64,000 nucleotides of DNA, from NCBI GenBank assembly GCA_031285845.1, contig JAITVK010000002.1:62001-126000 (forward strand), given 5' to 3'. The translations under genes and the position numbers were made by a program. A model generated the notes under the pieces. The model searched no databases, had not been told where the DNA came from, and saw only the letters and a list, made by a program, of their open reading frames with translations. Positions 1 to 64,000 of this stretch are shown here, one piece after another. Position 1 is the stretch's first letter; every line of letters starts with the position of its first letter. Source of the DNA: Propionibacteriaceae bacterium (GTDB lineage Bacteria > Actinomycetota > Actinomycetes > Propionibacteriales > Propionibacteriaceae).

Positions 1-476
1 TCCAACGCGTCCCACAAACACCACTCGACATAGCTGAACAGAGTCAAGTCTTTGGTGTACGCCGACGTGTTGGTCAGCCGAACCTGCTGCACTTCCGCGG
101 TCGCGTCCAGCGGCACGAAATAGGTGACCGAGGCTTCGACGCCATCCCTGGCCCCAGTGATCGTCGAATAGCCCAGCCCGTGACGGCATTCGTACTCATC
201 CAGCGGGGTCTGGGTCGGCGCGCAGGTCGGCGACCAGACTTCCCCACCATCGTTGATGAACAGATACCGTCCGTCATTGTCGGCCGGAATCGACTGGTAA
301 CGGAACCGTGTCAGTCGGCGCAGCTTGGCGTCGCGGTAGAAGCTGTAACCTCCGCCGCGGTGGCTGAGCAGTGAGAAGAAATCCTGACTGCCCAGGTAGT
401 TGATCCACGGCAGTGGGGTGTCAGGTGTCGTGATGACGTATTCCGCGGCCTCGTCGTCGAAATGTCCGAACTGCAT
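1..476 (-). CDS. Cellobiose phosphorylase, GH94 (5' part, runs off left edge)
   Basis: Reading the minus strand from ATG at 476 gives 158 uninterrupted codons to the window edge. The start MQFGHFDDEAAEYVITTPDT, then PLPWINYLGSQDFFSLLSH, GGYSFYRDAKLRRLTRFRY and ECRHGLGYSTI, matches the N-terminal beta-sandwich of GH94 cellobiose phosphorylases as I recall it. The family phosphorolyses cellobiose to glucose 1-phosphate and glucose in the cytoplasm, saving one ATP per disaccharide. The catalytic (alpha/alpha)6 barrel lies outside the window, so whether the gene is intact cannot be told. It lies downstream of the two-component genes on the same strand but appears to have its own promoter region with operator-like palindromes at 541-579. 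A related GH94 specificity such as laminaribiose or chitobiose is possible. Confidence 0.88.
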   Translation of the reverse strand, partial: MQFGHFDDEAAEYVITTPDTPLPWINYLGSQDFFSLLSHRGGGYSFYRDAKLRRLTRFRYQSIPADNDGRYLFINDGGEVWSPTCAPTQTPLDEYECRHGLGYSTITGARDGVEASVTYFVPLDATAEVQQVRLTNTSAYTKDLTLFSYVEWCLWDAL

Positions 477-540
477 GGTGCCCCCGTCTAGGTCGCCGAA
501 TGTTGTCGTCGACCCGCCGTGGGTCTGATCCGGCCTCGCC

Positions 541-552
541 TAGACTAGTCTA
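541..552. promoter_or_regulatory. Perfect 12-bp palindrome upstream of GH94 gene
   Basis: TAGACTAGTCTA is a perfect inverted repeat 65 bp upstream of the GH94 start codon. It could be an operator or part of the promoter. The bound protein is unknown. Confidence 0.4.
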
Positions 553-565
553 AAGTCGCCATCAG

Positions 566-579
566 TGGAAGCGGTTCCA
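566..579. promoter_or_regulatory. LacI/CebR-like operator upstream of GH94 gene
   Basis: TGGAAGCGGTTCCA has 5-bp inverted arms (TGGAA/TTCCA) around a CG-containing centre. This resembles the TGGGAGCGCTCCCA operator of CebR-type LacI repressors that control cellobiose genes in actinobacteria. It lies about 90 bp upstream of the GH94 start, so repression of that gene is inferred. Confidence 0.5.
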
Positions 580-623
580 CAACCTTTCCGCGACAGGAAT
601 CGTTTGTCTGTTTCGACTCCGGA

Positions 624-1829
624 TCACACGCGTGGGAAGCTCGCCGCGAAAGTTGTTCCCTCACTCGATGTCGACTCGACACGGATGTCGCCACCATAGC
701 GATGCGCCACTTCGGAAGCCAACGCCAGGCCCAACCCGAAACTGCGCTTGCGACCCGTCTCCGAGCCGTGGGCGAACCGATCGAACACTTGGCTCGGATC
801 CACTCCGGCGATACCCGGGCCTTGGTCGCGTACTCGGATGATGACCGTACGATCCACTGTTTCCGCGCTCAAATCGACTCGGGATCCGGCCGGCGAATGC
901 TGGATGGCGTTGTCCACGATCGCGACCACAGCCCGTGTCAGCGAGGTCTCGGGCGCGGCGACGAACATATCCGAAGCGGCCTGGCAGGTCAGCGTGACAT
1001 CGCACTGCTCTGCCATCGGACTCAGCGAAGTGATCGCCTGGCGCAGGCATTCCACGACCGAAGTGCGGGTTCCTTCGACCAGCGGCGCGCCTTCCACCGT
1101 CAACAACATGTCGTCCAACACTCGCGCCATGTTCGTCGTGTCGGCGTGGAGCGAACGAGCGACATCGTCGATCGGCTTGCCGGAGTCGAGACGACGCTGC
1201 AAGATTTGGACTCTCGACGACAACGCTGTCAGCGGGGTACGAAGCTCGTGGCTGGCGTCGGCCACGAAATGGCGCTGAAGCCTAAGCGCCTCAGCCATCG
1301 GTTTGACCGCGCGGCGTGCCATCACCCAAGCCACAATCGGCGTGGTGATCAAGCTGACCAGCGCCAGGATCGCCACCGCCCAGATGAACTGGTCGGCGTT
1401 GAGCCAACCCCAGCGCGGCGGGCGCGGCGTGAACGTGATCCGTCCGCGCTCAAGATCGATGTTCGGTTCCATTTCTGATGGCAGTTGTACGGCGTTGGTG
1501 ACGGACAACACGATCAGGACGACGCAGCCGATCAGGATGACGGACCCCGACACCGCCGCGACTGCCACACCGACCGACATCGCGGCGTGCCGTACTTTCA
1601 GATCGTCTTGAGCGGCCGCGGTCAGGGATCGCGGCCGACGGCGAGCGCGGGTCCGGGTCGGCTGACTGGGTGCAGTCGGCGGAATCGTCCCGGACGGAGC
1701 GCGCGTCGGAGCCGGTGTTGGGGCAGGGGTTGGGACCGCGGGGTCGAAAGCCGGCCGGTCAGAAGATGTGGCTGAGCCGGCCACCGATCGCGCGTTCTCG
1801 GGATCGGTTGGTGGAGTTGGCGAGGTCAT
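624..1829 (-). CDS. Two-component sensor histidine kinase
   Basis: A 401-residue membrane histidine kinase. Residues 1-80 are Pro/Thr/Ala-rich and presumably cytoplasmic. A first membrane helix spans about 84-110, a short extracytoplasmic loop with no recognisable sensor domain follows, and a second helix is at about 148-170. The H-box FVADASHELRTPL has its phospho-acceptor at H194. Further on are the N-box (VDNAIQHSP), a G1-type DQGPGI motif and a G2-type GLGLALA motif of the HATPase domain. The gene starts in an ATGA overlap with the response regulator stop, so the two are translationally coupled. The stimulus is unknown. Nearby sugar phosphorylase genes hint at, but do not prove, a carbohydrate role. 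Confidence 0.92.
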   Translation of the reverse strand: MTSPTPPTDPENARSVAGSATSSDRPAFDPAVPTPAPTPAPTRAPSGTIPPTAPSQPTRTRARRRPRSLTAAAQDDLKVRHAAMSVGVAVAAVSGSVILIGCVVLIVLSVTNAVQLPSEMEPNIDLERGRITFTPRPPRWGWLNADQFIWAVAILALVSLITTPIVAWVMARRAVKPMAEALRLQRHFVADASHELRTPLTALSSRVQILQRRLDSGKPIDDVARSLHADTTNMARVLDDMLLTVEGAPLVEGTRTSVVECLRQAITSLSPMAEQCDVTLTCQAASDMFVAAPETSLTRAVVAIVDNAIQHSPAGSRVDLSAETVDRTVIIRVRDQGPGIAGVDPSQVFDRFAHGSETGRKRSFGLGLALASEVAHRYGGDIRVESTSSEGTTFAASFPRV

Positions 1830-2494
1830 GAACCGTCTCCGAGTCGATAGCCCTGCGATCGCACAGTTTCGATCAGATTGTGTTCCGTCTTGCGTCTGAT
1901 GTAGTGAACATAGGTGTCCACGGTTCCGGGCGTGTCATCGGCGGAGAAGATCGTTTTCAAGATCTCTTGACGAGAGAAGATGTGTTCTGGTGACTCGGTC
2001 AGCAGGTGTAGCAGAGCCGATTCAGTTCCGGTCAGACTGATTCGATCGCCGTACGGACTGTAGAGGCTTTGTGTCTCGGGAACGAAGAGCCATTCTCCGA
2101 TGTAGGTCTTACCCGTCTCGGCTGCGAATCCGCGTCTCAAGGCTCGCAGTCTGGCCAGCAGCTCGTCGAAATCGAACGGTTTGGTCAGATAGTCGTTGGC
2201 GCCACCGTCGAGCCCCGAGACCCGGTCGTCGACCGCGCCCAACGCGGTCAGCATCAGGATCGGGGTGGTGATGCCCGCGCGCCGTACCGCCTGAATCACG
2301 GCCACGCCGTCGATGCCCGGCAGGCGACGATCCATCAGCATCAAGTCATAGTGGGAATGCAGCGCCAGTTCCAAGCCGGCTTCGCCTGTCGACGCGTGTT
2401 CGACATCGTACGACTCTTGGAGGACCTCCACGACCATCTCGGCGATGTCTGGGTCGTCTTCGATGAAGAGCAGTGTGGGATTCATGGGAATCAT
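1826..2494 (-). CDS. OmpR/PhoB-family response regulator
   Basis: Receiver plus winged-helix response regulator, about 222 residues. The receiver shows the acidic pair EDD (12-14), phospho-acceptor D55 in LMLMDRRLPG, the switch Thr in MLTALG and the lysine in LTKPFDF. The C-terminal half carries the transactivation-loop pattern LTGTESALLHLLTESPEHIFSR in two overlapping parts and ends with a VRSQGYRLG wing. ATG 2494 is chosen because GGACAG precedes it; ATG 2485 is equally plausible, and an upstream GTG at 2521 would add only a non-homologous tail. The stop overlaps the kinase start. Target genes are unknown. Confidence 0.92.
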   Translation of the reverse strand: MIPMNPTLLFIEDDPDIAEMVVEVLQESYDVEHASTGEAGLELALHSHYDLMLMDRRLPGIDGVAVIQAVRRAGITTPILMLTALGAVDDRVSGLDGGANDYLTKPFDFDELLARLRALRRGFAAETGKTYIGEWLFVPETQSLYSPYGDRISLTGTESALLHLLTESPEHIFSRQEILKTIFSADDTPGTVDTYVHYIRRKTEHNLIETVRSQGYRLGDGS

Positions 2495-2669
2495 TCTGTC
2501 CGAGTCTGGCTCAGAAAGCACTCAGGGATCATCGCTGGATCTTCGCGGCGTGTCGAACTGCCGGATGAGTCGGCCTGTCAGGTTGCGAAGTCGTTCCGGG
2601 TGTGCCTGTGAACACGGTGCGCTCGGCCATGGCCGCCGAGTCCTGTTGGGGGTCCGTACTGATCGCAGG

Positions 2670-2682
2670 GAAACGATGTTTC
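2670..2682. promoter_or_regulatory. Inverted repeat in the divergent regulator intergenic region
   Basis: GAAACGATGTTTC has arms GAAAC/GTTTC separated by 3 bp. It lies in the 300-bp gap between the divergently transcribed response regulator and the ROK gene, followed by an AT-rich stretch (2697-2745) likely to hold promoters for both. A ROK operator is a guess. Confidence 0.3.
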
Positions 2683-2792
2683 ACGCACAAGTGGGCTTAT
2701 TGCATCTATCAGTATAACTTATTCCGAGAATGATGATAACATGGCGGGTAGATCCACGGGTGGGTCGAAGTGTCAACGGGTCAGGAGCAGCG

Positions 2793-4091
2793 ATGATGGG
2801 TACGACAGCCGACATTCGCCGGGATAATTCATTGTCAATTGTACGATATATTTCCGCTGTGGGGACTGCCAGCCGACGGGAATTAGCTGAGGCCACTGGC
2901 CTCAGCTTCGCGACAGTCGCTGCGATCAGCGCGGACCTTCTCACCAGCGGTGTGCTGACCGCTTCGGCGCCAGAGCGCAACGCAGTCGGCCGTCCGACGG
3001 CTCGCCTGCAGCTCAACGGCGAGCGGGGCGTCTTCTTGGCGCTCGACATCGTCGAAGACCACCTGGAGATCGCCACCTATGACAGCGGGTTGCGCGGTCT
3101 GTCCCGCAGTCGGGTCCAGTTCGAACGTCAGTTCGTCGCGCCAGATGAGTTGCTCAGTGTCGTACGGGCTGCCATTCGGTCCCAGGCCGAAGTGAACGCG
3201 CCGCGAACCGTGATCGGAATCGGGGTGTCGGCCCCCGGAGTGGTGGATCCGGTGACGGCGACGTGGATGCTCGCGCCGCCGTGGCAATGGCGTCAGGTCA
3301 CATTGGCCGATCTGGCCGACGATGTCGTCGATCACGCCGACTCCGACGGCGCTGGCCGTGGCGGCGTCGGTCGCTATGACGCCACTGCTCGCCATGTCGC
3401 GCTCGACAATCCGCAGCGAATGTTGGCGACCGCGGAACTGTGGTCCAACCCAGTCCGAGCCGATCAGACCTTCGTCGTTCTCAGCCTCGGCGCTCACGTG
3501 ACCTCGGGCATCGCCATCAACGGGCGACTCCTGCGCGGAAGAACCAACACCGCCGGGCAGTGGGGGCATTCGGTCTTAGTCGCGGGCGGACGTCCCTGTC
3601 ATTGCGGGTCGTACGGCTGTGTGGAGACCTACCTCGGGGCCGAGGGCATCCTTCGTACCCTGCGGGACATCGACTCCGACTCCCCGCTGTTGAACAACGG
3701 GGACACGACCACGGCTATCGAAGAGCTGGCGCGGGCCGTGGTGACTGGGGACCCGGTCGCGAACAAGACTGTGGATCGGACCGGCCATTACCTGGGAGCC
3801 GCGATCGCCTCCATGGTCAACCTGTTGAACCCTGACGCGGTCGTCCTGACCGGCTGGATCGGAGAACTGCTGGGCGCCTACCTGCTGGGCCGCGCCCGGA
3901 CTCAGATCGAGACTTGCGCGCTAGACGTTCCGCTGAGGGCGACCATGATCGAGTTGGGTCGACCGTCGACTGACCAGGTCTGTCTCGGCGCGGCCGCAGA
4001 AGCATTGGAGCGATCACTGATCGAGCTGAGTCGCGAGCGAATCGCCTCAGCGGGCTCAGCCGAAGTCTCGAACCAATTGGCCGAGGTTTGA
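2793..4091 (+). CDS. ROK-family transcriptional regulator
   Basis: 432 residues. The N-terminal winged helix-turn-helix (about residues 10-60) contains SRRELAEATGLSFATVAAIS. The rest is a ROK sugar-kinase-like domain with GIGVSAPGVV and the signature LRGRTNTAGQWGH followed by the zinc-binding CHCGSYGCVETYLG at about residue 268. The AGGAG at 2783-2787 sits 5 bases before ATG 2793, with a second ATG directly after it; a longer in-frame start at 2730 has no such site. ROK repressors usually respond to a sugar or sugar phosphate. The gene precedes the GH112 phosphorylase on the same strand, which makes that enzyme a candidate target. The ligand is not evident. Confidence 0.9.
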   Translation: MMGTTADIRRDNSLSIVRYISAVGTASRRELAEATGLSFATVAAISADLLTSGVLTASAPERNAVGRPTARLQLNGERGVFLALDIVEDHLEIATYDSGLRGLSRSRVQFERQFVAPDELLSVVRAAIRSQAEVNAPRTVIGIGVSAPGVVDPVTATWMLAPPWQWRQVTLADLADDVVDHADSDGAGRGGVGRYDATARHVALDNPQRMLATAELWSNPVRADQTFVVLSLGAHVTSGIAINGRLLRGRTNTAGQWGHSVLVAGGRPCHCGSYGCVETYLGAEGILRTLRDIDSDSPLLNNGDTTTAIEELARAVVTGDPVANKTVDRTGHYLGAAIASMVNLLNPDAVVLTGWIGELLGAYLLGRARTQIETCALDVPLRATMIELGRPSTDQVCLGAAAEALERSLIELSRERIASAGSAEVSNQLAEV

Positions 4092-4235
4092 GTCATCCGA
4101 GTCGGCGCTCGAGTCGCGCGTATCCCGTTCCGGCTGGATTCGGAGGTGGTTAGCGTCGGAGGGCATAGGTTTGTCGAACTGGATCGACTCAGCGGTACCC
4201 TAGAGGCTGATCTTCCTCGACGACGAAAGGACATC

Positions 4236-6404
4236 ATGTCAACTGGCCGCCTCACTCTACCTGTGCAACAAGGCATGGATGACGAGTTGCTCGCGTTGAT
4301 CGACCGCCTGGGAGCCGACGCCGTCCGTAATTCTGACGGAACTGAGCTGCCGGAGGTCGTGAAACACCTGGCCACGAAGGTCTATGAGACCTATTTCGTC
4401 GGGCGTGGCGATCAACAGTGGGCGCTCAGTCATCGTGACCAGACCACTCGGGTCTACCTGATGTCGCGCCGGGTGGCCGCCATCGGTTCTGGGCCGCTCG
4501 ACATCGAGGTCGCCGCTGGCTATTTCGCGGCTCAGGTCGCCCCGGACACCGACTGTGACGTCGCCCGTTGGTGGCAGGTCATCGACCGTACGACCGGCAA
4601 GACCCTGCCCGCTGACCAATGGAACCTGGCTGGCGCCGGCGCCCAAGCCCATGTCATCGTCGCGCGGCCCGAACCAGGCCACCTCTACACCGTCGACTTT
4701 CTCGCTCAGCAGTTGTGGGATCCGACACAGATGTACAACTATTTGACCAACAATTGGGCCGACGATCCCACCCGAGTGCGTGAGCAGCCGTACGACGTAC
4801 GGTATCCGGAGACCTGGGAGCACATCAAAGAGTCGTTGGCGCGATGGCTCGATGACCACGAGGACGTCGACGTCGTCCGCTTCACCACGTTCTTCTATCA
4901 CTTCACGCTGGTCTACTCGGATTTGGAGCGCGAAGGATACGTCGACTGGTTCGGCTACACCGGTTCGGTGTCGGTTCCCGCGATGGAAGCGTTCGAAGCC
5001 GAGGTCGGGTACGCCCTGGTGGCCGAAGATTTCGTCGACGAAGGCTACTACAACTCGAGTTTCCGGGTCCCCACGGTCCGCTTCCTCGACTGGATCGGTT
5101 TCATGAATCGGTTCGTCACTGATCATGTGCGCGAACTGGTGTCGATGGTTCATGCCAGCGGCAAAGAAGCCATGATGTTCCTCGGCGACAACTGGATCGG
5201 CACGGAGCCTTACGGTCCGCACTACGCCTCCACTGGCATGGACGCGGTCGTCGGCTCAGTCGGCTCAGCCGCGACCTGCCGGATGATCAGTGACATCCCA
5301 GGCGTGAAATACACCGAGGGCCGCTTTCTGCCGTACTTCTTCCCGGATGTCTTCCGACCTGGCGGCGATCCGGTGACCGAGGCGAATCAGTGCTGGGTCA
5401 CCGCGCGTCGGGCGATCGTCCGGTCGCCGCTGGATCGCATCGGCTACGGCGGCTATCCGTCAGTGGCGATGCAGTTCCCCGCGTTTCTGAATCGGATCGA
5501 GCAGATCATCGCCGAATTCCGTCAGATCCATGATCGTACGCGAGGCGCGACGCCGATCGCGTCCCCCAAACGCATCGGCGTGCTGAACGCGTGGGGCGCG
5601 TTGCGGTCGTGGCAGACACACATGGTGGCTCACGCGATGTGGTATCGCCATGCTCATTCCTACCTTGGCGTCCTCGAATCCTTGGCGGGGCTGCCGTTCG
5701 ACGTCACATTCTTGTCGTTCGACGACATCGCGGCCGGGGTTCCCGACTCGGTCTCAGTGTTGGTCAACGCTGGGGCGATGGGCACGGCCTTCTCTGGTGG
5801 CGTGTGGTGGGCCGACCCCGCGATTCAAGCCAGCGTACGGACGTTTGTCGGACGTGGCGGCGGGTTGATCGGCGTCGGGGATCCGAGCGCCCATGCTGGC
5901 AACGGCGCATGTTTTCAGTTGTCCGATGTTCTGGGGTTGGATCGCGAGCTCGGTTACTCGTTGTCGACGAACCGTGAGCCGCTGAGCGTGGCCGAGCACT
6001 TCATCACCGCCGACGTGGCGGGTCAGTCGTTCGACGCGGGCGAATCCACCCCGGCGGTGGTGTCGGTGGCCCGCGACCTTCAACCGCTCGCCTTGGACGC
6101 CGGTGGTGACATCACGATGGCGGCTCATGAGTTCGGCGCTGGACGCGCGGTGTACTTCTCTGGTCTGCCATGGTCGGCGCAGAACAATCGGTTGCTGCAC
6201 CGGGCGCTGCATTGGTCGGCCCACGATGAAACAACTTTCAGTCAGTCGATGGCCGATGATCCGCGGGTCGAGGTGGCTCAGTGGGGCGACGGGGCGGTGC
6301 TCGCGTACTCGATGGCTTTCGAGCCGGTCACCACTGTCGTCCACGCGGGCGACCGATCATGGACGGTCGACCTGCCTGAGCAGGGGTACGTCTGGCTGAG
6401 CTGA
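4236..6404 (+). CDS. 1,3-beta-galactosyl-N-acetylhexosamine phosphorylase, GH112
   Basis: 722 residues, a normal length for GH112. This cytoplasmic family phosphorolyses galacto-N-biose and/or lacto-N-biose (from mucin O-glycans or milk oligosaccharides) to galactose 1-phosphate plus GalNAc or GlcNAc. The N-terminal DELLALIDRLGADAVRNSDG, YFVGRGDQQWA, TTFFYHFTLVY and the LGDNWIGTEPYG segment are family-like; D318 there is close to the general acid D313 of the bifidobacterial enzyme. A C-terminal GATase1-like and beta-sandwich part follows. AAAGGA just upstream of ATG 4236 sets the start. No transporter or GNB kinase sits directly beside it, but an importer begins 1.5 kb downstream. GNB versus LNB preference cannot be read from the sequence. 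Confidence 0.92.
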   Translation: MSTGRLTLPVQQGMDDELLALIDRLGADAVRNSDGTELPEVVKHLATKVYETYFVGRGDQQWALSHRDQTTRVYLMSRRVAAIGSGPLDIEVAAGYFAAQVAPDTDCDVARWWQVIDRTTGKTLPADQWNLAGAGAQAHVIVARPEPGHLYTVDFLAQQLWDPTQMYNYLTNNWADDPTRVREQPYDVRYPETWEHIKESLARWLDDHEDVDVVRFTTFFYHFTLVYSDLEREGYVDWFGYTGSVSVPAMEAFEAEVGYALVAEDFVDEGYYNSSFRVPTVRFLDWIGFMNRFVTDHVRELVSMVHASGKEAMMFLGDNWIGTEPYGPHYASTGMDAVVGSVGSAATCRMISDIPGVKYTEGRFLPYFFPDVFRPGGDPVTEANQCWVTARRAIVRSPLDRIGYGGYPSVAMQFPAFLNRIEQIIAEFRQIHDRTRGATPIASPKRIGVLNAWGALRSWQTHMVAHAMWYRHAHSYLGVLESLAGLPFDVTFLSFDDIAAGVPDSVSVLVNAGAMGTAFSGGVWWADPAIQASVRTFVGRGGGLIGVGDPSAHAGNGACFQLSDVLGLDRELGYSLSTNREPLSVAEHFITADVAGQSFDAGESTPAVVSVARDLQPLALDAGGDITMAAHEFGAGRAVYFSGLPWSAQNNRLLHRALHWSAHDETTFSQSMADDPRVEVAQWGDGAVLAYSMAFEPVTTVVHAGDRSWTVDLPEQGYVWLS

Positions 6405-6784
6405 GATTGGCCTGAGTTCAGGCTTCGCTGAGCCGAGCCTTTGCTGGGCTGCGTTCAGACTGGGCCAAGTTCAGGGCCGACTCCGCTGGGGCGCTGAGAG
6501 TTCGTTGGGCAGAGCTGAGACCGGTCCGAGTCGAGGCTCAACACCGCTGGGCTGGGGTGTGCTGAGGCGCTGAGACTTCGCGGGGAGCGTACCCCGCTGG
6601 GAACCCCTCCGGTCTTTCCGGCGGCTTGTCGCCGCAATCGAGATCAGAAAGCAGTCCGATCGATCACTACTTGTCGTTGACATGTTCGGATGTTCTTCTG
6701 AGACTCTGCATAACGATTTGGGTATGAAATCATTCCATTTCGCACCCTTGCCTTGACGAGGAGAAAGCCCCGTAGCAGACTGAT
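6405..6784. other. Intergenic region with degenerate CTGAG/CTGGG repeats
   Basis: No convincing gene. Between 6405 and 6590 short motifs GCTGAG, GCTGGG and TTCAG recur irregularly, as if from a decayed repeat. Towards the LacI gene, ATAACGATTTGG (6710-6721) is the exact reverse complement of a 12-mer upstream of the second importer (11434-11445), and GAAAT/ATTTC arms lie at 6726-6741. Confidence 0.4.
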
Positions 6785-6800
6785 GCGTAACCGGTAACGC
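6785..6800. promoter_or_regulatory. LacI-type operator upstream of LacI gene
   Basis: GCGTAACCGGTAACGC is a 16-bp near-perfect palindrome centred on CCGG (only the symmetric fifth positions break it). It ends 27 bp before the LacI-family start codon, which fits autorepression of the regulator and the importer genes behind it. Confidence 0.6.
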
Positions 6801-6827
6801 AGCAGGCGTTCGGATCAGAATCGCACG

Positions 6828-7868
6828 ATGGTGAGCATGAAGATCGATGATGTGGCAGAAGCCCTGGGAGTGTCCAAGGGCACCGTGTCGCGCGCCATCA
6901 CTGGTCACGGTCGGATCGCCGCAGCCACCAGACAGCGGATCCTCGACTACATGGATGAGCATGATTTTCGTCCCAACGCCGCAGCCCAAAACCTGAGTCG
7001 GCGTCAGACGATGACGCTGGCGTTCACCATTCCGCGTAACCGTGAGCTGATCCACTATCCGTTCTTCCTTCAGTCGATGACCGGTGTCATCTCCGAGGCG
7101 ATGGCCCACTCGTACGACATTCTCGCGGTCGACAACACCGCTGACGCGCTGAGGCGAGTGACGCGTCGACGCAAGGTCGACGGAGTGATCGTGTCCCGCA
7201 ACCCGGCCGATCCGGCGGTGATGCCGCAGCTGATCGACTCGGGCTTTCCGTTTGTCGTGATCGGTCCGACGGCGGTGGACGGGGTGACCCACATCGATCA
7301 CGACCACGTCGCCGCCTGCCGTGAGTTCACCAAGACGATACTGCGCGCCTGGGGTGGTCACCCCGGTCTGCTCGTGGGCCCGAGATCGGACTTGACTTCG
7401 CGCGGTCGGGCTGAAGGCTTCCGCCAGGGGACCGCTGGGGCCTCGGGGAGTTCGACCGCTCCGATTGTGTGGGGCGCCGTCGATGAGACCACAGTTCTGG
7501 ATCGGTTTCCGGCGTTGTTGGAAGCCGGAGCCGACGTGGTGTTCTGCGGTGACGACATGATCTGTGGTTATCTGGAACTCGCCTTGCGTTCTGGCCGGTT
7601 GGGCCGCTCGGCCCGGTCGATCCGCGTGGCCTCTTTCCACGCGAGTCCGACTCTGACGGCTCTGAATCCGAGGGTGCCGGGCATCGAGTTCGACTCTCAA
7701 GCTGTGGGCCGCCTGGCCTGCTCAACCCTGCTCGCCAAAATGGCGGGCAATCCGGTCACGGATGTCACCTTGGGGTTCGACATCTTCGTGGGTGACCGCG
7801 ACGGGTTGGTCAACACATTCGGCGCTCCATCCGATCCTACGGATGGGCACGACCATTGGAAAGGATAG
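6828..7868 (+). CDS. LacI-family transcriptional regulator
   Basis: 346 residues. The N-terminal helix-turn-helix DDVAEALGVSKGTVSRAITG and hinge-type FRPNAAAQNLSRR are classical LacI features. The periplasmic-binding-protein-like effector domain follows, with DGVIVSRNP and a C-terminal FDSQAVGRLACSTLLAKMAG dimer segment. It lies 10 bp upstream of the sugar-binding lipoprotein gene and is probably the first gene of that operon. A palindromic operator at 6785-6800 precedes it. The effector is likely the sugar imported by the adjacent ABC system, or a derivative; identity unknown. Confidence 0.93.
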   Translation: MVSMKIDDVAEALGVSKGTVSRAITGHGRIAAATRQRILDYMDEHDFRPNAAAQNLSRRQTMTLAFTIPRNRELIHYPFFLQSMTGVISEAMAHSYDILAVDNTADALRRVTRRRKVDGVIVSRNPADPAVMPQLIDSGFPFVVIGPTAVDGVTHIDHDHVAACREFTKTILRAWGGHPGLLVGPRSDLTSRGRAEGFRQGTAGASGSSTAPIVWGAVDETTVLDRFPALLEAGADVVFCGDDMICGYLELALRSGRLGRSARSIRVASFHASPTLTALNPRVPGIEFDSQAVGRLACSTLLAKMAGNPVTDVTLGFDIFVGDRDGLVNTFGAPSDPTDGHDHWKG

Positions 7869-7878
7869 AAACGAAGAT

Positions 7879-9192
7879 ATGAAGAAATCGAGGAAGATTC
7901 TCGCCATCACTGCCGCTTCAGCTCTGGTGTTCGGGATGGGCGCCTGCAGCGGCAACCCAGGCACGGGTTCCAGTTCGGCTGGGGGCGACTCGAAGGCTCC
8001 GGTGGAGATCACGTACCTGCATCGTCTGCCAGACGGCGAAGGCATGGTGAAGGTCGACGACATCGTGGCGCGCTGGAACAAGGAGCATCCTGAGATCCAG
8101 GTCAAAGCCACCAAGTTCGACGGCAATGCGCAGCAGATGATTCAGCGCCTGGAGACCGACGTCAATGCCAACAACGGTCCCTGCCTGGGGCAGTTGGGCT
8201 ACAACGAGGTTCCGGAGTTCTACTCCAAGGGCCTGGTGCTGGATGTCACGACCGAGGCCAACAAATACAAGGACAAGTTCTCCGGCGCTTTCGGCCAGAT
8301 GAGCACCGGCGGCAAGATCTCCGGTCTGCCGCAGGACACGGGCCCGCTGGTCTATTTCTACAACGAGACCGAGTTCAAGAACTTGGGCATCACTGTTCCG
8401 AAGACGCTCGACGAGTTCAAGACCGCAGCCGCGAAGGCCGCCGTGGCCGGCAAGTACATCGCCGACTTCACGCCTGACGAGGTCGCTTTCTGGCTGTCCG
8501 CTCAGACGGCCGCCGCCGGTGGTGTGTGGTACGGAACCTCTGGCGATCAGTGGAAGGTCCAGGTCGACAGCCCTGCGTCGCAGAAAGTGGCGACGTTCTG
8601 GCAGGACATGATCGACGCCAAGTCAGTCTTGACACTGGATCGTTGGGGCGACGCCTACGGCAAGGCCCTGACCGATGGTCAGTTGATCGGCAACATCGCC
8701 GCCGCGTGGGAGTTCGCCTTCCTGCTCGATCCGCTGAACGACACCCCGGCCGAGGGCCAGTGGCGTGTGGCTCAGATTCCTGATTTCGGCGCTGGCGCCA
8801 AGACTGGACCTGATGGTGGTTCAGGCGTGGCGGTCATGAAGGGTTGCGAGCATCCGGTTGAGGCGATGCAGTTCAACGCGTGGTTCAACACTCAGGTCGA
8901 CGATCTGACGACTCAGGGCCTGGTCGTGGCCGCGCTGGGCAACCCGAAGACCCCGGCCAAGGCGCTGAAGCAATTCGGTGGTCAAGAGATCATGAAGGAG
9001 TTGGCGACGGCCAACAAGAATCTGAGCATGGACTTCGCCTACATCCCCGGTTTCTCGGCGGTTGGACCGAAGGCTGTCGAGACCGCGGCCGAGGCCGCAA
9101 AGGGCACTGCGAAGGTGGCCGACGTGTTCACGACTGCTCAGCAGGCGTCGATCGACGCTTTGAAGGCGGCCGGATTGTCGGTCGCGCAGTAG
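7879..9192 (+). CDS. Sugar ABC transporter substrate-binding lipoprotein (importer 1)
   Basis: 437 residues, family 1 extracellular solute-binding protein. The signal MKKSRKILAITAASALVFGM ends in a GAC lipobox, so the mature protein should be lipid-anchored on the outer face of the membrane. After the Ser/Gly linker the sequence shows the usual two-lobe pattern (VEITYLHRLPDGEGM start; DTGPLVYFYNETEF; an Asp/Trp-rich sugar-contact region). ATG 7879 is chosen because it begins the signal peptide; an upstream start in the same frame would overlap LacI without homology. It is followed by a strong hairpin (9219-9258) and two permease genes. No ATPase gene is linked. The sugar is unknown. Confidence 0.9.
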   Translation: MKKSRKILAITAASALVFGMGACSGNPGTGSSSAGGDSKAPVEITYLHRLPDGEGMVKVDDIVARWNKEHPEIQVKATKFDGNAQQMIQRLETDVNANNGPCLGQLGYNEVPEFYSKGLVLDVTTEANKYKDKFSGAFGQMSTGGKISGLPQDTGPLVYFYNETEFKNLGITVPKTLDEFKTAAAKAAVAGKYIADFTPDEVAFWLSAQTAAAGGVWYGTSGDQWKVQVDSPASQKVATFWQDMIDAKSVLTLDRWGDAYGKALTDGQLIGNIAAAWEFAFLLDPLNDTPAEGQWRVAQIPDFGAGAKTGPDGGSGVAVMKGCEHPVEAMQFNAWFNTQVDDLTTQGLVVAALGNPKTPAKALKQFGGQEIMKELATANKNLSMDFAYIPGFSAVGPKAVETAAEAAKGTAKVADVFTTAQQASIDALKAAGLSVAQ

Positions 9193-9218
9193 TCGATGTG
9201 TGAGTGATCAAATGGTGA

Positions 9219-9258
9219 GGTTTGTGGGGGAACGTCGACCGGCGTTCTCCCACAAACC
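9219..9258 (+). other. Strong hairpin between binding-protein and permease genes (importer 1)
   Basis: Arms 9219-9234 and 9243-9258 pair over 16 bp with one mismatch (GGTTTGTGGGG side against CCCACAAACC side) around an 8-nt loop, 26 bp after the lipoprotein stop. There is no T-tract. A processing or stabilising element, or a partial attenuator, that raises binding-protein over permease output is inferred. Confidence 0.6.
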
Positions 9259-9318
9259 AATGTGTTCCTTGTTGTACGACCCGGCGGTCGGTTCTCGACG
9301 CTCCGCCATCGTACTGTC

Positions 9319-9337
9319 CGCCGTACGACGTACGGCG
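9319..9337. other. Odd-length perfect palindrome before permease gene
   Basis: CGCCGTACG and CGTACGGCG flank a single A: 9-bp perfect inverted arms located 35 bp before the first permease start of importer 1. Function unknown; it could be an operator half or part of an mRNA structure with the upstream hairpin. Confidence 0.45.
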
Positions 9338-9371
9338 AATGACTTGGGTAGTCGAGAATGAAGGAGGAGAG

Positions 9372-10376
9372 ATGTCGGTGATCACATCCACAGCTCCACG
9401 GCGGCCGATGTCGAGCGCGGACCAGGCGACGTCGCCTGAAGGTCGAACGAAGACGACCGGGCGTCAACGCATGGGCCGCAACACCCGCCACCAAGCGATC
9501 AGTGGCTGGCTGTTCGCCTTGCCGTTCGCCCTGGCCTTCCTGTTGGTGTTCGTCCTGCCGATCATCTCGGCTGTCAGAGCCAGTTTCTTCGCTCAAGTCG
9601 CATCCGGCGGGTTGTACGGCGGCGGAGAGCGCCAAGACACCTTCGTCGGCTTCGACAACTTCGTCACGGCCGCGACCAGTCTGTCGTTTTGGCGAGGCAT
9701 CGGGCGCGTGATGCTCTTCGGCGTCATTCAGATCCCGGTCATGATCCTCGCCGCTATGTTTTTGGCCTTGTTGCTCGACTCTTTCATGGTGCGCCGCCCG
9801 GGGGTGTGGCGCTTGCTCTACTTCTTGCCGTACGCCATCCCAGGCATCATCGCCGCCATCGTGTGGTCGTACCTCTATCAACCAGAGTTGTCTCCGTTCG
9901 CGGGCGCGTTCCCATCGATGGGCGGCAGTCCATTCTTCTTGTCTCCACAAGTGATGTTGGCCTCGATGGCGAACATCACCACCTGGACCTACACCGGCTA
10001 CAACATGCTGATCTTCCTCGCCGCGTTGCAGGCGATTCCGACGGAGCTGACGGAGGCCGCTCGGGTCGACGGAGCGTCGGGTTGGCAGATCACCACACAG
10101 ATCAAGATTCCGATGGTTCGAGGCGCTGCCCTGCTGGCCACGCTGCTGTCGATCATCGGCACCGTCCAGTTGTTCAACGAGCCGTCGATGATGCGGGCCG
10201 TCGCCTCCTGGATGGGCAATGACTACATGCCGATGATGATGGCCTACAACACGATGATGGGCCAGATCAGCCCGAGTGGCTCGGGCCCGGCTTCGGCCAT
10301 TTCGATTCTGATCGCCGCGGTGGCTGGGGTTCTGGCCGTCGCCTACGCGATTGTGCAGTCAAGGATGTCGCGATGA
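9372..10376 (+). CDS. Sugar ABC transporter permease, MalF type (importer 1)
   Basis: 334 residues. A basic cytoplasmic N-terminus of about 40 residues is followed by six predicted membrane helices. The ATPase-docking EAA loop reads EAARVDGASGWQITTQIKIP at about residue 227. AAGGAGG at 9361-9367 fixes ATG 9372. The stop overlaps the next permease start (ATGA). It forms the membrane channel with the MalG-type partner and needs an ATPase encoded elsewhere. Confidence 0.92.
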   Translation: MSVITSTAPRRPMSSADQATSPEGRTKTTGRQRMGRNTRHQAISGWLFALPFALAFLLVFVLPIISAVRASFFAQVASGGLYGGGERQDTFVGFDNFVTAATSLSFWRGIGRVMLFGVIQIPVMILAAMFLALLLDSFMVRRPGVWRLLYFLPYAIPGIIAAIVWSYLYQPELSPFAGAFPSMGGSPFFLSPQVMLASMANITTWTYTGYNMLIFLAALQAIPTELTEAARVDGASGWQITTQIKIPMVRGAALLATLLSIIGTVQLFNEPSMMRAVASWMGNDYMPMMMAYNTMMGQISPSGSGPASAISILIAAVAGVLAVAYAIVQSRMSR

Positions 10377-11272
10377 GCACTGTGTCAACTTCACGAACCA
10401 AGCGTCAGTCGTCGGCTCGTCCGACCCCGCCACCGTCGTTGGCCCCGCGTCGTACGGCCAGGGTCATCACCACGATCGTCTTGTGTTTCGTCTTGGTGTA
10501 TTTCATGGCCCCGGTGGTGTGGCTGTTCATCGCCTCCTCGAAGACGACCGCACAGTTGTTGTCCACCGGATCGTTCATGTTCGCCGACCTGAGTTGGGGA
10601 GCGAACTGGAGCGCTCTGTTGGAATGGACGGGCGGCAACTTCCCGCGCTGGGTGCTCAACTCACTGATCTACTCGTGTGTTGCCGGGGTGGCGGGAACGC
10701 TGATCTCGGTCAGTTGCGGCTACGCGATCGCGAAGTTCCAGTTCCCGGGTCGACGGGTGTTGTTGGCGGTCACGATGGGCGGGTTGCTGATGCCGGTGGC
10801 CTTGCTGACCGTTCCGTTGTACGTCTTGTTCCATCAGATCGGGCTGGCCAACACTGCCTGGGCCGTCATCATTCCGTCGATGGTGTCCCCGTTCGGCGTC
10901 TTCCTCGGTCAGGTGTACGCCGAGTCGTCGGTTCCGACGGAGCTGCTGGAGGCGGCCCGCGTCGATGGGGCGTCGGAGGCGCGAACCTTCTTCACCATGG
11001 TCCTGCGACTGTTGGCGCCGGCGATGTTGACAATCTTCCTGTTCATCTTCGTGGCGACATGGAACAATGTCCTATTGCCATTGATGATGATCTCGACCAA
11101 CGAGCTCAAGCCGGTGACCTTGGGCCTGTACGGCATGTCGACGTACTTCTCGCCCAACAAGGGCGCCATGATGCTCGGCGCGCTGCTGGGCGTCCTGCCG
11201 TTGATCGTGTTGTTCCTGTCGTTGCAACGCTATTGGCGGTCTGGCTTGGCCGCGGGCGCGGTCAAAGGCTGA
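10373..11272 (+). CDS. Sugar ABC transporter permease, MalG type (importer 1)
   Basis: 299 residues with six predicted membrane helices and a cytoplasmic Ser/Thr/Arg-rich N-terminus. The EAA loop EAARVDGASEARTFFTMVLR is at about residue 193. It starts inside the stop of the preceding permease (ATGA), which indicates translational coupling. It is the last gene of the LacI-importer 1 operon; a GC-rich hairpin at 11323-11347 follows. Confidence 0.92.
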   Translation: MSTVSTSRTKRQSSARPTPPPSLAPRRTARVITTIVLCFVLVYFMAPVVWLFIASSKTTAQLLSTGSFMFADLSWGANWSALLEWTGGNFPRWVLNSLIYSCVAGVAGTLISVSCGYAIAKFQFPGRRVLLAVTMGGLLMPVALLTVPLYVLFHQIGLANTAWAVIIPSMVSPFGVFLGQVYAESSVPTELLEAARVDGASEARTFFTMVLRLLAPAMLTIFLFIFVATWNNVLLPLMMISTNELKPVTLGLYGMSTYFSPNKGAMMLGALLGVLPLIVLFLSLQRYWRSGLAAGAVKG

Positions 11273-11322
11273 ACCGGGGCGGTGAGGATAGGCCGGCGCT
11301 GCAACAGGTCGGCCCAGGAACG

Positions 11323-11347
11323 CTAGCCGGGGCTGCACCCCGGCCTA
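11323..11347 (+). terminator. GC-rich stem-loop after importer 1 operon
   Basis: GCCGGGG (11326-11332) pairs with CCCCGGC (11338-11344) around CTGCA, with CTA/TAG extending the base. It lies 50 bp after the last permease stop. There is no U-run, as is common in actinobacteria, so termination is probable rather than certain. Confidence 0.5.
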
Positions 11348-11417
11348 GGCGCGGTCTTAGCGGCGGCTGAGCTTGGTGACCACTGGGCCTGTCGAGTAGT
11401 TTTCTCTCCTTCGGGGC

Positions 11418-11445
11418 GAAACTTTCTCCCGAGACCAAATCGTTA
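11418..11445 (+). promoter_or_regulatory. Shared 28-bp element upstream of importer 2 (copy A)
   Basis: GAAACTTTC (an odd palindrome, GAAA-C-TTTC) is followed by GACC and AATCGT. The same element occurs at 14974-15001 upstream of importer 3 with 22 of 28 bases identical and no gap. The distance to the start codon is 134 bp here and 132 bp there. A common regulator or promoter architecture is inferred. Confidence 0.5.
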
Positions 11446-11551
11446 TCGATTCTTGGTCGAGATGAGACCGGGCGCGGCATATGGTTGCTAGGTAACAGCT
11501 AACGGAAATATCCGTGGCGCATTGTCCATTCTCATACTCAAGGAGGAGAGC

Positions 11552-12877
11552 ATGACGCACGCGAAGAAATTCGTCACCGCACTCACTATCACCGCTATGG
11601 CAGGCTTCGCCCTGGCCGGCTGCGGCAACAATCCCACTGATCCCGCGACATCCGGCGCAGGCGGTTCTTCATCCGCCGCTGCCGGTGAAGACGTCGCGAT
11701 GACGTTCTGGCACAACGGCACAGGCGACAAATCCCAGGCCTACTGGAAAGACGTCGTCGCCGCTTTCGAGACCGACAACCCCGGTGTCACGATCGAGATT
11801 CAGGTCGTCCAGAATGAAGAGCTCGACGGCAAACTCCAGACTGCCATGCAGGCCGGAACCGCACCAGACATTTTCTTGCAGCGCGGGGGCGGCAAGATGG
11901 CTGAGATGGTCGACGCCGGCTTGGTGATGGACATCACCGACAAGATCGACGCTGACATCAAGGAAGCGTACGGCGCCGGCGCTTTCGGCTTCGACACCTT
12001 GGCGGGCAAGATCTATGCCATGCCGATGTCGGCTCAGCCGGAAGGGCTGTGGTATAGCCAGGATCTGTTCGATCAGGCCGGCATCACCACCAACCCGACC
12101 GATATGGCCAGTTTCAATGACGCGGTCTCCAAGTTGAAGGCCGCCAATATTCAGCCAATCGCGCTCGGCGCGCAAGACGCCTGGCCGGCCGCTCACTGGT
12201 ATTACTCCTTCGCGTTGCGCGAATGCAGCCAGGATGTGGTCGAGAACCTCGCCACCGACAAGGAACTGGCCGATGGCTGCTGGTTGCGGGCCTTCACCGA
12301 TCTGGACACCTTGGCCAAGACGGAGCCGTTCAACCAGGGGTTCCTCACCACGGTGGCTCAGCAGGGCGCCGGTTCGGCCGCAGGCCTCATCGCCAACCAT
12401 CAGGCCGCCATGGATCTGATGGGCGCTTGGGAACCAGGTGTCATCGGTGACCTGACTCCTGACAAGGAAACACTGCCCGATCTGCGTTGGTTCCCCTTCC
12501 CGGCGGTCGACGGCGGCGAGGGTGACCCTGACGCCATCATGGCCGGTTCTGACGGCTACTCTTGCTCCGCCGGAGCGCCTGACGCTTGCGTCAAGTTCTT
12601 GAACTTCATCGCTCAGAAGGAGTACAACGAAGGGTACGCCACGGCGTACGCCACGATTCCTGCCAACTCCGAGGCCATGGGTGTGGTCGAGGATCCGGCT
12701 CTGAAGGCTGCCGCCACCGCGTTCAGCAAGGCGCCATACTCGGTGCTGTGGTTCGACACCAGCCTCGGCCAAGAGGTCGGCAACGCCGTGAACAACGCCG
12801 TGGTCGCACTGTTGGCTGGTCAAGCTGATCCGGCGGCGGCGCTGGCTCAGATGCAGGCTGCGGTCAAGGCAGGCTAG
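11552..12877 (+). CDS. Sugar ABC transporter substrate-binding lipoprotein (importer 2)
   Basis: 441 residues. The signal MTHAKKFVTALTITAMAGFA ends in the lipobox LAGC. The mature part begins VAMTFWHNGTGDKSQAYWKD, typical of family 1 sugar-binding proteins, and ends with an Ala-rich helix. AGGAGG at 11541-11546 fixes ATG 11552. The permease gene starts only 5 bp downstream. It is a separate transcription unit from importer 1, having its own upstream element and a terminator-like hairpin in between. Substrate unknown; a disaccharide or short oligosaccharide is likely for this family. Confidence 0.9.
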   Translation: MTHAKKFVTALTITAMAGFALAGCGNNPTDPATSGAGGSSSAAAGEDVAMTFWHNGTGDKSQAYWKDVVAAFETDNPGVTIEIQVVQNEELDGKLQTAMQAGTAPDIFLQRGGGKMAEMVDAGLVMDITDKIDADIKEAYGAGAFGFDTLAGKIYAMPMSAQPEGLWYSQDLFDQAGITTNPTDMASFNDAVSKLKAANIQPIALGAQDAWPAAHWYYSFALRECSQDVVENLATDKELADGCWLRAFTDLDTLAKTEPFNQGFLTTVAQQGAGSAAGLIANHQAAMDLMGAWEPGVIGDLTPDKETLPDLRWFPFPAVDGGEGDPDAIMAGSDGYSCSAGAPDACVKFLNFIAQKEYNEGYATAYATIPANSEAMGVVEDPALKAAATAFSKAPYSVLWFDTSLGQEVGNAVNNAVVALLAGQADPAAALAQMQAAVKAG

Positions 12878-12882
12878 GTCCG

Positions 12883-13905
12883 ATGAGCGAAACTGGAGTC
12901 ACGGCCACGGCCGTTCCAGGCGACGCGCTCAGCAAGGTCAACGTCCGGGGTGGGGGCGCCACAGCGCTCCCACCCTCAGGCGTCCGTAGGCGTCGCTCGA
13001 AGGGGTTGAGTTGGCGCGGACGTTTGGAGATCACACTGTTGTCGGGTCCGGCGATCGTGGTTTTCGTCCTCTTCGTGATCGTGCCGGTCTTCGTCGCCTT
13101 GTATTACAGCTTCTTCGCGTGGAAGGGCTACGGGCCGGCGACGAACTTCATCGGTTTCGACAACTACACCTGGACATTGGGGAACAAAGACTTCTGGAGC
13201 GCAGTCGGTCACAACTTCGCCATCGCGGGGTTGTCCTTGCTGTTTCAAGGACCTCTGGCTGTCCTGTTGGCGTTGTTGCTGAATCAGAAGATGCGCGGAC
13301 GATCACTGATCCGTGTGCTGATCTTCGTTCCGTACGTCATCTCTGAGGCGATCGTCGGCATCGGCTGGCGTCTGATGCTGTCGGACACCGGAGCGATCAA
13401 CGGATTGCTCCATCGGCTCGGCATCGACTCGATCGTCAGTTGGATCTCCGATCCGAAGATCGCGCTGTGGACTTTGATGTTCGTCATCACCTGGAAGTAC
13501 ATCGGATTCGCGGTCATCTTGATGTTGGCCGGGCTGCAAGGCATTCCCGAGGAGCTATCCGAGGCCGCGGCTGTCGACGGGGCGTCGTACTGGCAGATCC
13601 AACGTCACATCATGTTGCCGCTGCTCGCCCCGACGATCAAGATCTGGGCCTTCTTGTCGGTCATTGGCTCGATGCAGTTGTTCGACCTGGTCTACATCAT
13701 TTGGGGTCAGTACATCGCCAACATCTCGGGGACGTCGACCATGGCGTACTTCATGGCGCAGAACGGGCGACTGTCGGGCCAGCTGGGACGTGGTTCGGCC
13801 ATCGCCATCGTGGTGTTCGTCATCTCGCTGGTTGTGGCGTTGGCGTTCCAGAAGTTCGTCATGAACCGCAACACCGAGGGTGCTCTCACGAGTAAGGAGG
13901 ATTGA
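12883..13905 (+). CDS. Sugar ABC transporter permease, MalF type (importer 2)
   Basis: 340 residues as annotated from ATG 12883, with a basic N-terminal tail of about 45 residues, six predicted membrane helices and the EAA loop EAAAVDGASYWQIQRHIMLP at about residue 227. The start is uncertain: a 12-bp-stem hairpin (12948-12975), which in the other three importers lies between genes, falls inside the first 32 codons here. A downstream TTG at 13006 is in frame but lacks proper spacing from AGGGG. The upstream start keeps a 5-bp gap to the lipoprotein gene and is preferred. Confidence 0.9.
   Translation: MSETGVTATAVPGDALSKVNVRGGGATALPPSGVRRRRSKGLSWRGRLEITLLSGPAIVVFVLFVIVPVFVALYYSFFAWKGYGPATNFIGFDNYTWTLGNKDFWSAVGHNFAIAGLSLLFQGPLAVLLALLLNQKMRGRSLIRVLIFVPYVISEAIVGIGWRLMLSDTGAINGLLHRLGIDSIVSWISDPKIALWTLMFVITWKYIGFAVILMLAGLQGIPEELSEAAAVDGASYWQIQRHIMLPLLAPTIKIWAFLSVIGSMQLFDLVYIIWGQYIANISGTSTMAYFMAQNGRLSGQLGRGSAIAIVVFVISLVVALAFQKFVMNRNTEGALTSKED
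12948..12975 (+). other. GC-rich hairpin at the 5' end of permease gene (importer 2)
   Basis: GGGTGGGGGCGC (12948-12959) pairs with GCGCTCCCACCC (12964-12975) with one mismatch around CACA. It corresponds in position to the binding-protein/permease hairpins of the other importers but overlaps the annotated permease start region. Confidence 0.55.
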
Positions 13906-13906
13906 G

Positions 13907-14779
13907 ATGGCGAAGAAAATCGATCCTCGTAACGGGGCAGTCATTCGCTCGACTCCGAAGAGCGGTGGTTGGGGAAGCCCGCTGGTCTATTTCATCAGCT
14001 TGTGTCTGATCGCGGTCTGTATCGCTCCGGTGATCTACATCGTCATCGGCGGTTTTCGGACCAACTCGCAAATCACTCAGGATCCGTCGGGCTGGCCGAA
14101 TCCGTGGAACGTCTCGAACTACACCTCGGTGCTGGGGATGCCCGATTTCTGGCGGATGGCCGGAAACTCGCTCTACATCGCTCTGATCACGGTGATCGCC
14201 ATCGTCGTGTTGGGGGTGGGGGCCAGCTTCGTGCTGGCTCGCTACAAGTTCTGGGGCCGTAACGCGATGTACATGCTGTTTGCCTCTGGTCTGATGTTTC
14301 CACTGGCCGTGGCGATCACGCCGTTGTACATCATGGTGACGAAGTCGCCACTGGCTAACACGCCTTGGGGTGTCATCTTGCCGCAGGTCGCTTTCGGCCT
14401 GCCGCAGACGATCATCATCTTGACACCGTTCTTGGCGGCGATTCCGATGGAGATTGAAGAGGCGGCCACAGTTGATGGGTGTTCACGGCTGGGGTTCTTC
14501 TGGCGCATGGTGGTCCCGTTGTCTCTGCCTGGGGTCATCACGGTGGCGATCTTGAACTTCGTCGGTTCGTGGAACTCTTACATGCTGCCGTTGTACATGT
14601 TCAACGACGCGGCGCAATACACTTTGCCGCTCGGAGTGCAACAATTTTCGACAGCCCATTCCCAAGACACGGCACAAGTGCTAGCCTTCACATCAATGGC
14701 AATGCTCCCTGCGTTGATATTCTTCTCGATTTTCGAGCGGCGCATTGTCGGTGGGTTGACGGGGGCAGTCAAAGGATGA
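13907..14779 (+). CDS. Sugar ABC transporter permease, MalG type (importer 2)
   Basis: 290 residues with six predicted membrane helices and an EAA loop EAATVDGCSRLGFFWRMVVP at about residue 185. AAGGAGG at 13894-13900 sets ATG 13907, 1 bp after the preceding stop. It ends in the typical FERRIVGGLTGAVKG tail. Two tandem hairpins (14820-14905) follow and close the operon. Confidence 0.92.
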   Translation: MAKKIDPRNGAVIRSTPKSGGWGSPLVYFISLCLIAVCIAPVIYIVIGGFRTNSQITQDPSGWPNPWNVSNYTSVLGMPDFWRMAGNSLYIALITVIAIVVLGVGASFVLARYKFWGRNAMYMLFASGLMFPLAVAITPLYIMVTKSPLANTPWGVILPQVAFGLPQTIIILTPFLAAIPMEIEEAATVDGCSRLGFFWRMVVPLSLPGVITVAILNFVGSWNSYMLPLYMFNDAAQYTLPLGVQQFSTAHSQDTAQVLAFTSMAMLPALIFFSIFERRIVGGLTGAVKG

Positions 14780-14819
14780 GGCGCGTGTCCTAACGCGGGC
14801 ACGGGCTTTCCCTAAGCGG

Positions 14820-14856
14820 GTCTCGGGCGTGGGTCGGGGGATACCACGCCCGAGAC
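14820..14856 (+). terminator. Perfect 13-bp hairpin after importer 2 operon
   Basis: GTCTCGGGCGTGG (14820-14832) and CCACGCCCGAGAC (14844-14856) are perfect complements around an 11-nt loop, about 40 bp after the last permease stop. No U-tract follows; a second hairpin begins 12 bp later. Confidence 0.6.
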
Positions 14857-14868
14857 TCTCACCGTCCA

Positions 14869-14905
14869 GGGTGTGGTCGGGCATTGACGCCAACCGGCCA
14901 CACCC
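14869..14905 (+). terminator. Second tandem hairpin after importer 2 operon
   Basis: GGGTGTGGTCGG (14869-14880) pairs with CCGGCCACACCC (14894-14905) over 12 bp with one T-G pair. With the preceding stem it forms a tandem hairpin barrier between the importer 2 and importer 3 operons. Confidence 0.5.
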
Positions 14906-14929
14906 CGGGCGGCACAACCACGACAGCGG

Positions 14930-14943
14930 GCGCTCTAGAGCGC
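14930..14943. promoter_or_regulatory. Perfect 14-bp palindrome upstream of importer 3
   Basis: GCGCTCTAGAGCGC is a perfect inverted repeat 31 bp upstream of the shared regulatory element and 163 bp upstream of the binding-protein start. Operator function is a guess. Confidence 0.35.
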
Positions 14944-14973
14944 GCAATCGCGTACCTTTCGTTATCCGAAGGG

Positions 14974-15001
14974 GAAACTTTCCTCTGTGACCGAATCGTG
15001 A
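14974..15001 (+). promoter_or_regulatory. Shared 28-bp element upstream of importer 3 (copy B)
   Basis: GAAACTTTC followed by GACC and AATCGT, ungapped match to 11418-11445 (22 of 28 identical), at almost the same distance (132 bp) from the start codon of a binding-protein gene. Confidence 0.5.
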
Positions 15002-15105
15002 CCTGATCCCAGGGTGAATTAGCTGCGATGTGGCATAGCATTCATTTTGTCGAGCACGAAGAAGACGTGTTTCGCCATCTACCGCAAAGAAGGAGGGGGA
15101 CATTC

Positions 15106-16827
15106 GTGAAAACCGCATTCAAGTCCATGGCACTGGCCGTGGCCATCGCTATGCCATTCACCATCACTGCTTGTTCCAACAACGCCACGGACGACCCAAC
15201 GACCAATAGCAGCGCAGTGCTCCCGGCTGCCGATGATCCGTTGGCCGACGCCTCAGGCACCCTGACGCCGGCCAATCCGACTACGCTGTCGGTCTGGCTG
15301 ACCACGGCCGAGCAGGCTCCGGCTCCGGACAACAAGATCACGCAGTTGTTGAAAGACAAGCTCGGCGTCACGCTGGAGTACGAGATCGTTTCGTCCGATA
15401 ATGTCGATCAGAAGATCGGCGTCATGCTGGCCGGTGGTGAGTATCCGGATTTGATCGGCACGACCGACTTGAAGATGCGTCTGCTTGAAGGTGGCGCCCT
15501 GCTGCGTCTCGACGACATGCTGGACTCGGGTGAGTACGAGAACCTGGCGGCGCATGTCGAGGGTTATCGCGGCAAGATGAGCTACAACGGCGAAGCGGTC
15601 GATCCGGGCCTCTATATCTTCCCGAACTATAACCGTTTCTATGGTGAGATCACCGGCGGCACTCACTACGGAACGGCCTTCTGGATCCAAAAGCGCGTTC
15701 TGGAGGACGCTGGCTATCCCGATCTGAGCAACATGACCCTTGAGAAGTACTTCACACTAATCGAGGATTACATGGCGAAGAACCCGCAGACGGACGGCGC
15801 TCCGACCGTGGGCTTCGAGCTGCTGGCTTCGACCGGGCGCGAATGGGGCATGACGAACCCGCCTGCCTTCCTGGCTGGTTATCCGAACAACGGCGGCGTG
15901 ACAGTGGATGGCAACGACGAGGCCACGATCTACGCGGACAAGGACATCGCCAAGAAGTGGTATCAGAAATTGAACGAGGAGTACAACAAGGGCGTCGTTG
16001 ACAAAGAGTCCTTCACCTTGAGCTTCGATCAGTACACCGCCAAGATCGCCACCGGCGCTGTCTTGGGCATGCATGATCAGGGCTGGAACTACCAGACCGC
16101 GACCCAGGCTCTTCAAGGCGCTGGCAAGGATGAGTACACCTACGTTCCGCTGATGCCGGTCTACGAAGGCGCTGAACCGTATTACGCTGACCGCGACGTC
16201 ATGAACACCAACCAGGGATTCGGCATCTCCGCCACCACGGAGAAGGCGGAGCAGGCTATGCGCTTCCTCGACGTCATGTTGTCGGAGCCGTGGCAAAAGA
16301 CCCTGTCGTGGGGCATCGAGGGTGAAGACTACGAGGTTGACGCTCAGGGCGTGTTCTCGCGCACGGAGCAGCAACGCGTCAACTACAAGGATCTGACTTG
16401 GCGTTCGTCCAACCGCCTCACCGCGCTGCTCGACGTGCTGCCGAAACACAATGGTCAGTTCAGCGATGGCAACGCCTACAGCCCCGACGATCAGCCGGCT
16501 GAGTTCTATGCCACGCTGAGCGACTACGACAAGGCGTTCATGGAGAAGTACGACAAGCAGACCTGGCGCGAGTTCATGAACACCCCGCCGGCCAACCCGG
16601 TGTACTACCCCTGCTGGTCCATCACTTTGGACGACGCGGCCAACGAGGTCAATCAGCAGATGACTGACGCCACGGTTCAGAACCTGCCCAAGGCGATCGC
16701 TGGTTCGACCAGCGACTTCGAAGCCAACTGGCAGGCGTACGTCGATCAGATTCACAAGATCGACGTCAAGGTCTACGAGGACGCCATCAACGCTGGCATC
16801 CAAGACCGGTTGAAGAACTGGAAGTGA
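15106..16827 (+). CDS. Extracellular solute-binding lipoprotein, LplA type (importer 3)
   Basis: 573 residues, longer than the other binding proteins and typical of the LplA group that pairs with LplB/YtcP permeases for complex or acidic oligosaccharides. GTG 15106 follows AAGGAGGGGG and starts a signal peptide ending in the lipobox ITAC; the upstream in-frame ATG at 15028 would bury it. The mature protein begins LSVWLTTAEQAPAPDNKITQ, close to LplA-type proteins, and has EYEIVSSDNVDQKIGVMLAG. The operon includes both permeases and YesL. The substrate cannot be assigned; related systems import pectin-, mucin- or N-glycan-derived oligosaccharides. Confidence 0.9.
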   Translation: MKTAFKSMALAVAIAMPFTITACSNNATDDPTTNSSAVLPAADDPLADASGTLTPANPTTLSVWLTTAEQAPAPDNKITQLLKDKLGVTLEYEIVSSDNVDQKIGVMLAGGEYPDLIGTTDLKMRLLEGGALLRLDDMLDSGEYENLAAHVEGYRGKMSYNGEAVDPGLYIFPNYNRFYGEITGGTHYGTAFWIQKRVLEDAGYPDLSNMTLEKYFTLIEDYMAKNPQTDGAPTVGFELLASTGREWGMTNPPAFLAGYPNNGGVTVDGNDEATIYADKDIAKKWYQKLNEEYNKGVVDKESFTLSFDQYTAKIATGAVLGMHDQGWNYQTATQALQGAGKDEYTYVPLMPVYEGAEPYYADRDVMNTNQGFGISATTEKAEQAMRFLDVMLSEPWQKTLSWGIEGEDYEVDAQGVFSRTEQQRVNYKDLTWRSSNRLTALLDVLPKHNGQFSDGNAYSPDDQPAEFYATLSDYDKAFMEKYDKQTWREFMNTPPANPVYYPCWSITLDDAANEVNQQMTDATVQNLPKAIAGSTSDFEANWQAYVDQIHKIDVKVYEDAINAGIQDRLKNWK

Positions 16828-16845
16828 GCAACTAGCCACGAGGTT

Positions 16846-16872
16846 GGTGGGGGCGGGCGCACCGCCCCCACC
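16846..16872 (+). other. Perfect hairpin between binding-protein and permease genes (importer 3)
   Basis: GGTGGGGGCGG (16846-16856) and CCGCCCCCACC (16862-16872) pair perfectly over 11 bp around GCGCA, 19 bp after the lipoprotein stop. No U-tract. Its position matches the hairpins of the other three importers. Confidence 0.6.
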
Positions 16873-16900
16873 GCTTGGTGGATCGATCGGGGGTGGGGTG

Positions 16901-17926
16901 ATGACGACGCAGTCAGTGGACGCGCCGGGTCCAGGCCAGATGGCGGCCCAGGCGGCGGGCTCGCGGGCGAAAGCCCGAACGACCGTACCGCGAAAGAAAA
17001 AGAAAACTTGGCAAATCTTGTGGGCTCAGCGGGCGCTGCTGCTCATGAGTGTGCCGTTGTTGGCCTACCAAATCTTGTTCAAGTACGTCCCGATCTATGG
17101 TTGGGCGATCGCCTTCCAAGATTACAAGCCTGGCAAACGCAGCCTGTGGAGTCAGAGCTGGGTCGGGTTTGAGAACTTCACCAAACTCTTCTCCGGGGTG
17201 ATGGGCGAGCGGTTCATCCGCGCCATCGTCAACACTCTCGGTCAGTCACTGTTGACTCTGGTCGTCTCGACTTTGGGCGCGATCATTTTGGCGCTGATGA
17301 TGAATGAGGTCAAGAACCTTGTCTTCAAACGCGTCATCCAAAACATCACCTACATGCCCCACTTCCTCAGTTGGATCATCGTCGCGGGGATGGTGTCGGT
17401 GGCGCTGTCGATTCCCTCGTCGGGTGGCTTCATCAACCAGGTGTTGATGACGCTGCACATCGTCAACGAGCCAGTGTTGTTCTTGTCTCAGCCGGGCATG
17501 TTCTGGCAAGTCGTTGCCGGATCGAATCTGTGGAAGGAACTGGGCTGGAACACGATCCTCTACATGGCCGCGATCACCGCCATCGATCCGACGCTCTACG
17601 AAGCCGCGTCAATCGACGGAGCCGGGCGCTACCGCAAGATGTGGAATGTGACTCTACCGGGAATCCGCCCCACCATCGTCATCCTGTTGATCATGAATGT
17701 CGGTTGGATCTTGTCGTCCAACTTCGAGATCCCGTACTTCTTGGGCAACGGCCTGGTCGCCAGCGCGTCAGAGACGATCGACGTGTTCGTTCTGAGGTAC
17801 GGCTACCAGATGGGCAACTATTCGCTGGCTGTCGTGGCCGGAATTTTCAAGACCATCGTCGCCATCATCTTGGTGGGGTTGGCCAACTTCATCTCTCGCA
17901 AGCTCGGTGAGGAGACCCTGGTATGA
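16901..17926 (+). CDS. ABC transporter permease, LplB/YteP type (importer 3)
   Basis: 341 residues. The KKKKTWQILWAQRALLLMSVPL and YVPIYGWAIAFQDYKPGK segments are hallmarks of LplB/YteP permeases. Six membrane helices are predicted, with the EAA loop EAASIDGAGRYRKMWNVTLP at about residue 234. ATG 16901 is chosen because GGGGGTGGGG precedes it; an upstream ATG at 16844 would translate the hairpin. It pairs with the next gene, which overlaps by ATGA. Confidence 0.9.
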   Translation: MTTQSVDAPGPGQMAAQAAGSRAKARTTVPRKKKKTWQILWAQRALLLMSVPLLAYQILFKYVPIYGWAIAFQDYKPGKRSLWSQSWVGFENFTKLFSGVMGERFIRAIVNTLGQSLLTLVVSTLGAIILALMMNEVKNLVFKRVIQNITYMPHFLSWIIVAGMVSVALSIPSSGGFINQVLMTLHIVNEPVLFLSQPGMFWQVVAGSNLWKELGWNTILYMAAITAIDPTLYEAASIDGAGRYRKMWNVTLPGIRPTIVILLIMNVGWILSSNFEIPYFLGNGLVASASETIDVFVLRYGYQMGNYSLAVVAGIFKTIVAIILVGLANFISRKLGEETLV

Positions 17927-18927
17927 GTGCCACGACTCCAGACGGCGGCGCCGTCAAAACCGCGGTGGTCAAGCTCCGCTCCGCCAAACCCACGGCAGGT
18001 CGTACAAGCGGCGAGCGCCCGGTGAAGAAGGAACGGCACCCTGATCGGGTGATCTTCCCCATTGTGAACACGACATTGCTGGTTCTGCTCGGGATCGTCA
18101 TGATCTATCCGCTGCTCAACACGCTTGCGGTCTCGCTCAACGATGGCCTTGACGCCGTCAAGGGCGGAATTTCCGTGTGGCCGCGCGTGTTCTCGCTGAA
18201 GAACTATGACGTCGTGTTCCATATGTACACGATCTATCAGGCGTTCTTCATGAGCGTGTTGAAGACGGTCGTCATCGTTGTCACAAACCTCTTGTTCACC
18301 TCGCTGTTGGCGTACGCGCTGTCGCGTAAAGAGTTCCTGCTGCGACGTCCGATCACTCTGCTGTTCGTCTTGACGATGTACTTCGACGCCGGTCTGATTC
18401 CGAATTACCTGTTGATCAGGGATCTGGGTATGCTCAACACGTTCCAGGCCTACTGGGTTCCCAACATCATCTCCGCCTTCAACCTGATCGTCATCCGGAC
18501 TTATATGAAGTCGATTCCTGAGTCGCTGACCGAATCGGCCAAACTCGACGGTGCTGGGGAGTTCCGCATCTGGTGGAACATCATCATGCCGTTGTGCAAG
18601 TCGACGTTGGCAGTCATCGCGTTGTTCGTCGCGGTGGGCTCATGGAATGGTTGGCTCGACACGCTGCTTTACAACTCGGGCAAGCAGTGGCTGTCGACGT
18701 TGCAGTACGAATTGCAGAAGCTGCTGGCCAGTGCGATGAGCGCAGGCACGAATTCGGGTGGGATGGCTGGTTCGGCCGCTGTGGCCGGTCAAGGCGGCCA
18801 AGTCACGACACCGATCGCGTTGCGGTCGGCGATCACGATCGTCGCTGCCGTTCCCATCCTGCTGGTCTATCCGTTCCTGCAGAAGTATTTCGTGTCCGGC
18901 CTGATGATCGGCGGCGTCAAGGAGTGA
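17923..18927 (+). CDS. ABC transporter permease, LplC/YtcP type (importer 3)
   Basis: 334 residues with a basic N-terminal tail and six predicted helices. IFPIVNTTLLVLLGIVMIYP and the loop ESAKLDGAGEFRIWWNIIMP (about residue 205) identify the YtcP/LplC group, whose EAA motif characteristically reads ESA. It starts in an ATGA overlap with the previous permease, and its stop overlaps the GTG of the YesL gene. An unusual Gly/Ala/Gln-rich insertion (about residues 270-300) precedes the last helix; this loop is common in the group but varies. Confidence 0.92.
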   Translation: MSATTPDGGAVKTAVVKLRSAKPTAGRTSGERPVKKERHPDRVIFPIVNTTLLVLLGIVMIYPLLNTLAVSLNDGLDAVKGGISVWPRVFSLKNYDVVFHMYTIYQAFFMSVLKTVVIVVTNLLFTSLLAYALSRKEFLLRRPITLLFVLTMYFDAGLIPNYLLIRDLGMLNTFQAYWVPNIISAFNLIVIRTYMKSIPESLTESAKLDGAGEFRIWWNIIMPLCKSTLAVIALFVAVGSWNGWLDTLLYNSGKQWLSTLQYELQKLLASAMSAGTNSGGMAGSAAVAGQGGQVTTPIALRSAITIVAAVPILLVYPFLQKYFVSGLMIGGVKE

Positions 18928-19589
18928 GTCCAGCCAGGTCGCGGTCAAAGAAGAAGTCGGTCTCGCCGTTCGGGTACGAGCGGGAGAACGGTCTGATGAC
19001 TGCGCTGGATCGGATCGGAGCGGCCATCATCTGCAATGTGTTGTGGCTGCTGTGTTGTCTGCCGATCATCACCGCCGGGGCGGCGACCGCCGCGTTGTAT
19101 GACACGATTCGTCGTCGAGTCCTGACTGGCTCGGCCCCGATCATGTCGACGTACTTCAAAGCCTTCAAGACCAACTTCCGACAGGGGACGATCCTGGGGC
19201 TGATTGGCTCGGTGATCATCCTGGTCGTCGGGGTTGGCGTCGCGTTGGATCCATCCCACGATTGGCGTGCGCTGGTTGTCCCGCTGGTGATTGGCGCGGT
19301 TTTCGCGATCGGAGTCTTCTTCTGGTGCATTCCGCTAGCCGTACGGTTCACGAACACCACCGTGGCGCATTTTCGGCACGGCCTGCTGTTGGGGCTGGCA
19401 CATCTAGGTAGCACGTTGCTCTTGTTGATCGGATTGGCGTTGGTTGTTTTCGGCGTGTGGCAGATGTTCCCCTTGGTGTTCGTTCTTCCCGCGGTTCTGA
19501 TGGCCGGGTGGACGTACTGGCTCGAACACCTCTTCCTCAAGCATGGGTACGTCGAGGCGGCGGAGCCCGAGGCCGCAGCCGAGGACTGA
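18924..19589 (+). CDS. YesL-family membrane protein (DUF624)
   Basis: 221 residues from GTG 18924, which overlaps the stop of the permease (GTGA). The FGYERENGLMTALDRIGAAI stretch followed by NVLWLLCCLPIITAGAA is the YesL/DUF624 signature, and four to five further membrane helices follow. YesL genes regularly sit beside LplA/LplB/YtcP importers in Firmicutes and Actinobacteria; the biochemical role is unknown. An internal ATG at 18996 has a possible GGGAG site, but starting there would remove the conserved FGYE region. Confidence 0.85.
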   Translation: MSPARSRSKKKSVSPFGYERENGLMTALDRIGAAIICNVLWLLCCLPIITAGAATAALYDTIRRRVLTGSAPIMSTYFKAFKTNFRQGTILGLIGSVIILVVGVGVALDPSHDWRALVVPLVIGAVFAIGVFFWCIPLAVRFTNTTVAHFRHGLLLGLAHLGSTLLLLIGLALVVFGVWQMFPLVFVLPAVLMAGWTYWLEHLFLKHGYVEAAEPEAAAED

Positions 19590-19796
19590 GAATCCGTGGC
19601 CGTCTGGCCATTGTGAGCGCGCTGTTGTGGGGCGTACGTTGATCGGGTCCATGTTAGGGGAGCCAAAGGCCTGCGGAGTAGCTCGCGTGCCTCGTCTATC
19701 GGGTCATATCCGCGTCGCGGCGGCGAACGGGTTCCTTCTCTTCCTGGATGTCACGGTCGGACGCGGTGTTCGACCCAGGATGGAACAGGAGACGGC

Positions 19797-20942
19797 ATGG
19801 CGAAGACACGATGTGGCGCGGTCGGCCTGATGATGGTCGCAGCGTGTCTGCTCGCCGGATGCGTCGCCCCGAGCGGGGATGGACACCCAGGCGAGGCTGA
19901 CCAGTCGATCGGTGATGGGGTTTCTTCGACCTCGGACGGCGTGGTTTCAGGAATCATCGGCGATCTGCCGCTGGCGAGAGCTGAGACACCGATGGATCCG
20001 CCCCCGCCGTTGGCGGCGTACGCGGCGTATATGGAGGGGCCGGCGGAGAATCCCGGTTATCTCGCTAGACGAGCCGAGCGACTCCAGCAACTCGGAGAGG
20101 CGACGGCCCGGTGTATGGCTGACCTGGGGTTCCGCTACATCCCGTGGGTGTCGAGCGACAACACGGCGCAGAATCGAGCGGACTCCATCTCGCAGTGGTC
20201 GGCGCTGCCTGTTCCACTCCTGTCCTCAGATCGCGACGTGGTCGCGCGCGAAGGGTACGGCGTGCTCGATGTGATTCAGCAGCACGCGGGTGACGGGAGC
20301 GACGATCCGAATAAGGACTACTGGGCGACATTGAGCGAAGCTGAGTCTGACGCGTACTTCACCGCCTTGTGGGGAGACTTCCGTGACCCTGAAGGGACGC
20401 GAGCGAGTTCTTGCGGCAGCAAAGCGCAGGCGCAGTTTCCCGAACTGACTGAGCGCGGTCGGGTCTCTGAATTCCTTGACGAGTTCAGTGATCTCACGTG
20501 GTCGGCGTGGCTGTGGGTCATCATCGATGACCGGTCGATGGCAGGATGGGGTGGTGAGGGCTTCGCGCTGGATCCAAGGCGGCTTCAACTCGACCGTGAG
20601 TGGGGCGGGTGCATGAGTGATCAGGGGTATCCGATAGATAACTCAGGGATCAACTCCGGCAGTGGCCCATCGTTGGCGATGTACTTGGCCGAACGAACGC
20701 GGCCAGACGGCACGGTTGGACCGGAGCGCGAGAACGCCACGGTTGATGAAATCCCGCCTGAAGAGTTGAACCTGTTGGGCACACCGCCGGAACGAGCTGT
20801 GGCGTTGGCAGACTTCGATTGCCGGGTGGAGACGAACTACATGGCTCGCGTTGCCGAGATCCGCCGTTCAAAAGATGAAGAGTTCATTCGGACGCACCAA
20901 GCTGAGCTGGATCGTCTGGTCGCGGCGGCCGACACCTGGTGA
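19797..20942 (+). CDS. Putative lipoprotein, unknown function
   Basis: 381 residues. MAKTRCGAVGLMMVAACLLAGC is a lipoprotein signal with Cys22 as the likely lipidated residue; AGGAG precedes ATG 19797. The mature protein is acidic and has recurring ARCMADLGFRYIPW and GCMSDQGYPI patterns (cysteine, then a short helix and G-aromatic), seen in uncharacterised actinobacterial lipoproteins. The C-terminal TYMARVAEIRRSKDEEF-type helix and the 'HQAELDRL' motif resemble the end of the lipoprotein at 21822-22685, which suggests that the two are distant paralogues. It lies at the left border of the decayed exporter island and may once have belonged to it. Confidence 0.75.
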   Translation: MAKTRCGAVGLMMVAACLLAGCVAPSGDGHPGEADQSIGDGVSSTSDGVVSGIIGDLPLARAETPMDPPPPLAAYAAYMEGPAENPGYLARRAERLQQLGEATARCMADLGFRYIPWVSSDNTAQNRADSISQWSALPVPLLSSDRDVVAREGYGVLDVIQQHAGDGSDDPNKDYWATLSEAESDAYFTALWGDFRDPEGTRASSCGSKAQAQFPELTERGRVSEFLDEFSDLTWSAWLWVIIDDRSMAGWGGEGFALDPRRLQLDREWGGCMSDQGYPIDNSGINSGSGPSLAMYLAERTRPDGTVGPERENATVDEIPPEELNLLGTPPERAVALADFDCRVETNYMARVAEIRRSKDEEFIRTHQAELDRLVAAADTW

Positions 20943-21394
20943 CGACGCGGGGCGGCCGAGCTTAGGCCCGGCGCCGTTTCATGGCCACCGCAATCCTGGT
21001 CGGCTGCGCCCTAGCAGGAAGAGTTGAACCCTCCTCACTGAACCCTCTCGACCGCAGACGCCGTCTGTCGATCTGGCTCGGCTGGGTCTGGTAGTTCAGG
21101 TCCAGTCAGCAGCCGCCTAGCCGACGTCACCATTACCTGGTCAAGTATCCGGCCTCTATCCTTCTTCGGCGCCCTCCCTACGCCGTCCTCAATTTGTTCG
21201 TGACCTGCCTACGAGCAGCCATATCGATCTTGCCTTCTCTCACGGCAGGCAAGCCTGAACCCCGAAAGGCTACGCGCTCAAACTATCTGAGGCACCACAC
21301 CCCACCACCCGCTCAAACAAACTGAGGCACGTCGAAGCATTGACAATATGGACATATAAGCAACATGCCATGAAGATTCACCCAAAGGAGGGGA
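20943..21394. other. Gene-free stretch with a pair of 21-bp direct repeats
   Basis: No gene is supported. Base composition falls towards the right. Two direct repeats, CGCTCAAAC then CTGAGGCAC with a variable centre, occur at 21275-21295 and 21310-21330 (35-bp period, 18 of 21 identical). They may be remnants of an insertion or operator sites for the downstream secreted-protein gene. Confidence 0.4.
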
Positions 21395-21803
21395 ATGATG
21401 AAGGGCAAGATCGGGCTTGTGCTAGCAGTGTTGTGATTAACGTTTAGCTCTGCGGCAGTCATAGCTCCACCCGCTACCGCGGCATCCGCCTATCCAGCGA
21501 AGGTCGCCGCTTGTTCATGGTTGGAGCGATATCAATTACGGAGGTAGTCAACTAGGTATATACATCTATGGATCGACTCGACTGTGGTATGACTATGATA
21601 TTAGCGGAGTCGGATGGAACGATCGCCTCTCCGGCCTTGATAACCGCACGGGCAGCGTGGGGTACTACTACGAGAATGCTAACCAGCAAGGCGCTGTGCT
21701 CGCGGTCACTGCGGCGGGATATTATGGAGATTTACGCCACACCTCGTCTGGCAACTGGAATGACAGGATTAGTTCCGCGCGACTCTACTGGGATCCGTTC
21801 TGA
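21395..21803 (+). pseudogene. Broken secreted beta-gamma-crystallin / peptidase inhibitor I36-like protein
   Basis: A strong AAAGGAGGGG precedes tandem ATGs (21395, 21398). The start codes a signal peptide, but TGA at 21434 interrupts it after 13 codons; reading through gives LTFSSAAVIAPPATAASA. A frame change near 21517-21522 is then needed to reach an open stretch ending at 21803. That stretch reads WSDINYGGSQLGIYIYGS, later GVGWNDRLSG, YYYENANQQGAVLAVTAAGY, GNWNDRISSARLYW. NDRISS and NDRLSG fit the (N/D)(N/D)xx(S/T)S calcium-binding signature of beta-gamma-crystallin domains, which also form the I36 (SMPI) metalloprotease inhibitors. The gene carries one nonsense mutation and one frameshift. 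I infer a former secreted inhibitor or toxin-like protein. Confidence 0.75.
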
Positions 21804-21821
21804 TTGTGCTTGGGGGCGTGA

Positions 21822-22685
21822 ATGAGTTCGACATTACGAAATGTGCAGATTGTGATATTTGGCGCGGTCCTGCTGTGCACGTGCTCTTGTGCGGGAGCTT
21901 CACCGCAGTCTCCACCATCCGTTTCGCTGCCGCCATCATCGACAGCCGTCTTGAACTGGAACACTGCAACCATCGAACTTCCATTGGATCGCTTCTGGAT
22001 GAGCCCAGATGAAAACCAAGTTGTCGAGGCTGCGGTGAGCATAGAGATCGCTCGATGCTTGACGCAGGCGACATCGGTGTCTGAGGCGGTGATTGCGGAC
22101 GCACGTCGATCGCTGGAGATACCGCCGGTCGTTGCGCACTGGCTGTTTGGGCGCTGGGATGTCGCCTACATCGCTCGCCATGGGCCCTGGGGTGCGGAAG
22201 CCTCATCTCCGCCGCTGCAGTGGATGGATGGGGATTCGACCGAGCTGTTGGGCTGTCGTGACCAAGTCGCGGTGGCCACGGGTTTGGTCGCTCCCACGAA
22301 TAATTCCGACACGGCTCAAGGCGCAGTCGGTGTTCCCTGGATGGAATCTGTTGATTCGGCGAGGCTGGATTATCGCTTTATGGATCTGGCGGCTCAATTG
22401 AAACAATGCATCAACAGCGCGGGCTATTCGGTCAATGCTTCCGCCGATGGTGGCGGAGTGGTCATCGAGAGTGGCTGGACAGATGAGCAGCAACAACGCG
22501 CCTTTCTGGCGGAAGCCCAATGCTCGGACGATATGGCTTACGTCCAACAGGTAGGCGACATTGCCGCCGAATACCGGCTTCGCTACATTGGGCAGCATCA
22601 AGCAGAGCTCATCGAAGCCAAGCGCGTAGCTGACGCGCGGGTTGCGAAGGCTACAGAGGTTCTTCGTGGCGCGGGTGTCTTGTGA
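21822..22685 (+). CDS. Putative lipoprotein of the exporter island
   Basis: 287 residues. The N-terminus (NVQIVIFGAVLLCTCSCAGA) is a lipoprotein-like signal, although the lipobox is not canonical. The body has several Cys and Trp residues (GCRDQVAVATG, KQCINSAGYSV, EAQCSDDMAYVQQ) and a C-terminal helix with HQAELIEAKRVADARVAKA. No known domain recognised. GGGGG lies 5-9 bases before ATG 21822. The stop overlaps the GTG of the adaptor gene, so it belonged to the same operon. It appears intact, unlike its neighbours. In similar actinobacterial gene sets such lipoproteins accompany adaptor/ATPase/permease exporters; an immunity or accessory role is conjecture. Confidence 0.7.
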   Translation: MSSTLRNVQIVIFGAVLLCTCSCAGASPQSPPSVSLPPSSTAVLNWNTATIELPLDRFWMSPDENQVVEAAVSIEIARCLTQATSVSEAVIADARRSLEIPPVVAHWLFGRWDVAYIARHGPWGAEASSPPLQWMDGDSTELLGCRDQVAVATGLVAPTNNSDTAQGAVGVPWMESVDSARLDYRFMDLAAQLKQCINSAGYSVNASADGGGVVIESGWTDEQQQRAFLAEAQCSDDMAYVQQVGDIAAEYRLRYIGQHQAELIEAKRVADARVAKATEVLRGAGVL

Positions 22686-23784
22686 GAAAGCGTATTGGGG
22701 GAGCACTCGCTGTTGGGGTGCTGGTTGGAGCCACGGTAGGTGGGATAGGGATGGCTTGGCTGCACCCGGCGGCGGACATGTCAGCAATTGATAACGCGAG
22801 CAGGGCGGTTCTGGTGACAACCCAGATAAGGACAGGCCAATTAGGGAATTGGCGTCCGTCAATGCTCACGTTACCGCTCCGTCGGTAGCTCAAGTTGTCC
22901 TGTCCGCGGGAAGCAACAGCGTTGGGCTTGAGAACATGCGCGTGGTGGTGTCTGGGCGGGTTCATGCGATCGGGGATACCGTCTCAGCCGGTGATCTGGT
23001 GGCGGAAGTTTCCGGTGCGCCGGTTTTCGCTGTTTCCGAGCAATTGCCCCTCTACCGCGATCTAACTGAAGGGGTTCAGGGCAACGACGTCGTGGAACTC
23101 CAGAAGATGCTATCTAAAGCTGGGCTCCATTCCGGGGCTGCTGATGGGAGGCTTCAAGACCGAACGATCGGGGCGCTGGCTCGAATGTACTCGCGGGTTG
23201 GCTACGAACTACCTGAGCTTTTGCCTGGGACAAGAGGGTTGCCACTGGCTCACACCGCCAAGTTACCTGGCGACGGTCTCTCGGTGGTTTCCGTCGCGCA
23301 GATTGGTGAAGAGGTCACGACCGACCGCCCTGTGATGACGGTGCCAACTAGCCCGAGCGTGGTCACCGCGAGAGTAGACATGGTCCAAGTGGATGCTTTC
23401 ACAGTTGGCGCCGACGTTAGTGTTCAGGTCGGTTCGACTGAGCCCGAACTCAGTCGAGTCCTTAGTGTTAGCGCATTTCGGGAGGCCGAGCCCTCGAACC
23501 CAGCCGGCTATGACATCGCGGTTGCGTTGCCTGAGGGCGTCGAGGCCTCTGTGGCCATTGACCAGCCAGTCATCATTAGCGAAACGGGTGATATTCCCAT
23601 GGGTCCCGGAGTTCCTCTGTCGGCCATCCGGAGGGACGCGTCCGGCAAGACCTACGTACTTCTTCCGTCGGTCAGCATCGGGGGCACTTCTTCACCACCG
23701 GTTTCGATGGGAGTGATTGTCACGGGTCAGGCGGCGGGTTACGCCATCATCCAAGTGATCCAGCGCTGCCGGCTGGAACGGTAG
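22682..23784 (+). pseudogene. Frameshifted efflux periplasmic adaptor with peptidoglycan-binding domain
   Basis: GTG 22682 opens a frame with an N-terminal membrane anchor (RIGGALAVGVLVGATVGGIG) that stops at 22888. A second frame, open from upstream of 22849 to 23784, continues the same protein: VNAHVTAPSVAQVVL, a peptidoglycan-binding-domain segment LTEGVQGNDVVELQKMLSKA with DGRLQDRTIGALARM, and later RND/HlyD-like beta-barrel text. Joining the frames needs one indel between about 22800 and 22850 (the second frame reads PIRELASVNAH there). Such adaptors work with MacB-type ATPase and permease proteins, which follow here. Presumed inactive unless the shift is a sequencing error. Confidence 0.75.
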
Positions 23785-23802
23785 TTGTTCCGTCTGGGGG
23801 AT

Positions 23803-24079
23803 AAATGGAGATCACAGATTTAGTGATGTCTTTTACGGGCTCAGCAAGACTGTGGGCCGTCGGGGAGAGATAACGGCTTTACGTAGTGCCACCGGCGAGG
23901 TTCATCGAGGTGAGTTCGTGGCCATCACGGGAGTCTCTGGCTCTGGGAAGACAACGTTGCTCTCAATTCTTGGGATCCTCGCCGGATTTAGCGGCGGGCG
24001 TTACGTTGTGGATGGCGCCGGGCTCAGCGCCCGAGTCAGGGCTGCCAGTAGGAGGGGGCCGGCTGGCGGTGGCTCTTAG
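23803..24079 (+). pseudogene. Truncated ABC exporter ATPase (LolD/MacB type), internal deletion
   Basis: The frame [20 protein letters not shown], then [20 protein letters not shown] is the N-terminal 60-70 residues of a LolD/MacB ATPase with an intact Walker A (GVSGSGKTT). After [10 protein letters not shown] the homology ends. The Q-loop, ABC signature, Walker B and H-loop (about 160 residues) are absent, and the sequence runs directly into the permease start. The natural start ATG 23803 is also out of frame with the Walker A part (shift near 23815-23830). The gene has clearly lost function. An in-frame GTG at 23852 could still give a 75-residue peptide. Confidence 0.8.
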
Positions 24080-25259
24080 GGGACACTCTGTGCGTCGATG
24101 GGCGCTCGAGGTCGTTACGGCGAGCACAGTCCCGCTGTATAGACCGGCGCGAGTGTTGCTGGTGATGCTGGCATATCTTCTTGGGGTGGCCGCGCTGGTG
24201 GGGTCGATGGGCGTTGTGGGGTCTGCTACGGGGCAAATAGTTGCGCGCTTGACTAGCGCCGGCAGCTCGCAAATGCGCGTTGTCGACGCTTCGCGATCAA
24301 GTTCAACCTGGGACGTCTCCTCTACTCGCGCGGGCAAGATCAGCGGTCTTGAAGGGGTGGTTGAGGTGGCACCCGCGCGCACGTTCACTACAACTAGTAA
24401 CAAGATTTCTCGATTGGCGGCGGCTGAACAGCCCTATCAGGGACACTTGGTGGTGACGGATGAGCGCTTCTTTGGCATAAATCAGCTCAAGACGAGGAGC
24501 GGTCAAGTAGCGCTTCTATCCAACACTTGGGGCGGGACTGTTGCTGTGCTTGGATCTAGGGCCGCGCAAGACCTTGGAGTGGCTGACGTGAGCCCAGGCG
24601 TGCAAATCTGGGCTAATGAGCGCTCCGTGGATGTGGCGGCAGTCCTTGAAGCGAGCGGTGATCCCATCACTGATACGTCGCTGTTTTTGTCTCCAGCGAC
24701 GATGGCCTATTTGTCTGATCAGCTTGATGACTACGTTATCGTCAGGTGCCAGCCGGGTTACGCCGAGCCGCTGGCGAATGCGATCCCGCCTACGCTTCAG
24801 CCGACTAATCCTGGCCAGGTTCAGGTTAGTGTCGTTGCCCAGCTTGCCGACCTGCAGCAAAGCATCAATTCGGATCTCAGTGGTCTGCTCGCTGTCGTTG
24901 GTTGGATCACTCTGGCACTCAGCTCTCTTACTGCAGCTACGACAATGGTCGTGTCGGTTCAGCATCGGGCTCCCGAGATCGCCTTGCGTCGAGCGATGGG
25001 GGCCAGTCGGATGTCGATCTGGCGCTTGTTCACGTACGAGGGTGTTGTCGTCGGCGGCTCTGGAGCCATTCTAGGGACGACCTGCGGGATTGGGCTCACA
25101 TGGATGGTGGCCAGGTATAACGAGTGGCCAGTATGCCTAGGTGTCTCCATTCCGTTGACCGGGCTTGCGGTTGGTCTCGGAGCGGGCGCGTTGGCCGCAG
25201 TTGTTCCGGCGCTGTACGCCGCCCGACGGGACCCGGCCGCAGTGTTAAGAACGGTTTGA
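24069..25259 (+). CDS. MacB/FtsX-type ABC transporter permease
   Basis: About 396 residues from GTG 24069, preceded by GGAGGGGG. One N-terminal membrane helix ([20 protein letters not shown]) is followed by a large extracytoplasmic domain and three C-terminal helices. The C-terminal FtsX-type core reads [20 protein letters not shown] and ends [16 protein letters not shown]. This is the MacB/LolE architecture, exporting peptides or lipoproteins or working as a mechanotransmitter with an ATPase and adaptor. The reading frame looks intact, but both partner genes directly upstream are broken, so it is probably non-functional or uses another ATPase. Confidence 0.82.
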
Positions 25260-25797
25260 GTCGAGCCCAGAGTCGCCCCCTGTGATCCACCGTCTTCAGT
25301 CAATCGGTTCTCAGGCAATCGAGGCGCCGTGTTCCGTCTGATGGCGCCTCGCCGACAAGAGTGAGACCAGCGTGAATGTGGTGGATTTAGGCTGGCTGGG
25401 TGGCGTCATTCTCGGGTTCCATGGCAGTGACGCCGTCTATTCGAGCGCCCGCGTCGTCTTGGCGGGTGGAGCGAAGCGTGAAAGTTTGGGGGAGTAGGTG
25501 GAGAAGGTGTCACGTCGAGTGGCGCAGAAACGGGTCTTCGATGAGTGTCGGGCGAGTTAAGCCGCTGCTTTGAAGGATCCGGCCTATGCTCAGGAACTTG
25601 TGGAGTGGGCTGCTGCGTATGACGATGTCGACTTTGGTGAGACTGGTCTGACGCGGATGGGCCGGGGCCACGGGCTCATGGGTGAGAAACGCACTCGTCG
25701 GGATGACGGCCGACCTACGCGTGGCCAAGGCCACAACAGCTCTTCGTGAGGTGGGCATTGTGTGAGAACGGACTGCGGCGGTGTCGGGTCTCCTCGA
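25260..25797. other. Gene-poor stretch with a broken short reading frame
   Basis: A plus-strand frame from GTG 25499 (VSRRVAQKRVFDECRAS) is cut by TAA at 25558 and continues coherently (DPAYAQELVEWAAAYDDVDF, later GLMGEKRTRRDDG) to TGA 25748. It looks like a decayed small gene, possibly an antitoxin-like protein, but I do not recognise the family. The rest shows nothing. Confidence 0.35.
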
Positions 25798-26055
25798 TTA
25801 GACCTTGATGATGGTGTCAGAGTACTGGGTGAGCGTGACGTCATGAGTCACGAGGCGCGTCGATTCCGTCGTGGCTTGCGCGATGAGCAGGCGATCGAAC
25901 GGGTCCCGATGATGCCAAGGGAGCGTCTCCAGGGTCGCCGCATGGGCGGGCAGGAGACTGAGAACCTGGATCCCGCAACTGTGGACGTAGACGATGGCCT
26001 CCGCCGCGTCGAACGCTTCTGGGTTGAGACAGAACTGTCCCTTCGCGACGCCGAT
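25798..26055 (-). pseudogene. Truncated PIN-domain (VapC-like) toxin
   Basis: The minus strand encodes IGVAKGQFCLNPEAFDAAEA, then LSLLPAHAATLETL and LPWHHRDPFDRLLIAQATTE, ending STRLVTHDVTLTQYSDTIIKV and a stop at 25798. The HHRDPFDRLLIAQA motif and the T-x-D of VTHD are diagnostic of VapC-type PIN ribonucleases. The first third, with the catalytic DTHxLLW motif, is missing: the frame runs upstream without a start codon into the stop codon of the carboxylase gene at 26125. No antitoxin is found. A deletion remnant of a toxin-antitoxin module. Confidence 0.78.
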
Positions 26056-26124
26056 GAGACGGTCGGGGCTTCCCCGGTCGGGCGAGCTGGCCCCTTCTCG
26101 GGATCCCTTGCGCGCAGTCCGTCC

Positions 26125-27861
26125 TCAGGCGATGGTCGCCAGCGGTTGCCCATCTTTGACGATGGCTCCTTCGCTGACCAGTGAAGCGAACACTCCGGCA
26201 CGGTCCGCGATCAGGGGCATCTCCATTTTCATGGCTTCGAGAGTTCCAAGGCTGGTCCCAGGTTGGACTGTTGTTCCAGTGGCGACGAACCAGCGGGCCA
26301 GAACTCCGTTCATGGGGGCTCGTACGGCCCCATTGGGAATCTGGTCTTGCGAAGTCGCGCTTGGTTTCGAGCCGGGTTGGGGCGCGCCCGACCCGAGCAG
26401 TGCGGCAGGGAATCCCAGACGGATCCAACGCCCGTCGACCTCGAACCATTCGCGGACCACAGACTCTTTGGTGACGCCGGCCGGCAAGGGTTCGGCCAAC
26501 TCGGGCAGCCAGGAGCATTCGGTCTCGATCCAGTTGGTGTGGACCCGGAAATCTTCGGCGCGAGTGGCGGTGAACGCCGGATCGAGCAGAACACGGCGGT
26601 GGAAAGGCACCAAAGTCGGGATACCTTCGATGTCACATTCCTTCATCGCCTGGCGGCTACGCGCCAGCGCCTCGTCGCGGTCGTTGCCCCACACGATGAT
26701 CTTCGCGATCATCGAATCGAACTCGGGGGAGATCACGCCACCAGCAGTGATGCCGTCGTCGACTCGGACGAACGGCCCGTACGGCAGGTCGAAGCGGGTC
26801 ATGCGACCCGATTGGGGCAGGAAGCCGCGACCCGGATCCTCGGCGTTGATGCGGAACTCCAGCGCATGGCCGATCGAAGGGACGACGTCGGGCAGCGAAT
26901 CCAGTGTTCCGCCTTCGGCGATCTGGAACTGCCAGATGACCAAGTCGACTCCAGTCGTACGCTCCGTGATCGGGTGTTCCACCTGAATACGCGTGTTGAC
27001 TTCGAGGAATGACAGGGAGCCGTCGGATCCGAGCATGAATTCCATCGTTCCGACACCACGGTATTTCACCGCCTGGCCGATGGCGCGTGACGCGTCGACC
27101 AGTTGGGTGAACTGTTCGTCGGTCAGGAATGGCGCGGGCGCTTCTTCGACGACTTTCTGGTGGCGGCGCTGCAGGGAGCAGTCGCGGGTGCCGACGACGA
27201 CGACCCGGCCTTTGCCATCCCCGAGAATCTGCGTCTCGACATGGCGCGGACGGTCGACGAAGCGCTCCACGTAGCACTCGCCGCGGCCGAAGGCTGACAC
27301 AGCCTCGGAGACGGCCGATTCGTAACGCCTAGCCAACTCTTCGGGCTTGTGGACGACTTTGAGTCCGCGCCCGCCACCGCCGAAAGCCGCCTTGATAGCG
27401 ATCGGGTAGCCGTACTGTTCAGCGAAAGCCTGAACCTCTTCGATGCCCAACACTGGCCCCGGTGTTCCCGGAACCAAAGGCGCGCCGACCTGTTCAGCGA
27501 TCCGTCGGGCCGCGACCTTGTCTCCGAGCAGTGCGATGTTTTCGGGGGTCGGTCCGATCCAGGTCAATCCGGCGTCTTCGACGGCCTGGGCGAAGTCGGC
27601 CCGCTCCGACAAGAAGCCATACCCGGGGTGAATCGCGTCAGCGCCCGATTTGGTCGCCACGGCCAAGATCTTGTCGGCGTCGAGGTAGGTCTCCAGCGCC
27701 GTACGACCTTCCAGGCAGTAGGCTTCGTCGGCCAGACGAACGTGGCGGGCGTTGGCGTCAGAGTCGGCATAGACGGCGACCGACTTCAACCCGTGGGAGG
27801 CGCAGGCGCGGATGATGCGGACAGCGATCTCTCCGCGGTTGGCGATCAGTACTTTCTGCAT
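26125..27861 (-). CDS. Acetyl-/propionyl-CoA carboxylase alpha subunit (biotin carboxylase + BCCP)
   Basis: 578 residues. The N-terminal MQKVLIANRGEIAVRIIRAC, the ATP-grasp glycine loop AFGGGGRGLKVV, GTRDCSLQRRHQKVVEEAPA and the active-site FLEVNTRIQVEHPITE are biotin carboxylase hallmarks. The C-terminal biotinyl domain carries EAMKMEMP, the biotinylated lysine. It carboxylates biotin for a carboxyltransferase beta subunit encoded elsewhere, making malonyl-CoA and/or methylmalonyl-CoA. ATG 27861 starts the conserved domain; a longer in-frame upstream start adds low-complexity sequence. TATAGT at about 27869 on the minus strand may be a -10 element. The gene abuts the truncated PIN toxin. Confidence 0.93.
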   Translation of the reverse strand: MQKVLIANRGEIAVRIIRACASHGLKSVAVYADSDANARHVRLADEAYCLEGRTALETYLDADKILAVATKSGADAIHPGYGFLSERADFAQAVEDAGLTWIGPTPENIALLGDKVAARRIAEQVGAPLVPGTPGPVLGIEEVQAFAEQYGYPIAIKAAFGGGGRGLKVVHKPEELARRYESAVSEAVSAFGRGECYVERFVDRPRHVETQILGDGKGRVVVVGTRDCSLQRRHQKVVEEAPAPFLTDEQFTQLVDASRAIGQAVKYRGVGTMEFMLGSDGSLSFLEVNTRIQVEHPITERTTGVDLVIWQFQIAEGGTLDSLPDVVPSIGHALEFRINAEDPGRGFLPQSGRMTRFDLPYGPFVRVDDGITAGGVISPEFDSMIAKIIVWGNDRDEALARSRQAMKECDIEGIPTLVPFHRRVLLDPAFTATRAEDFRVHTNWIETECSWLPELAEPLPAGVTKESVVREWFEVDGRWIRLGFPAALLGSGAPQPGSKPSATSQDQIPNGAVRAPMNGVLARWFVATGTTVQPGTSLGTLEAMKMEMPLIADRAGVFASLVSEGAIVKDGQPLATIA

Positions 27862-28016
27862 AGGCCCACTATAGAAGACCGCCGTGCCTGCACCAAGATG
27901 ACCTCGTGCAGGTGTCGTGGCTTGTGGGAAATGGGACGGTGCGGCTGGCCGCCGTACGGTCGGCGGGGGCGTCGGGCGGGCGGCCGGAGTTGAGCAGCTG
28001 AACTCCGACCGCCAAT

Positions 28017-28079
28017 GACACAACCCTCCCCAAGTTGGCCCTCCGGAGGCCTCCGAGCCAACTCAGGGAGGGTTGTGTC
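28017..28079. repeat. Long imperfect hairpin containing the GGTTGTGTCGC motif
   Basis: Arms 28017-28039 (GACACAACCCTCCCC then AAGTTGGC) and 28057-28079 pair over 23 bp with two mismatches. The 17-nt loop holds a further palindrome CCTCCGGAGG (28040-28049). The right arm contains the motif that is tandemly repeated at 28162-28261. It lies in the 575-bp leader region of the carboxylase gene. Confidence 0.65.
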
Positions 28080-28161
28080 GCCCAAAACCGCGAAATCGAG
28101 CTGTTTTCGCGACATAACCCCTCCACGGGATGGCGGAGCGGCCGAAATGGGGCAACTCGGG

Positions 28162-28261
28162 CAGGGTTGTGTCGCCCGAGTGGGGTTGTGTCGCCCAACT
28201 AGGGGTTGTGTCGCCCAACTAGGGGTTGTGCCGCCCAACTAGGGGTTGTGCCGCCCCGCAG
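28162..28261. repeat. Five tandem copies of a 20-bp repeat
   Basis: The unit GGGGTTGTGTCGCCCAACTA recurs with exact 20-bp period: two identical copies (28182-28201, 28202-28221), one with a T to C change (28222-28241), and diverged flanking copies at 28162-28181 and 28242-28261. The same core also occurs at 28071-28085. No spacers, so it is not a CRISPR array. Function unknown. Confidence 0.85.
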
Positions 28262-28326
28262 CCCGCTGTTCTCCCTGCTCACCACGCTCCCAGCCCTAAA
28301 CCTCGATAGTCCTCGGGGGAGTCGAG

Positions 28327-28345
28327 GCGAGCGCTGATCGCTCGC
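28327..28345 (-). terminator. Hairpin downstream of RIO kinase gene
   Basis: GCGAGCG (28327-28333) pairs with CGCTCGC (28339-28345) around CTGAT, about 90 bp beyond the minus-strand RIO kinase stop. A possible terminator; no U-tract. Confidence 0.35.
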
Positions 28346-28435
28346 GCAGGGCCCCGTCTGTCGGCTCGCCCACCGGATGCCGAGGTAGTTTCGGGGTGAC
28401 TCGCGAGGGCTGGCCGCCCCTTCGGGTGCGCCGTC

Positions 28436-29230
28436 CTATCCCCAGGCCTGGCTGATCGCCTCGGAGAACAGCGCGCCGGAGTCGACGGCCACACCGTGCC
28501 GCGCGAAGTACTGACACACGTTGTCACAGTCGCGTTCTAGCAGTGGCACGCCCATGGGGTTTTTCACCAGGTCGACGGTTTGGGGAAGGTCGATGATGAC
28601 GATGTGTCCGTCGCGAACCAGCATGTTGTAGGCCGACAGGTCGCCGTGAGCGTACCCGAGCCCTGCCATGGTCACAATCGCGGCCCTGACCTCTTCGTAC
28701 AACTGCTCGGCTTGGCTGAGGCTCACCTCGGCGTCGTGAAGTTGTGGACACGAATGGCCGGCGTCGTCGCCGATCCACTCCAGCAGAATTTCGGCGCCGG
28801 TGATCTGGACTGGGTACGGCACCGGCACGGCGTTGCTCCAGAACAGACGCAGGAACTTGAACTCCGTGGTCGCCCACTCCGATTGGGCGACCGCTCTGCC
28901 GTAGGCGGACATCTTTTTCAGCGCACGCTTGTCACGGGCGCTGCGCAAGTCGCGGCCCTGGGCGTAGAGCGTCCAGCCGGTGACAGACGGTTTGTAGCGC
29001 TTCGCGCCCATCAAGCACACCGCGGAGTCGTCGGTCGCGCGTCGCTCGATCAGGTGAAGACTGGCCTCTTTGCCAGGTTTGATCAGCCCCAACTCAGTGT
29101 CGATGGCCGACCCGGTGGTCACCAGCCATTCTGGGTACGGCTCGGGTCCGCGGCTGGCGGACCCTTCGGTGTCGGGCCAGGTCGACCAGCGCTGGTCTGG
29201 TTCGAGAAGTGGTAGGGAATCGTCGCCCAT
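28436..29230 (-). CDS. RIO-type serine/threonine protein kinase
   Basis: 264 residues from ATG 29230 (AGGA six bases upstream). KPGKEASLHLIERR is the RIO nucleotide-binding loop, YAHGDLSAYNMLV is the catalytic loop (Asp in HGDLSxYN) and IIDLPQTVD carries the metal-binding Asp; LERDCDNVCQYFARHGV is typical of RIO1/RIO3-like proteins. The family phosphorylates or acts as an ATPase on substrates that in bacteria are mostly unknown. Earlier in-frame starts (29317, 29434) lack good binding sites. It lies behind the ROK regulator on the same strand but 213 bp away, so it is probably a separate unit. Confidence 0.85.
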   Translation of the reverse strand: MGDDSLPLLEPDQRWSTWPDTEGSASRGPEPYPEWLVTTGSAIDTELGLIKPGKEASLHLIERRATDDSAVCLMGAKRYKPSVTGWTLYAQGRDLRSARDKRALKKMSAYGRAVAQSEWATTEFKFLRLFWSNAVPVPYPVQITGAEILLEWIGDDAGHSCPQLHDAEVSLSQAEQLYEEVRAAIVTMAGLGYAHGDLSAYNMLVRDGHIVIIDLPQTVDLVKNPMGVPLLERDCDNVCQYFARHGVAVDSGALFSEAISQAWG

Positions 29231-29443
29231 GAAGCGTCCTAACGCGAAGTTCGGGGGTCGCCGCCGAAGGCGCTCCACAGGGGTGGCGGCTTCGGCGAAC
29301 ACAGCCGGGGTCTCCATGATGCACCCCATGATTGCTTCACCACAAGCGATGACGCGGTCGAGCCCGTACGCCCGCTGTGGCCACAGAGTGGCTCGAAGGC
29401 ACGAAGCTGAGTCTGGCCCGCTGCCCGCCCGCACGCGCTGTGG

Positions 29444-30721
29444 TCACCGCCCGGCGAGCATGGCCGGGGTCTGGATCAACACTTCCATGGGGAGGGTGGC
29501 CGCCCCCATGGCGACCGAGTCGCCGCCGAAGGTGGACGGATACAAGGTGAATTGGTGGGCGGCGCGATCCAGCGCGTTGTCGCGGATCGCATGGTCGATC
29601 TGTTGCGCGCGCGTGGCCATGAGCAGTTGGCCGACCCATCCGCCGATGACGATGCGCTCGGGGTTCATGACATTCACGATGCCCCCCAACGCCCGGCCGA
29701 GACGGGCGATCGCTTGGTCGACCACACGGGTCGCCGCCGGGGTCGATGAGGCGATCAGACACTCCACAGACGCGGAACCGGTTCCGTCGAATTCGCCACC
29801 AGCGTCTGCCCAGGACGTGAGCAACCCGTCCGCGCCGACGTACGTCTCAAGACAGCCGTGTCCACCGCAGCGGCACGGGCGTCCGTCGTCCTCGATCCGG
29901 ACGTGGCCCCATTCGCCAGCGCTGCCGTGTGATCCTTCCAACAGGACTCCGCCGCTGATCAATCCGAGACCGACGCCTCGGCCGATGAGCACCACCACGG
30001 CGTGTTCGGTGTCGCGCAACGCCCCGAACCACTGCTCGCCTTTGGTGTGCACTTTGGCGCCGTTCTGGGCGAAGACGGGCAAGTCGGTCGACATCAATTC
30101 GCTGATGGCGACCGGGGCCCAGCCCAAGCTTTGAGCGTAAAGGATCTGTTCATCGAACCGCAGCTCGGTTCGACTGGACGACCCGGCGGGGTGTGCCGAC
30201 TCGAGTTGGACTCCCGACGCCGGCTCGACGACACCAGGCAGCCCCAATCCGACACCGACCACCCGCGGCCAGGCGGTCGGATTGCGCGTCTCCAAGGTTG
30301 TCAACGCTTCGCCGAGGTACTGCCGGATAGCGGCTGGAGTCTGGGTGGTCTCACTGCTGCCGAAGACCTGGTCGATGCGGGTGAGCGTGAAGTCGAAGAA
30401 CTCGACTGCGATGCCACGCTCACCGACATCGACTCCGATCAGGTATGCTCCAGCGGGGCGTCGCTCGATCAAGGTGATCGGGCGACCGCCGCGTGAAGAG
30501 ACCTGACCGGATTCACAGATCAGACCCAAATCGATCAGTTCGGCGACGAGGTTCGACACCGTCTGAATCGACAAACCCGTACGCCCGGCGACCGACGCTC
30601 TGGTGGTCTGCCCGTCCACGATGATCTGTCTCAAGACTCTGGCCAGGTTGGCCTGTTTGAGTTCTGTCATCGTGGACGAAGGCGGCGACCCGAGTCCAGC
30701 GACGGGCCTTGCATGGGTCAC
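29444..30721 (-). CDS. ROK-family transcriptional regulator of the GH5/importer 4 operon
   Basis: 425 residues from GTG 30721, which overlaps the GH5 stop (GTGA) with AAGGAGG four bases upstream inside the GH5 3' end; an alternative ATG at 30670 starts closer to the HTH. Winged helix: TRASVAGRTGLSIQTVSNLV. The ROK domain has LLEGSHGSAGEWGH and the zinc motif CRCGGHGCLETYVG. It is the last gene of a unit with GH5, two permeases and a binding protein, and so probably controls that unit in response to a beta-gluco-oligosaccharide or its phosphate. Kinase residues are only partly conserved, so it is a regulator rather than a glucokinase. Confidence 0.9.
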   Translation of the reverse strand: MTHARPVAGLGSPPSSTMTELKQANLARVLRQIIVDGQTTRASVAGRTGLSIQTVSNLVAELIDLGLICESGQVSSRGGRPITLIERRPAGAYLIGVDVGERGIAVEFFDFTLTRIDQVFGSSETTQTPAAIRQYLGEALTTLETRNPTAWPRVVGVGLGLPGVVEPASGVQLESAHPAGSSSRTELRFDEQILYAQSLGWAPVAISELMSTDLPVFAQNGAKVHTKGEQWFGALRDTEHAVVVLIGRGVGLGLISGGVLLEGSHGSAGEWGHVRIEDDGRPCRCGGHGCLETYVGADGLLTSWADAGGEFDGTGSASVECLIASSTPAATRVVDQAIARLGRALGGIVNVMNPERIVIGGWVGQLLMATRAQQIDHAIRDNALDRAAHQFTLYPSTFGGDSVAMGAATLPMEVLIQTPAMLAGR

Positions 30722-32262
30722 ATAGCCTCCTTGAAATGAACTGCGGCCAAGACAACATGTTCAACTGCGGTGACCCGCAGTCTAGCATCGCGCATGGCGA
30801 TCTCAACCGGGACGGTGTTGCCTTCACCATCGACGCCGTACGCCCCGGTGGGGTCGAAGCCGGCGGGCACGTCGAAGGCCAGCCAATCGCCTGGTTCCAG
30901 GTCGATGACCAGTACCTCTTCGGGCAGATAGGGCCGTCCGTCGGTCTGGGTGAACGGGTTCTCGACTGATTCGCCTTGGAAGCGGATCCCGACCCGATCA
31001 CTGGCGCGGAAGACCGGAGCCTCCGCTGATTTCGCCACGCTGTGACCGACACCCGGGCCAGCGAAGCTGAAACCCCAAGCGGGCAGAACCGGCAGCGGGG
31101 AGCCCATCAGCGCGTCGATCACCTGGGGCTGCCACACCGTGTTGTCCAGGGCCACGTTCTTCAGCAACTGGTCGAAGATGGCTTGGGCCTCGGCAGGATC
31201 CACGTGGGTCTCACCAGTGCTGCTGGCGATGATCTTGTCCCAGCCTGCCGGCGGGGTGACGTTGGACGGCGAGGTCTTGGTGCTCAGCTTCTTCCACGGC
31301 CAGAAGCACCACCCGGCGTCTTCGGTCTCATAAAGCCGGAAGGCGGTGTAGAGCCACGGCAGGGTGTTCTCCCCGCCTTCGCCCATGTAGATCGGCAGGT
31401 TGAGGCGCTCGCGGGTTTGGAGGAATTCGCTCAAGGTCTCACGGTCGGGGGCCGACCAGTACTTATGGAATTGCAGGCAAGAGTTCTCGTCCCACACCCG
31501 GTCGAACATCGACCAGTTGGTCGCCCAGTGGGAGCCTTCGTAGACCAGCAGATGGTCGGCGTCGACGCGGCGGATCTCTTCGGTCAGGCGCTGATAGACC
31601 CGGGCGAGCGCGTCGCCGTGGCTGTGCTGCCATTCGTTCGGCAACGGCTCGTTGAGCAGGTCATAACCGAGCACAGTCGTCTCGTTGGCGTACCGACGAG
31701 CCAAATCGATCCACAGGCGTACGGTCAGGTCTTCGTACTTCTGGTCGAGGAACAGCTCGGGCAGGTTGTTCGGGGAGTCGTCGATGTTGGCTCCAGTCTG
31801 ACCGCCGGGTGCTCCGTGCAGATCCAGCAGCACCCACAAACCGTGGCGCTTGCACCAGTCGATCAGACGGTCGATCAGAGCGTACCCTTCTTCGATCGGC
31901 TCGCCGGTCGGGGTTTGGATGACGCGGGAGTTGATCGGCAGCCGAACATGGTCGAAACCGCATTCGGCCATGCGCGCGATGTCGGCTTCGGTGATGTAGA
32001 TGTCGCGGTAGCGAGTCCAGAAGCTCGCCGCATAATCGGCGCCGGCCAGGCGCTCGATGAGGGCTTCGATTTCGCGAGGCGAGGAGGCTCCGGGCTCCAG
32101 CAGCCACATGTAGCCTTCGGCCAGGAACCAGTTGCCGAGCCCCATGCCGCGCAACAGGCGAGGTCTGCCTGAGCCGTCGACCAATGTGCCAGCGTGGGCG
32201 TGGACCATGCCGCTGAAATCGGCCGGACCGCCGATCACCGGGGCAGTTGATTGTTGAACCAT
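30718..32262 (-). CDS. Intracellular glycoside hydrolase family 5 enzyme
   Basis: 514 residues, no signal peptide. The (beta/alpha)8 domain (about 30-390) has LLRGMGLGNWFLAEGYMW at its start, HVRLPINSR, LLDLHGAPGGQTG, acid/base E205 in YDLLNEPLP and nucleophile E295 in IYMGEGGE. This pattern is close to exo-beta-1,3-glucanase/cellulase-like GH5 enzymes. A C-terminal beta-sandwich of about 110 residues follows (RVGIRFQGESVENPF). As a cytoplasmic enzyme it should cleave imported beta-glucosides or oligosaccharides. AAAGGAA lies 8 bases before ATG 32262. It follows the importer 4 permeases with a 12-bp gap and precedes the ROK gene with an overlap. Exact linkage specificity cannot be told. Confidence 0.87.
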   Translation of the reverse strand: MVQQSTAPVIGGPADFSGMVHAHAGTLVDGSGRPRLLRGMGLGNWFLAEGYMWLLEPGASSPREIEALIERLAGADYAASFWTRYRDIYITEADIARMAECGFDHVRLPINSRVIQTPTGEPIEEGYALIDRLIDWCKRHGLWVLLDLHGAPGGQTGANIDDSPNNLPELFLDQKYEDLTVRLWIDLARRYANETTVLGYDLLNEPLPNEWQHSHGDALARVYQRLTEEIRRVDADHLLVYEGSHWATNWSMFDRVWDENSCLQFHKYWSAPDRETLSEFLQTRERLNLPIYMGEGGENTLPWLYTAFRLYETEDAGWCFWPWKKLSTKTSPSNVTPPAGWDKIIASSTGETHVDPAEAQAIFDQLLKNVALDNTVWQPQVIDALMGSPLPVLPAWGFSFAGPGVGHSVAKSAEAPVFRASDRVGIRFQGESVENPFTQTDGRPYLPEEVLVIDLEPGDWLAFDVPAGFDPTGAYGVDGEGNTVPVEIAMRDARLRVTAVEHVVLAAVHFKEAM

Positions 32263-32274
32263 AATGTCATTCCT

Positions 32275-33171
32275 TTACTTCAGACCGGACATGGTGAAAC
32301 CTTGGACGATGTGTCGCTGGCAGATGGCGAAGACGACGAGGATCGGCAACACCATCACCGAGGCGGCGGCCATCTTCAGCGACGGGTTGGTCGCGAGTTG
32401 TTTGTTGAGCAGTGAAAGTCCCACGGACAAGGTGTAGTACTTCTGTTCGCTGGCGATGATCAACGGCCACAGGAAGCTGTTCCATCCCGAGATGAAGGTC
32501 AGCACCGCCTGCACGGCCAAGATGGGCTTCGACATCGGCAACACGATCTGCCAGGCGATTCTGAATTCACTGGCGCCATCCAGTCGGGCGGCTTCCAGCA
32601 TCGCGGTCGGAATCGTCGACATGAATTGGCGGAACAGGAAGATTCCGAACCCGCTGACCAGTGTCGGAAGCGCGATACCGACCAGCGTGTTGGTCAGATT
32701 CAAGCCGTTCAAAATCAGGTACGTCGGGATCATCGTCACCTGGACGGGAATCATCAACGTGGCCAGGACGCAGAAGAACAGGATGTTCTTGCCTTTGAAC
32801 TCGAATTTCGCGAAGGCGTACCCGGCCATCGCCATGAAGATCAGCCCAACGCCACCGATCAACACCACGATGACCGTGTTGATCAGGTAGCGCGTGAAAT
32901 CCAGTTCGGTGAACAGGCGGGCGAAGTATTCGAAGGTCGGTTGTTGGGAGACGAGCAGCGGGGGGTACGCGATCGCTTCTCGTTGGGTTTTGACCGAGCC
33001 GAGGAGCATCCAGATCAGAGGGAACGCAGTGGTCAGCGCGCCGAGCGTCAAAGCCACAGCGATCATGACACGCAAGCCGCGGGCCGCGCGTCGTGCGCTG
33101 TGACCCGAACGCTGTGCGTCGCGGGCCCAACGTCGGGAATGTGGGGCCCCGGTTTTCTCAGACGTCATCAT
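32275..33171 (-). CDS. Sugar ABC transporter permease, MalG type (importer 4)
   Basis: 298 residues with a basic N-terminal tail, six predicted membrane helices and EAA loop EAARLDGASEFRIAWQIVLP. It overlaps the end of the MalF-type gene by 14 bp; GAAGGGC precedes tandem ATGs at 33171 and 33168. It forms the channel with the MalF-type partner. No ATPase in the operon. Confidence 0.92.
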   Translation of the reverse strand: MMTSEKTGAPHSRRWARDAQRSGHSARRAARGLRVMIAVALTLGALTTAFPLIWMLLGSVKTQREAIAYPPLLVSQQPTFEYFARLFTELDFTRYLINTVIVVLIGGVGLIFMAMAGYAFAKFEFKGKNILFFCVLATLMIPVQVTMIPTYLILNGLNLTNTLVGIALPTLVSGFGIFLFRQFMSTIPTAMLEAARLDGASEFRIAWQIVLPMSKPILAVQAVLTFISGWNSFLWPLIIASEQKYYTLSVGLSLLNKQLATNPSLKMAAASVMVLPILVVFAICQRHIVQGFTMSGLK

Positions 33172-34036
33172 CTTTGCCCTTCACACGCAGTTGGAGCACC
33201 GTCACAGCGGCGATGACGGCTAGGAGGATCAAGGAGCCGGCGGAGGCATACCCGAATTGGTTGAGCCGGATGCCGTGCTTGTAGAGGAAGATCGACGCCG
33301 ATGTGGTGGCGCCGAGCGGACCGCCGTCGGTCAAGACGAACGGCTCGTCAAAGAATTGGAGCCAGGCGATCATCGTGGTGACGGTGACGAAGAACAGCGC
33401 GAACCGCAGCAACGGAATGACGATCGACACTGTTGTGCGCCACCGTCCAGCGCCGTCGATGGCGGCGGCTTCGCGATATTCCTGGGGGATGCCCTGGAGG
33501 GCGGCCAGGAAGATGATGATGTTCAGGCCGGTGCCTCGCCAGATGGCGACCAGCGCGACCGAGAATTTGGCCAGCGCCGGGTCGGACAGCCACGGCAGCG
33601 GATCGGCGCCCAGCGAGGTGAGAATCCAGTTGAACAGACCGAACTGCGCGTTGTAGAGGTAGCCCCACACCAGCGAGATCGCCACGATGCCGGTGATCGC
33701 TGGGACGAAGTAGAACGACCGCAACACTTTCATGAATCGTCCGTTGGACGAGTTCAGGGCCAGCGCCACCCCGAGCGAACAGATCACGATCGCTGGGACG
33801 CCGAACACGACGAACAAGCCGGTGTTGGCCAGGGCCTTCCAGAAGTCTGGGTCATGGAATAGGTTGGCGTAGTTATCAAATCCGACAAAAGCGACCTTGC
33901 TCATGTCAGCCAATCCGACCACATCCAAATCGGTGAAACTGACCACCGCTGCCACGAGGATGGGGAAGATGCCGAATGTCATCAGCAGGATGACAGCCGG
34001 TGCGGCCAGAATGTAGGGCACCGCGCGTTGCTTCAT
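33158..34036 (-). CDS. Sugar ABC transporter permease, MalF type (importer 4)
   Basis: 292 residues. The short N-terminus runs straight into the first helix (YILAAPAVILLMTFGIFPIL). EAA loop: EAAAIDGAGRWRTTVSIVIP. ATG 34036 is chosen because AAAGGAG ends five bases before it; the in-frame TTG at 34051 is part of that Shine-Dalgarno region. A 13-bp perfect hairpin (34061-34100) separates it from the binding-protein gene. Confidence 0.92.
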   Translation of the reverse strand: MKQRAVPYILAAPAVILLMTFGIFPILVAAVVSFTDLDVVGLADMSKVAFVGFDNYANLFHDPDFWKALANTGLFVVFGVPAIVICSLGVALALNSSNGRFMKVLRSFYFVPAITGIVAISLVWGYLYNAQFGLFNWILTSLGADPLPWLSDPALAKFSVALVAIWRGTGLNIIIFLAALQGIPQEYREAAAIDGAGRWRTTVSIVIPLLRFALFFVTVTTMIAWLQFFDEPFVLTDGGPLGATTSASIFLYKHGIRLNQFGYASAGSLILLAVIAAVTVLQLRVKGKDDDV

Positions 34037-34060
34037 CAGCGCTCCTTTCAACTGAGTTGA

Positions 34061-34100
34061 CTGGGGGGCGGGGCCAGTGCGTGGATTCCCCGCCCCCCAG
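34061..34100 (-). other. Perfect 13-bp hairpin between binding-protein and permease genes (importer 4)
   Basis: On the plus strand CTGGGGGGCGGGG (34061-34073) and CCCCGCCCCCCAG (34088-34100) are perfect complements around a 14-nt loop, directly after the binding-protein stop. Its position equals that of the hairpins in importers 1 and 3. Confidence 0.65.
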
Positions 34101-34113
34101 GCTTTGTCGGCCT

Positions 34114-35358
34114 TTACTTGGCCGAAGTGTCGGCGGTCTTCTTGTAGAGGTCAGCCAGGGCCGTCCCGCGGTCGGCTCCATTCAAAGCGATCGAGTTGAG
34201 CGCGTTGAGCAGTTCCTCACCGGTTCCGTGATCCCAGTTCGGGACCATTGGGATGACCTTGGAGCTCGCCAGTTGCTGGGCGTAGAGCTTGACCATGGGG
34301 TCGGAGGTGAAGGTGGAGTCATTGAGCGCGGCCTTGACGGTCGGAATCTCGCCCTGGATCTCGTACCACTTCAACTGGGTGGCCGGGTCAGACAGGAAGT
34401 TCGCCAGCTTGAGGGCGTTGTCTTTCTGCTTGGTGGTCGCCCAGATTCCCAGACTCGATCCGAGGAAGACCGAGGTCGACGACTGCGTGCCGGCCGGGAT
34501 CATCGCCACATTCCACTTGCCGTCCAATTCGGGGGCGGCGTCGCGGATCATCTTCGACAGGTACGGTCCCGAGATGAGCATCGGAGCCATGCCGGAGACG
34601 AAGCCCTGGGCCTGGTCGAAGTCGGCGTTCAGCGGAACAGAGCCGTCAGCGTAGAGACCGGTGTAGACGTCGACCATCTTGTTGAAGCCAGCCGAGTCGA
34701 AGTCGATGGTGCCTTTGGGGCCGACGATGTCGCCACCGTGGCTCCAGGTCATGCCGACCGGAAGGGTGGAGTCCCACTGCGGGATGTAGTAGCCGTACTG
34801 TCCGGCGCCGCGGTCAGCCAGGGTCTTGGCGTCCTTGCGCAGCTGCTCCCAGGTGGCCGGCGGCTTGGTGATGCCGGCTTCGCCGAGGATGTCGGAGCGG
34901 TAGTAGAGGATCCGGGTGTCAGCGACCCACGGGATCGACACGATGGAGCCGCCGACCGCGGTGGCCTGTCCGGCGACGGCGTCAGCGAAGTTGCTGGCCG
35001 CCAACCCTGGGTACGACCCCAGTTCGTTGTCCAGTTTCATCAGCGCGCCGGCGTCGGCGAATTGGCGCAGCTTGGTCAGACCGATCTGCAGGAGGTCGGG
35101 GCCTTTGCCGGAGGCGACCGCTGTGGTGAGCCGCTCGTCCACGGAGTCCCACGGAATGGCCGTCACGTTGACGGCGATCCCCGTCTCCTTGGTGAAGGGC
35201 TCGGTCAGCTTCTGGAAGTTGGCGCCCGAGTCGCCCATGATCCAGAAAGTCAGCGAGTTGTCAGTGCTCGTGGATGGCGTGGAAGCAGAGCAAGCCGCCA
35301 TCCCGAAGGTCAGGCTCGCAGACAGTACGCCTGTGACTAGGCGCGTCAGGTGTTTCAT
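34114..35358 (-). CDS. Sugar ABC transporter substrate-binding lipoprotein (importer 4)
   Basis: 414 residues. Signal MKHLTRLVTGVLSASLTFGM ends in the lipobox MAAC. The mature N-terminus LTFWIMGDSGANFQKLTEPF and the PWVADTRILYYRSDIL, GITKPPATWEQLRKDAKTLA segments are typical of family 1 sugar-binding proteins. AAGGAGA precedes ATG 35358. It lies 51 bp behind the GH1 beta-glucosidase, so GH1, binding protein, permeases, GH5 and ROK may form one transcription unit. The context suggests beta-glucosides or beta-gluco-oligosaccharides as ligand. Confidence 0.92.
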   Translation of the reverse strand: MKHLTRLVTGVLSASLTFGMAACSASTPSTSTDNSLTFWIMGDSGANFQKLTEPFTKETGIAVNVTAIPWDSVDERLTTAVASGKGPDLLQIGLTKLRQFADAGALMKLDNELGSYPGLAASNFADAVAGQATAVGGSIVSIPWVADTRILYYRSDILGEAGITKPPATWEQLRKDAKTLADRGAGQYGYYIPQWDSTLPVGMTWSHGGDIVGPKGTIDFDSAGFNKMVDVYTGLYADGSVPLNADFDQAQGFVSGMAPMLISGPYLSKMIRDAAPELDGKWNVAMIPAGTQSSTSVFLGSSLGIWATTKQKDNALKLANFLSDPATQLKWYEIQGEIPTVKAALNDSTFTSDPMVKLYAQQLASSKVIPMVPNWDHGTGEELLNALNSIALNGADRGTALADLYKKTADTSAK

Positions 35359-35409
35359 GATGTGTCTCCTTATTCATCATTGTCAATAGAGAGTGGGTTT
35401 TCACCCGTG

Positions 35410-36807
35410 TTATTTGGTGGACAGATCGGCATGCGCCGCGATTTCGCGACTGAACCAGTGGGCGCTGAGCTTGGGAATCCGGGTCTGCGTACGATAGTCG
35501 ACGTAGATCAGGCCGAAGCGTTTCTCGTACCCCATCGCCCATTCTTCGTTGTCGAACGTGCTCCAGACGTAATACCCCTGGAGGTTCACCCCCGAGGCGA
35601 GAGCGCGCGCGGCCGCGTCGAAGTAGCCGCGCAAGTAGGCGACGCGTTCGGTGTCGACGACCATCCCATCGGGATCGACGTAGTCGTGGTAGCTGGCGCC
35701 TGACTCGGTGATGAAGATCGGCAACGTGGTGTATTCGCGGGAGACCCGTCCCAGGATGGCTTCCAGCGATTCGGGAAGCACAGACCATCCGAACGACGTG
35801 GTGGCCGGTTCCGCGTGGCGCTCGATCCACCCCTTCGGGTTCGACGGGTCGTTCGAGGCGATCATCCGGTGGTAGTGGTTGATCCCGACGAAGTCGGTGT
35901 CACAAGCGATGATGTCGAGGTCGCCCGGCTGGATGTGCTGGCTCAGCTCAGGGTAGACCGCCAAGACGTCGTCGCCGTACGCTCCGGTGTAGAACGGGTC
36001 GAGGAAGAGTTTGTTGCTGGAGGCGTCGAGCCGTCCGGCCGCCGCGATGTCGGCTGGATCATTCGAAGCCGGGACGACGTCGGTGATGACATTGGTCACA
36101 CCGAGCCGGATGTGGGGCGCCACTTGACGCATCGCGGCCACGGCGAGCCCGTGCGCGAGGCAGACATGGTGGGCGGCAGCGGCCGCGTCAGCCATGCAGT
36201 GGCGACCGGGGGCGTGTTCGCCTTTGCCGTAGCCGAGGATCGAGATGCACCACGGCTCGTTGATCGTGACCCATTCATGAGCCAGATCGGCGAACGCTTC
36301 CGCTGCGAGGCGGGCGTACTGTTCGAACAGGTAGGCCGTGTTCCGGTTGGGCCAGCCGCCTTCGTCTTCCAAGACCTGCGGCAGATCCCAGTGGTAAAGG
36401 GTCACCAAGGGGGCGATGCCACGGTCGAGCAGGCCCTGCAACTGGGCGCGGTAGAACTCGACGGCGACCGGGTTGAGGGGGCCTCGACCACTGGGCTGGA
36501 GGCGCGCCCATGACAGGGAGAACCGGTAGTGCTTGATGCCGAGCTCGGCCATCAGGTCGAAGTCGGCTTCCCAGCGGTGGTAGTGGTCACAGGCGATGTC
36601 ACCGGTGTCGCCGTGGAAAATGAGTCCGGGCGTATGGGCGTATCGATCCCAGATGCTCTCGCCTCGGCCGCCTTCCTTGACGGCTCCTTCGATCTGATAA
36701 GCGGCGGTGGCCGTGCCGAAGCGGAACTCGGGTGGGAAGGTGGATAACAGGGTGCAGGACGCTTCGGCGTCGAGCCGATCGACCAGCGGTTCAGGGGTGT
36801 CTATCAC
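35410..36807 (-). CDS. Beta-glucosidase, GH1
   Basis: 465 residues. GH1 signatures: FPPEFRFGTATAAYQIEGAV near the N-terminus, YHWDLPQ, acid/base E184 in WVTINEPWC and nucleophile E368 in PIFITESGASYHD; the N-terminal TAAYQIEGA binds the -1 sugar. No signal peptide, so it hydrolyses imported beta-glucosides in the cytoplasm. GTG 36807 is preceded by GGAGG; a TTG farther upstream would begin inside the Shine-Dalgarno region. A good promoter (36843-36871) lies just upstream, and this is the first gene of the importer 4 cluster. Confidence 0.92.
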   Translation of the reverse strand: MIDTPEPLVDRLDAEASCTLLSTFPPEFRFGTATAAYQIEGAVKEGGRGESIWDRYAHTPGLIFHGDTGDIACDHYHRWEADFDLMAELGIKHYRFSLSWARLQPSGRGPLNPVAVEFYRAQLQGLLDRGIAPLVTLYHWDLPQVLEDEGGWPNRNTAYLFEQYARLAAEAFADLAHEWVTINEPWCISILGYGKGEHAPGRHCMADAAAAAHHVCLAHGLAVAAMRQVAPHIRLGVTNVITDVVPASNDPADIAAAGRLDASSNKLFLDPFYTGAYGDDVLAVYPELSQHIQPGDLDIIACDTDFVGINHYHRMIASNDPSNPKGWIERHAEPATTSFGWSVLPESLEAILGRVSREYTTLPIFITESGASYHDYVDPDGMVVDTERVAYLRGYFDAAARALASGVNLQGYYVWSTFDNEEWAMGYEKRFGLIYVDYRTQTRIPKLSAHWFSREIAAHADLSTK

Positions 36808-36842
36808 AGGACCTCCATGTCTCAATTCTTAATCTACGGCAT

Positions 36843-36871
36843 AGACTAACCTTTGGAAAAACCACTGTCAA
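36843..36871 (-). promoter_or_regulatory. Sigma70-type promoter of the GH1/importer 4 operon
   Basis: On the minus strand TTGACA (36866-36871) is followed after exactly 17 bp by TAGTCT (36843-36848). The expected start is near 36836, giving a leader of about 30 nt with GGAGG before GTG 36807. Confidence 0.65.
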
Positions 36872-37139
36872 ACGACGATTTTTGCGGGCTATCTTGGGGA
36901 TTTGTCGAGGATTCGATCGAGAGACCTAGCTTAAAAAACTTCGATTGTCCGGCCATGTCGGCCGTGCCAGGAGCGTGTCGCGTACGGTCTGGGGAGCCGG
37001 GGAGGCTCAATCAGCGGGTGATGACCAAGGCCGCTTGGTCGTCTGTCAGAGGTCGTCATCACCTGCCTGATCAGCAGTCCCGGTGGTCGCCGAGTCGGCT
37101 TCGGCGGAACGGACGCAATCGGCGCATGGTGGGACCAGT
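36872..37139. other. Intergenic region between GH36 and GH1 genes
   Basis: No gene is supported. The left part is AT-richer and upstream of the GH1 promoter; the rest shows no repeat or clear terminator. Confidence 0.4.
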
Positions 37140-39512
37140 TCAACGGGTGATGGCCGGAGCTACTCCATCGCCCTGGCGGGTCGTGAGATACAGGTTCGAA
37201 CCGAAGTCGCTGAGCAGACGGGTCTGGGGATTGTAGCCGGTTCCCATGAACTGGTTGTTCAGCCAGATTCCGTCGGTCAACAGCGCGCCGTACGCCTCGT
37301 ACTGTTCGACACAGTCGATGAGTCGATGGCGGCGGGTGACGGTCCGCAGGATCACCCCATCGGGGTTGAGCTGGATGGGCGCGATGTGTTTCACCAGCCC
37401 GCCGAAGCGGGAGATGAACAGCGATTGGGGCCGCGTGGCCACGCTGTAGCGCCCCGCGGCCTCCAACCCGTCGATGACGAGTTGGTCTGGGCCTTCACTG
37501 GCCTGGGACAAGGTCTGGAACAATCCAGTGATCGCTTCGGACCCGTCTGTTGCGACCATCGTCCACACCACTTTGTTCGGTTTCGCTCCCGCGCCACGGG
37601 TTGTGCGGTGATGGTGACCGTACTGCAAGGTCTGACGATGCTGGATGTAGAAGGCGATTTGTTCGCGGATCTCTTTGCGTTCGATCGGGCTGAGATGATC
37701 CAGATCGAGTTCGTACCCCAGGCAACCGAAGGCGGCGACGTTGAATCGCGTGGTCAGCGGTGTGTCGCGCAGGGTCTGCTGATGAGGCGACTCGCTGACA
37801 TGCGCACCCATCGTCGATGGCGGGTAGAGCAGGCTCAATCCGCCCTGGATGCGCAGCCGTTCGATCGGATCGGTGTCGTCCGAACTCCAAATCTGTGGCG
37901 AAAAGCAGAGCATGCCCAAGTCGAAGCGGTTGCCGCCCGACGCGCAGGATTCGAGCAGGATGTGTGGCCGTGGGCTGAAGATGCGCCGCAGGACATCGTA
38001 GAGACCGAGCATGTAGCGATGGGCGAACTCGCCTTGGTGGGCCAGTGTCGGGGAGAAGGTGTCGGAGATTGGCCGATTCATATCCCATTTGACGTAGTCA
38101 GCCTTGGTGTCGTCTAAGACGCGAGAGATGTTGTCGACCAGGTGGTCTCTCACTTCGGGCCGGGTCAGGTCGAGCAGCAGTTGGTGACGTCCCAGCCGGG
38201 GCGTACGTCCCGGTGTGGTCACCGCCCAGTCGGGGTGTGCGCGGTAAAGATCCGAGTCGGGGTTGACCATCTCGGGCTCCATCCAGAGCCCGAAGGTGAG
38301 TCCGAGCGCTCGGATCCGGTCGGCGAAACTGCCTAGTCCTTGAGGGAATTTCCGGCGGTTGATCGTGTAGTCGCCGAGCCCGGCTCGATCAGAATCGCGG
38401 GCTCCGAACCAGCCGTCGTCGAGGACGAAAGTCTCGGCTCCCAACTGTTTGGCTTGGCGGGCCAGGCTGAGCAGTCGGGCTTGAGTGAAGTCGAAGAAAG
38501 TCGCCTCCCAGTTGTTGTAGACCACTGGACGGGCGCGGCGACGCCAATCGCTGGAGACGACGTGGTCGTTGACGAAGTCATGGAAGTGGCGTGACGCCTC
38601 CCCGATCCCGGCGTTGGAGAACGTCATCACCGCTTGTGGGGTTTCGAACTCCGCCCCAGGTTCCAGAATCCATTCGAAGCCTTCGGGATTGATGCCGGTC
38701 TCGATTCGAACCAAGTCATGGGTGCTCCGCTCAATCACGGAGGCGTGATTGCCGGAGTAGACCAGATTGAAGCCGTACGCCCGCCCGTGATCCTCGGTGG
38801 CCTCCCCTTCGACCAGCATGAAGCCGGGGTTGTGACGGTTGGATGAGATTCCCGTGGTCGACGAGTTGACCACCATGGCCTGGGTGAGGCGCTGATCGAC
38901 CAGGTGGCTCTCTTTGATCCAGGCTCCCGCGAGGGTCAGAAGTCGGAAGTCTTGGTCGGGCAGATCCACCATCATCGACGCGACACCGTTCAGCCGGATC
39001 GGGGCCACACCGAGGTTACGAATCGTGGCGCGTCGCGCGATCACGTCGGTGGCCGCGAAGACCGTGTAATCCAAGGTCAGTTCCACCTCGGCGACGTCGT
39101 CGACCAACTCGACCCGCAGCGTGTCGACTTGGTCGTCGCCTCCATGGGCGGTCGGCAACAGCGGCGAGGTCATTGGCCCGGTCAGAATCTCGTGACTGGA
39201 GTAGTGGAAGTCTGACACGGTCGCTCCACGGTCGCAGACCAGGTCGATCGGTGAGTGCCGATAGTCGCCACAGCCACTGCCCGACCATTCCAGACAGATC
39301 GTGTCCAAGGCGTAGAGCGGATCGGTCGGATCGTACTCCACGTTGGTCCCGATTTGAGCAGTACGTTTGACCCCGAGCGTGGCCACCGATTGGTCGGATG
39401 GCAGGCGTGGGCCGTAATGCAGGTGTTCGAGATGTCCGAACTGGGCGACCCTGAACCAGTAGCTGGTGTTCGCTGTGGCGAGCTGAAACACCTGCTGGTC
39501 GACGGTGATCAT
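37140..39512 (-). CDS. Alpha-galactosidase, GH36
   Basis: 790 residues, normal for GH36. An N-terminal beta-sandwich (about 1-320) with LEHLHYGPRL and LDTICLEWSGSG precedes the barrel. VVYNNWEATFFDF, ETFVLDDGWFGARDSDRAGL, the nucleophile Asp in DYVKWDMNRPISD (about residue 475) and CASGGNRFDLGML with IWSSDDTDPIERLRIQ (acid/base Asp) are diagnostic. It releases alpha-galactose from melibiose, raffinose or stachyose; no signal peptide, so it acts in the cytoplasm. ATG 39512 overlaps the GH13 stop (ATGA), giving a co-translated pair. It lies in the MarR-GH13-GH36 operon. Confidence 0.93.
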   Translation of the reverse strand: MITVDQQVFQLATANTSYWFRVAQFGHLEHLHYGPRLPSDQSVATLGVKRTAQIGTNVEYDPTDPLYALDTICLEWSGSGCGDYRHSPIDLVCDRGATVSDFHYSSHEILTGPMTSPLLPTAHGGDDQVDTLRVELVDDVAEVELTLDYTVFAATDVIARRATIRNLGVAPIRLNGVASMMVDLPDQDFRLLTLAGAWIKESHLVDQRLTQAMVVNSSTTGISSNRHNPGFMLVEGEATEDHGRAYGFNLVYSGNHASVIERSTHDLVRIETGINPEGFEWILEPGAEFETPQAVMTFSNAGIGEASRHFHDFVNDHVVSSDWRRRARPVVYNNWEATFFDFTQARLLSLARQAKQLGAETFVLDDGWFGARDSDRAGLGDYTINRRKFPQGLGSFADRIRALGLTFGLWMEPEMVNPDSDLYRAHPDWAVTTPGRTPRLGRHQLLLDLTRPEVRDHLVDNISRVLDDTKADYVKWDMNRPISDTFSPTLAHQGEFAHRYMLGLYDVLRRIFSPRPHILLESCASGGNRFDLGMLCFSPQIWSSDDTDPIERLRIQGGLSLLYPPSTMGAHVSESPHQQTLRDTPLTTRFNVAAFGCLGYELDLDHLSPIERKEIREQIAFYIQHRQTLQYGHHHRTTRGAGAKPNKVVWTMVATDGSEAITGLFQTLSQASEGPDQLVIDGLEAAGRYSVATRPQSLFISRFGGLVKHIAPIQLNPDGVILRTVTRRHRLIDCVEQYEAYGALLTDGIWLNNQFMGTGYNPQTRLLSDFGSNLYLTTRQGDGVAPAITR

Positions 39513-41362
39513 GACGGGTCCTCGTCCACACTGACCTCGTCGCCATGCCACGGGCGAGCCTCGACTTCACGAACGAGGACAGCCTCCCACGGCTCCAAGA
39601 TTCCGTTCAGTTCGTGTCGGCCAGTGTTCGACGCCACGATCATCGGCGGGCGTACTCCTGTGGTCGTGATTGTGGGATGGGCCACGATCGCAGACAGCAG
39701 CCAGGGTCGTTTGAGACGCTGCGGCTGGTCAGACAGGTTGACCCACACGGTGTACGTCGCTGGTGGGTTCGGGGAGCCATCCTTCGCGGCCTCGGCGTTC
39801 GTCTGAACGGCCGGGCCGCCCACGACCGCCGGAGTCCGACGATAGGCCATGACGTGACGGTCGGCCCAGATCGGTTCGAAACCGCCTTCGCGCAGAGTCG
39901 GGGATGTGGCGCGCAGACGAATGAGTCGACGATAGAAATTGAGCACGGAACGCGGGTCGTCGGTCTGTTTGGCGTAGTTGAGCCACGACGCGTTCGAGTT
40001 GACGCCCAGCCAAGGCGTACCGGTGGTGAAGCCGCCGTTCGGGCCAGAATCCCACTGCATCGGGGTCCGAGCGTTGTCACGCGACGCCGTACGAATCAGG
40101 TACCACCGTAGGGCCTGCGGCACGTGATACCGCTGCAACAGCGTGTCCATGTTGCGCGACTCGACGTCGTCGAGCTGGTCGATTCTGGTGACATCGAAGT
40201 TCGTCATCCCGATCTCTTGGCCCTGGTAGATGAATGGCGTCCCGCGCAGTGTCAACTGGATCAGCGCCAAGGCCATCGCGCTGCGTTTCCAGTAGCGCTT
40301 GTCATTCCCGTAGTGGGAGACGATTCGGGGTTGGTCGTGGTTCTCCCAATAGGCCGCGTTCCACAGCTCGGATTGCTGCCATCGGGTCAGCCGGTTCAAC
40401 AACTCGGCGGCGGAGAACGGCTTGGGGACGTACTTCGCGATCACCCGATCCACTTCGAGATGGTCGAAATAGAACACCATGTCCAGCTCGTGGCGTTCCG
40501 GAGCGGTCAGGTCTCGAGCTTCTTGCGGTGTCACCATGACGGCCTCGCCGATCGTGAACGCGTGGTAGGGTTGGAGCACGTCGCGGCGCAGCTCGGCCAA
40601 AATGGCGTGAGTTCCCGGCTGCGCTTTGTAATGCTCCAGCCCGCGGATCGGCCCAGTTTCCCCGTCGTCGAGCGAGGTCTTGTAGAGCAGGGAGATGACG
40701 TCGCAGCGGAATCCGGCCACTCCACGGTCGAGCCAGAAGCGCAGAATCTGCTTGATCTCCTCGATCACGGCACGGTTGTGATAGTTGAGGTCGGGTTGGC
40801 GCTTGTCGAACAGGTGAAGGTAGAACTCTTGACGCTCCTCGTCCCATTCCCAAGCCGGGCCCATGAAGAATCCGGTCCAGTTGTTGGGCGGAATCCGCTC
40901 GCCGTCGGGCGCGCTCGTTCCGCTCGCCTCGGTGTCGCCGGCTGAACCCGCCGTACGACCGGGACGCCAAATGTAATAGTCGTCGTACGGCGCGACGCGA
41001 CGGCGCGAGGCGCGGAACCACGGATGCTGTGACGAGGTGTGGTTGATCACCAAATCCATCACGATTCGGATGCCGCGCCGACCCGCCTCGGCGACGAGAC
41101 GATCGAAATCCGCCAAAGTTCCGTAGCGCGGATCGATGTCGCAGTAGTCAGCGATGTCGTAGCCATTGTCAGCGTCCGGAGATGGGTAGAGCGGTGACAA
41201 CCACAGCGCGGTGACCCCGAGTGCGGCGACGGCGTCCAATCGTGAGATGATCCCCTGAATGTCACCGATTCCGTCCCCGTTGGAATCTTGAAAACTACGC
41301 GGATAAATCTGATAAAAAACCGCGTCCATCCACCACGGATGCTGAGGGAGTGTGTGACTCAT
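39509..41362 (-). CDS. Oligo-1,6-glucosidase / alpha-glucosidase, GH13
   Basis: 617 residues. WWMDAVFYQIYPRSFQDSNG, GDIQGIISRLDAVAALGVTA, MDLVINHTSSQHPWF, nucleophile Asp in GFRCDVISLL, acid/base Glu in FTIGEAVMV and ENHDQPRIVSHYGND are the GH13 regions I-IV of alpha-glucosidases. A C-terminal beta-sandwich carries the end. No signal peptide. Cytoplasmic hydrolysis of isomaltose-, maltose- or sucrose-type alpha-glucosides is expected. It starts 9 bp after the MarR stop and overlaps the GH36 gene at its end. Confidence 0.92.
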   Translation of the reverse strand: MSHTLPQHPWWMDAVFYQIYPRSFQDSNGDGIGDIQGIISRLDAVAALGVTALWLSPLYPSPDADNGYDIADYCDIDPRYGTLADFDRLVAEAGRRGIRIVMDLVINHTSSQHPWFRASRRRVAPYDDYYIWRPGRTAGSAGDTEASGTSAPDGERIPPNNWTGFFMGPAWEWDEERQEFYLHLFDKRQPDLNYHNRAVIEEIKQILRFWLDRGVAGFRCDVISLLYKTSLDDGETGPIRGLEHYKAQPGTHAILAELRRDVLQPYHAFTIGEAVMVTPQEARDLTAPERHELDMVFYFDHLEVDRVIAKYVPKPFSAAELLNRLTRWQQSELWNAAYWENHDQPRIVSHYGNDKRYWKRSAMALALIQLTLRGTPFIYQGQEIGMTNFDVTRIDQLDDVESRNMDTLLQRYHVPQALRWYLIRTASRDNARTPMQWDSGPNGGFTTGTPWLGVNSNASWLNYAKQTDDPRSVLNFYRRLIRLRATSPTLREGGFEPIWADRHVMAYRRTPAVVGGPAVQTNAEAAKDGSPNPPATYTVWVNLSDQPQRLKRPWLLSAIVAHPTITTTGVRPPMIVASNTGRHELNGILEPWEAVLVREVEARPWHGDEVSVDEDPS

Positions 41363-41371
41363 GCCCCCAGT

Positions 41372-41914
41372 CTAGAACGTGGTTCGCAGCACCTGTCGAC
41401 GGGCGTGGGTGAAGTCGACCTCCAGAGTGCTCAGAAGCCGTCGCAGCAAGCCAGTCAGGATTTCCTTCTCCTCGTCGGTGTAGATCGAGATGATCTCTTC
41501 TTCGTTGACACAGTGGTCGACGATGGCCGCGTCGATGGCCTCGCGACCCTTGGGGGTCAACGCGACGGTCACCTTGCGACGATCAGGATTGTCGTGGCGC
41601 CGGGTGATGAAGCCAGCCAACTCCATGCGGGTCAGCCGTTGGGCCACCGCACCAGGTGTGACCATCATCGAGGTCGCCAGTTCACCTGGAGTCAATTCGT
41701 ACGGCTCGCCGCTGCGCCGTAGCGCGGCCAACACGTCGAACGCCGGGAAATCCATGTTGTGCTCGGCGAACACGGGGACGAGCTTGCTGATGATCAGAGG
41801 CTCCAGCCGAGTGATTCGTCCGAGGATCGCCATCGGCGACACATCGATATCGGGGCGCTCGCGCTCCCATTCCTGCATGATCTTATCGACCTGGTCTTGT
41901 ACATTCGTTGTCAT
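41372..41914 (-). CDS. MarR-family transcriptional regulator
   Basis: 180 residues. Winged helix: LTPGELATSMMVTPGAVAQRLTRMELAGFI in two adjoining helices, then the wing RRHDNPDRRKVTVALTPKGRE, diagnostic of MarR. ATG 41914 is chosen because GGAGG lies five bases before it; ATG 41926 would overlap that site. It heads an operon with GH13 and GH36. A TGGTATGCT extended -10 and the inverted repeat at 42021-42034 lie in the divergent region upstream. Regulation of the alpha-glycosidase genes is inferred; MarR control of sugar genes is less usual than LacI or ROK. Confidence 0.9.
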   Translation of the reverse strand: MTTNVQDQVDKIMQEWERERPDIDVSPMAILGRITRLEPLIISKLVPVFAEHNMDFPAFDVLAALRRSGEPYELTPGELATSMMVTPGAVAQRLTRMELAGFITRRHDNPDRRKVTVALTPKGREAIDAAIVDHCVNEEEIISIYTDEEKEILTGLLRRLLSTLEVDFTHARRQVLRTTF

Positions 41915-42020
41915 CTCTGCCTCCATGACAGTGCCAGCCTAGCCGTTGACTAGGGTAAAAGAAGCATACCAGTGAGCGAGAACTGTTGGTTGTCGCCCTT
42001 ATTCATACCACCATACTAGA

Positions 42021-42034
42021 CCACTAATCAGTGG
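42021..42034. promoter_or_regulatory. Inverted repeat between MarR and divergent membrane-protein gene
   Basis: CCACTAATCAGTGG has 5-bp arms around AATC in an AT-richer stretch between the divergent genes. A candidate MarR operator; untested. Confidence 0.4.
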
Positions 42035-42152
42035 AGTAGAATGTGATCAGAAACTAAATGATGCTTGGCGGGGGAGCGCCGCAGTGTCGTCGAGTTGGCG
42101 GCTGGTCGGCCAGCCTCAGGCAGCGCCGGCATCGCCAATCGAAAGGGACGAC

Positions 42153-42731
42153 ATGTCCTCATTGAGTAGTGTTCAACAATCACCATCAGGTTCGCGGTTG
42201 TCGCGCGTTCTATCCGTCATCGTCGGCGTCCTCGGCGTCGGCATGGTCATCACCGGCGTCAGTGTCTACGCCTACACCTCGCATCAGTTGTCAGCCCAAG
42301 GAATCACCGTCGCCGCTGTGAGCTCGGACGATCCTGGTCCGCTGGCCGGCAGGCCGGTCGCGGGGCCCTTCACCGCCTTGGCTCAGGCCAACGCCATCAA
42401 CCACCACATGTTGGCCTTGACTGACGGCAAGACCTTCGGCGAACTCGGCAACGTGGCCACCTCCGACGGCAAGACATATCGCGCCGACGTCGCGGCCGAC
42501 AAGTCGACCGATGGTCAATCCCATCAAGCGGGGGACACGCTGTCCGCCGCTGACGCCAAGACGTACGCTGCGCGGGCGACCGCTCAGACGGGGTCCTTCC
42601 TTCAGGCGTCTTTGTTGGTCTCAGTCGTGGCCTTTGGCGTCTCCGCGTTGATCATCGGGCTGGGATTGATGTTCCTCATCGTCGCGATCGCGCTGGTGGG
42701 CGCGAATCGTCCGAGCCGACGTCGAGTCTGA
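42153..42731 (+). CDS. Two-helix membrane protein, 'LigA-like' actinobacterial family
   Basis: 192 residues from ATG 42153 (AAAGGGA upstream). One membrane helix at about 25-45, then an extracytoplasmic part with SAQGITVAAVSSDDPGPLAG, VAGPFTALAQANAINHHML and KTFGELGNV, and a C-terminal helix pair (SLLVSVVAFGVSALIIGLGL). This matches a widespread actinobacterial family often mis-annotated as 'aromatic ring-opening dioxygenase LigA'; no dioxygenase residues are visible and function is unknown. It is divergent from the MarR operon. Confidence 0.8.
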   Translation: MSSLSSVQQSPSGSRLSRVLSVIVGVLGVGMVITGVSVYAYTSHQLSAQGITVAAVSSDDPGPLAGRPVAGPFTALAQANAINHHMLALTDGKTFGELGNVATSDGKTYRADVAADKSTDGQSHQAGDTLSAADAKTYAARATAQTGSFLQASLLVSVVAFGVSALIIGLGLMFLIVAIALVGANRPSRRRV

Positions 42732-42882
42732 GACGGATGGACGAGCGACAGGGCTGAGACGGGGCGTGCCCGTAGACGGTGCTGAGACGGGGCGTCGAGT
42801 CAGCGACGGCTGGGCGAGTCTGAGACGGATGGACGGGTTTGGACGGGACGTCGAGTCTGGTGTCCGGCTCCAACCTGCCGCG
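42723..42882. repeat. Short interspersed repeats between convergent genes
   Basis: The 20-mer CGAGTCTGAGACGGATGGAC occurs exactly at 42723-42742 (including the stop codon of the membrane protein) and 42815-42834. GCTGAGACGGGGCGT occurs at 42753-42767 and 42781-42795. No stem-loop terminator is obvious. Local duplication is likely. Confidence 0.7.
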
Positions 42883-44232
42883 TCAGGACGAGGCTAGGAT
42901 GGCCGCCGCCTGATCCAGCCAGTTGGTCGCGTCGGCGTGGTTGGTCAGATCGTTGAGAATGAACGAGAACACCAGCACGGATCCCGATCTGGTCTGAACG
43001 AAGCCGGTCATCGACCGCACCGTGTCATGGGTGCCCGTCTTGGCATGGACGACCCCTCGACCGGCGGTCTCATCGGCGTCGTCGAAACGGTCGTTCAGTG
43101 TCCCGTCGACCCCGGCCACCGGCAGCCCGGCTAACACGTCGCGCAGCTTCGGGTCATCCCAGGCCACACGAATCGCCTGGGCCAGCCCCGCCGCGGTCGC
43201 TTGGTCGCCCAACGACAGTCCCGACCCGTCAGAGACGGCCATCGAGCCCGACCACAGGCCACGATTGGTCAGGTACGCGGTCAAGGACTTTTGCGCCGAC
43301 GTGATGGAGCCGTCCCCACCGTCGGCGACGCTGACCTGACGGAACAGGACCTCGGCCCCGAAATTGTCTGACACTTCCAGCACGTGTCGGACAATCTGAC
43401 CCAAAGGCAGGGAGTCGACGCTCGCGAGAGTTTCAGCGGCCGCCGGGGCTCTCGCCGGATGAACATCCCCGACACTGATCCCGGCCAATTCGAGTTGACT
43501 CTTGAACGCCAGGGCTGTCTGTTTCGACGTGTCGGTGGTCGAATCCCCATCCGGATCGGCCGACAGAGCGCTGATCGGTGCGACGTCATAGGCGTACTCT
43601 GGCGGCCACGACGGATGCCACTGCGGTGGGGCGAACAGCGAGTCGTCGTACCCAAGGGTGACTGTCCCGCGCCCTGAGGCGATGATCGCCTTGGCGGTCT
43701 GCTCGGCCAAGGATTGCAGACTGGCCCGTCCAGATCCGGGATGATCGACCGTCGTCAGCAGTGGATCGCCACCGCCGACCAGGACGATCTCATCACCGGA
43801 TGCGACCACGGAGGTCGTGAAACGGTGATCCGACCCTAGCGCCGACAGGATGGCCAGACTCGACATGATCTTCCACGACGACGCCGGAATCGCGCCGACA
43901 GTCGAGTCATGGTCGACGATGACCTGACCGGTGATGTCAGTGATGCTGTAGGCCGTCTTGATGCCGGGCAGGATCCCCAGCGCGACCATCTTCTGGCGAA
44001 TCGCCGCCGTGTCAGGGGCCACCGTCGGATTGACTGGGCTGGCCGCGACAGCCGGTGGCACCGGTGTTGGACCCGGGTCGAGATACGGACTCGGGTTCAG
44101 CGTGGCCGTCGACGACGCGGGCCACCATCCTCCGGTCGACGCGGCGACCACCCCTGCGGAAGCCAAGACGAGTACGCCGAGGACGCTGACGGCGATGCGA
44201 CTGACGATCTTCGACACAGTGCCGGTGGCCAT
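42883..44232 (-). CDS. D-alanyl-D-alanine carboxypeptidase/endopeptidase, PBP4 (peptidase S13)
   Basis: 449 residues. An N-terminal membrane/signal helix (VSVLGVLVLASAGVVAAS) and Pro-rich linker precede the S13 domain. The SxxK motif is SSWKIMSSL, the SxN motif is in VSDNFGAEVLFRQ, and KTG is in VHAKTGTHDTVRSM. It trims peptidoglycan stem peptides or cross-links outside the membrane. ATG 44232 is preferred over 44238 because AGGGG then has six-base spacing. Gene order DacB-RNase H-zinc ribbon on the same strand suggests ordinary core genome. Confidence 0.9.
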   Translation of the reverse strand: MATGTVSKIVSRIAVSVLGVLVLASAGVVAASTGGWWPASSTATLNPSPYLDPGPTPVPPAVAASPVNPTVAPDTAAIRQKMVALGILPGIKTAYSITDITGQVIVDHDSTVGAIPASSWKIMSSLAILSALGSDHRFTTSVVASGDEIVLVGGGDPLLTTVDHPGSGRASLQSLAEQTAKAIIASGRGTVTLGYDDSLFAPPQWHPSWPPEYAYDVAPISALSADPDGDSTTDTSKQTALAFKSQLELAGISVGDVHPARAPAAAETLASVDSLPLGQIVRHVLEVSDNFGAEVLFRQVSVADGGDGSITSAQKSLTAYLTNRGLWSGSMAVSDGSGLSLGDQATAAGLAQAIRVAWDDPKLRDVLAGLPVAGVDGTLNDRFDDADETAGRGVVHAKTGTHDTVRSMTGFVQTRSGSVLVFSFILNDLTNHADATNWLDQAAAILASS

Positions 44233-44329
44233 GCGCATCCCCTATCCACAGTTGGTGGCGACCCACTGGACGGAGGTCGCCACATCGCTCACCAGTGTAG
44301 ACGGTCTTCCCCGTCGCCCCGTCGCCCCG

Positions 44330-45514
44330 TCAGGCCACAGGAGTGGATTGCTGGAAGCGAATCTGCCAGCGCTGACGCGTCTTCTGCCATAGCGCCGAAC
44401 ACAAGTAGTCCTGCGAGTTGCGGCGCAGCCGGTAGCGCAACAGGACGATGGCGTCGCCGAGTTGATCGGCTCCGAGCATGTCGAGTTGGATCGGCCCGGC
44501 CAAACTGGCAGGTCGGGCCAAGATCGAGCCGCGCGTACGGATCAGGCCGCCGGCTTGGAACGCGACATAGTCGGGATGCATCAACTCACCCAGCCGTTCG
44601 CGATCCAGCTGGGTCTGATCGCTCATCAACTCGCGGGTCAGCTCGGTCAGATCGACGAACAGACTGGTGTCGGGCCGATTCGGCGCTGGTTCACTGGGGG
44701 CAGGCGGGTTGGTGAACAACTCAGCGCTGAACAGTTCCGGTTGGGGCTGACGCAAGGGTTCGGGTGGTTCGGGCACCAACCCTGGCAAAAGCTCAGGCCC
44801 ATCGGGGGGAGTACGGCGGGGCTCGGTCTGGTTTGTCCGGCCGGTCGGCCGCAGTTCAACGTCGGTGCGTTCAGCTCCGGCGGACGTCAGCACTTTGGAG
44901 GTGGCGTCGGGTTGGTCGCGGTCGGGCCTCGTGTCGGACTCGGTCGCACTGTCCGGGTCGCCAGCATCGCTCAGGGTCGCCTGGTGTGCGGGGGTCGTAC
45001 GGTCAGGCTCATCTTGATCGAACGACTCGGGCGAGTCGAGGTCGTGGGACGAGAATCCGGGGCCAGCGTCGACGGGCAGGCCCTGCTGATAGGCGGTGGC
45101 GGCGGCGCGGGCGAGCGTGTCGGCCATCTCGTTCAGCGGGTGCCCGGCGTGGCCCTTCACCCACTGGAAGGTGACATTGCGCCCGGTCAACTCCTCGTCC
45201 AACTGTTTGAGCAGCTCAACGTTGAGCACAGGCTTGTTGTCAGCTTTGCGCCAACCGCGTTTCTTCCAGCCGGGGATCCACCGGGTGCAGCAGTTGATGG
45301 CGTACTGCGAATCGCAGAGAATCCGCAGCGGTGTGGGTAGGTCGCGAGTCGATTTGAGCAGATCCAGCACGCTCATCAGTTCGCCCATGTTGTTCGTGCC
45401 GCGGGCCCAACCGCCCGACGCCCAGTGCGACTGGTCGATGTACCATGCCCATCCGCTGGGGCCAGGGTTCGCCAGAGAGGAGCCGTCGGCCGCTGCCACG
45501 ATCATGTGACTCAT
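44330..45514 (-). CDS. Ribonuclease HI with C-terminal NTF2-like domain
   Basis: 394 residues from ATG 45514. Residues 1-150 form RNase HI: ADGSSLANPGPSGWAWYI (Asp), TNNMGELMSVLD (Glu), LCDSQYAIN (Asp) and WVKGHAGHPLNEMADTLARA (His, Asp), so all catalytic residues are present. An acidic, Pro-rich linker of about 130 residues follows, then a C-terminal domain (LDRERLGELMHPDYVAFQAGG, RYRLRRNSQDYLCSALWQK) typical of DUF4440/NTF2-like folds. An upstream GTG at 45625 overlaps the preceding stop but adds no RNase H homology. The role of the C-terminal domain is unknown. Confidence 0.85.
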   Translation of the reverse strand: MSHMIVAAADGSSLANPGPSGWAWYIDQSHWASGGWARGTNNMGELMSVLDLLKSTRDLPTPLRILCDSQYAINCCTRWIPGWKKRGWRKADNKPVLNVELLKQLDEELTGRNVTFQWVKGHAGHPLNEMADTLARAAATAYQQGLPVDAGPGFSSHDLDSPESFDQDEPDRTTPAHQATLSDAGDPDSATESDTRPDRDQPDATSKVLTSAGAERTDVELRPTGRTNQTEPRRTPPDGPELLPGLVPEPPEPLRQPQPELFSAELFTNPPAPSEPAPNRPDTSLFVDLTELTRELMSDQTQLDRERLGELMHPDYVAFQAGGLIRTRGSILARPASLAGPIQLDMLGADQLGDAIVLLRYRLRRNSQDYLCSALWQKTRQRWQIRFQQSTPVA

Positions 45515-45621
45515 TGTGCCCGAATCCGTGTGGCTCACCAAAACGTCACGATGAGCGAGGGGGTACGGAGAATGCTCCGCGTGAGAACCGGGTCGTCGCC
45601 CGTGGCTGGCGATCTTGGGCG

Positions 45622-46992
45622 TCACACGAGGACGATGATCGTGGCGATGATGACGACGACCAACATGACCGCCGCGATGGCCAAGACGATCCTGAGCGAT
45701 TTCTGCTCGGTGGGCGACGGCCGAGGCTCGACGGTGGCGAGTTCGTGCTCGTCGGTGATGATTTCTCCCAAGGCGCCGTCAGGCGGGAGCTGGCCGGGGT
45801 GGGTCGTCGTCCGCCACAGATCCGCGCTCATCTCAGAGGTCGTGACCGGTGTCGCGCCCCCATTCGGCGTCACCGGGGTCGGCTGCGCCGGGGCGTTCAG
45901 GGTCGCCGGGGTCGTCTGTCCTGGAGTGTTCGGGGTCGCGAAGCCAGGGTACGAGCCGCCCGGAGCGGCAGGAACACCGAATGTCGGAGGTTCGACCGGG
46001 CTCGGCGTGGCCGCGGCGAGCGGTGCAGGGCTAGCGGGGCTGGTCGGCGACGCCACTGGTTGACCGCTCGACGCCGGTGCTGGGACGTCGTTGATCGAGC
46101 TGAGCGTCGGGCCTGGCGCCGAGGTGTCACTCGCGGGACGCAGCAGCGCGCCGGGGGTCAGATCGCTCGAGCCGGTTGGGTTGCGGAACAGCGAGTCGGG
46201 CAGGGGGGCGGTGGTCGCGGGTCGCCAGTGCGCGGAGTCGTCGGTCGGGCTCGGGTTTGGCGGGGTGGCCGCAGGCTGCGTCGTCGGCGTGGTCGCGAGT
46301 GGTGTTTCGTGCGCCGCAGTCGGCGAAGGCGCGGCCGGCGGGGTCGGGGTGACCTCTGGTCTGGCTGCTGGTGGCGCTGGGAAGACTGGCTCGGCAGACG
46401 ACGATAGCGGCGCACGGACCAGGCCCTGAGACCCGGACTCGCCGCTTGTCCCCGGGCCAACGCTGGGCTCGGCAGACTCGGGCGAGTCCAAATGTTGTGG
46501 ATCGGCCAGCGTGGTCGGGGTCGAATCGGTCGGTGCTGTGTGTGTCGCGCCCGCGGGCGTGCCGAAGTCACTGGAGACGAACAACGACTGCCAGGCGGCG
46601 TCCGCCTTGGATGTTGGCCACGGGGTCGACGCGGGCGCGCCAGTTGGGTTCGGCGTGGGGGAGCCGGTCGCTGCGAGGTGAGCCATCGAGGCGTCCCCTC
46701 CCGTCGGTGTCACCCGAGCCTCAGGCGCGGTCGACTCCGTCGGGGCAGACGATCCTGCGCCGCTCATCGTCACAGGACCCACTTCAGCAGGGGTTTGGGT
46801 GGCAGGGGTCGTACGACCGGGAATCGTCTCGGCTGGATCGTAACCAGCCCAAGGATTGGAAGGTAGCGGGGTGCTCAAGGTGTCGTCGACGGGGAAGGCC
46901 GCCACCCAGGGGTTCGCGCGGGCCGGGGTTCCACAAGCGGGGCATGTGGGGCGCGAGTCCGGGTACTGCGCACCGCACTGTCGGCAGATCAT
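45622..46992 (-). CDS. Zinc-ribbon membrane protein with Pro/Thr-rich region
   Basis: 456 residues. The N-terminus MICRQCGAQYPDSRPTCPAC is a two-CxxC zinc ribbon. Residues 30-400 are low-complexity Pro/Thr/Ala/Ser. A single C-terminal membrane helix (SLRIVLAIAAVMLVVVIIAT) ends the protein, so the bulk should be cytoplasmic with a tail anchor. AAAGGGA precedes ATG 46992. Function unknown; such proteins are common near DUF2207 genes in actinobacteria. Confidence 0.75.
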   Translation of the reverse strand: MICRQCGAQYPDSRPTCPACGTPARANPWVAAFPVDDTLSTPLPSNPWAGYDPAETIPGRTTPATQTPAEVGPVTMSGAGSSAPTESTAPEARVTPTGGDASMAHLAATGSPTPNPTGAPASTPWPTSKADAAWQSLFVSSDFGTPAGATHTAPTDSTPTTLADPQHLDSPESAEPSVGPGTSGESGSQGLVRAPLSSSAEPVFPAPPAARPEVTPTPPAAPSPTAAHETPLATTPTTQPAATPPNPSPTDDSAHWRPATTAPLPDSLFRNPTGSSDLTPGALLRPASDTSAPGPTLSSINDVPAPASSGQPVASPTSPASPAPLAAATPSPVEPPTFGVPAAPGGSYPGFATPNTPGQTTPATLNAPAQPTPVTPNGGATPVTTSEMSADLWRTTTHPGQLPPDGALGEIITDEHELATVEPRPSPTEQKSLRIVLAIAAVMLVVVIIATIIVLV

Positions 46993-47480
46993 GACTGTTC
47001 CCTTTCCGAGATCGCTTGGTCTGTTCGACCGGGCGACCCTCCTGCGTTCGAGGGGTACGACAACACCTCGACAATGGCCCTGGACACGTGACGGACCCGC
47101 TCTCGCCAGTCATGACCTGCCATGACCGCGAAGCGTGTGTTGCTTGACTGCATCAACTTGTGCGACCTCGTCATTGTACAATGGCTTCATCCGGGCACGT
47201 CTCCCCCGCGCCGCACCAGGGTACGACTCTACTGCATAGCCCCAAATCACCCGGAGAGCGCCCATCGTAGGCGCGGTCACAACCAGTCATTCCTTGATCG
47301 GTCATTCCTCGCGTCGTCGGCGCTCAACCCGACTCGTCGACCCTGCGACCGACCGTCCCGCGACGGACGTGGCCAACTGCCCAGTGTGGTCGCATTGGAC
47401 GGCGGGCAGTTTGACCGTCCCAGCGTCGGGATGGCCGACCGACAAGACTGGTCAGCGGCGTGCCCAAGGCCCAGGCCGAC
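46993..47480. other. Intergenic region with 12-bp palindrome
   Basis: No gene is supported in 488 bp. CATTGTACAATG (47172-47183) is a perfect 12-bp palindrome, operator-like, about 180 bp upstream of the zinc-ribbon gene. The rest, nearer the DUF2207 gene end, shows no clear terminator. Confidence 0.4.
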
Positions 47481-49349
47481 TCACCAACTGCCGCCGCCGC
47501 CACCGCCGACACCACCGCCGACACTGCCGAAGCCTGAGCCGCCGGAGGATCCCAGTGTTCCGCCGACGTCGGCGGCCGCGTTCGCCATCGCCGATTCGGT
47601 GATGGAGCTGCCGATCGAATCGATCGAATGCACGATGGACGACCACATCAGATAGTTGTAGGCGTACGACCCGACGTACCAGGTCGGCTCGGGGACCGGC
47701 GCTCCTTGCGCGGCCAACTGTTCGAAGATCTTCGCCCACCGATCGGCGCAGCCGAAGGCGATGGCGTACGGCAGGTAGGCCGAGAAGATGTCCTGGTTCT
47801 CTTCCCACCGGAGCTGGTCGGCTTCGGCGGTCTCCAGGTACTTCTTGAAGCCGAGCGACTGGATGGCGACGGCTGACCCGGTCGCGGTTCTGACTGGCAT
47901 CCGTTTGGCGAGGGCGAGCATGCCCAATCCGACGACGACGAACGGCAGAGCCAACCACCCGATGCCGAGGACGCCCTGCTTGGCCAGCATCATTCCGGCC
48001 CAGATCGACACGGCCGCGCCGCCACCGGCGATGACGACTCCGAGAACCGAGTAGAAGGTGACGACTGCCCGAGGGCTGACCTTGTACCACCGCTGATGGT
48101 CGAACTCGTCGCGCAATGTCGACTGGAATCCGCTGTAGGTCTCATAGAATTCCTTGTCAGATAGGTCATCTCGCGTGACGGAGTTTCGACCGGCGAACAG
48201 GCCGTCGTAGATCTGGCGTTCGACGGCTGGCAGTGTTGCCGGGTTCAGGGTCGTACGACGGAAAGTGAAGTCCTTGCCCTCGCCTTGCACCATCTGAATG
48301 TGGCCACGCACAGCTAGGTCGATGATCGTGGCCGTGATGTCTTCATTCGAGGTGCCCTCACGGACGACGGCTCCGACCAGACGGGGCGGAACCCCCGCCG
48401 GTGGCGCGTATTCCACGGGCGCGTCTTTGACCTCTTCATGTTTGATCGTGACGGCGTCGCCTTCGACGGGCATCGCCCCCGGGGTCACGTCAGCGTACTG
48501 CTCGTCGCGACCCTTCTTGCGCAGCCGGGTGAGCAGCCACCCGCCGGCCACGGTCGCGACACCGGCCACCCCGGCCGAGATCGCGCCACCGTTGCTGACG
48601 TCGAACGGGTTTTGGCTCGATGAGACGAGGTTCGCGCCGTTGGCGAAGGTGCCGACTGGCCAGCCGCCGACCACGTCGAAGCCTTCACCGGGTTGGACTG
48701 AGGCTTGGGTGTACGTCGCGGTGGAGCCGGTCGAGTTGTGGGAGGTGCAGGGTTGGTCGAATTTCGCGCCAGCGTGGCAGTTCGTTCCGGTGAGCGAGGT
48801 CGGCCCGGTCAAACTGACTGAGATGTTGGAGATTGGCAGTTCCCAACCGGAACCGATGACGTTCCAAAAGATCTGGTCGTCGGTGGTTCCCCTGTTCTGG
48901 TCCTCGACATTGAGGTTGACCACCCCAGACAGCGTGTAGCTGATGACATAGGTCTGGGTTCCGCGAACGGTGACGTCTTCATCGCCGATGCGGATGGTGA
49001 GTCCGGCGTTCTCTTGGGTGACTTGGCGGTCGGTCGGCGCGCCGGTCGGCGAGGTGACGTTCAGGTGGTCGTACGTCAGAAGTCGATCGTGCGAGCTGTC
49101 GTAGGTTTGGCGCGTGACAAGCCACAGGATTGGTCCGTGACCGGACCCGGCGAACTGCATGTCGATGGTCTGGGTGACGTCGATCGCGCCGGAGGGTTGA
49201 GCGGTGGCTTGGACGTCGAAGCGGGTGATCGTGTCGCCCGAGGCGGCCTGCGTGGTCGGCTGGCCAGCGACGGTGACGCCGGTGACGAGGACGACGGCGA
49301 ACAGAGCGGCGGTCAATATGGACAAGATGCGCGACATGTGATGCTTCAC
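47481..49349 (-). CDS. DUF2207 membrane protein
   Basis: 622 residues. A signal/anchor helix (ILSILTAALFAVVLVTGVTV) is followed by the extracytoplasmic DUF2207 region (ITRFDVQATAQPSGAIDVTQ, later FWNVIGSGWELPISNISVSL), a membrane helix, a cytoplasmic part (PPRLVGAVVREGTSNEDITA, TIIDLAVRGHI) and two more helices (AVVTFYSVLGVVIAGGG; IGWLALPFVVVGLGML). The C-terminus is a Gly/Ser-rich tail ending GGGGGGSW, standard for the family. The start may be GTG 49349 or ATG 49337. Function unknown. Confidence 0.88.
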   Translation of the reverse strand: MKHHMSRILSILTAALFAVVLVTGVTVAGQPTTQAASGDTITRFDVQATAQPSGAIDVTQTIDMQFAGSGHGPILWLVTRQTYDSSHDRLLTYDHLNVTSPTGAPTDRQVTQENAGLTIRIGDEDVTVRGTQTYVISYTLSGVVNLNVEDQNRGTTDDQIFWNVIGSGWELPISNISVSLTGPTSLTGTNCHAGAKFDQPCTSHNSTGSTATYTQASVQPGEGFDVVGGWPVGTFANGANLVSSSQNPFDVSNGGAISAGVAGVATVAGGWLLTRLRKKGRDEQYADVTPGAMPVEGDAVTIKHEEVKDAPVEYAPPAGVPPRLVGAVVREGTSNEDITATIIDLAVRGHIQMVQGEGKDFTFRRTTLNPATLPAVERQIYDGLFAGRNSVTRDDLSDKEFYETYSGFQSTLRDEFDHQRWYKVSPRAVVTFYSVLGVVIAGGGAAVSIWAGMMLAKQGVLGIGWLALPFVVVGLGMLALAKRMPVRTATGSAVAIQSLGFKKYLETAEADQLRWEENQDIFSAYLPYAIAFGCADRWAKIFEQLAAQGAPVPEPTWYVGSYAYNYLMWSSIVHSIDSIGSSITESAMANAAADVGGTLGSSGGSGFGSVGGGVGGGGGGSW

Positions 49350-49597
49350 AAATCCAGTGTACGGGCTCCGCTGCGCGAATCAACGGCTCACCGAATATGA
49401 CTATCAGGAACAAGCAATGCGGAACTAGTGTGTCATGATAGTTCTTATGAGAGTCAAAACTTGTTGAACCATAGACAACGTCTCCATGGGGCTGGTAGCG
49501 TTCAATTGTCAGGTGGATGTCATCGGGGTTCATTCCCGCCTGGCGGCAGCAGACAGTCAGATCGTCTGCCCGCATCCAGTGAAAAGGAGTAAGAGTT

Positions 49598-49981
49598 ATG
49601 AGTGAGTTCCATAAGGTTCTGGCCGTTTTCGGCGTGATCGCAGCTCTCGCTCTGACCGGCATCGCCGGTCCAGTTCAGGCGGGTGCGACCGAGACGAATG
49701 GTGTGTCAGTGATCGTGGCAGGGTTGAGCGACACAGGGTCGGATCAGGCCGGTCAACAGGCAGCCGACCGGGTTGTCGTCGAGTGTGGTGGTCAAGTGGC
49801 GGCTTCGGTGGCCGACGGCTCTGCTGCGCCTGCTTGGACAAATGCTGATTGTGAGCGGAATTGGATCTGGGACATGAACTTCTGCAACAACCACTTTCCG
49901 ATTGGCTCCGGGTTCAATGACTCATGCCAAACGTTAGCGATAGCGAAGCTGGCGGCATGCCTGGCGACCGCAGGTGATTAG
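49598..49981 (+). CDS. Small secreted cysteine-containing protein, unknown
   Basis: 127 residues with AAAAGGAG upstream. A Sec signal peptide runs to about residue 28 (LTGIAGPVQA, then GATET). The mature protein of about 99 residues has five cysteines (ECGG, DCER, FCNN, SCQT, ACLA) and the segment RNWIWDMNFCNNHFPIGSGF. No family recognised. The next gene starts 16 bp downstream on the same strand and may be its partner. A secreted enzyme inhibitor, bacteriocin-like or cell-surface peptide are all possible; I cannot choose. Confidence 0.65.
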   Translation: MSEFHKVLAVFGVIAALALTGIAGPVQAGATETNGVSVIVAGLSDTGSDQAGQQAADRVVVECGGQVAASVADGSAAPAWTNADCERNWIWDMNFCNNHFPIGSGFNDSCQTLAIAKLAACLATAGD

Positions 49982-49997
49982 ATGCCGGGAGACAGAT

Positions 49998-50498
49998 ATG
50001 CGTACGAATGAGCAACGGGATCATCCTGAGACAGACGAACTACGATATCTGGGCACCGTTCCGGAGAGGCCCCAAGAAGTCATCGGCTCCCGGATTCTTC
50101 ACAAAGATGGTCGTGAGTTTCGGCTCTGGCTGTTTCGCCCACGCCAGGACAGCATCGGAATGTACCGTTGCGAGTGGTCCTTGACTGACGAGTCCTCGAA
50201 TCGGGTAGAGGGGTTCGAGATGCAGTGGCCCGATTCACTCGGAGCGATACTCCACTCCCTGCTGAGTATGGCGGCGAGCCTCAATTTCGACGAGTTCAGA
50301 GTGGGTGTTATGAGAGGGACCGGCTTACCCAAGTTGGTCGAGGCTGACCTTGAGCACGGGGCGACCTACCTTCTACCGGCGCCACAGTTCGCTGATCCCG
50401 AAGACGAGGAGAAGTACGGCTACCTGATCGACCCGGAGCGGTCACCTCTATGGCATCACGACGACCCCTCGTGGGAAGGACCTCCACCTCCTCAGTGA
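49998..50498 (+). CDS. Hypothetical protein, possibly DUF6968-like
   Basis: 166 residues from ATG 49998 (GGGAG upstream). No signal or membrane helix. It contains LHKDGREFRLWLFRPRQDSI, YRCEWSLTDESSNRVEGFEM and the WPDSLGAILHSLLSMAASLN motif, which resembles the DSxQALxxAL segment of small DUF6968-type proteins (from memory, weak). The C-terminus is acidic and Pro-rich. Its 16-bp spacing to the secreted Cys protein suggests a two-gene unit closed by the hairpin at 50520-50558. Confidence 0.6.
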   Translation: MRTNEQRDHPETDELRYLGTVPERPQEVIGSRILHKDGREFRLWLFRPRQDSIGMYRCEWSLTDESSNRVEGFEMQWPDSLGAILHSLLSMAASLNFDEFRVGVMRGTGLPKLVEADLEHGATYLLPAPQFADPEDEEKYGYLIDPERSPLWHHDDPSWEGPPPPQ

Positions 50499-50519
50499 TC
50501 CAGTGTCGATGATGCCAAT

Positions 50520-50558
50520 ACCGGTGGGATCTCAGTCTAAAGCTGGGATCCCACCGGT
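50520..50558 (+). terminator. Strong terminator hairpin after the small secreted-protein pair
   Basis: Arms 50520-50535 and 50543-50558 pair over 16 bp with one G-T pair (ACCGGTGGGATC against GATCCCACCGGT) around a 7-nt loop, 22 bp after the stop. TTCGTTCG follows rather than a pure T-run. Confidence 0.75.
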
Positions 50559-50814
50559 TCGTTCGCGTACGCGGCCTCACGCTGGAGATGGACTCAGTTT
50601 TCCCGCTCTATCCCGCACCCCGCCAAGCGCACCAACCAAGATCGGCGAAGATTCCGTACGCATTTCTGTGTGATGACGAAAAGACATCCGGCAACTCATG
50701 ATCAGGCATGTTCTGAGGCGTACCGACCTGCTAACATCGGACCGGCATGGACTGGTTCAGGCGAGCGAACGCCGCCGGAATCCACCAGCGATGGAAGGCC
50801 TACAAGGGAGCACG
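50559..50814. other. Upstream region of the PFOR gene
   Basis: No gene. A TAACAT (50732-50737) could be a -10 element, without a convincing -35. AAGGGAG (50803-50809) is the PFOR ribosome binding site. Confidence 0.35.
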
Positions 50815-53800
50815 ATGAAGAAGTCAATTGCCTACCCCGGAACCCCGGATGTCATCAATGGAAATGGCGCCGTGGCTTATGTGATGAAGCAGGTCTGCGG
50901 TGGTGTCATTGGGTATCCGATCACGCCGTCGACGGAGGTGTCGGAGATCTTCGAAGCCGGACGGGCCGAAGGCCAACTCAACGTCTGGGGAAAACATCCG
51001 TTCTTCGTCGAAGCTGAAGGTGAGCATTCCGCGCAGTCGGGCGCATTGGGCGCTGCGATGGCCGGTGGCAATTTCATCTCCAACGCCAGTTCAGCCCAGG
51101 GCATCCTCTACGGCTTGGAGTCGCATTACGCGACGGCGGGCAAGAAGATCGGCGGTTTCGTCCTCCAGGTGGCCGCTCGTGTCGTCACACGCCACTCGCT
51201 GAACGTCATGGCTGGTCACGACGACATCTACTCGCTGTTGCCCGCCGGATACACCGTCCTGTTCGGATCCAATCCGCAAGAAGCCGCCGACTTGGCGGCG
51301 ATCGCCTATCGGACGAGCTCGTTGTCGCTGATCCCGGTGGCCAACGCCTTCGACGGCTTCGCCACCAGCCATGTCATGAGCGAAGTCATGCTGCCTGAGC
51401 CAGAGCTGCTCAAGGCCTATCTCGGCGACCCGGCCGGACGAATCCCCTGCCCGACTGTCGCCCAAGAGATTCTCTTCGGAGCCAAAGGCCGCGTCGCCTA
51501 TCTGACCGGTTGGCTTGCCGCCCATGCCGACACGATTCCCGGTGAAGATCGTCGCCTGATCGCCGAGCACCTGGCCGACCATGCCGATCAGATCGAAGCT
51601 GATGACGCCGCTGCCTTGGCCGACTCGGTGGCCGACCATCTCCCGGCCGCGCTGCGAGGCGCATGGCGGCGGGCTTGGAAAGGCGCTTGGTCCAAAGGCA
51701 CCCGCCAGTTGGTTCCCGCGATCGTCGATCCCCACAATCCGGGCCTGTCCGGTGGGGTGCAGAACCAACCCGATTTTCAGGCTGGCTCGGCCGATCACCG
51801 GACCCACTTCGCCGCCGCCGTTCCCGGTCTGATCCGTCAGGCGATGCGTGAATACGCCGAGCTGACCGGGCGTGAGTACGCTCCGGTGCAGCGTTATGGC
51901 GTCAAAGACGCCGACCTGGTGGTGGTCGGGCTCGGCTCGATCACCGATGACGTACGCGCGCTGTTGCCGTACTTCGCCAGTCAAGGCCTCAAAGTGGCGG
52001 TCGTGTCGGTCAAACTGATGCAACCGTTCCCGGATGAGGAATTGGTCGAGGCGCTGAAAGGCGCCAAACGGGTCACAGTGTTGGAGCGTTCTGAAGACAC
52101 CGCGCTGGCCCGTGGCGTCAAGCAGGCGCTGTTCGAGGCTGGCCTCAGCGCGGCCGATGTGACACTGACGACGGCGATCTTCGGACTGGGATCTCATGAT
52201 GTTCAGCCGCGCGACCTGATCGCGGTGGTGAAAAACATGGCCGATGGCGGAGCAGCTCCGCTCGTCTACGTTGGTTCCCAGTTCTTCGTCAAGAACCCGG
52301 TCGGCGCCAACCTGATCGACATTCAAGACCGGATGCGTCAGGCGTACCCCGAAACTGTCGACATGGCTTTGCCGGTCGGGGCCAACCCGCCGGGATTGTT
52401 GCCCAGCGACGCGCTGCGGATTCGCTTCCATTCGGTCGGTGGCTATGGCACAGTCGCGACCGGCAAGCTGCTGACCGACATGCTCAGTTCGATGCTGTCG
52501 CTGCATTCCAAGTCGGCCCCGAAGTACGGTTCGGAGAAGTCGGGCGCGGCGACGAATTTCTACATCACGTTGTCGCCGGAGCCTGTCCTGTTCACCAACG
52601 CGACCCTGGAAGACGTCGAAGTGGTCGTGTCGCCCGACCACAAAGTTTTCGACCATGACCGTCCACTGCGCGGTTTAGTCGAAGGCGGGACTTTCGTCCT
52701 CCAATCCGACAAGACCGCGGTCGACACCTGGCAGGCGCTGCCCGCCTACGCTCGGCAAGAGATTCGCGACAAGAAGATTCGCTTCCTCGTGATCGACGCT
52801 TTCGCCGTCGCGAAGAAGCACGCTCCCACGCCCAACTTGGAGACCCGGATGATGGGCATCGCGTTCATCGGCGCGATCATCGCCCATGTCGACCGGATCG
52901 CGCGCGGCGCGGATCAGGCGAAGGTTCACGAGCTGGTTCGTCACGAGATCACCAAAAAGTTCGGTTCCAAAGGAACGGCGGTGGTGGACGCCAACATGGC
53001 GGTCATCGCCGACGGGATCGCCGCCACGGCGGTCGTCGACTACACCCAGCCCGAATTCGGTGACACCCCGGCGCTGGCGACGACGCAGGCCAGCCCGGCG
53101 CTGACCACCAGGCTCGTTCCGCGCGCCGACTCCGCCCCGGCCGGTCTGTTCGATCAGACCTACTTCGACGACATCCTGGGTCGGTCGTTCCGGGAAGGCT
53201 GGGTCGATTCCGCTCCGGTCCTGCCGGGCACGGGCGCTTTCATTCCCGTCGGAACTGGCGCGGGCAAGAACAAGGGTATTTTCCGGCTCCAGGTCCCGGT
53301 GTTCGATGTCACCAAGTGCACCGCCTGCCTCGAATGCGCCATCGCCTGTCCTGATTCGGCCATTCCGAACCAGGCGCATGAGATTTCCGACCTGATCGGG
53401 TTGGCGATTCGTACGTCCTCGTTGGCCCCCGCCGCCCAGACCTACGTGACCGGGTTCATCGACGCCTGGTCTGACAAGGTACGATCCACGCTGCTCGACG
53501 ACACGAAGGCGAAAGACTTCGCCGGCGCCGTACGCACTGCCAGCGTGGTGGTGCCCGACCTCGCCCCAGGTCATCTGGAGGCGATCATCGCCCAACTGGG
53601 TCAGTTCCCGGTGTCACGGATCCGTCCGATCTTCGACCAGATGGAGAAGGCCAACCCCGGATCGGGCGCGATGTATTCGGTCGTGGTGGATCCGTGGAAG
53701 TGCACCGGCTGTCTGGAATGCGTCAGCGTGTGCGGACCGAAGGCGCTGAGTTCGGCCACACAGACCGACGATCTTCGTCAGTCGATGGAGGCGACCTACG

Positions 53801-55821
53801 AGCGCCTGACCGAACTGCCGAACACTCCGACTCGGTTCACGAAGGGCGCGGCCCATCCGGGTGGAGACACCAAGCGGATCCTGATGGATCATGACAACTA
53901 CTACGCTCTGGCTGGCGGGCATGGCGCCTGCAAGGGCTGTGGCGAAGTCACGACGACCCACCTGGTCACTGCTCTGACCCATCAAATGGGCGAAGAGCGT
54001 CGCCAGCAGCGCATCGGCGAGTTGGAATCCCTGATCTACCAACTGACGACCAAAGCGGCCACGGCCCCTGCGGCGTCGGCCGAGCGGATGCGAGCCACGA
54101 TCGACCAGTTGGAGTCGGCTCTGTGGTTGTACGAATCCGGTCCGACCGGCCAAGGCCCTGCCGGTTCGGTGATCGTCAATTCGACCGGCTGCTCCTCGGT
54201 CTATGCGTCGACCTTCCCGGCCAACCCGTTCACCCAGCCGTGGTTCAACTCGCTGTTCCAAGACGCGCAAGCCAGCGCGGTCGGTGTGTTCGAAGGCGTG
54301 GTGTCGCATTACCTCGACGAAGTCAAAGCCTGTCGGATGGCTCGACTCGAGCTGGACGACACTTATGATCCGGCGGTCGACGACAAAGCCCTGGCCACCT
54401 TGTCGTGGCGTCACTTCACCGCTGAGGAACTGGCTGGGTTGCCGCTGGTCATGACCATTTCTGGTGATGGCGCGGCCTACGACATCGGCTTCGGCGCGAT
54501 CTCGCGGGTGTTGACCAGTCAGACCCCGGTCAAGATGCTCGTTTTGGACACTGGCGGGTATTCGAACACCGGTGGACAAGCCTCGATGGCGTCGTTCACC
54601 GGGCAGAACGCCGATCTGGCCCGTTATGGCAAAGCCCATCACGGCAAAGCGGAGCGGCGCAAAGAGTTGGGTCTGTTGGCCTTCCTCCATCCGGAGGTGT
54701 TCGTCGCCTCGGTCTCGACCGCGCTGCATTCTCACTTCTTGGCTACCACGATGTCGCTGATGTCCTACAACCACGGATCCTCGGTTTTGGTCAGCTACAC
54801 CCCGTGTGGTTTCGAGCAGGGCTTCGCCGATGATCAGTCGAACACGCGGGCGCAGTTGGCCGTACGCGCGCGCATGGCGCCGCTGTTCGTTCATGACCCC
54901 CGCGCCGGATCCACGGTGTCGCAGCGGTTGTCGCTGGACGGCAACCCCGAGATCGATCAGCCGTGGGCCACGCTGAACATGAAGTACGTCGATGAGACTG
55001 GCGCCACCAAGATCATGACCATGCCATACACCCCGGCGGAGTTCGCCTACGGTGAGGTGCGTTTCGCCAAGCACTTCCGACGGTTGGCCGCCGACGCCGC
55101 TCAACCGACCCCGATCGCGGAGTTCGTCGAGTTGACCCCTGAGGCGCGCGTCGGACGCACCCCCTACATCGTCACCACCACGGGGGCGGGCAAGCTGGCG
55201 AAGATCGCGGTGTCGGCTCACATCGTCGACTTGGTCGAGGATCGTCAAGCCAACTGGCAGTTGTTGCGCTTCCTGGCTGGGCGCGACGCCCAGTTGAGCG
55301 CGCGTGAAGCCGCCGCGGCGCTCAAAGCTCTGCAGGAGCAACTGGACGAGGCTCAAACGGAGCGCGAACAAGGCATCGACGAGATCGCTCACGCTTTGGC
55401 TGAACTGGCCACCTCGGGCAATTCAGCCTCAGTCGCCCTGCCCAGCTTCGGAGCTGGGGCCGGTGGAACTGTTCCGACCAGTACGGCTGCCGCATCGGTC
55501 GGCGCGGCTGCCAGTGCGGCGGCTGACGCCGCGGCTCCGGCCTCATCCGGCGCGGTGAGCTCCGCGACGGGTCTGGGGTCGAAACCAGCTGGCGCGCCGA
55601 TCTGGTTGGCCACTCAGGATGAGCCGAAGTGCACCGACTGCGCCACCTGCTATCAGGAGTTGCCCGCCATTTTCGAGTCGACGACGATCGTGGTCGACGG
55701 CGAAGCCAAGAACGTCTCCCGGATGAAGCCAGGGGCGCTCGACGGCTTGGAGGTGACGCCCGAACTTCAGGCAGTGATGGATCGAGTCAAGGGCACGTGC
55801 GATGCGGAGATCATCCAATGA
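50815..55821 (+). CDS. Pyruvate:ferredoxin (flavodoxin) oxidoreductase with extra C-terminal ferredoxin
   Basis: 1668 residues, far longer than the usual ~1170. It oxidises pyruvate with CoA to acetyl-CoA and CO2. Order: PYR/TPP domain I (MKKSIAYPGTPDVINGNGAV; GYPITPSTEVSEI; AEGEHSAQSGALGAAMAGGN), domain II (VVVGLGSITDDVR), gamma domain (IRFHSVGGYGTVATGKLL, ~535), two 4Fe-4S motifs CTACLECAIACP (~834) and CTGCLECVSVCGPK (~962), proximal-cluster CKGCGE (~1036) and TPP-binding GDGAAYDIGFGAISRVL (~1217). Extra parts: a helical insertion at ~235-300, a long gap between the two Fer4 motifs, and a C-terminal Ala/Ser linker plus CTDCATCYQELPAIF ferredoxin-like unit (~1605). The start follows AAGGGAG. 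The stop overlaps the Nfn-like gene (ATGA), so the two are co-translated. Confidence 0.93.
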   Translation: MKKSIAYPGTPDVINGNGAVAYVMKQVCGGVIGYPITPSTEVSEIFEAGRAEGQLNVWGKHPFFVEAEGEHSAQSGALGAAMAGGNFISNASSAQGILYGLESHYATAGKKIGGFVLQVAARVVTRHSLNVMAGHDDIYSLLPAGYTVLFGSNPQEAADLAAIAYRTSSLSLIPVANAFDGFATSHVMSEVMLPEPELLKAYLGDPAGRIPCPTVAQEILFGAKGRVAYLTGWLAAHADTIPGEDRRLIAEHLADHADQIEADDAAALADSVADHLPAALRGAWRRAWKGAWSKGTRQLVPAIVDPHNPGLSGGVQNQPDFQAGSADHRTHFAAAVPGLIRQAMREYAELTGREYAPVQRYGVKDADLVVVGLGSITDDVRALLPYFASQGLKVAVVSVKLMQPFPDEELVEALKGAKRVTVLERSEDTALARGVKQALFEAGLSAADVTLTTAIFGLGSHDVQPRDLIAVVKNMADGGAAPLVYVGSQFFVKNPVGANLIDIQDRMRQAYPETVDMALPVGANPPGLLPSDALRIRFHSVGGYGTVATGKLLTDMLSSMLSLHSKSAPKYGSEKSGAATNFYITLSPEPVLFTNATLEDVEVVVSPDHKVFDHDRPLRGLVEGGTFVLQSDKTAVDTWQALPAYARQEIRDKKIRFLVIDAFAVAKKHAPTPNLETRMMGIAFIGAIIAHVDRIARGADQAKVHELVRHEITKKFGSKGTAVVDANMAVIADGIAATAVVDYTQPEFGDTPALATTQASPALTTRLVPRADSAPAGLFDQTYFDDILGRSFREGWVDSAPVLPGTGAFIPVGTGAGKNKGIFRLQVPVFDVTKCTACLECAIACPDSAIPNQAHEISDLIGLAIRTSSLAPAAQTYVTGFIDAWSDKVRSTLLDDTKAKDFAGAVRTASVVVPDLAPGHLEAIIAQLGQFPVSRIRPIFDQMEKANPGSGAMYSVVVDPWKCTGCLECVSVCGPKALSSATQTDDLRQSMEATYERLTELPNTPTRFTKGAAHPGGDTKRILMDHDNYYALAGGHGACKGCGEVTTTHLVTALTHQMGEERRQQRIGELESLIYQLTTKAATAPAASAERMRATIDQLESALWLYESGPTGQGPAGSVIVNSTGCSSVYASTFPANPFTQPWFNSLFQDAQASAVGVFEGVVSHYLDEVKACRMARLELDDTYDPAVDDKALATLSWRHFTAEELAGLPLVMTISGDGAAYDIGFGAISRVLTSQTPVKMLVLDTGGYSNTGGQASMASFTGQNADLARYGKAHHGKAERRKELGLLAFLHPEVFVASVSTALHSHFLATTMSLMSYNHGSSVLVSYTPCGFEQGFADDQSNTRAQLAVRARMAPLFVHDPRAGSTVSQRLSLDGNPEIDQPWATLNMKYVDETGATKIMTMPYTPAEFAYGEVRFAKHFRRLAADAAQPTPIAEFVELTPEARVGRTPYIVTTTGAGKLAKIAVSAHIVDLVEDRQANWQLLRFLAGRDAQLSAREAAAALKALQEQLDEAQTEREQGIDEIAHALAELATSGNSASVALPSFGAGAGGTVPTSTAAASVGAAASAAADAAAPASSGAVSSATGLGSKPAGAPIWLATQDEPKCTDCATCYQELPAIFESTTIVVDGEAKNVSRMKPGALDGLEVTPELQAVMDRVKGTCDAEIIQ

Positions 55822-58800
55822 CAGCGACAGTGAATGAGACGAGCGTCGGCGTACGCGGCGTCGACGAGGTGGAAACCTTCGGAGCGGCGCGGGCCTGCCT
55901 CGGCGAGACTTCCCCATCTGTCCTCGGATCGCCCGGGTCGGGCGATTCTGTGGAGATGGGGACCCCCCCACCGGGCGCGGCTGCGGGGGTCGGGCCGTGG
56001 ACCAATGCCTCTCATCTTCAGTCCCGTTCCGATGAGCATGGTGGCGGGGCTGCGACAGGCGTACGTTCGGCTGAGTTGGCGCTGCTGGCCCAACATTTGG
56101 CGGCTGACCCCGGGGCGTTTCGTGACCTGCTCATTCGCGACGGATTGGCCGCCGTGGCGGCTGAATTCGCCCAAGGTGGTTCGCTCGGCGCCGAGTTCAC
56201 TGAGCGCTTGTGGGGCGTGCTGTTGGCTGGCGGTGACGCCGCGACCGCGTTGATGCGATTCCTGTGGCAGTTGCCGGTCGGTCGTCAGCGCATCTTCCTG
56301 CGCGCAGTCGACGAGCATCTGTCGGGGCGATACCCGATGTTCGCGGGCCTGTCCGCGTCATGGCCGGCCCAAGCGGGCATGGGACCGTACATCCGTCGAC
56401 CTGAGGAACGCAGCGCCGACTTCGACCTGGTCAACAAGGGTTATCTCGGTTACATGGATCAGGGGTACTCGCTGCGCGAAGTCGAGTTGTTCGTCTGGTT
56501 GGAAGCGCTGCGCGACAAGCAGTGCTCAGAGAAGCCTTGCGAACTCGGCAAACTCTTGCAGAGCAAAGACGGCAAAGATGAGCGTGTCGGCGGCTGCCCA
56601 GTGCAGATCCACATTCCGACCATGTTCAAGCTGATCGGCGAAGGCAAATTCGATCAGGCGTTGGAGATGCTCGAAGACTGCAATCCGCTGCCCGACGTCA
56701 CCGGACGTGTCTGCCCGCAAGAGTTGCAATGCCAAGGCGTCTGCATTCACAAACATCCGATGTCGATCGGGCAGGTTGAATGGTTTCTGCCGCAATGGGA
56801 CAAACTGGCTCATCCCGGTCGAGCGTTGGCGAGGCTGCAGGGCCGGGCCGATCCGTGGGTTGTGGCCGACAAACCAGCCGTCGCGATCGTCGGTTCAGGG
56901 CCATCGGGCCTGATCAACGCGTACTTGTTGGCGCGTGCCGGCTACCCGGTGACGGTGTTCGAGGCTTTTCATGAACTGGGTGGGGTGTTGCGCTTCGGCA
57001 TTCCCGAATTCCGGTTGCCGAACAGTCTGATCGATGACGTGGTTGAGAAGATCCGCGCGCTCGGTGGACGGTTCGTCACCAATTTCGTCGTCGGCAAGAC
57101 TGCCACGTTGCAGGAATTGCGCGATCGCGGGTTCGCTCACATCTTCGTCGGCTCAGGCGCGGGATTGCCGCAGTTCCTGAACGTTCCAGGTGAAGAGCTG
57201 CTCAACGTCATGAGCGCCAACGAATTCCTGACACGCGTCAACTTGATGCACGGCAACCTTCCCGGCTATGAGACGCCATTGCCCGACGTCGCGGGCAAGA
57301 CGGTGTTGATCATCGGTGGCGGCAACACTGCGATGGACGCCGCTCGTACGGCCCGTCGGCTCGGTGGTGACGTCACCATCGTCTACCGGCGCACCCAATC
57401 TGAGATGCCTGCTCGTGTCGAAGAATTGGAACATGCGTTGGAGGAGGGCATCCACTTGATGCCGCTGCGGTCACCGGTCGAATTCGTCGGCGGGGAGCGC
57501 AACTTCGTAGCCTCGGCTGTTCTCGACGTGATGGAGCTCGGCGAGCCGGACGCCTCCGGGCGTCGTCGCCCCAACCCCACCGGGCGTACGGAGACGGTGG
57601 CCGCGGATCTGGTCATCATGGCTTTGGGCAACACCGCCAACCCGATCATTCGTGACTCCGAACCGCGTTTGGAGGTGTCGCGTCGTGGCACCATCGTGTT
57701 GCGCGACGGAACCCAAGAGACCTCGTTGGACGGGATCTACACTGGCGGCGACGCCGCCCGTGGCGGCTCGACTGCGATTCGAGCAGCCGGTGACGGCCAG
57801 GCGGCCGCCCGTCAGATCATGGCCGATTCTGGAGTTGGGCGTACGGATGGTGGCGACGGGGCTGACGCCTCTAAAGCGACGCGGGCCTGCCTCGGCGGGT
57901 CCTCCCCATCCGTCCTCGGATCGCCCGGGTCGGGCGATCCTGTGGGGATGGGTGTCCCCCCCGCCGGGCGCGGCGACGTGGCTGATGCTTCAGCGCCTGA
58001 GCCGGTCGCCCATCAGGTGGCGCGGGCATTGGCGTTCACTGAGGAGGCTCAGACCGCGCCAGTGATCGTGGGTCGTCGCGATTTGAGCGTCGGGATCGTC
58101 GAGTTCGTCGTACGAGCTCCTGTGATTGCGGCGTCGGCGCGAGCCGGACAGTTCGTCCGGGTGGATCCGCGGGCGAAAGGCGAGTTGGTTCCCCTGACGC
58201 TGGCCGACTGGGACGCCGAGCGTGGGACGATCACGTTGGTCGTCCAGGCGATGGGGTCGACCTCGATCGAGATCAACACGATGCAGGTCGGAGATCGGTT
58301 CGCTGGGATTGCCGGTCCGCTGGGACGTCCGTCGAATGTCGTTCCGATCGACGCTGGGCAGCGGGTCGTCTTCACCGCCGGTGGGCTCGGCCTGCCGCCG
58401 GTGTACCCGATCATGCGTGAGCATCTGTCCATCGGCAACCACGTGACGCTGATCGCTGGTTTCCGTCGCGAAGACCTGATGTTTTGGACGGGCGAGGATG
58501 ACTATGTCGGCCAGATCAAAGCGCAGTACGGCGACCTGCTCGACATCGTCTACACCACCGACGACGGTAGCTTCGGCATCAAAGGTTTCGTCACCGCGCC
58601 GCTGAAAGACATGCTCGACGCCAACGCGCCCATCGCCAAAGTTGTCACGATCGGTCCGCCGATGATGATGCGCGGGGTGTCGGATCTGACCAAGGGGTAC
58701 GAGGTCGAGACTGAGGCCAGCCTCAACTCGATCATGGTCGACGCCACGGGCATGTGCGGCGCCTGCATGGTCCCGTACATCGAAGACGGCAAGATGATTC

Positions 58801-58940
58801 GCAAACACGCCTGTATCGACGGCCCCGAGCTGGATTCGCATCACATCGATTGGGACAAGTACCTGCCCAGATTCGGCCTGTTCAAGAAGCAAGAAGCCGC
58901 GGTGATGGGCGAGAAAGGGTACGTCGTGCCGCGAGGGTAG
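55818..58940 (+). CDS. NfnAB-like fused reductase (GltD-type + ferredoxin-NADP reductase)
   Basis: 1040 residues in one chain. An Ala-rich N-terminus (1-190) contains the first palindromic insert. Then a GltD/NfnB module: Fe-S domain CSEKPCELGK, GGCPVQIHIP, CNPLPDVTGRVCPQELQC, first nucleotide site VAIVGSGPSGLINAYLLARA, second site IIGGGNTAMDAARTARRLGG, and DGIYTGGDAARGGSTAI. After a linker holding the second palindromic insert comes an NfnA/PyrK-like FNR module: AGQFVRVDPRAKGE, TAGGLGLPPVYPI, and the 2Fe-2S motif GMCGACMVPY with a later HACIDGPE. Fused NfnB-NfnA order. Presumed to exchange electrons between reduced ferredoxin, NADH and NADPH; bifurcation is not provable here. Overlap with PFOR suggests direct electron transfer. 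Confidence 0.88.
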   Translation: MTATVNETSVGVRGVDEVETFGAARACLGETSPSVLGSPGSGDSVEMGTPPPGAAAGVGPWTNASHLQSRSDEHGGGAATGVRSAELALLAQHLAADPGAFRDLLIRDGLAAVAAEFAQGGSLGAEFTERLWGVLLAGGDAATALMRFLWQLPVGRQRIFLRAVDEHLSGRYPMFAGLSASWPAQAGMGPYIRRPEERSADFDLVNKGYLGYMDQGYSLREVELFVWLEALRDKQCSEKPCELGKLLQSKDGKDERVGGCPVQIHIPTMFKLIGEGKFDQALEMLEDCNPLPDVTGRVCPQELQCQGVCIHKHPMSIGQVEWFLPQWDKLAHPGRALARLQGRADPWVVADKPAVAIVGSGPSGLINAYLLARAGYPVTVFEAFHELGGVLRFGIPEFRLPNSLIDDVVEKIRALGGRFVTNFVVGKTATLQELRDRGFAHIFVGSGAGLPQFLNVPGEELLNVMSANEFLTRVNLMHGNLPGYETPLPDVAGKTVLIIGGGNTAMDAARTARRLGGDVTIVYRRTQSEMPARVEELEHALEEGIHLMPLRSPVEFVGGERNFVASAVLDVMELGEPDASGRRRPNPTGRTETVAADLVIMALGNTANPIIRDSEPRLEVSRRGTIVLRDGTQETSLDGIYTGGDAARGGSTAIRAAGDGQAAARQIMADSGVGRTDGGDGADASKATRACLGGSSPSVLGSPGSGDPVGMGVPPAGRGDVADASAPEPVAHQVARALAFTEEAQTAPVIVGRRDLSVGIVEFVVRAPVIAASARAGQFVRVDPRAKGELVPLTLADWDAERGTITLVVQAMGSTSIEINTMQVGDRFAGIAGPLGRPSNVVPIDAGQRVVFTAGGLGLPPVYPIMREHLSIGNHVTLIAGFRREDLMFWTGEDDYVGQIKAQYGDLLDIVYTTDDGSFGIKGFVTAPLKDMLDANAPIAKVVTIGPPMMMRGVSDLTKGYEVETEASLNSIMVDATGMCGACMVPYIEDGKMIRKHACIDGPELDSHHIDWDKYLPRFGLFKKQEAAVMGEKGYVVPRG
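55883..55981. repeat. Palindromic element copy 1, inserted in frame in the Nfn-like gene
   Basis: 99 bp with about 90% identity to 57875-57974. Its core GGATCGCCCG (55926-55935), loop GGT, CGGGCGATTC (55939-55948) forms a hairpin. It encodes ARACLGETSPSVLGSPGSGD in the reading frame, within the non-conserved N-terminal part. Confidence 0.85.
57875..57974. repeat. Palindromic element copy 2, inserted in frame in the Nfn-like gene
   Basis: Three nested inverted repeats: CGGCGGG/CCCGCCG (57893-57899, 57960-57966), CCCATCC/GGATGGG (57905-57911, 57946-57952) and GGATCGCCCG/CGGGCGATCC (57918-57927, 57931-57940). It encodes TRACLGGSSPSVLGSPGSGD in the linker between the GltD-like and FNR-like modules, the same frame as copy 1. 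Confidence 0.88.
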
Positions 58941-59014
58941 CGCGGGACGATGGCTCGGGATTCTCCGAGTTCGGAGAAGACGTCGGTCAAGGAATCAGTA
59001 GGGGGAGGCACAGG

Positions 59015-60364
59015 ATGAGCGCCACGTCGAACGCTAGTCGCGTTGACTCGGACTTCGTCGGATTGATGACTGGATTCGAGCAGTACCAGAGAAAGGCTCC
59101 GGACCAGATCGGTGCGAGATCAGAGGGCACCCTGCTGGTTCTTGATGCGAATGTGTTACTTCACTTGTACGCGTATTCAAGGTCAGCCCGAGAAGAGTAT
59201 TTGGACGTGATCGAGCAAATGTCGAGTCGTCCCGGCACTCGACTTTTCATCCCCCATCAGGTCGTGAAGGAGTTCCACCGAAACCGTTTCCAGGTGATCC
59301 GCCAGACGGTGGATGAGAAGAAGAAACTGGTACGAGCGGTTGAGGAACTTGAGAGAGAGTTCAATCAAGCTGACGCTGCCGCCAAGAGAGTTAGCGAGCA
59401 GATAACACACGCTCGCAGGGACCGCGGGACTGCTGTCGGCGGGAAGGGTCGCGCGGACGAGCTCCAGTTGGATGAGGCTCTTGAGCGTCTGGCCGGTGAG
59501 ATCGAGGATCTGTTTGGCGATTATGATCTACGGCCAGAGGATCTCGTCAAGCACGATCCGACTTTGGACAGACTCACCGCGGTTCTGGATGGTCATGTTG
59601 GACGAATGCCGGATCCACAAGATCTGGACAATGATCGCGCTGAGGGGGCTCGGCGGAGCGAGAATCACGAAGCCCCTGGTTTTCGTGATGGAGACAAAGA
59701 CGAAAACCCTTACGGTGACTATTTGTGGTGGGCTGAGGTGATGCGCCAAGGAGCGTACAGCGAATCGCTCGTCGTCGTCACTGACGACCTGACGAAGGGG
59801 GACTGGCTAGTCAAGGAAGGCGGTTTGAATCTCGGACCACACCAGATACTCATTGAAGACGCCCGTACTGCCGGATTCGTAGACCTCGCCATTATCAGTT
59901 CCCATCAGCTCCTTGAATACGCGCGGACAGTCGGCGTCGATGTTTCAGATGAAGCTATACAACAAGCAACGAGTCTCCAGCCCGAACAAGAGCCATGGAC
60001 GGCGCACGCGGCTCAGGAGTTGCTGAATCGCCTACGGCGGGAGGGGCGCAACGATCAAGCTAACATGATATTGCTAGTGTCCGTTTGTGGCGATGATGGC
60101 TATTTGGACCGGCAAAGCATCATTGAGTGGTTCGGGTGGGATGCTGGTCATAGTCTTCGACGCTTCACTATGCCTGCGACAAGAATCGCTGACTGTCTGA
60201 AAGAGGATGGTCTGCTCGACGATAGCTCGATCGTCCCACTGGAGGCGTGCTACGACGGCCCTGGTGCGGCGGTGGGGTATCAAGTTCCGGCTGAATTCTC
60301 TGCGTTCTGGAATGAAAAGGATCTCGCGGAGGCCGAAGAATCTATGGGCTCCGCAGGTTACTAA
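59015..60364 (+). CDS. PIN-like domain nuclease (PIN_8/DUF4935 type)
   Basis: 449 residues from ATG 59015 (GGGGGAGG upstream). PIN features: LLVLDANVLLHLYAYS (first Asp), FIPHQVVKEFHRNRF (Glu), a long charged helical insert (about 110-210, VDEKKKLVRAVEELEREF), YGDYLWWAEVM (Asp) and LVVVTDDLTKGDW (Asp pair). This is the PIN_8/DUF4935 arrangement. The C-terminal 130 residues (AAQELLNRLRREGRNDQANM) look like a separate regulatory domain. Predicted metal-dependent RNase. Such proteins occur in toxin or defence contexts; there is no antitoxin partner directly upstream. It follows the Nfn-like gene after 74 bp on the same strand. Confidence 0.82.
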   Translation: MSATSNASRVDSDFVGLMTGFEQYQRKAPDQIGARSEGTLLVLDANVLLHLYAYSRSAREEYLDVIEQMSSRPGTRLFIPHQVVKEFHRNRFQVIRQTVDEKKKLVRAVEELEREFNQADAAAKRVSEQITHARRDRGTAVGGKGRADELQLDEALERLAGEIEDLFGDYDLRPEDLVKHDPTLDRLTAVLDGHVGRMPDPQDLDNDRAEGARRSENHEAPGFRDGDKDENPYGDYLWWAEVMRQGAYSESLVVVTDDLTKGDWLVKEGGLNLGPHQILIEDARTAGFVDLAIISSHQLLEYARTVGVDVSDEAIQQATSLQPEQEPWTAHAAQELLNRLRREGRNDQANMILLVSVCGDDGYLDRQSIIEWFGWDAGHSLRRFTMPATRIADCLKEDGLLDDSSIVPLEACYDGPGAAVGYQVPAEFSAFWNEKDLAEAEESMGSAGY

Positions 60365-60614
60365 CGCTTGCTGGGTGTAAGCGGCGCATGACTTCGTCAT
60401 GGGAGGTTGTGGATGGACTTGTCGTTGTTCGGCTGCGAATGAGCGCGAGATCAGCCTCATCCTTTCGTTCTTCCAGCCAGTCTCGGACGAGCTGACGCAC
60501 GTTGGAAGAGATTGTGGTGCCGCTGCCCGCCATGGCAGCGGCCACTTCGAGCGTCTGATAGTCATCTTCACTGAGATCGACAGTGATCCGGGCTGGGTGT
60601 GCGGTCGTGCTCAT
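60342..60614 (-). CDS. Ribbon-helix-helix antitoxin-like protein
   Basis: 90 residues. ARITVDLSEDDYQTLEVAAA is an RHH beta-strand plus helix A, and NVRQLVRDWLEERKDEADLA completes helix B. The C-terminal tail is Ser/Thr-rich. It resembles CopG/ParD-type antitoxins. No toxin follows on its strand (the PIN-like gene is convergent and overlaps its 3' end by 23 bp), so it is orphan or regulates the neighbour by position. Confidence 0.6.
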   Translation of the reverse strand: MSTTAHPARITVDLSEDDYQTLEVAAAMAGSGTTISSNVRQLVRDWLEERKDEADLALIRSRTTTSPSTTSHDEVMRRLHPASVSNLRSP

Positions 60615-60846
60615 GATCTGAGCTTATCGGGGGCTCATGAAATACGGTGCTTGCATTGATCGGATGCGCGGGAGGATCGCCGGAGAGGGGCGCCAGAATC
60701 CTGTCACAGTTGGACCTCGCGCCCACGTTGCGACGCTCAGCCAGAGGTATGTCTACCGGAACGCGGCGTTGAAGTAGCTCCCGCGCGTCGAGAATTAGGA
60801 GAAAGCCTTTCGGAGTGAAGTCAGGTCGCGGGTGGGCGACTTTCAT
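60568..60846 (-). pseudogene. Possible remnant of an MNT-type nucleotidyltransferase antitoxin
   Basis: A minus-strand frame reads HPRPDFTPKGFLLILDAREL, then LLQRRVPVDIPLAERRNVGA and CDRILAP. This weakly resembles the later part of minimal nucleotidyltransferases (…LQEELEELLGRPVDLV… DRVLAEA). The active-site GSxxRG motif is missing and the end runs into unrelated sequence overlapping the RHH gene. I am not sure that it is a gene. Confidence 0.25.
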
Positions 60847-60979
60847 ACGGATTCACCGGGCGCGGTTGACATCCGGGGCCCATCCCGTCGTTAGCGAGAT
60901 CGTGCGGGGTCGCGCCGATGGCAGGCAAACAGCGCGACCGGCTCTCAGAAATGTCAGAGGTCGTCTTTATGCTGTCGCT

Positions 60980-61708
60980 ATGAATGAAATGATGCCAGTT
61001 CGGGAACCGCGTTCCGATGAGGCGCTAAGCGGGGAGCAGGCAGTGGAGATCGCAGGCGGGCAGCTGTTCGTCCTTTTGCGACGGGCGATCGTTGGCTTGT
61101 GGCTAGCGGTGGCGTTGGCGACCGCTGCTGTGGGCTGGTCTGGTTCGAGTGCGGGTCAACCTCTTGCGAAAGCGTGGTTCGCCTTCACTCTGCTCATCGC
61201 TGCTATAGCTTGGGCTGCCGTGGTGTTGATGGCTTGGTGCATTAGGCCACCTCAACCGGTCTCTGAGAGTCGTGCGCTGCTCAAGAGGCTTTGGCAAACG
61301 GCGAGAATCGTCCTCGCGGTGTTCGTGTTCTTCGCGGGCTCCGCCTGGGGTAGCTTCCTTGGTGTTGTGTTCAATGCGGCTCCCGCCAGCGCCTGGGACG
61401 CAGATCTCTTCGCCGTACTGGGCGGGTTTGTCTGGCCCATAGTCGGTGTGATCGCAGGGGTTGTCGCCTGGGTCATGGTTCTGATGAGCGGTCTCGATGT
61501 GGCGCGCACGCCCGACGAGGCGAAGCGGGTAGCCATATCTGCCTGGCTCGAGCGGCGTGATGCACGGCTTCCTGACTCCATTCCGGGACAGGTGGTGCTG
61601 CAATTCGTTTTGTGGATGTGCCGAGGTCGGCGTACGACGGTGGGAGTCTCCGTTCTTGGCCCCCTGGTGATTCTTTTCGCTGCGTTGGTACTCTTCAACC
61701 TCGCTTGA
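60980..61708 (+). CDS. Membrane protein, unknown function
   Basis: 242 residues from ATG 60980. Four predicted membrane helices: AIVGLWLAVALATAAVGW, AKAWFAFTLLIAAIAWAAVV, RIVLAVFVFFAGSAWGSFLG and VWPIVGVIAGVVAWVMVLMS, and a C-terminal fifth (VSVLGPLVILFAALVLFNL). No conserved motif recognised. The ribosome binding site is weak; an upstream start at 60815 would add a basic stretch without homology. A TTGACA at 60869-60874 may be part of its promoter. Confidence 0.55.
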   Translation: MNEMMPVREPRSDEALSGEQAVEIAGGQLFVLLRRAIVGLWLAVALATAAVGWSGSSAGQPLAKAWFAFTLLIAAIAWAAVVLMAWCIRPPQPVSESRALLKRLWQTARIVLAVFVFFAGSAWGSFLGVVFNAAPASAWDADLFAVLGGFVWPIVGVIAGVVAWVMVLMSGLDVARTPDEAKRVAISAWLERRDARLPDSIPGQVVLQFVLWMCRGRRTTVGVSVLGPLVILFAALVLFNLA

Positions 61709-61885
61709 GCGGCCTAACCCGGTCAGATTGAGGAATCTCCGCTCACCGATCCTGCACTTTCGCTGATCTTGACGCTGAGGAGGGCAATTGAGCCAGATCA
61801 GTGAGTTGAGCCTGGAGTAGACGCGCTTCATCTAGAGGCACACCCGGTCTCGGGGGCTGTGCGAGTGGATGACGTCGTCGAGACG

Positions 61886-62310
61886 ATGAACCATTTCCGG
61901 ATGTTCGACGCCATGTTTGACGCAGCCAGGACGCCTCTGACTGCTGATCGGGGCCAGCGCTACCACGCCATTCTGAAGACTGGCACATCGGATGCCGACA
62001 AGCAGTGGTTTGCTGTTGGCGGATGGAAGAGGCGAGTGTACGGGGTGGATCTGCACGCGACGACCGACTCTAAGGACGTTGAGGCGGCGACCATCGCTCT
62101 TCGGGACGCATCATCATGTTCGAGCAGTGTCTGTCTAAAGGGATCTTGCCGTTCATCGTCCTCGACAAGGATGAACAGTTCTACTATCGAGGACTGGCTG
62201 AGTAGGGGTCCGTGCCGGGTCACCTGCGGAACACCTTCCGCCACTTCCAGGACAGCTGCTACGCGGCGTTCTCCAAATTCATTTCGGAGCCAGGCGAGGT
62301 CAGGTACTGA
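61886..62310 (+). pseudogene. Frameshifted gene fragment, unknown family
   Basis: Three consecutive coherent segments lie in different frames. Segment 1 (from 61886): MNHFRMFDAMFDAARTPLTA, ILKTGTSDADKQWFAVGGWK, RRVYGVDLHATTDSKDVEAA. Segment 2 (about 62110-62204): RIIMFEQCLSKGILPFIVLD, KDEQFYYRGLAE, stop. Segment 3 (62212-62310): HLRNTFRHFQDSCYAAFSKF, ISEPGEVRY, stop. They read like one protein broken by indels. I do not recognise the family. Confidence 0.45.
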
Positions 62311-62375
62311 AAGGTCAATTGGATGTCAGTGAACCGCATTCATCTCGGGCCCTCCCCGGTTCACTGGTCGAGTGT

Positions 62376-63320
62376 CTAGGTGGTGTTGACGAAGAGGTAG
62401 GTGTGTCCTGGCCTGTGTCGCTTTAGGGATTCCCGTACGGCGTCGGCTACCGTGACTTCAACGTACTGTAGGCGCTCCTTTATAGAGGCTGGTGGCGTTT
62501 CCCTGGTCGTCGAATTCGTCGTCAGAGTTGGTGCAGTTGAGAGTGACGTTGATGGAGTCGTTGCAGAACCGTTCGCCGCCTCCGTCGTAGCCGGGGGTGA
62601 CTTGGTCGCTGATGTCGAGAATTTGGTGATAGTGGGCCAGGTGTCGGTGACGATTTGGTTGAGGTCGGGGTTGGTGGTGTAGGTGGGGTCGTTGGCGTGC
62701 TTGAGGAAGGTGGTGATGTGTTCGAGGGTGAGGCGTTCGATGTAGAGGGGGTTGCGGATGAAGAGGTAGTTGAGGGTGATGCCGGCGCAGTGTTCGGCGT
62801 ATTGGGCCAGCGGCATGGAGGTTTCGGGGACGCCGGGGTTTTGGCGCTGCGTGTAGCACCAGAAATCGGCGAACATGAGGTCGTAGTTCAGTGTTCCATC
62901 GGGCCGATACAACAGGTAGCCGAACTTATCCTCGAACTCGTCGGGGCGACCGTCGAAATAGGAGAACAGAGAGTTGATGTCTCCGATGTGCACACAGCCT
63001 GTGGCATTCATCCGCTCGGCCAAGCGCCTGATTTCTCTCGGGTTGCGGTTGGGGAAATACTCATCGATCATGGCGACGATGGCGTCATTGTCGTACGCCG
63101 GGGTGGGGATGATCCACCAGTGCGTCATGTCGAAGATCTGTTCGTCGAGTGTGTCGACGGCGGTCCGCAGAAGATCCTCGTTGAGCTCATCGCAATCAGT
63201 GGCCAGCTGAGCTTCGGCTCTGGCGTATTCGCCTAGGTGGAGCCGCGTCCATTGGCAGGCGCGCAGGCTGGTCTCGACGATGGGCAGGATCCGCCCGACG
63301 AAGAGGGTCTTGGTCGCATT
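62376..63320 (-). pseudogene. Frame-disrupted gene of the ESX-like cluster
   Basis: Coherent coding runs from 63320 (just after the stop of the upstream small gene) without an ATG/GTG/TTG until ATG 63128: LFVGRILPIVETSLRACQWT, RLHLGEYARAEAQLATDCDE, THWWIIPTPAYDNDAIVAMI, GCVHIGDINSLFSYFDGRPD. Near 62640-62650 the sense moves to another frame (HYHQILDISDQVTPGYDGGG, ERFCNDSINVTLNCTNSDDE, stop 62458), and it returns near 62480-62500 to end RESLKRHRPGHTYLFVNTT. So it has a missing start and two apparent compensating shifts. Function unknown; it follows WXG-like genes and may be a substrate or immunity-like protein. Confidence 0.5.
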
Positions 63321-63485
63321 CTAGGCCTGCCCGCTCAGCTCGACACTAGGACCGAATCCGAGGCGCGTTTCGAGGCTCGACAGGCGGGCTTTCCACAGGT
63401 TGAGGGCGTGATCCCAGGTGGTGAGGTTGGCTGCCAGTCTCGACTGGAACGCTTCAGATTCGCTCCGATTCCAGATCAATCCCAT
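63321..63485 (-). CDS. Small helical protein, WXG/ESX-like cluster
   Basis: 54 residues from ATG 63485, overlapping the end of the upstream gene by 10 bp. MGLIWNRSESEAFQSRLAAN followed by LTTWDHALNLWKARLSSLET reads as a helical WXG100-sized half. Very short for the family, so it may be a truncated member. Confidence 0.5.
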   Translation of the reverse strand: MGLIWNRSESEAFQSRLAANLTTWDHALNLWKARLSSLETRLGFGPSVELSGQA

Positions 63486-63826
63486 CGTCGACCTCCCGCA
63501 GCGCTGCCCCGATCTGCGTCCGACTCGTCTTCGCGCAGACGTTGCTCGCGCGTCAGCTCGTCGGCTTCCTCGTCCAACCAGCGCGCCTGAGCGGCGTGAC
63601 TGCTGTGGAGCGTCTGACTCGTGATGTCGATCATGCGGGCGACGTTGGTGCTTCCCGGCCCGCTCCATCCGGCCAAGATCATGCTGACGGCCGGTTGTAT
63701 CCGATCGTCGTGCGCGACCAGACGTTGACGCAGGGTGTCGGCGTGTTCGCGCGTCTGCCTGATGGTCCGTAGGAACTCGTCGGCTGACTGCTCGCGGCTC
63801 GGGGAGCACTCCGGGGAGGTGATCAT
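63476..63826 (-). CDS. WXG100-like (ESX) protein
   Basis: 116 residues starting in an ATGA overlap with the preceding partial gene. Two long helices (EQSADEFLRTIRQTREHADT; NVARMIDITSQTLHSSHAAQ) flank a central AGWSGPGS turn, the W-x-G hallmark of the WXG100/ESAT-6 superfamily. The C-terminal tail is charged. Such proteins are exported by type VII secretion or form chaperone-like partners. No secretion ATPase is in the window. Confidence 0.6.
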   Translation of the reverse strand: MITSPECSPSREQSADEFLRTIRQTREHADTLRQRLVAHDDRIQPAVSMILAGWSGPGSTNVARMIDITSQTLHSSHAAQARWLDEEADELTREQRLREDESDADRGSAAGGRRWD

Positions 63827-64000
63827 GACGGGACCGCTTTGGCCAGGTCGGCGTCCGCGCGCGTCATGGCGTCAGCGATTTGGCGTACGACTTCTGCTCT
63901 GGCGTCGATGAGGTCATTGAGTTGGGTGAACACACTGAGAAGATCGTTGGTCAAATTCTCGGCTGCCGTGTCCACATCAACCGTCAAGACCCACAGTGGA
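63823..64000 (-). CDS. Helical ESX-like protein (3' part, runs off right edge)
   Basis: The minus frame ends LTVDVDTAAENLTNDLLSVF, TQLNDLIDARAEVVRQIADA, MTRADADLAKAVPS and TGA at 63823-63825, overlapping the next start (ATGA). A helical, amphipathic sequence consistent with a small ESX-type or T7SS-associated protein. The N-terminus lies outside the window. Confidence 0.5.
   Translation of the reverse strand, partial: PLWVLTVDVDTAAENLTNDLLSVFTQLNDLIDARAEVVRQIADAMTRADADLAKAVPS

Follow-up and report, generated by a model that had tools for sequence, protein, structure and literature searches.

A dispersed family of nested palindromic elements in one Propionibacteriaceae genus, with two in-frame copies in an Nfn-like fusion gene

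Two copies of one element in an electron-transfer locus

The window, a 64,000-nucleotide stretch of a Propionibacteriaceae bacterium genome (contig JAITVK010000002.1, positions 62,001 to 126,000), contains a noteworthy electron-transfer gene pair at 50698–58940. The upstream gene (50698–55821, + strand; start uncertain) is pyruvate:ferredoxin oxidoreductase (PFOR)-like by its Pfam and NCBIfam matches and could encode a single chain of up to 1707 residues. Its stop codon overlaps, in an ATGA arrangement, the start of a gene for a fused NfnL–NfnS-like oxidoreductase of 1040 residues (55818–58940, + strand; start inferred), assigned from Pfam, NCBIfam and PDB relatives. Residues 257–667 of the fusion resemble the solved NfnI alpha and residues 752–1026 NfnI beta.

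Two copies of a palindromic element are found inside the fusion gene, both on the + strand. Copy 1 (55883–55981; model core 55891–55981) lies in the N-terminal tail, at residues ~22–55, and the best NCBIfam match of the protein begins after it, at residue 72. Copy 2 (57875–57974; model core 57883–57974) covers residues ~686–719 and, since the solved NfnI relatives end before it and resume after it, sits in the linker that joins the two enzyme modules. The copies belong to a direct repeat (55857–55969 and 57849–57961) with a spacing of 1992 nt and 81% identity over 113 nt; across the 100-nt element itself the identity is 90%, and the cores agree at 83 of 92 positions. Both are read in the same phase of the frame. 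An earlier note made from the sequence had described precisely this arrangement, two ~100-bp copies in a common frame in the tail and the linker, and in these respects it was confirmed.

Translation of the N-terminal copy calls for some caution, as it could begin further in, and the codon-usage gene caller set the gene start behind copy 1. It likewise left the N-terminal copy of a related species, G015, outside its gene. In most of the Nfn orthologues examined, the upstream frame closes with a conserved CGDHP-like sequence and an ATG follows at once, the same disposition as in the window. The position of the start in the orthologues thus favours translation through the N-terminal copy, and on this basis both N-terminal copies were counted as coding.

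Fold and anatomy of the element

The element forms a family of nested palindromes present as dispersed copies. The nested inverted repeats that the earlier note had seen in copy 2 correspond to a 14-bp outer stem and a 21-bp inner stack. The outer stem is bulged and is built of a left arm at 57885–57899, which carries the nearly invariant block CCTGCCTCGG, and a right arm at 57960–57974 with the conserved block CGGGCGCGG. The inner stack comprises the middle and apical stems, with a left arm at 57907–57927 and a right arm at 57931–57954 (all arms + strand), placed by the fold and by pair counts; across the family its sequence is variable and shows compensatory changes. The same anatomy is found family-wide: a bulged outer stem with both blocks, an inner stem, an unpaired spacer and an apical stem that differs widely in sequence and length, the apex ranging from a few to more than 80 nt. 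The core measures 83–150 nt and is longer where nested inserts are present.

Evidence for the three nested stems comes from compensatory change. Among 50 distinct copies, standard pairs occupy 94.1% of the stem cells, compared with 80.1% in shuffled alignments and 41–49% when slid; double changes occur at 17 of the 30 pairs (shuffled mean 12.1) and in 202 cells, against 50 in the shuffles. This alignment was fitted to a covariance model and leans toward structure; the sequence-based alignment, A1, taken alone already has double changes at 9 of the 30 pairs. By itself, the folding energy of a copy does not settle the matter in such GC-rich DNA (z of −2.40 on the + strand and −3.34 on the − strand for copy 2, of −0.37 and −1.93 for copy 1); the case is carried by the compensatory changes.

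Wobble pairs were examined as a possible strand marker and discarded as such: G–U and A–C cells are about equally frequent (28 and 26, one constant U–G pair excluded), a result without preference that does not divide RNA from DNA. The pairing therefore bears no visible stamp of one particular RNA strand, and since it is on the minus strand that the window copies surpass their shuffled versions more clearly in folding, the fold gives no support to a role as sense RNA.

Distribution, placement and host genes

The earlier note had pointed to the rest of the source genome, and to its relatives, as places where further copies might be found. The source genome (G000) did not provide them: a search of the 2.68-Mb assembly with copy 2 returned copy 1 at 90%, followed by a match of only 36 nt (E=0.01), so that the element is represented there by two copies, both in the Nfn fusion gene. 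The relatives did. A first DNA search gave matches in 5 of 57 related genomes, the source genome counted, all of them of the window's genus. A covariance model built from the 21 copies of A1 (R1; E≤0.01) found 60 matches in 5 of the 19 genus genomes, namely 2 in G000, 8 in G001, 20 in G013, 23 in G003 and 7 in G015, and a broader model built from 51 copies (R2) found 65 in the same five. At the family level R1 (E≤1e-4) matched 5 of 198 genomes and 1 of 29 genera, and in a sample of the order R2 matched 5 of 391 genomes and 1 of 40 genera; with neither model was there a match outside the genus in these two sets, which were searched with stricter filters that lose some weak matches. What the note had named as evidence against an inserted element, a peptide shared at both sites by orthologues of distant genera, was accordingly not seen.

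An exact pattern run over 84,980 species recovered 21 stretches, all in three metagenome-assembled genomes (MAGs) of Propionibacteriaceae bacterium (Emb289P4bin58, TD116_bin13 and Ehx436_bin24); such a pattern misses diverged copies, and the source genome may be absent from that collection. In a study of 589 termite-gut MAGs, Emb289 designates the termite Embiratermes neotenicus (PMC7024585), and at least one carrier bacterium comes from a termite gut. Phage and plasmid collections contained no match to the element, nor did viral contigs searched with the exact pattern, and Rfam at gathering thresholds, applied to seven sources including the window, returned one tRNA and no other known RNA family. 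The carriers are drafts of 92–99% completeness. Several copies of G013 are close to contig ends (C63, C147, C267, C268 and C308), and drafts may undercount the family.

In total 70 copies were located, 51 as model matches (one truncated) and 19 by reading fetched loci. The idea that the element colonises protein genes applies to 15 of them, the two Nfn N-terminal copies taken as coding; the majority (55) are intergenic, often behind genes. Among the intergenic copies, 29 are in sense within 150 nt behind a stop codon, whereas random placement in the same intergenic space gave a mean of 9.6 and a maximum of 18 in 500 runs. Near gene 3′ ends the ratio of sense to antisense copies is 29:8 (p=7.5e-4), and near gene starts 6 and 2 intergenic copies are found; these classes overlap, so that one copy may count twice, and some copies have common flanks and are not all independent. 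The bias weakens when the 150-nt limit is lifted, with the upstream gene in the same direction in 35 cases and in the opposite one in 21 (the two Nfn N-terminal copies included). The gene positions come from a simple codon-usage caller, in which single calls may err. The sense excess behind genes suggests an effect on transcript ends, or a tolerance there, and offers a direct hypothesis for the ordinary role of the element.

The 15 coding copies use both strands and several phases, 10 being in sense (5 in each of two phases) and 5 in antisense (2 and 3). Their hosts are the Nfn fusion (two copies each in G000 and G015); in G015 also the PFOR-like gene, where a third element occupies a C-terminal linker, a GH38 alpha-mannosidase and its neighbour (both antisense) and a radical SAM protein; a two-module ABC protein resembling CydDC (antisense in G001, once in sense and once in antisense in G003); an EIIA/HPr/PEP-utiliser fusion that is DhaM–PtsI-like (G001 and G013); and, in G013, a sulfatase-domain protein (antisense) and methionine synthase (MetH). 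A sixteenth coding copy, in a citrate-lyase-ligase-like gene of G013, has further sequence nested inside it. In the scanned hosts the insert is outside the Pfam stretch wherever such a stretch was displayed; the second stretches of the ABC proteins were not displayed, one glycosidase-like host had no family, and the Nfn and PFOR hosts of G015 and the EIIA/HPr host of G013 were left unscanned. Coding copies have on average 1.07 of their six frames closed, compared with 1.67 in 36 other copies.

Comparison with orthologues covers the hosts of the 15 coding copies except the radical SAM and sulfatase proteins. As the earlier note had supposed for the Nfn-like protein, the inserts are absent from related genes: besides G015, the genus offers 14 Nfn orthologues, none with a model match at either site (one of them breaks off at a contig end past the linker). 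Insert-free orthologues were likewise found for the PFOR-like gene and for GH38 and its neighbour in the source genome, for methionine synthase in three aligned genomes and for the EIIA/HPr fusion in seven; for the ABC pair, the strong divergence of the G000 and G016 linkers precludes a clean comparison. In a GH94 gene of G015 there is a stub, RPPAGRG, that looks like the decayed scar of an element. Separately, the element-holding linkers of three hosts (L129, L130 and L136) also contain in-frame tandem repeats, such as SSGDFGQGP and DSSCPRDG, so that more than one route may lengthen linkers in these genomes. Such well-known enzymes as Nfn, PFOR, methionine synthase and the CydDC-like ABC pair provide filled, empty and decaying sites, on which the movement and the tolerance of palindromes become testable.

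Both Nfn sites are also occupied in G015. At the linker the flanks align, and deletions of 1 nt ahead of the element and of 2 nt within its apex cancel each other, so that the left part of the element is read in different frames in the two species; one ancestral insertion would be the simplest reading of this site. At the N-terminal site the flanks align poorly, and common descent is less certain there than at the linker. Identity between the two species is 80/92 at the DNA level and 18/34 aligned residues at the linker, and 78/92 and 12/34, respectively, at the N-terminus. The peptide is thus kept less well than the DNA, the reverse of the pattern that the earlier note had considered indicative of an ancient domain repeat; with the DNA better conserved and the frame swapped at the linker, it is the palindrome that is kept and not the peptide.

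Copies resemble each other most within genomes. The nearest neighbour of 46 of 50 copies, one truncated copy having been dropped, is in its own genome (shuffled mean 16, maximum 30 of 2000), and the N-terminal Nfn copy of G015 is identical at 90 of 90 positions to a copy that lies antisense in a glycosidase-like gene of a different contig, which indicates that the family has spread, or has been homogenised, largely within genomes. Copy 2 of the window is one of the four exceptions, with practically equal similarities of 0.915 to a G015 copy and 0.914 to copy 1; its identity with copy 1 need not, therefore, mean recent spread. The earlier note had taken the near-identity of the window copies as a sign of recent spread or gene conversion. 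Homogenisation is possible, but these two insertions are probably not recent, both sites being filled in G015, and a constraint common to the copies, or homogenisation, could explain the 90% identity no less well than recent spread.

Relation to known repeats and probable origin

In-frame palindromes in protein genes are best known in Rickettsia, with fewer cases elsewhere: miniature inverted-repeat elements (MITEs) of the ERIC type in enterobacteria and, in several species, intragenic REPs (PMC2229807, PMC10969869, PMC3733652). The Rickettsia palindromic elements (RPEs) are hairpin repeats of ~100–150 nt that occupy intergenic DNA as well as, in frame, conserved protein genes (PMC2229807, PMC10969869). 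The likeness to them drawn by the earlier note holds: the present element is a dispersed hairpin repeat of similar size (83–150 nt among the 51 listed matches, one of them truncated) with three covarying stems, and its in-frame copies, 15 of 70, have open frames, lie in conserved genes and are absent from the orthologues compared. By their description RPEs are nonetheless set apart. Their conserved peptide has no counterpart here, where two frames per strand are used and 12–18 of 34 residues are kept against 78–80 of 92 nt; the present element has three nested stems and sits in another phylum. The RPE of R. conorii carries a terminal CGTC tag (PMC3733652), whereas CGTC is internal here in part of the copies and is conserved at neither end, which also distinguishes the element from CGTC REPs.

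REPs of the GTAG and CGTC types, mainly downstream of coding regions and in several species also inside genes (PMC3733652), share with the element the downstream preference, and the CGTC type shares with it the lack of a known dedicated transposase. REP units, however, measure 20–40 bp, with a GTAG tag at one end in the GTAG type, whereas the element is longer and nested and its consensus has no conserved GTAG; nor was the Y1 transposase of RAYT–REP systems found in the carriers. Bacterial MITEs with reading frames (ERIC/RU-1, Correia/NEMIS) are hairpins of ~100–200 bp, mostly intergenic and sometimes fused in frame to genes (PMC2229807), and are thus similar in size, fold, intergenic majority and occasional in-frame fusion. 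They differ in that the present element has a conserved bulged outer stem; neither a target-site duplication nor a parent insertion sequence was found for it, in draft genomes and with empty sites too diverged. No description of such an element in Actinomycetota was found in the open-licence literature searched, and the word Actinobacteria is absent from the available text of one REP source (PMC3733652). In G013 many copies (L135, L137, L138, L140, L143, L146 and others) are part of longer units with common right flanks and fall into two subfamilies, an organisation reminiscent of mosaic BIMEs.

An enzyme that could mobilise the element was sought in the carriers. Y1 transposases act on the folded strand in the case of REPs and of IS200/IS605. 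The Y1 (HUH) transposase family PF01797 is present in 2 of the 19 genus genomes, both non-carriers, and none of the five carriers, drafts at the completeness given above, yielded a transposase of the RAYT/IS200 type; a mobiliser of this type was therefore rejected for the present-day carriers. Neither an autonomous copy nor a parent element was recovered from the five drafts with left-end and right-end patterns, the former not fitted to the G003 type. Isolated ends, when fetched and scanned, proved to be truncated copies, nested inserts or chance matches, and the open reading frames around five such loci (L149, L178, L180, L199 and L200), inspected by eye, include none that is transposase-like; the hosts at L180 and L200 were also scanned with Pfam. 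No target-site duplication was readable.

We consider it probable, at about 80%, that the copies represent a family of non-autonomous mobile palindromic elements, known from one Propionibacteriaceae genus. The conserved bulged outer stem, combined with an apex free to vary, suggests that a folded strand is recognised by an enzyme acting in trans, which would move the copies probably as single-stranded DNA. Movement may also be due to a different enzyme that has meanwhile been lost or has escaped recognition, or to template switches at hairpin structures. Transcripts that run past the end of a gene would carry the element as a strong hairpin, tolerated there or even useful in 3′-end protection or termination; inside genes, a mostly stop-free copy in a flexible linker would act as a neutral spacer and survive, later decaying to a scar. 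A bolder version, which we hold to be unlikely, dispenses with HUH enzymes altogether: the palindrome would move perhaps by hairpin-primed template switching in replication, serving both as a portable 3′-end module and as a generator of in-frame linkers in which compensated indels swap the frame and keep the hairpin. If this were true, new inter-domain linkers in enzymes of Actinomycetota would arise from the element.

Selection rather than selfish spread could instead set the placement and the fold, the element being a functional structured module of transcript 3′ ends (a terminator, an RNase barrier or a sponge) and its coding copies by-products of recombination. The excess of sense copies behind stop codons (29 of 55, against 9.6 in the null) and the conservation of the stems through compensatory changes agree with such a module, but 14 of the 19 genus genomes have no match and so do not need it, copies are more alike within than between genomes, antisense copies occur inside genes and the wobble pairs show no strand preference; taken together, these observations make it distinctly improbable. 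The constant bulged outer stem, the unpaired spacer and the apex of a few to more than 80 nt recall the attC sites of integrons, or the sites of another site-specific recombinase, but the copies are dispersed and mostly single, cassette arrays are lacking, and the conserved blocks and the consensus do not contain the core motifs of attC, so that we give this reading very little credence. That the repeat is an ancient duplication within the Nfn-like protein, or one of its linker domains, would account for both source-genome copies lying in one gene and one frame, but is scarcely credible and was rejected, as the same element is elsewhere intergenic, antisense or in other frames, is missing from the 14 genus orthologues and is kept better as DNA than as peptide.

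A mobile palindrome remains the preferred reading, and two aspects of it are new here: the Actinomycetota as a host group, and the plain conservation of a DNA structure and not of a peptide, apparent from the use of four frames on both strands and from the compensated swap of frame at the linker.

Some copies are themselves modified by other sequences or by loss. In G003, the apex of six copies (L194, L202, L204, L205, L206 and L207) is enlarged by a repeated hairpin sequence of ~80 nt or more, in one of them twice, and these are nested elements. One copy in G013 (L179, at 2713 in contig C355), a weak match of model R2, is shorter than 40 nt and consists of the outer stem alone, the inner palindrome being absent. 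Finally, a minus-strand copy of G003 (L203, contig C28:47500–53000, at ~2749–3015 of that locus) is split by a sequence of ~160 nt that begins with GGGAA, ends with TTCCC and has TA on both sides, which looks like a TA-targeting MITE of the IS630/mariner type.
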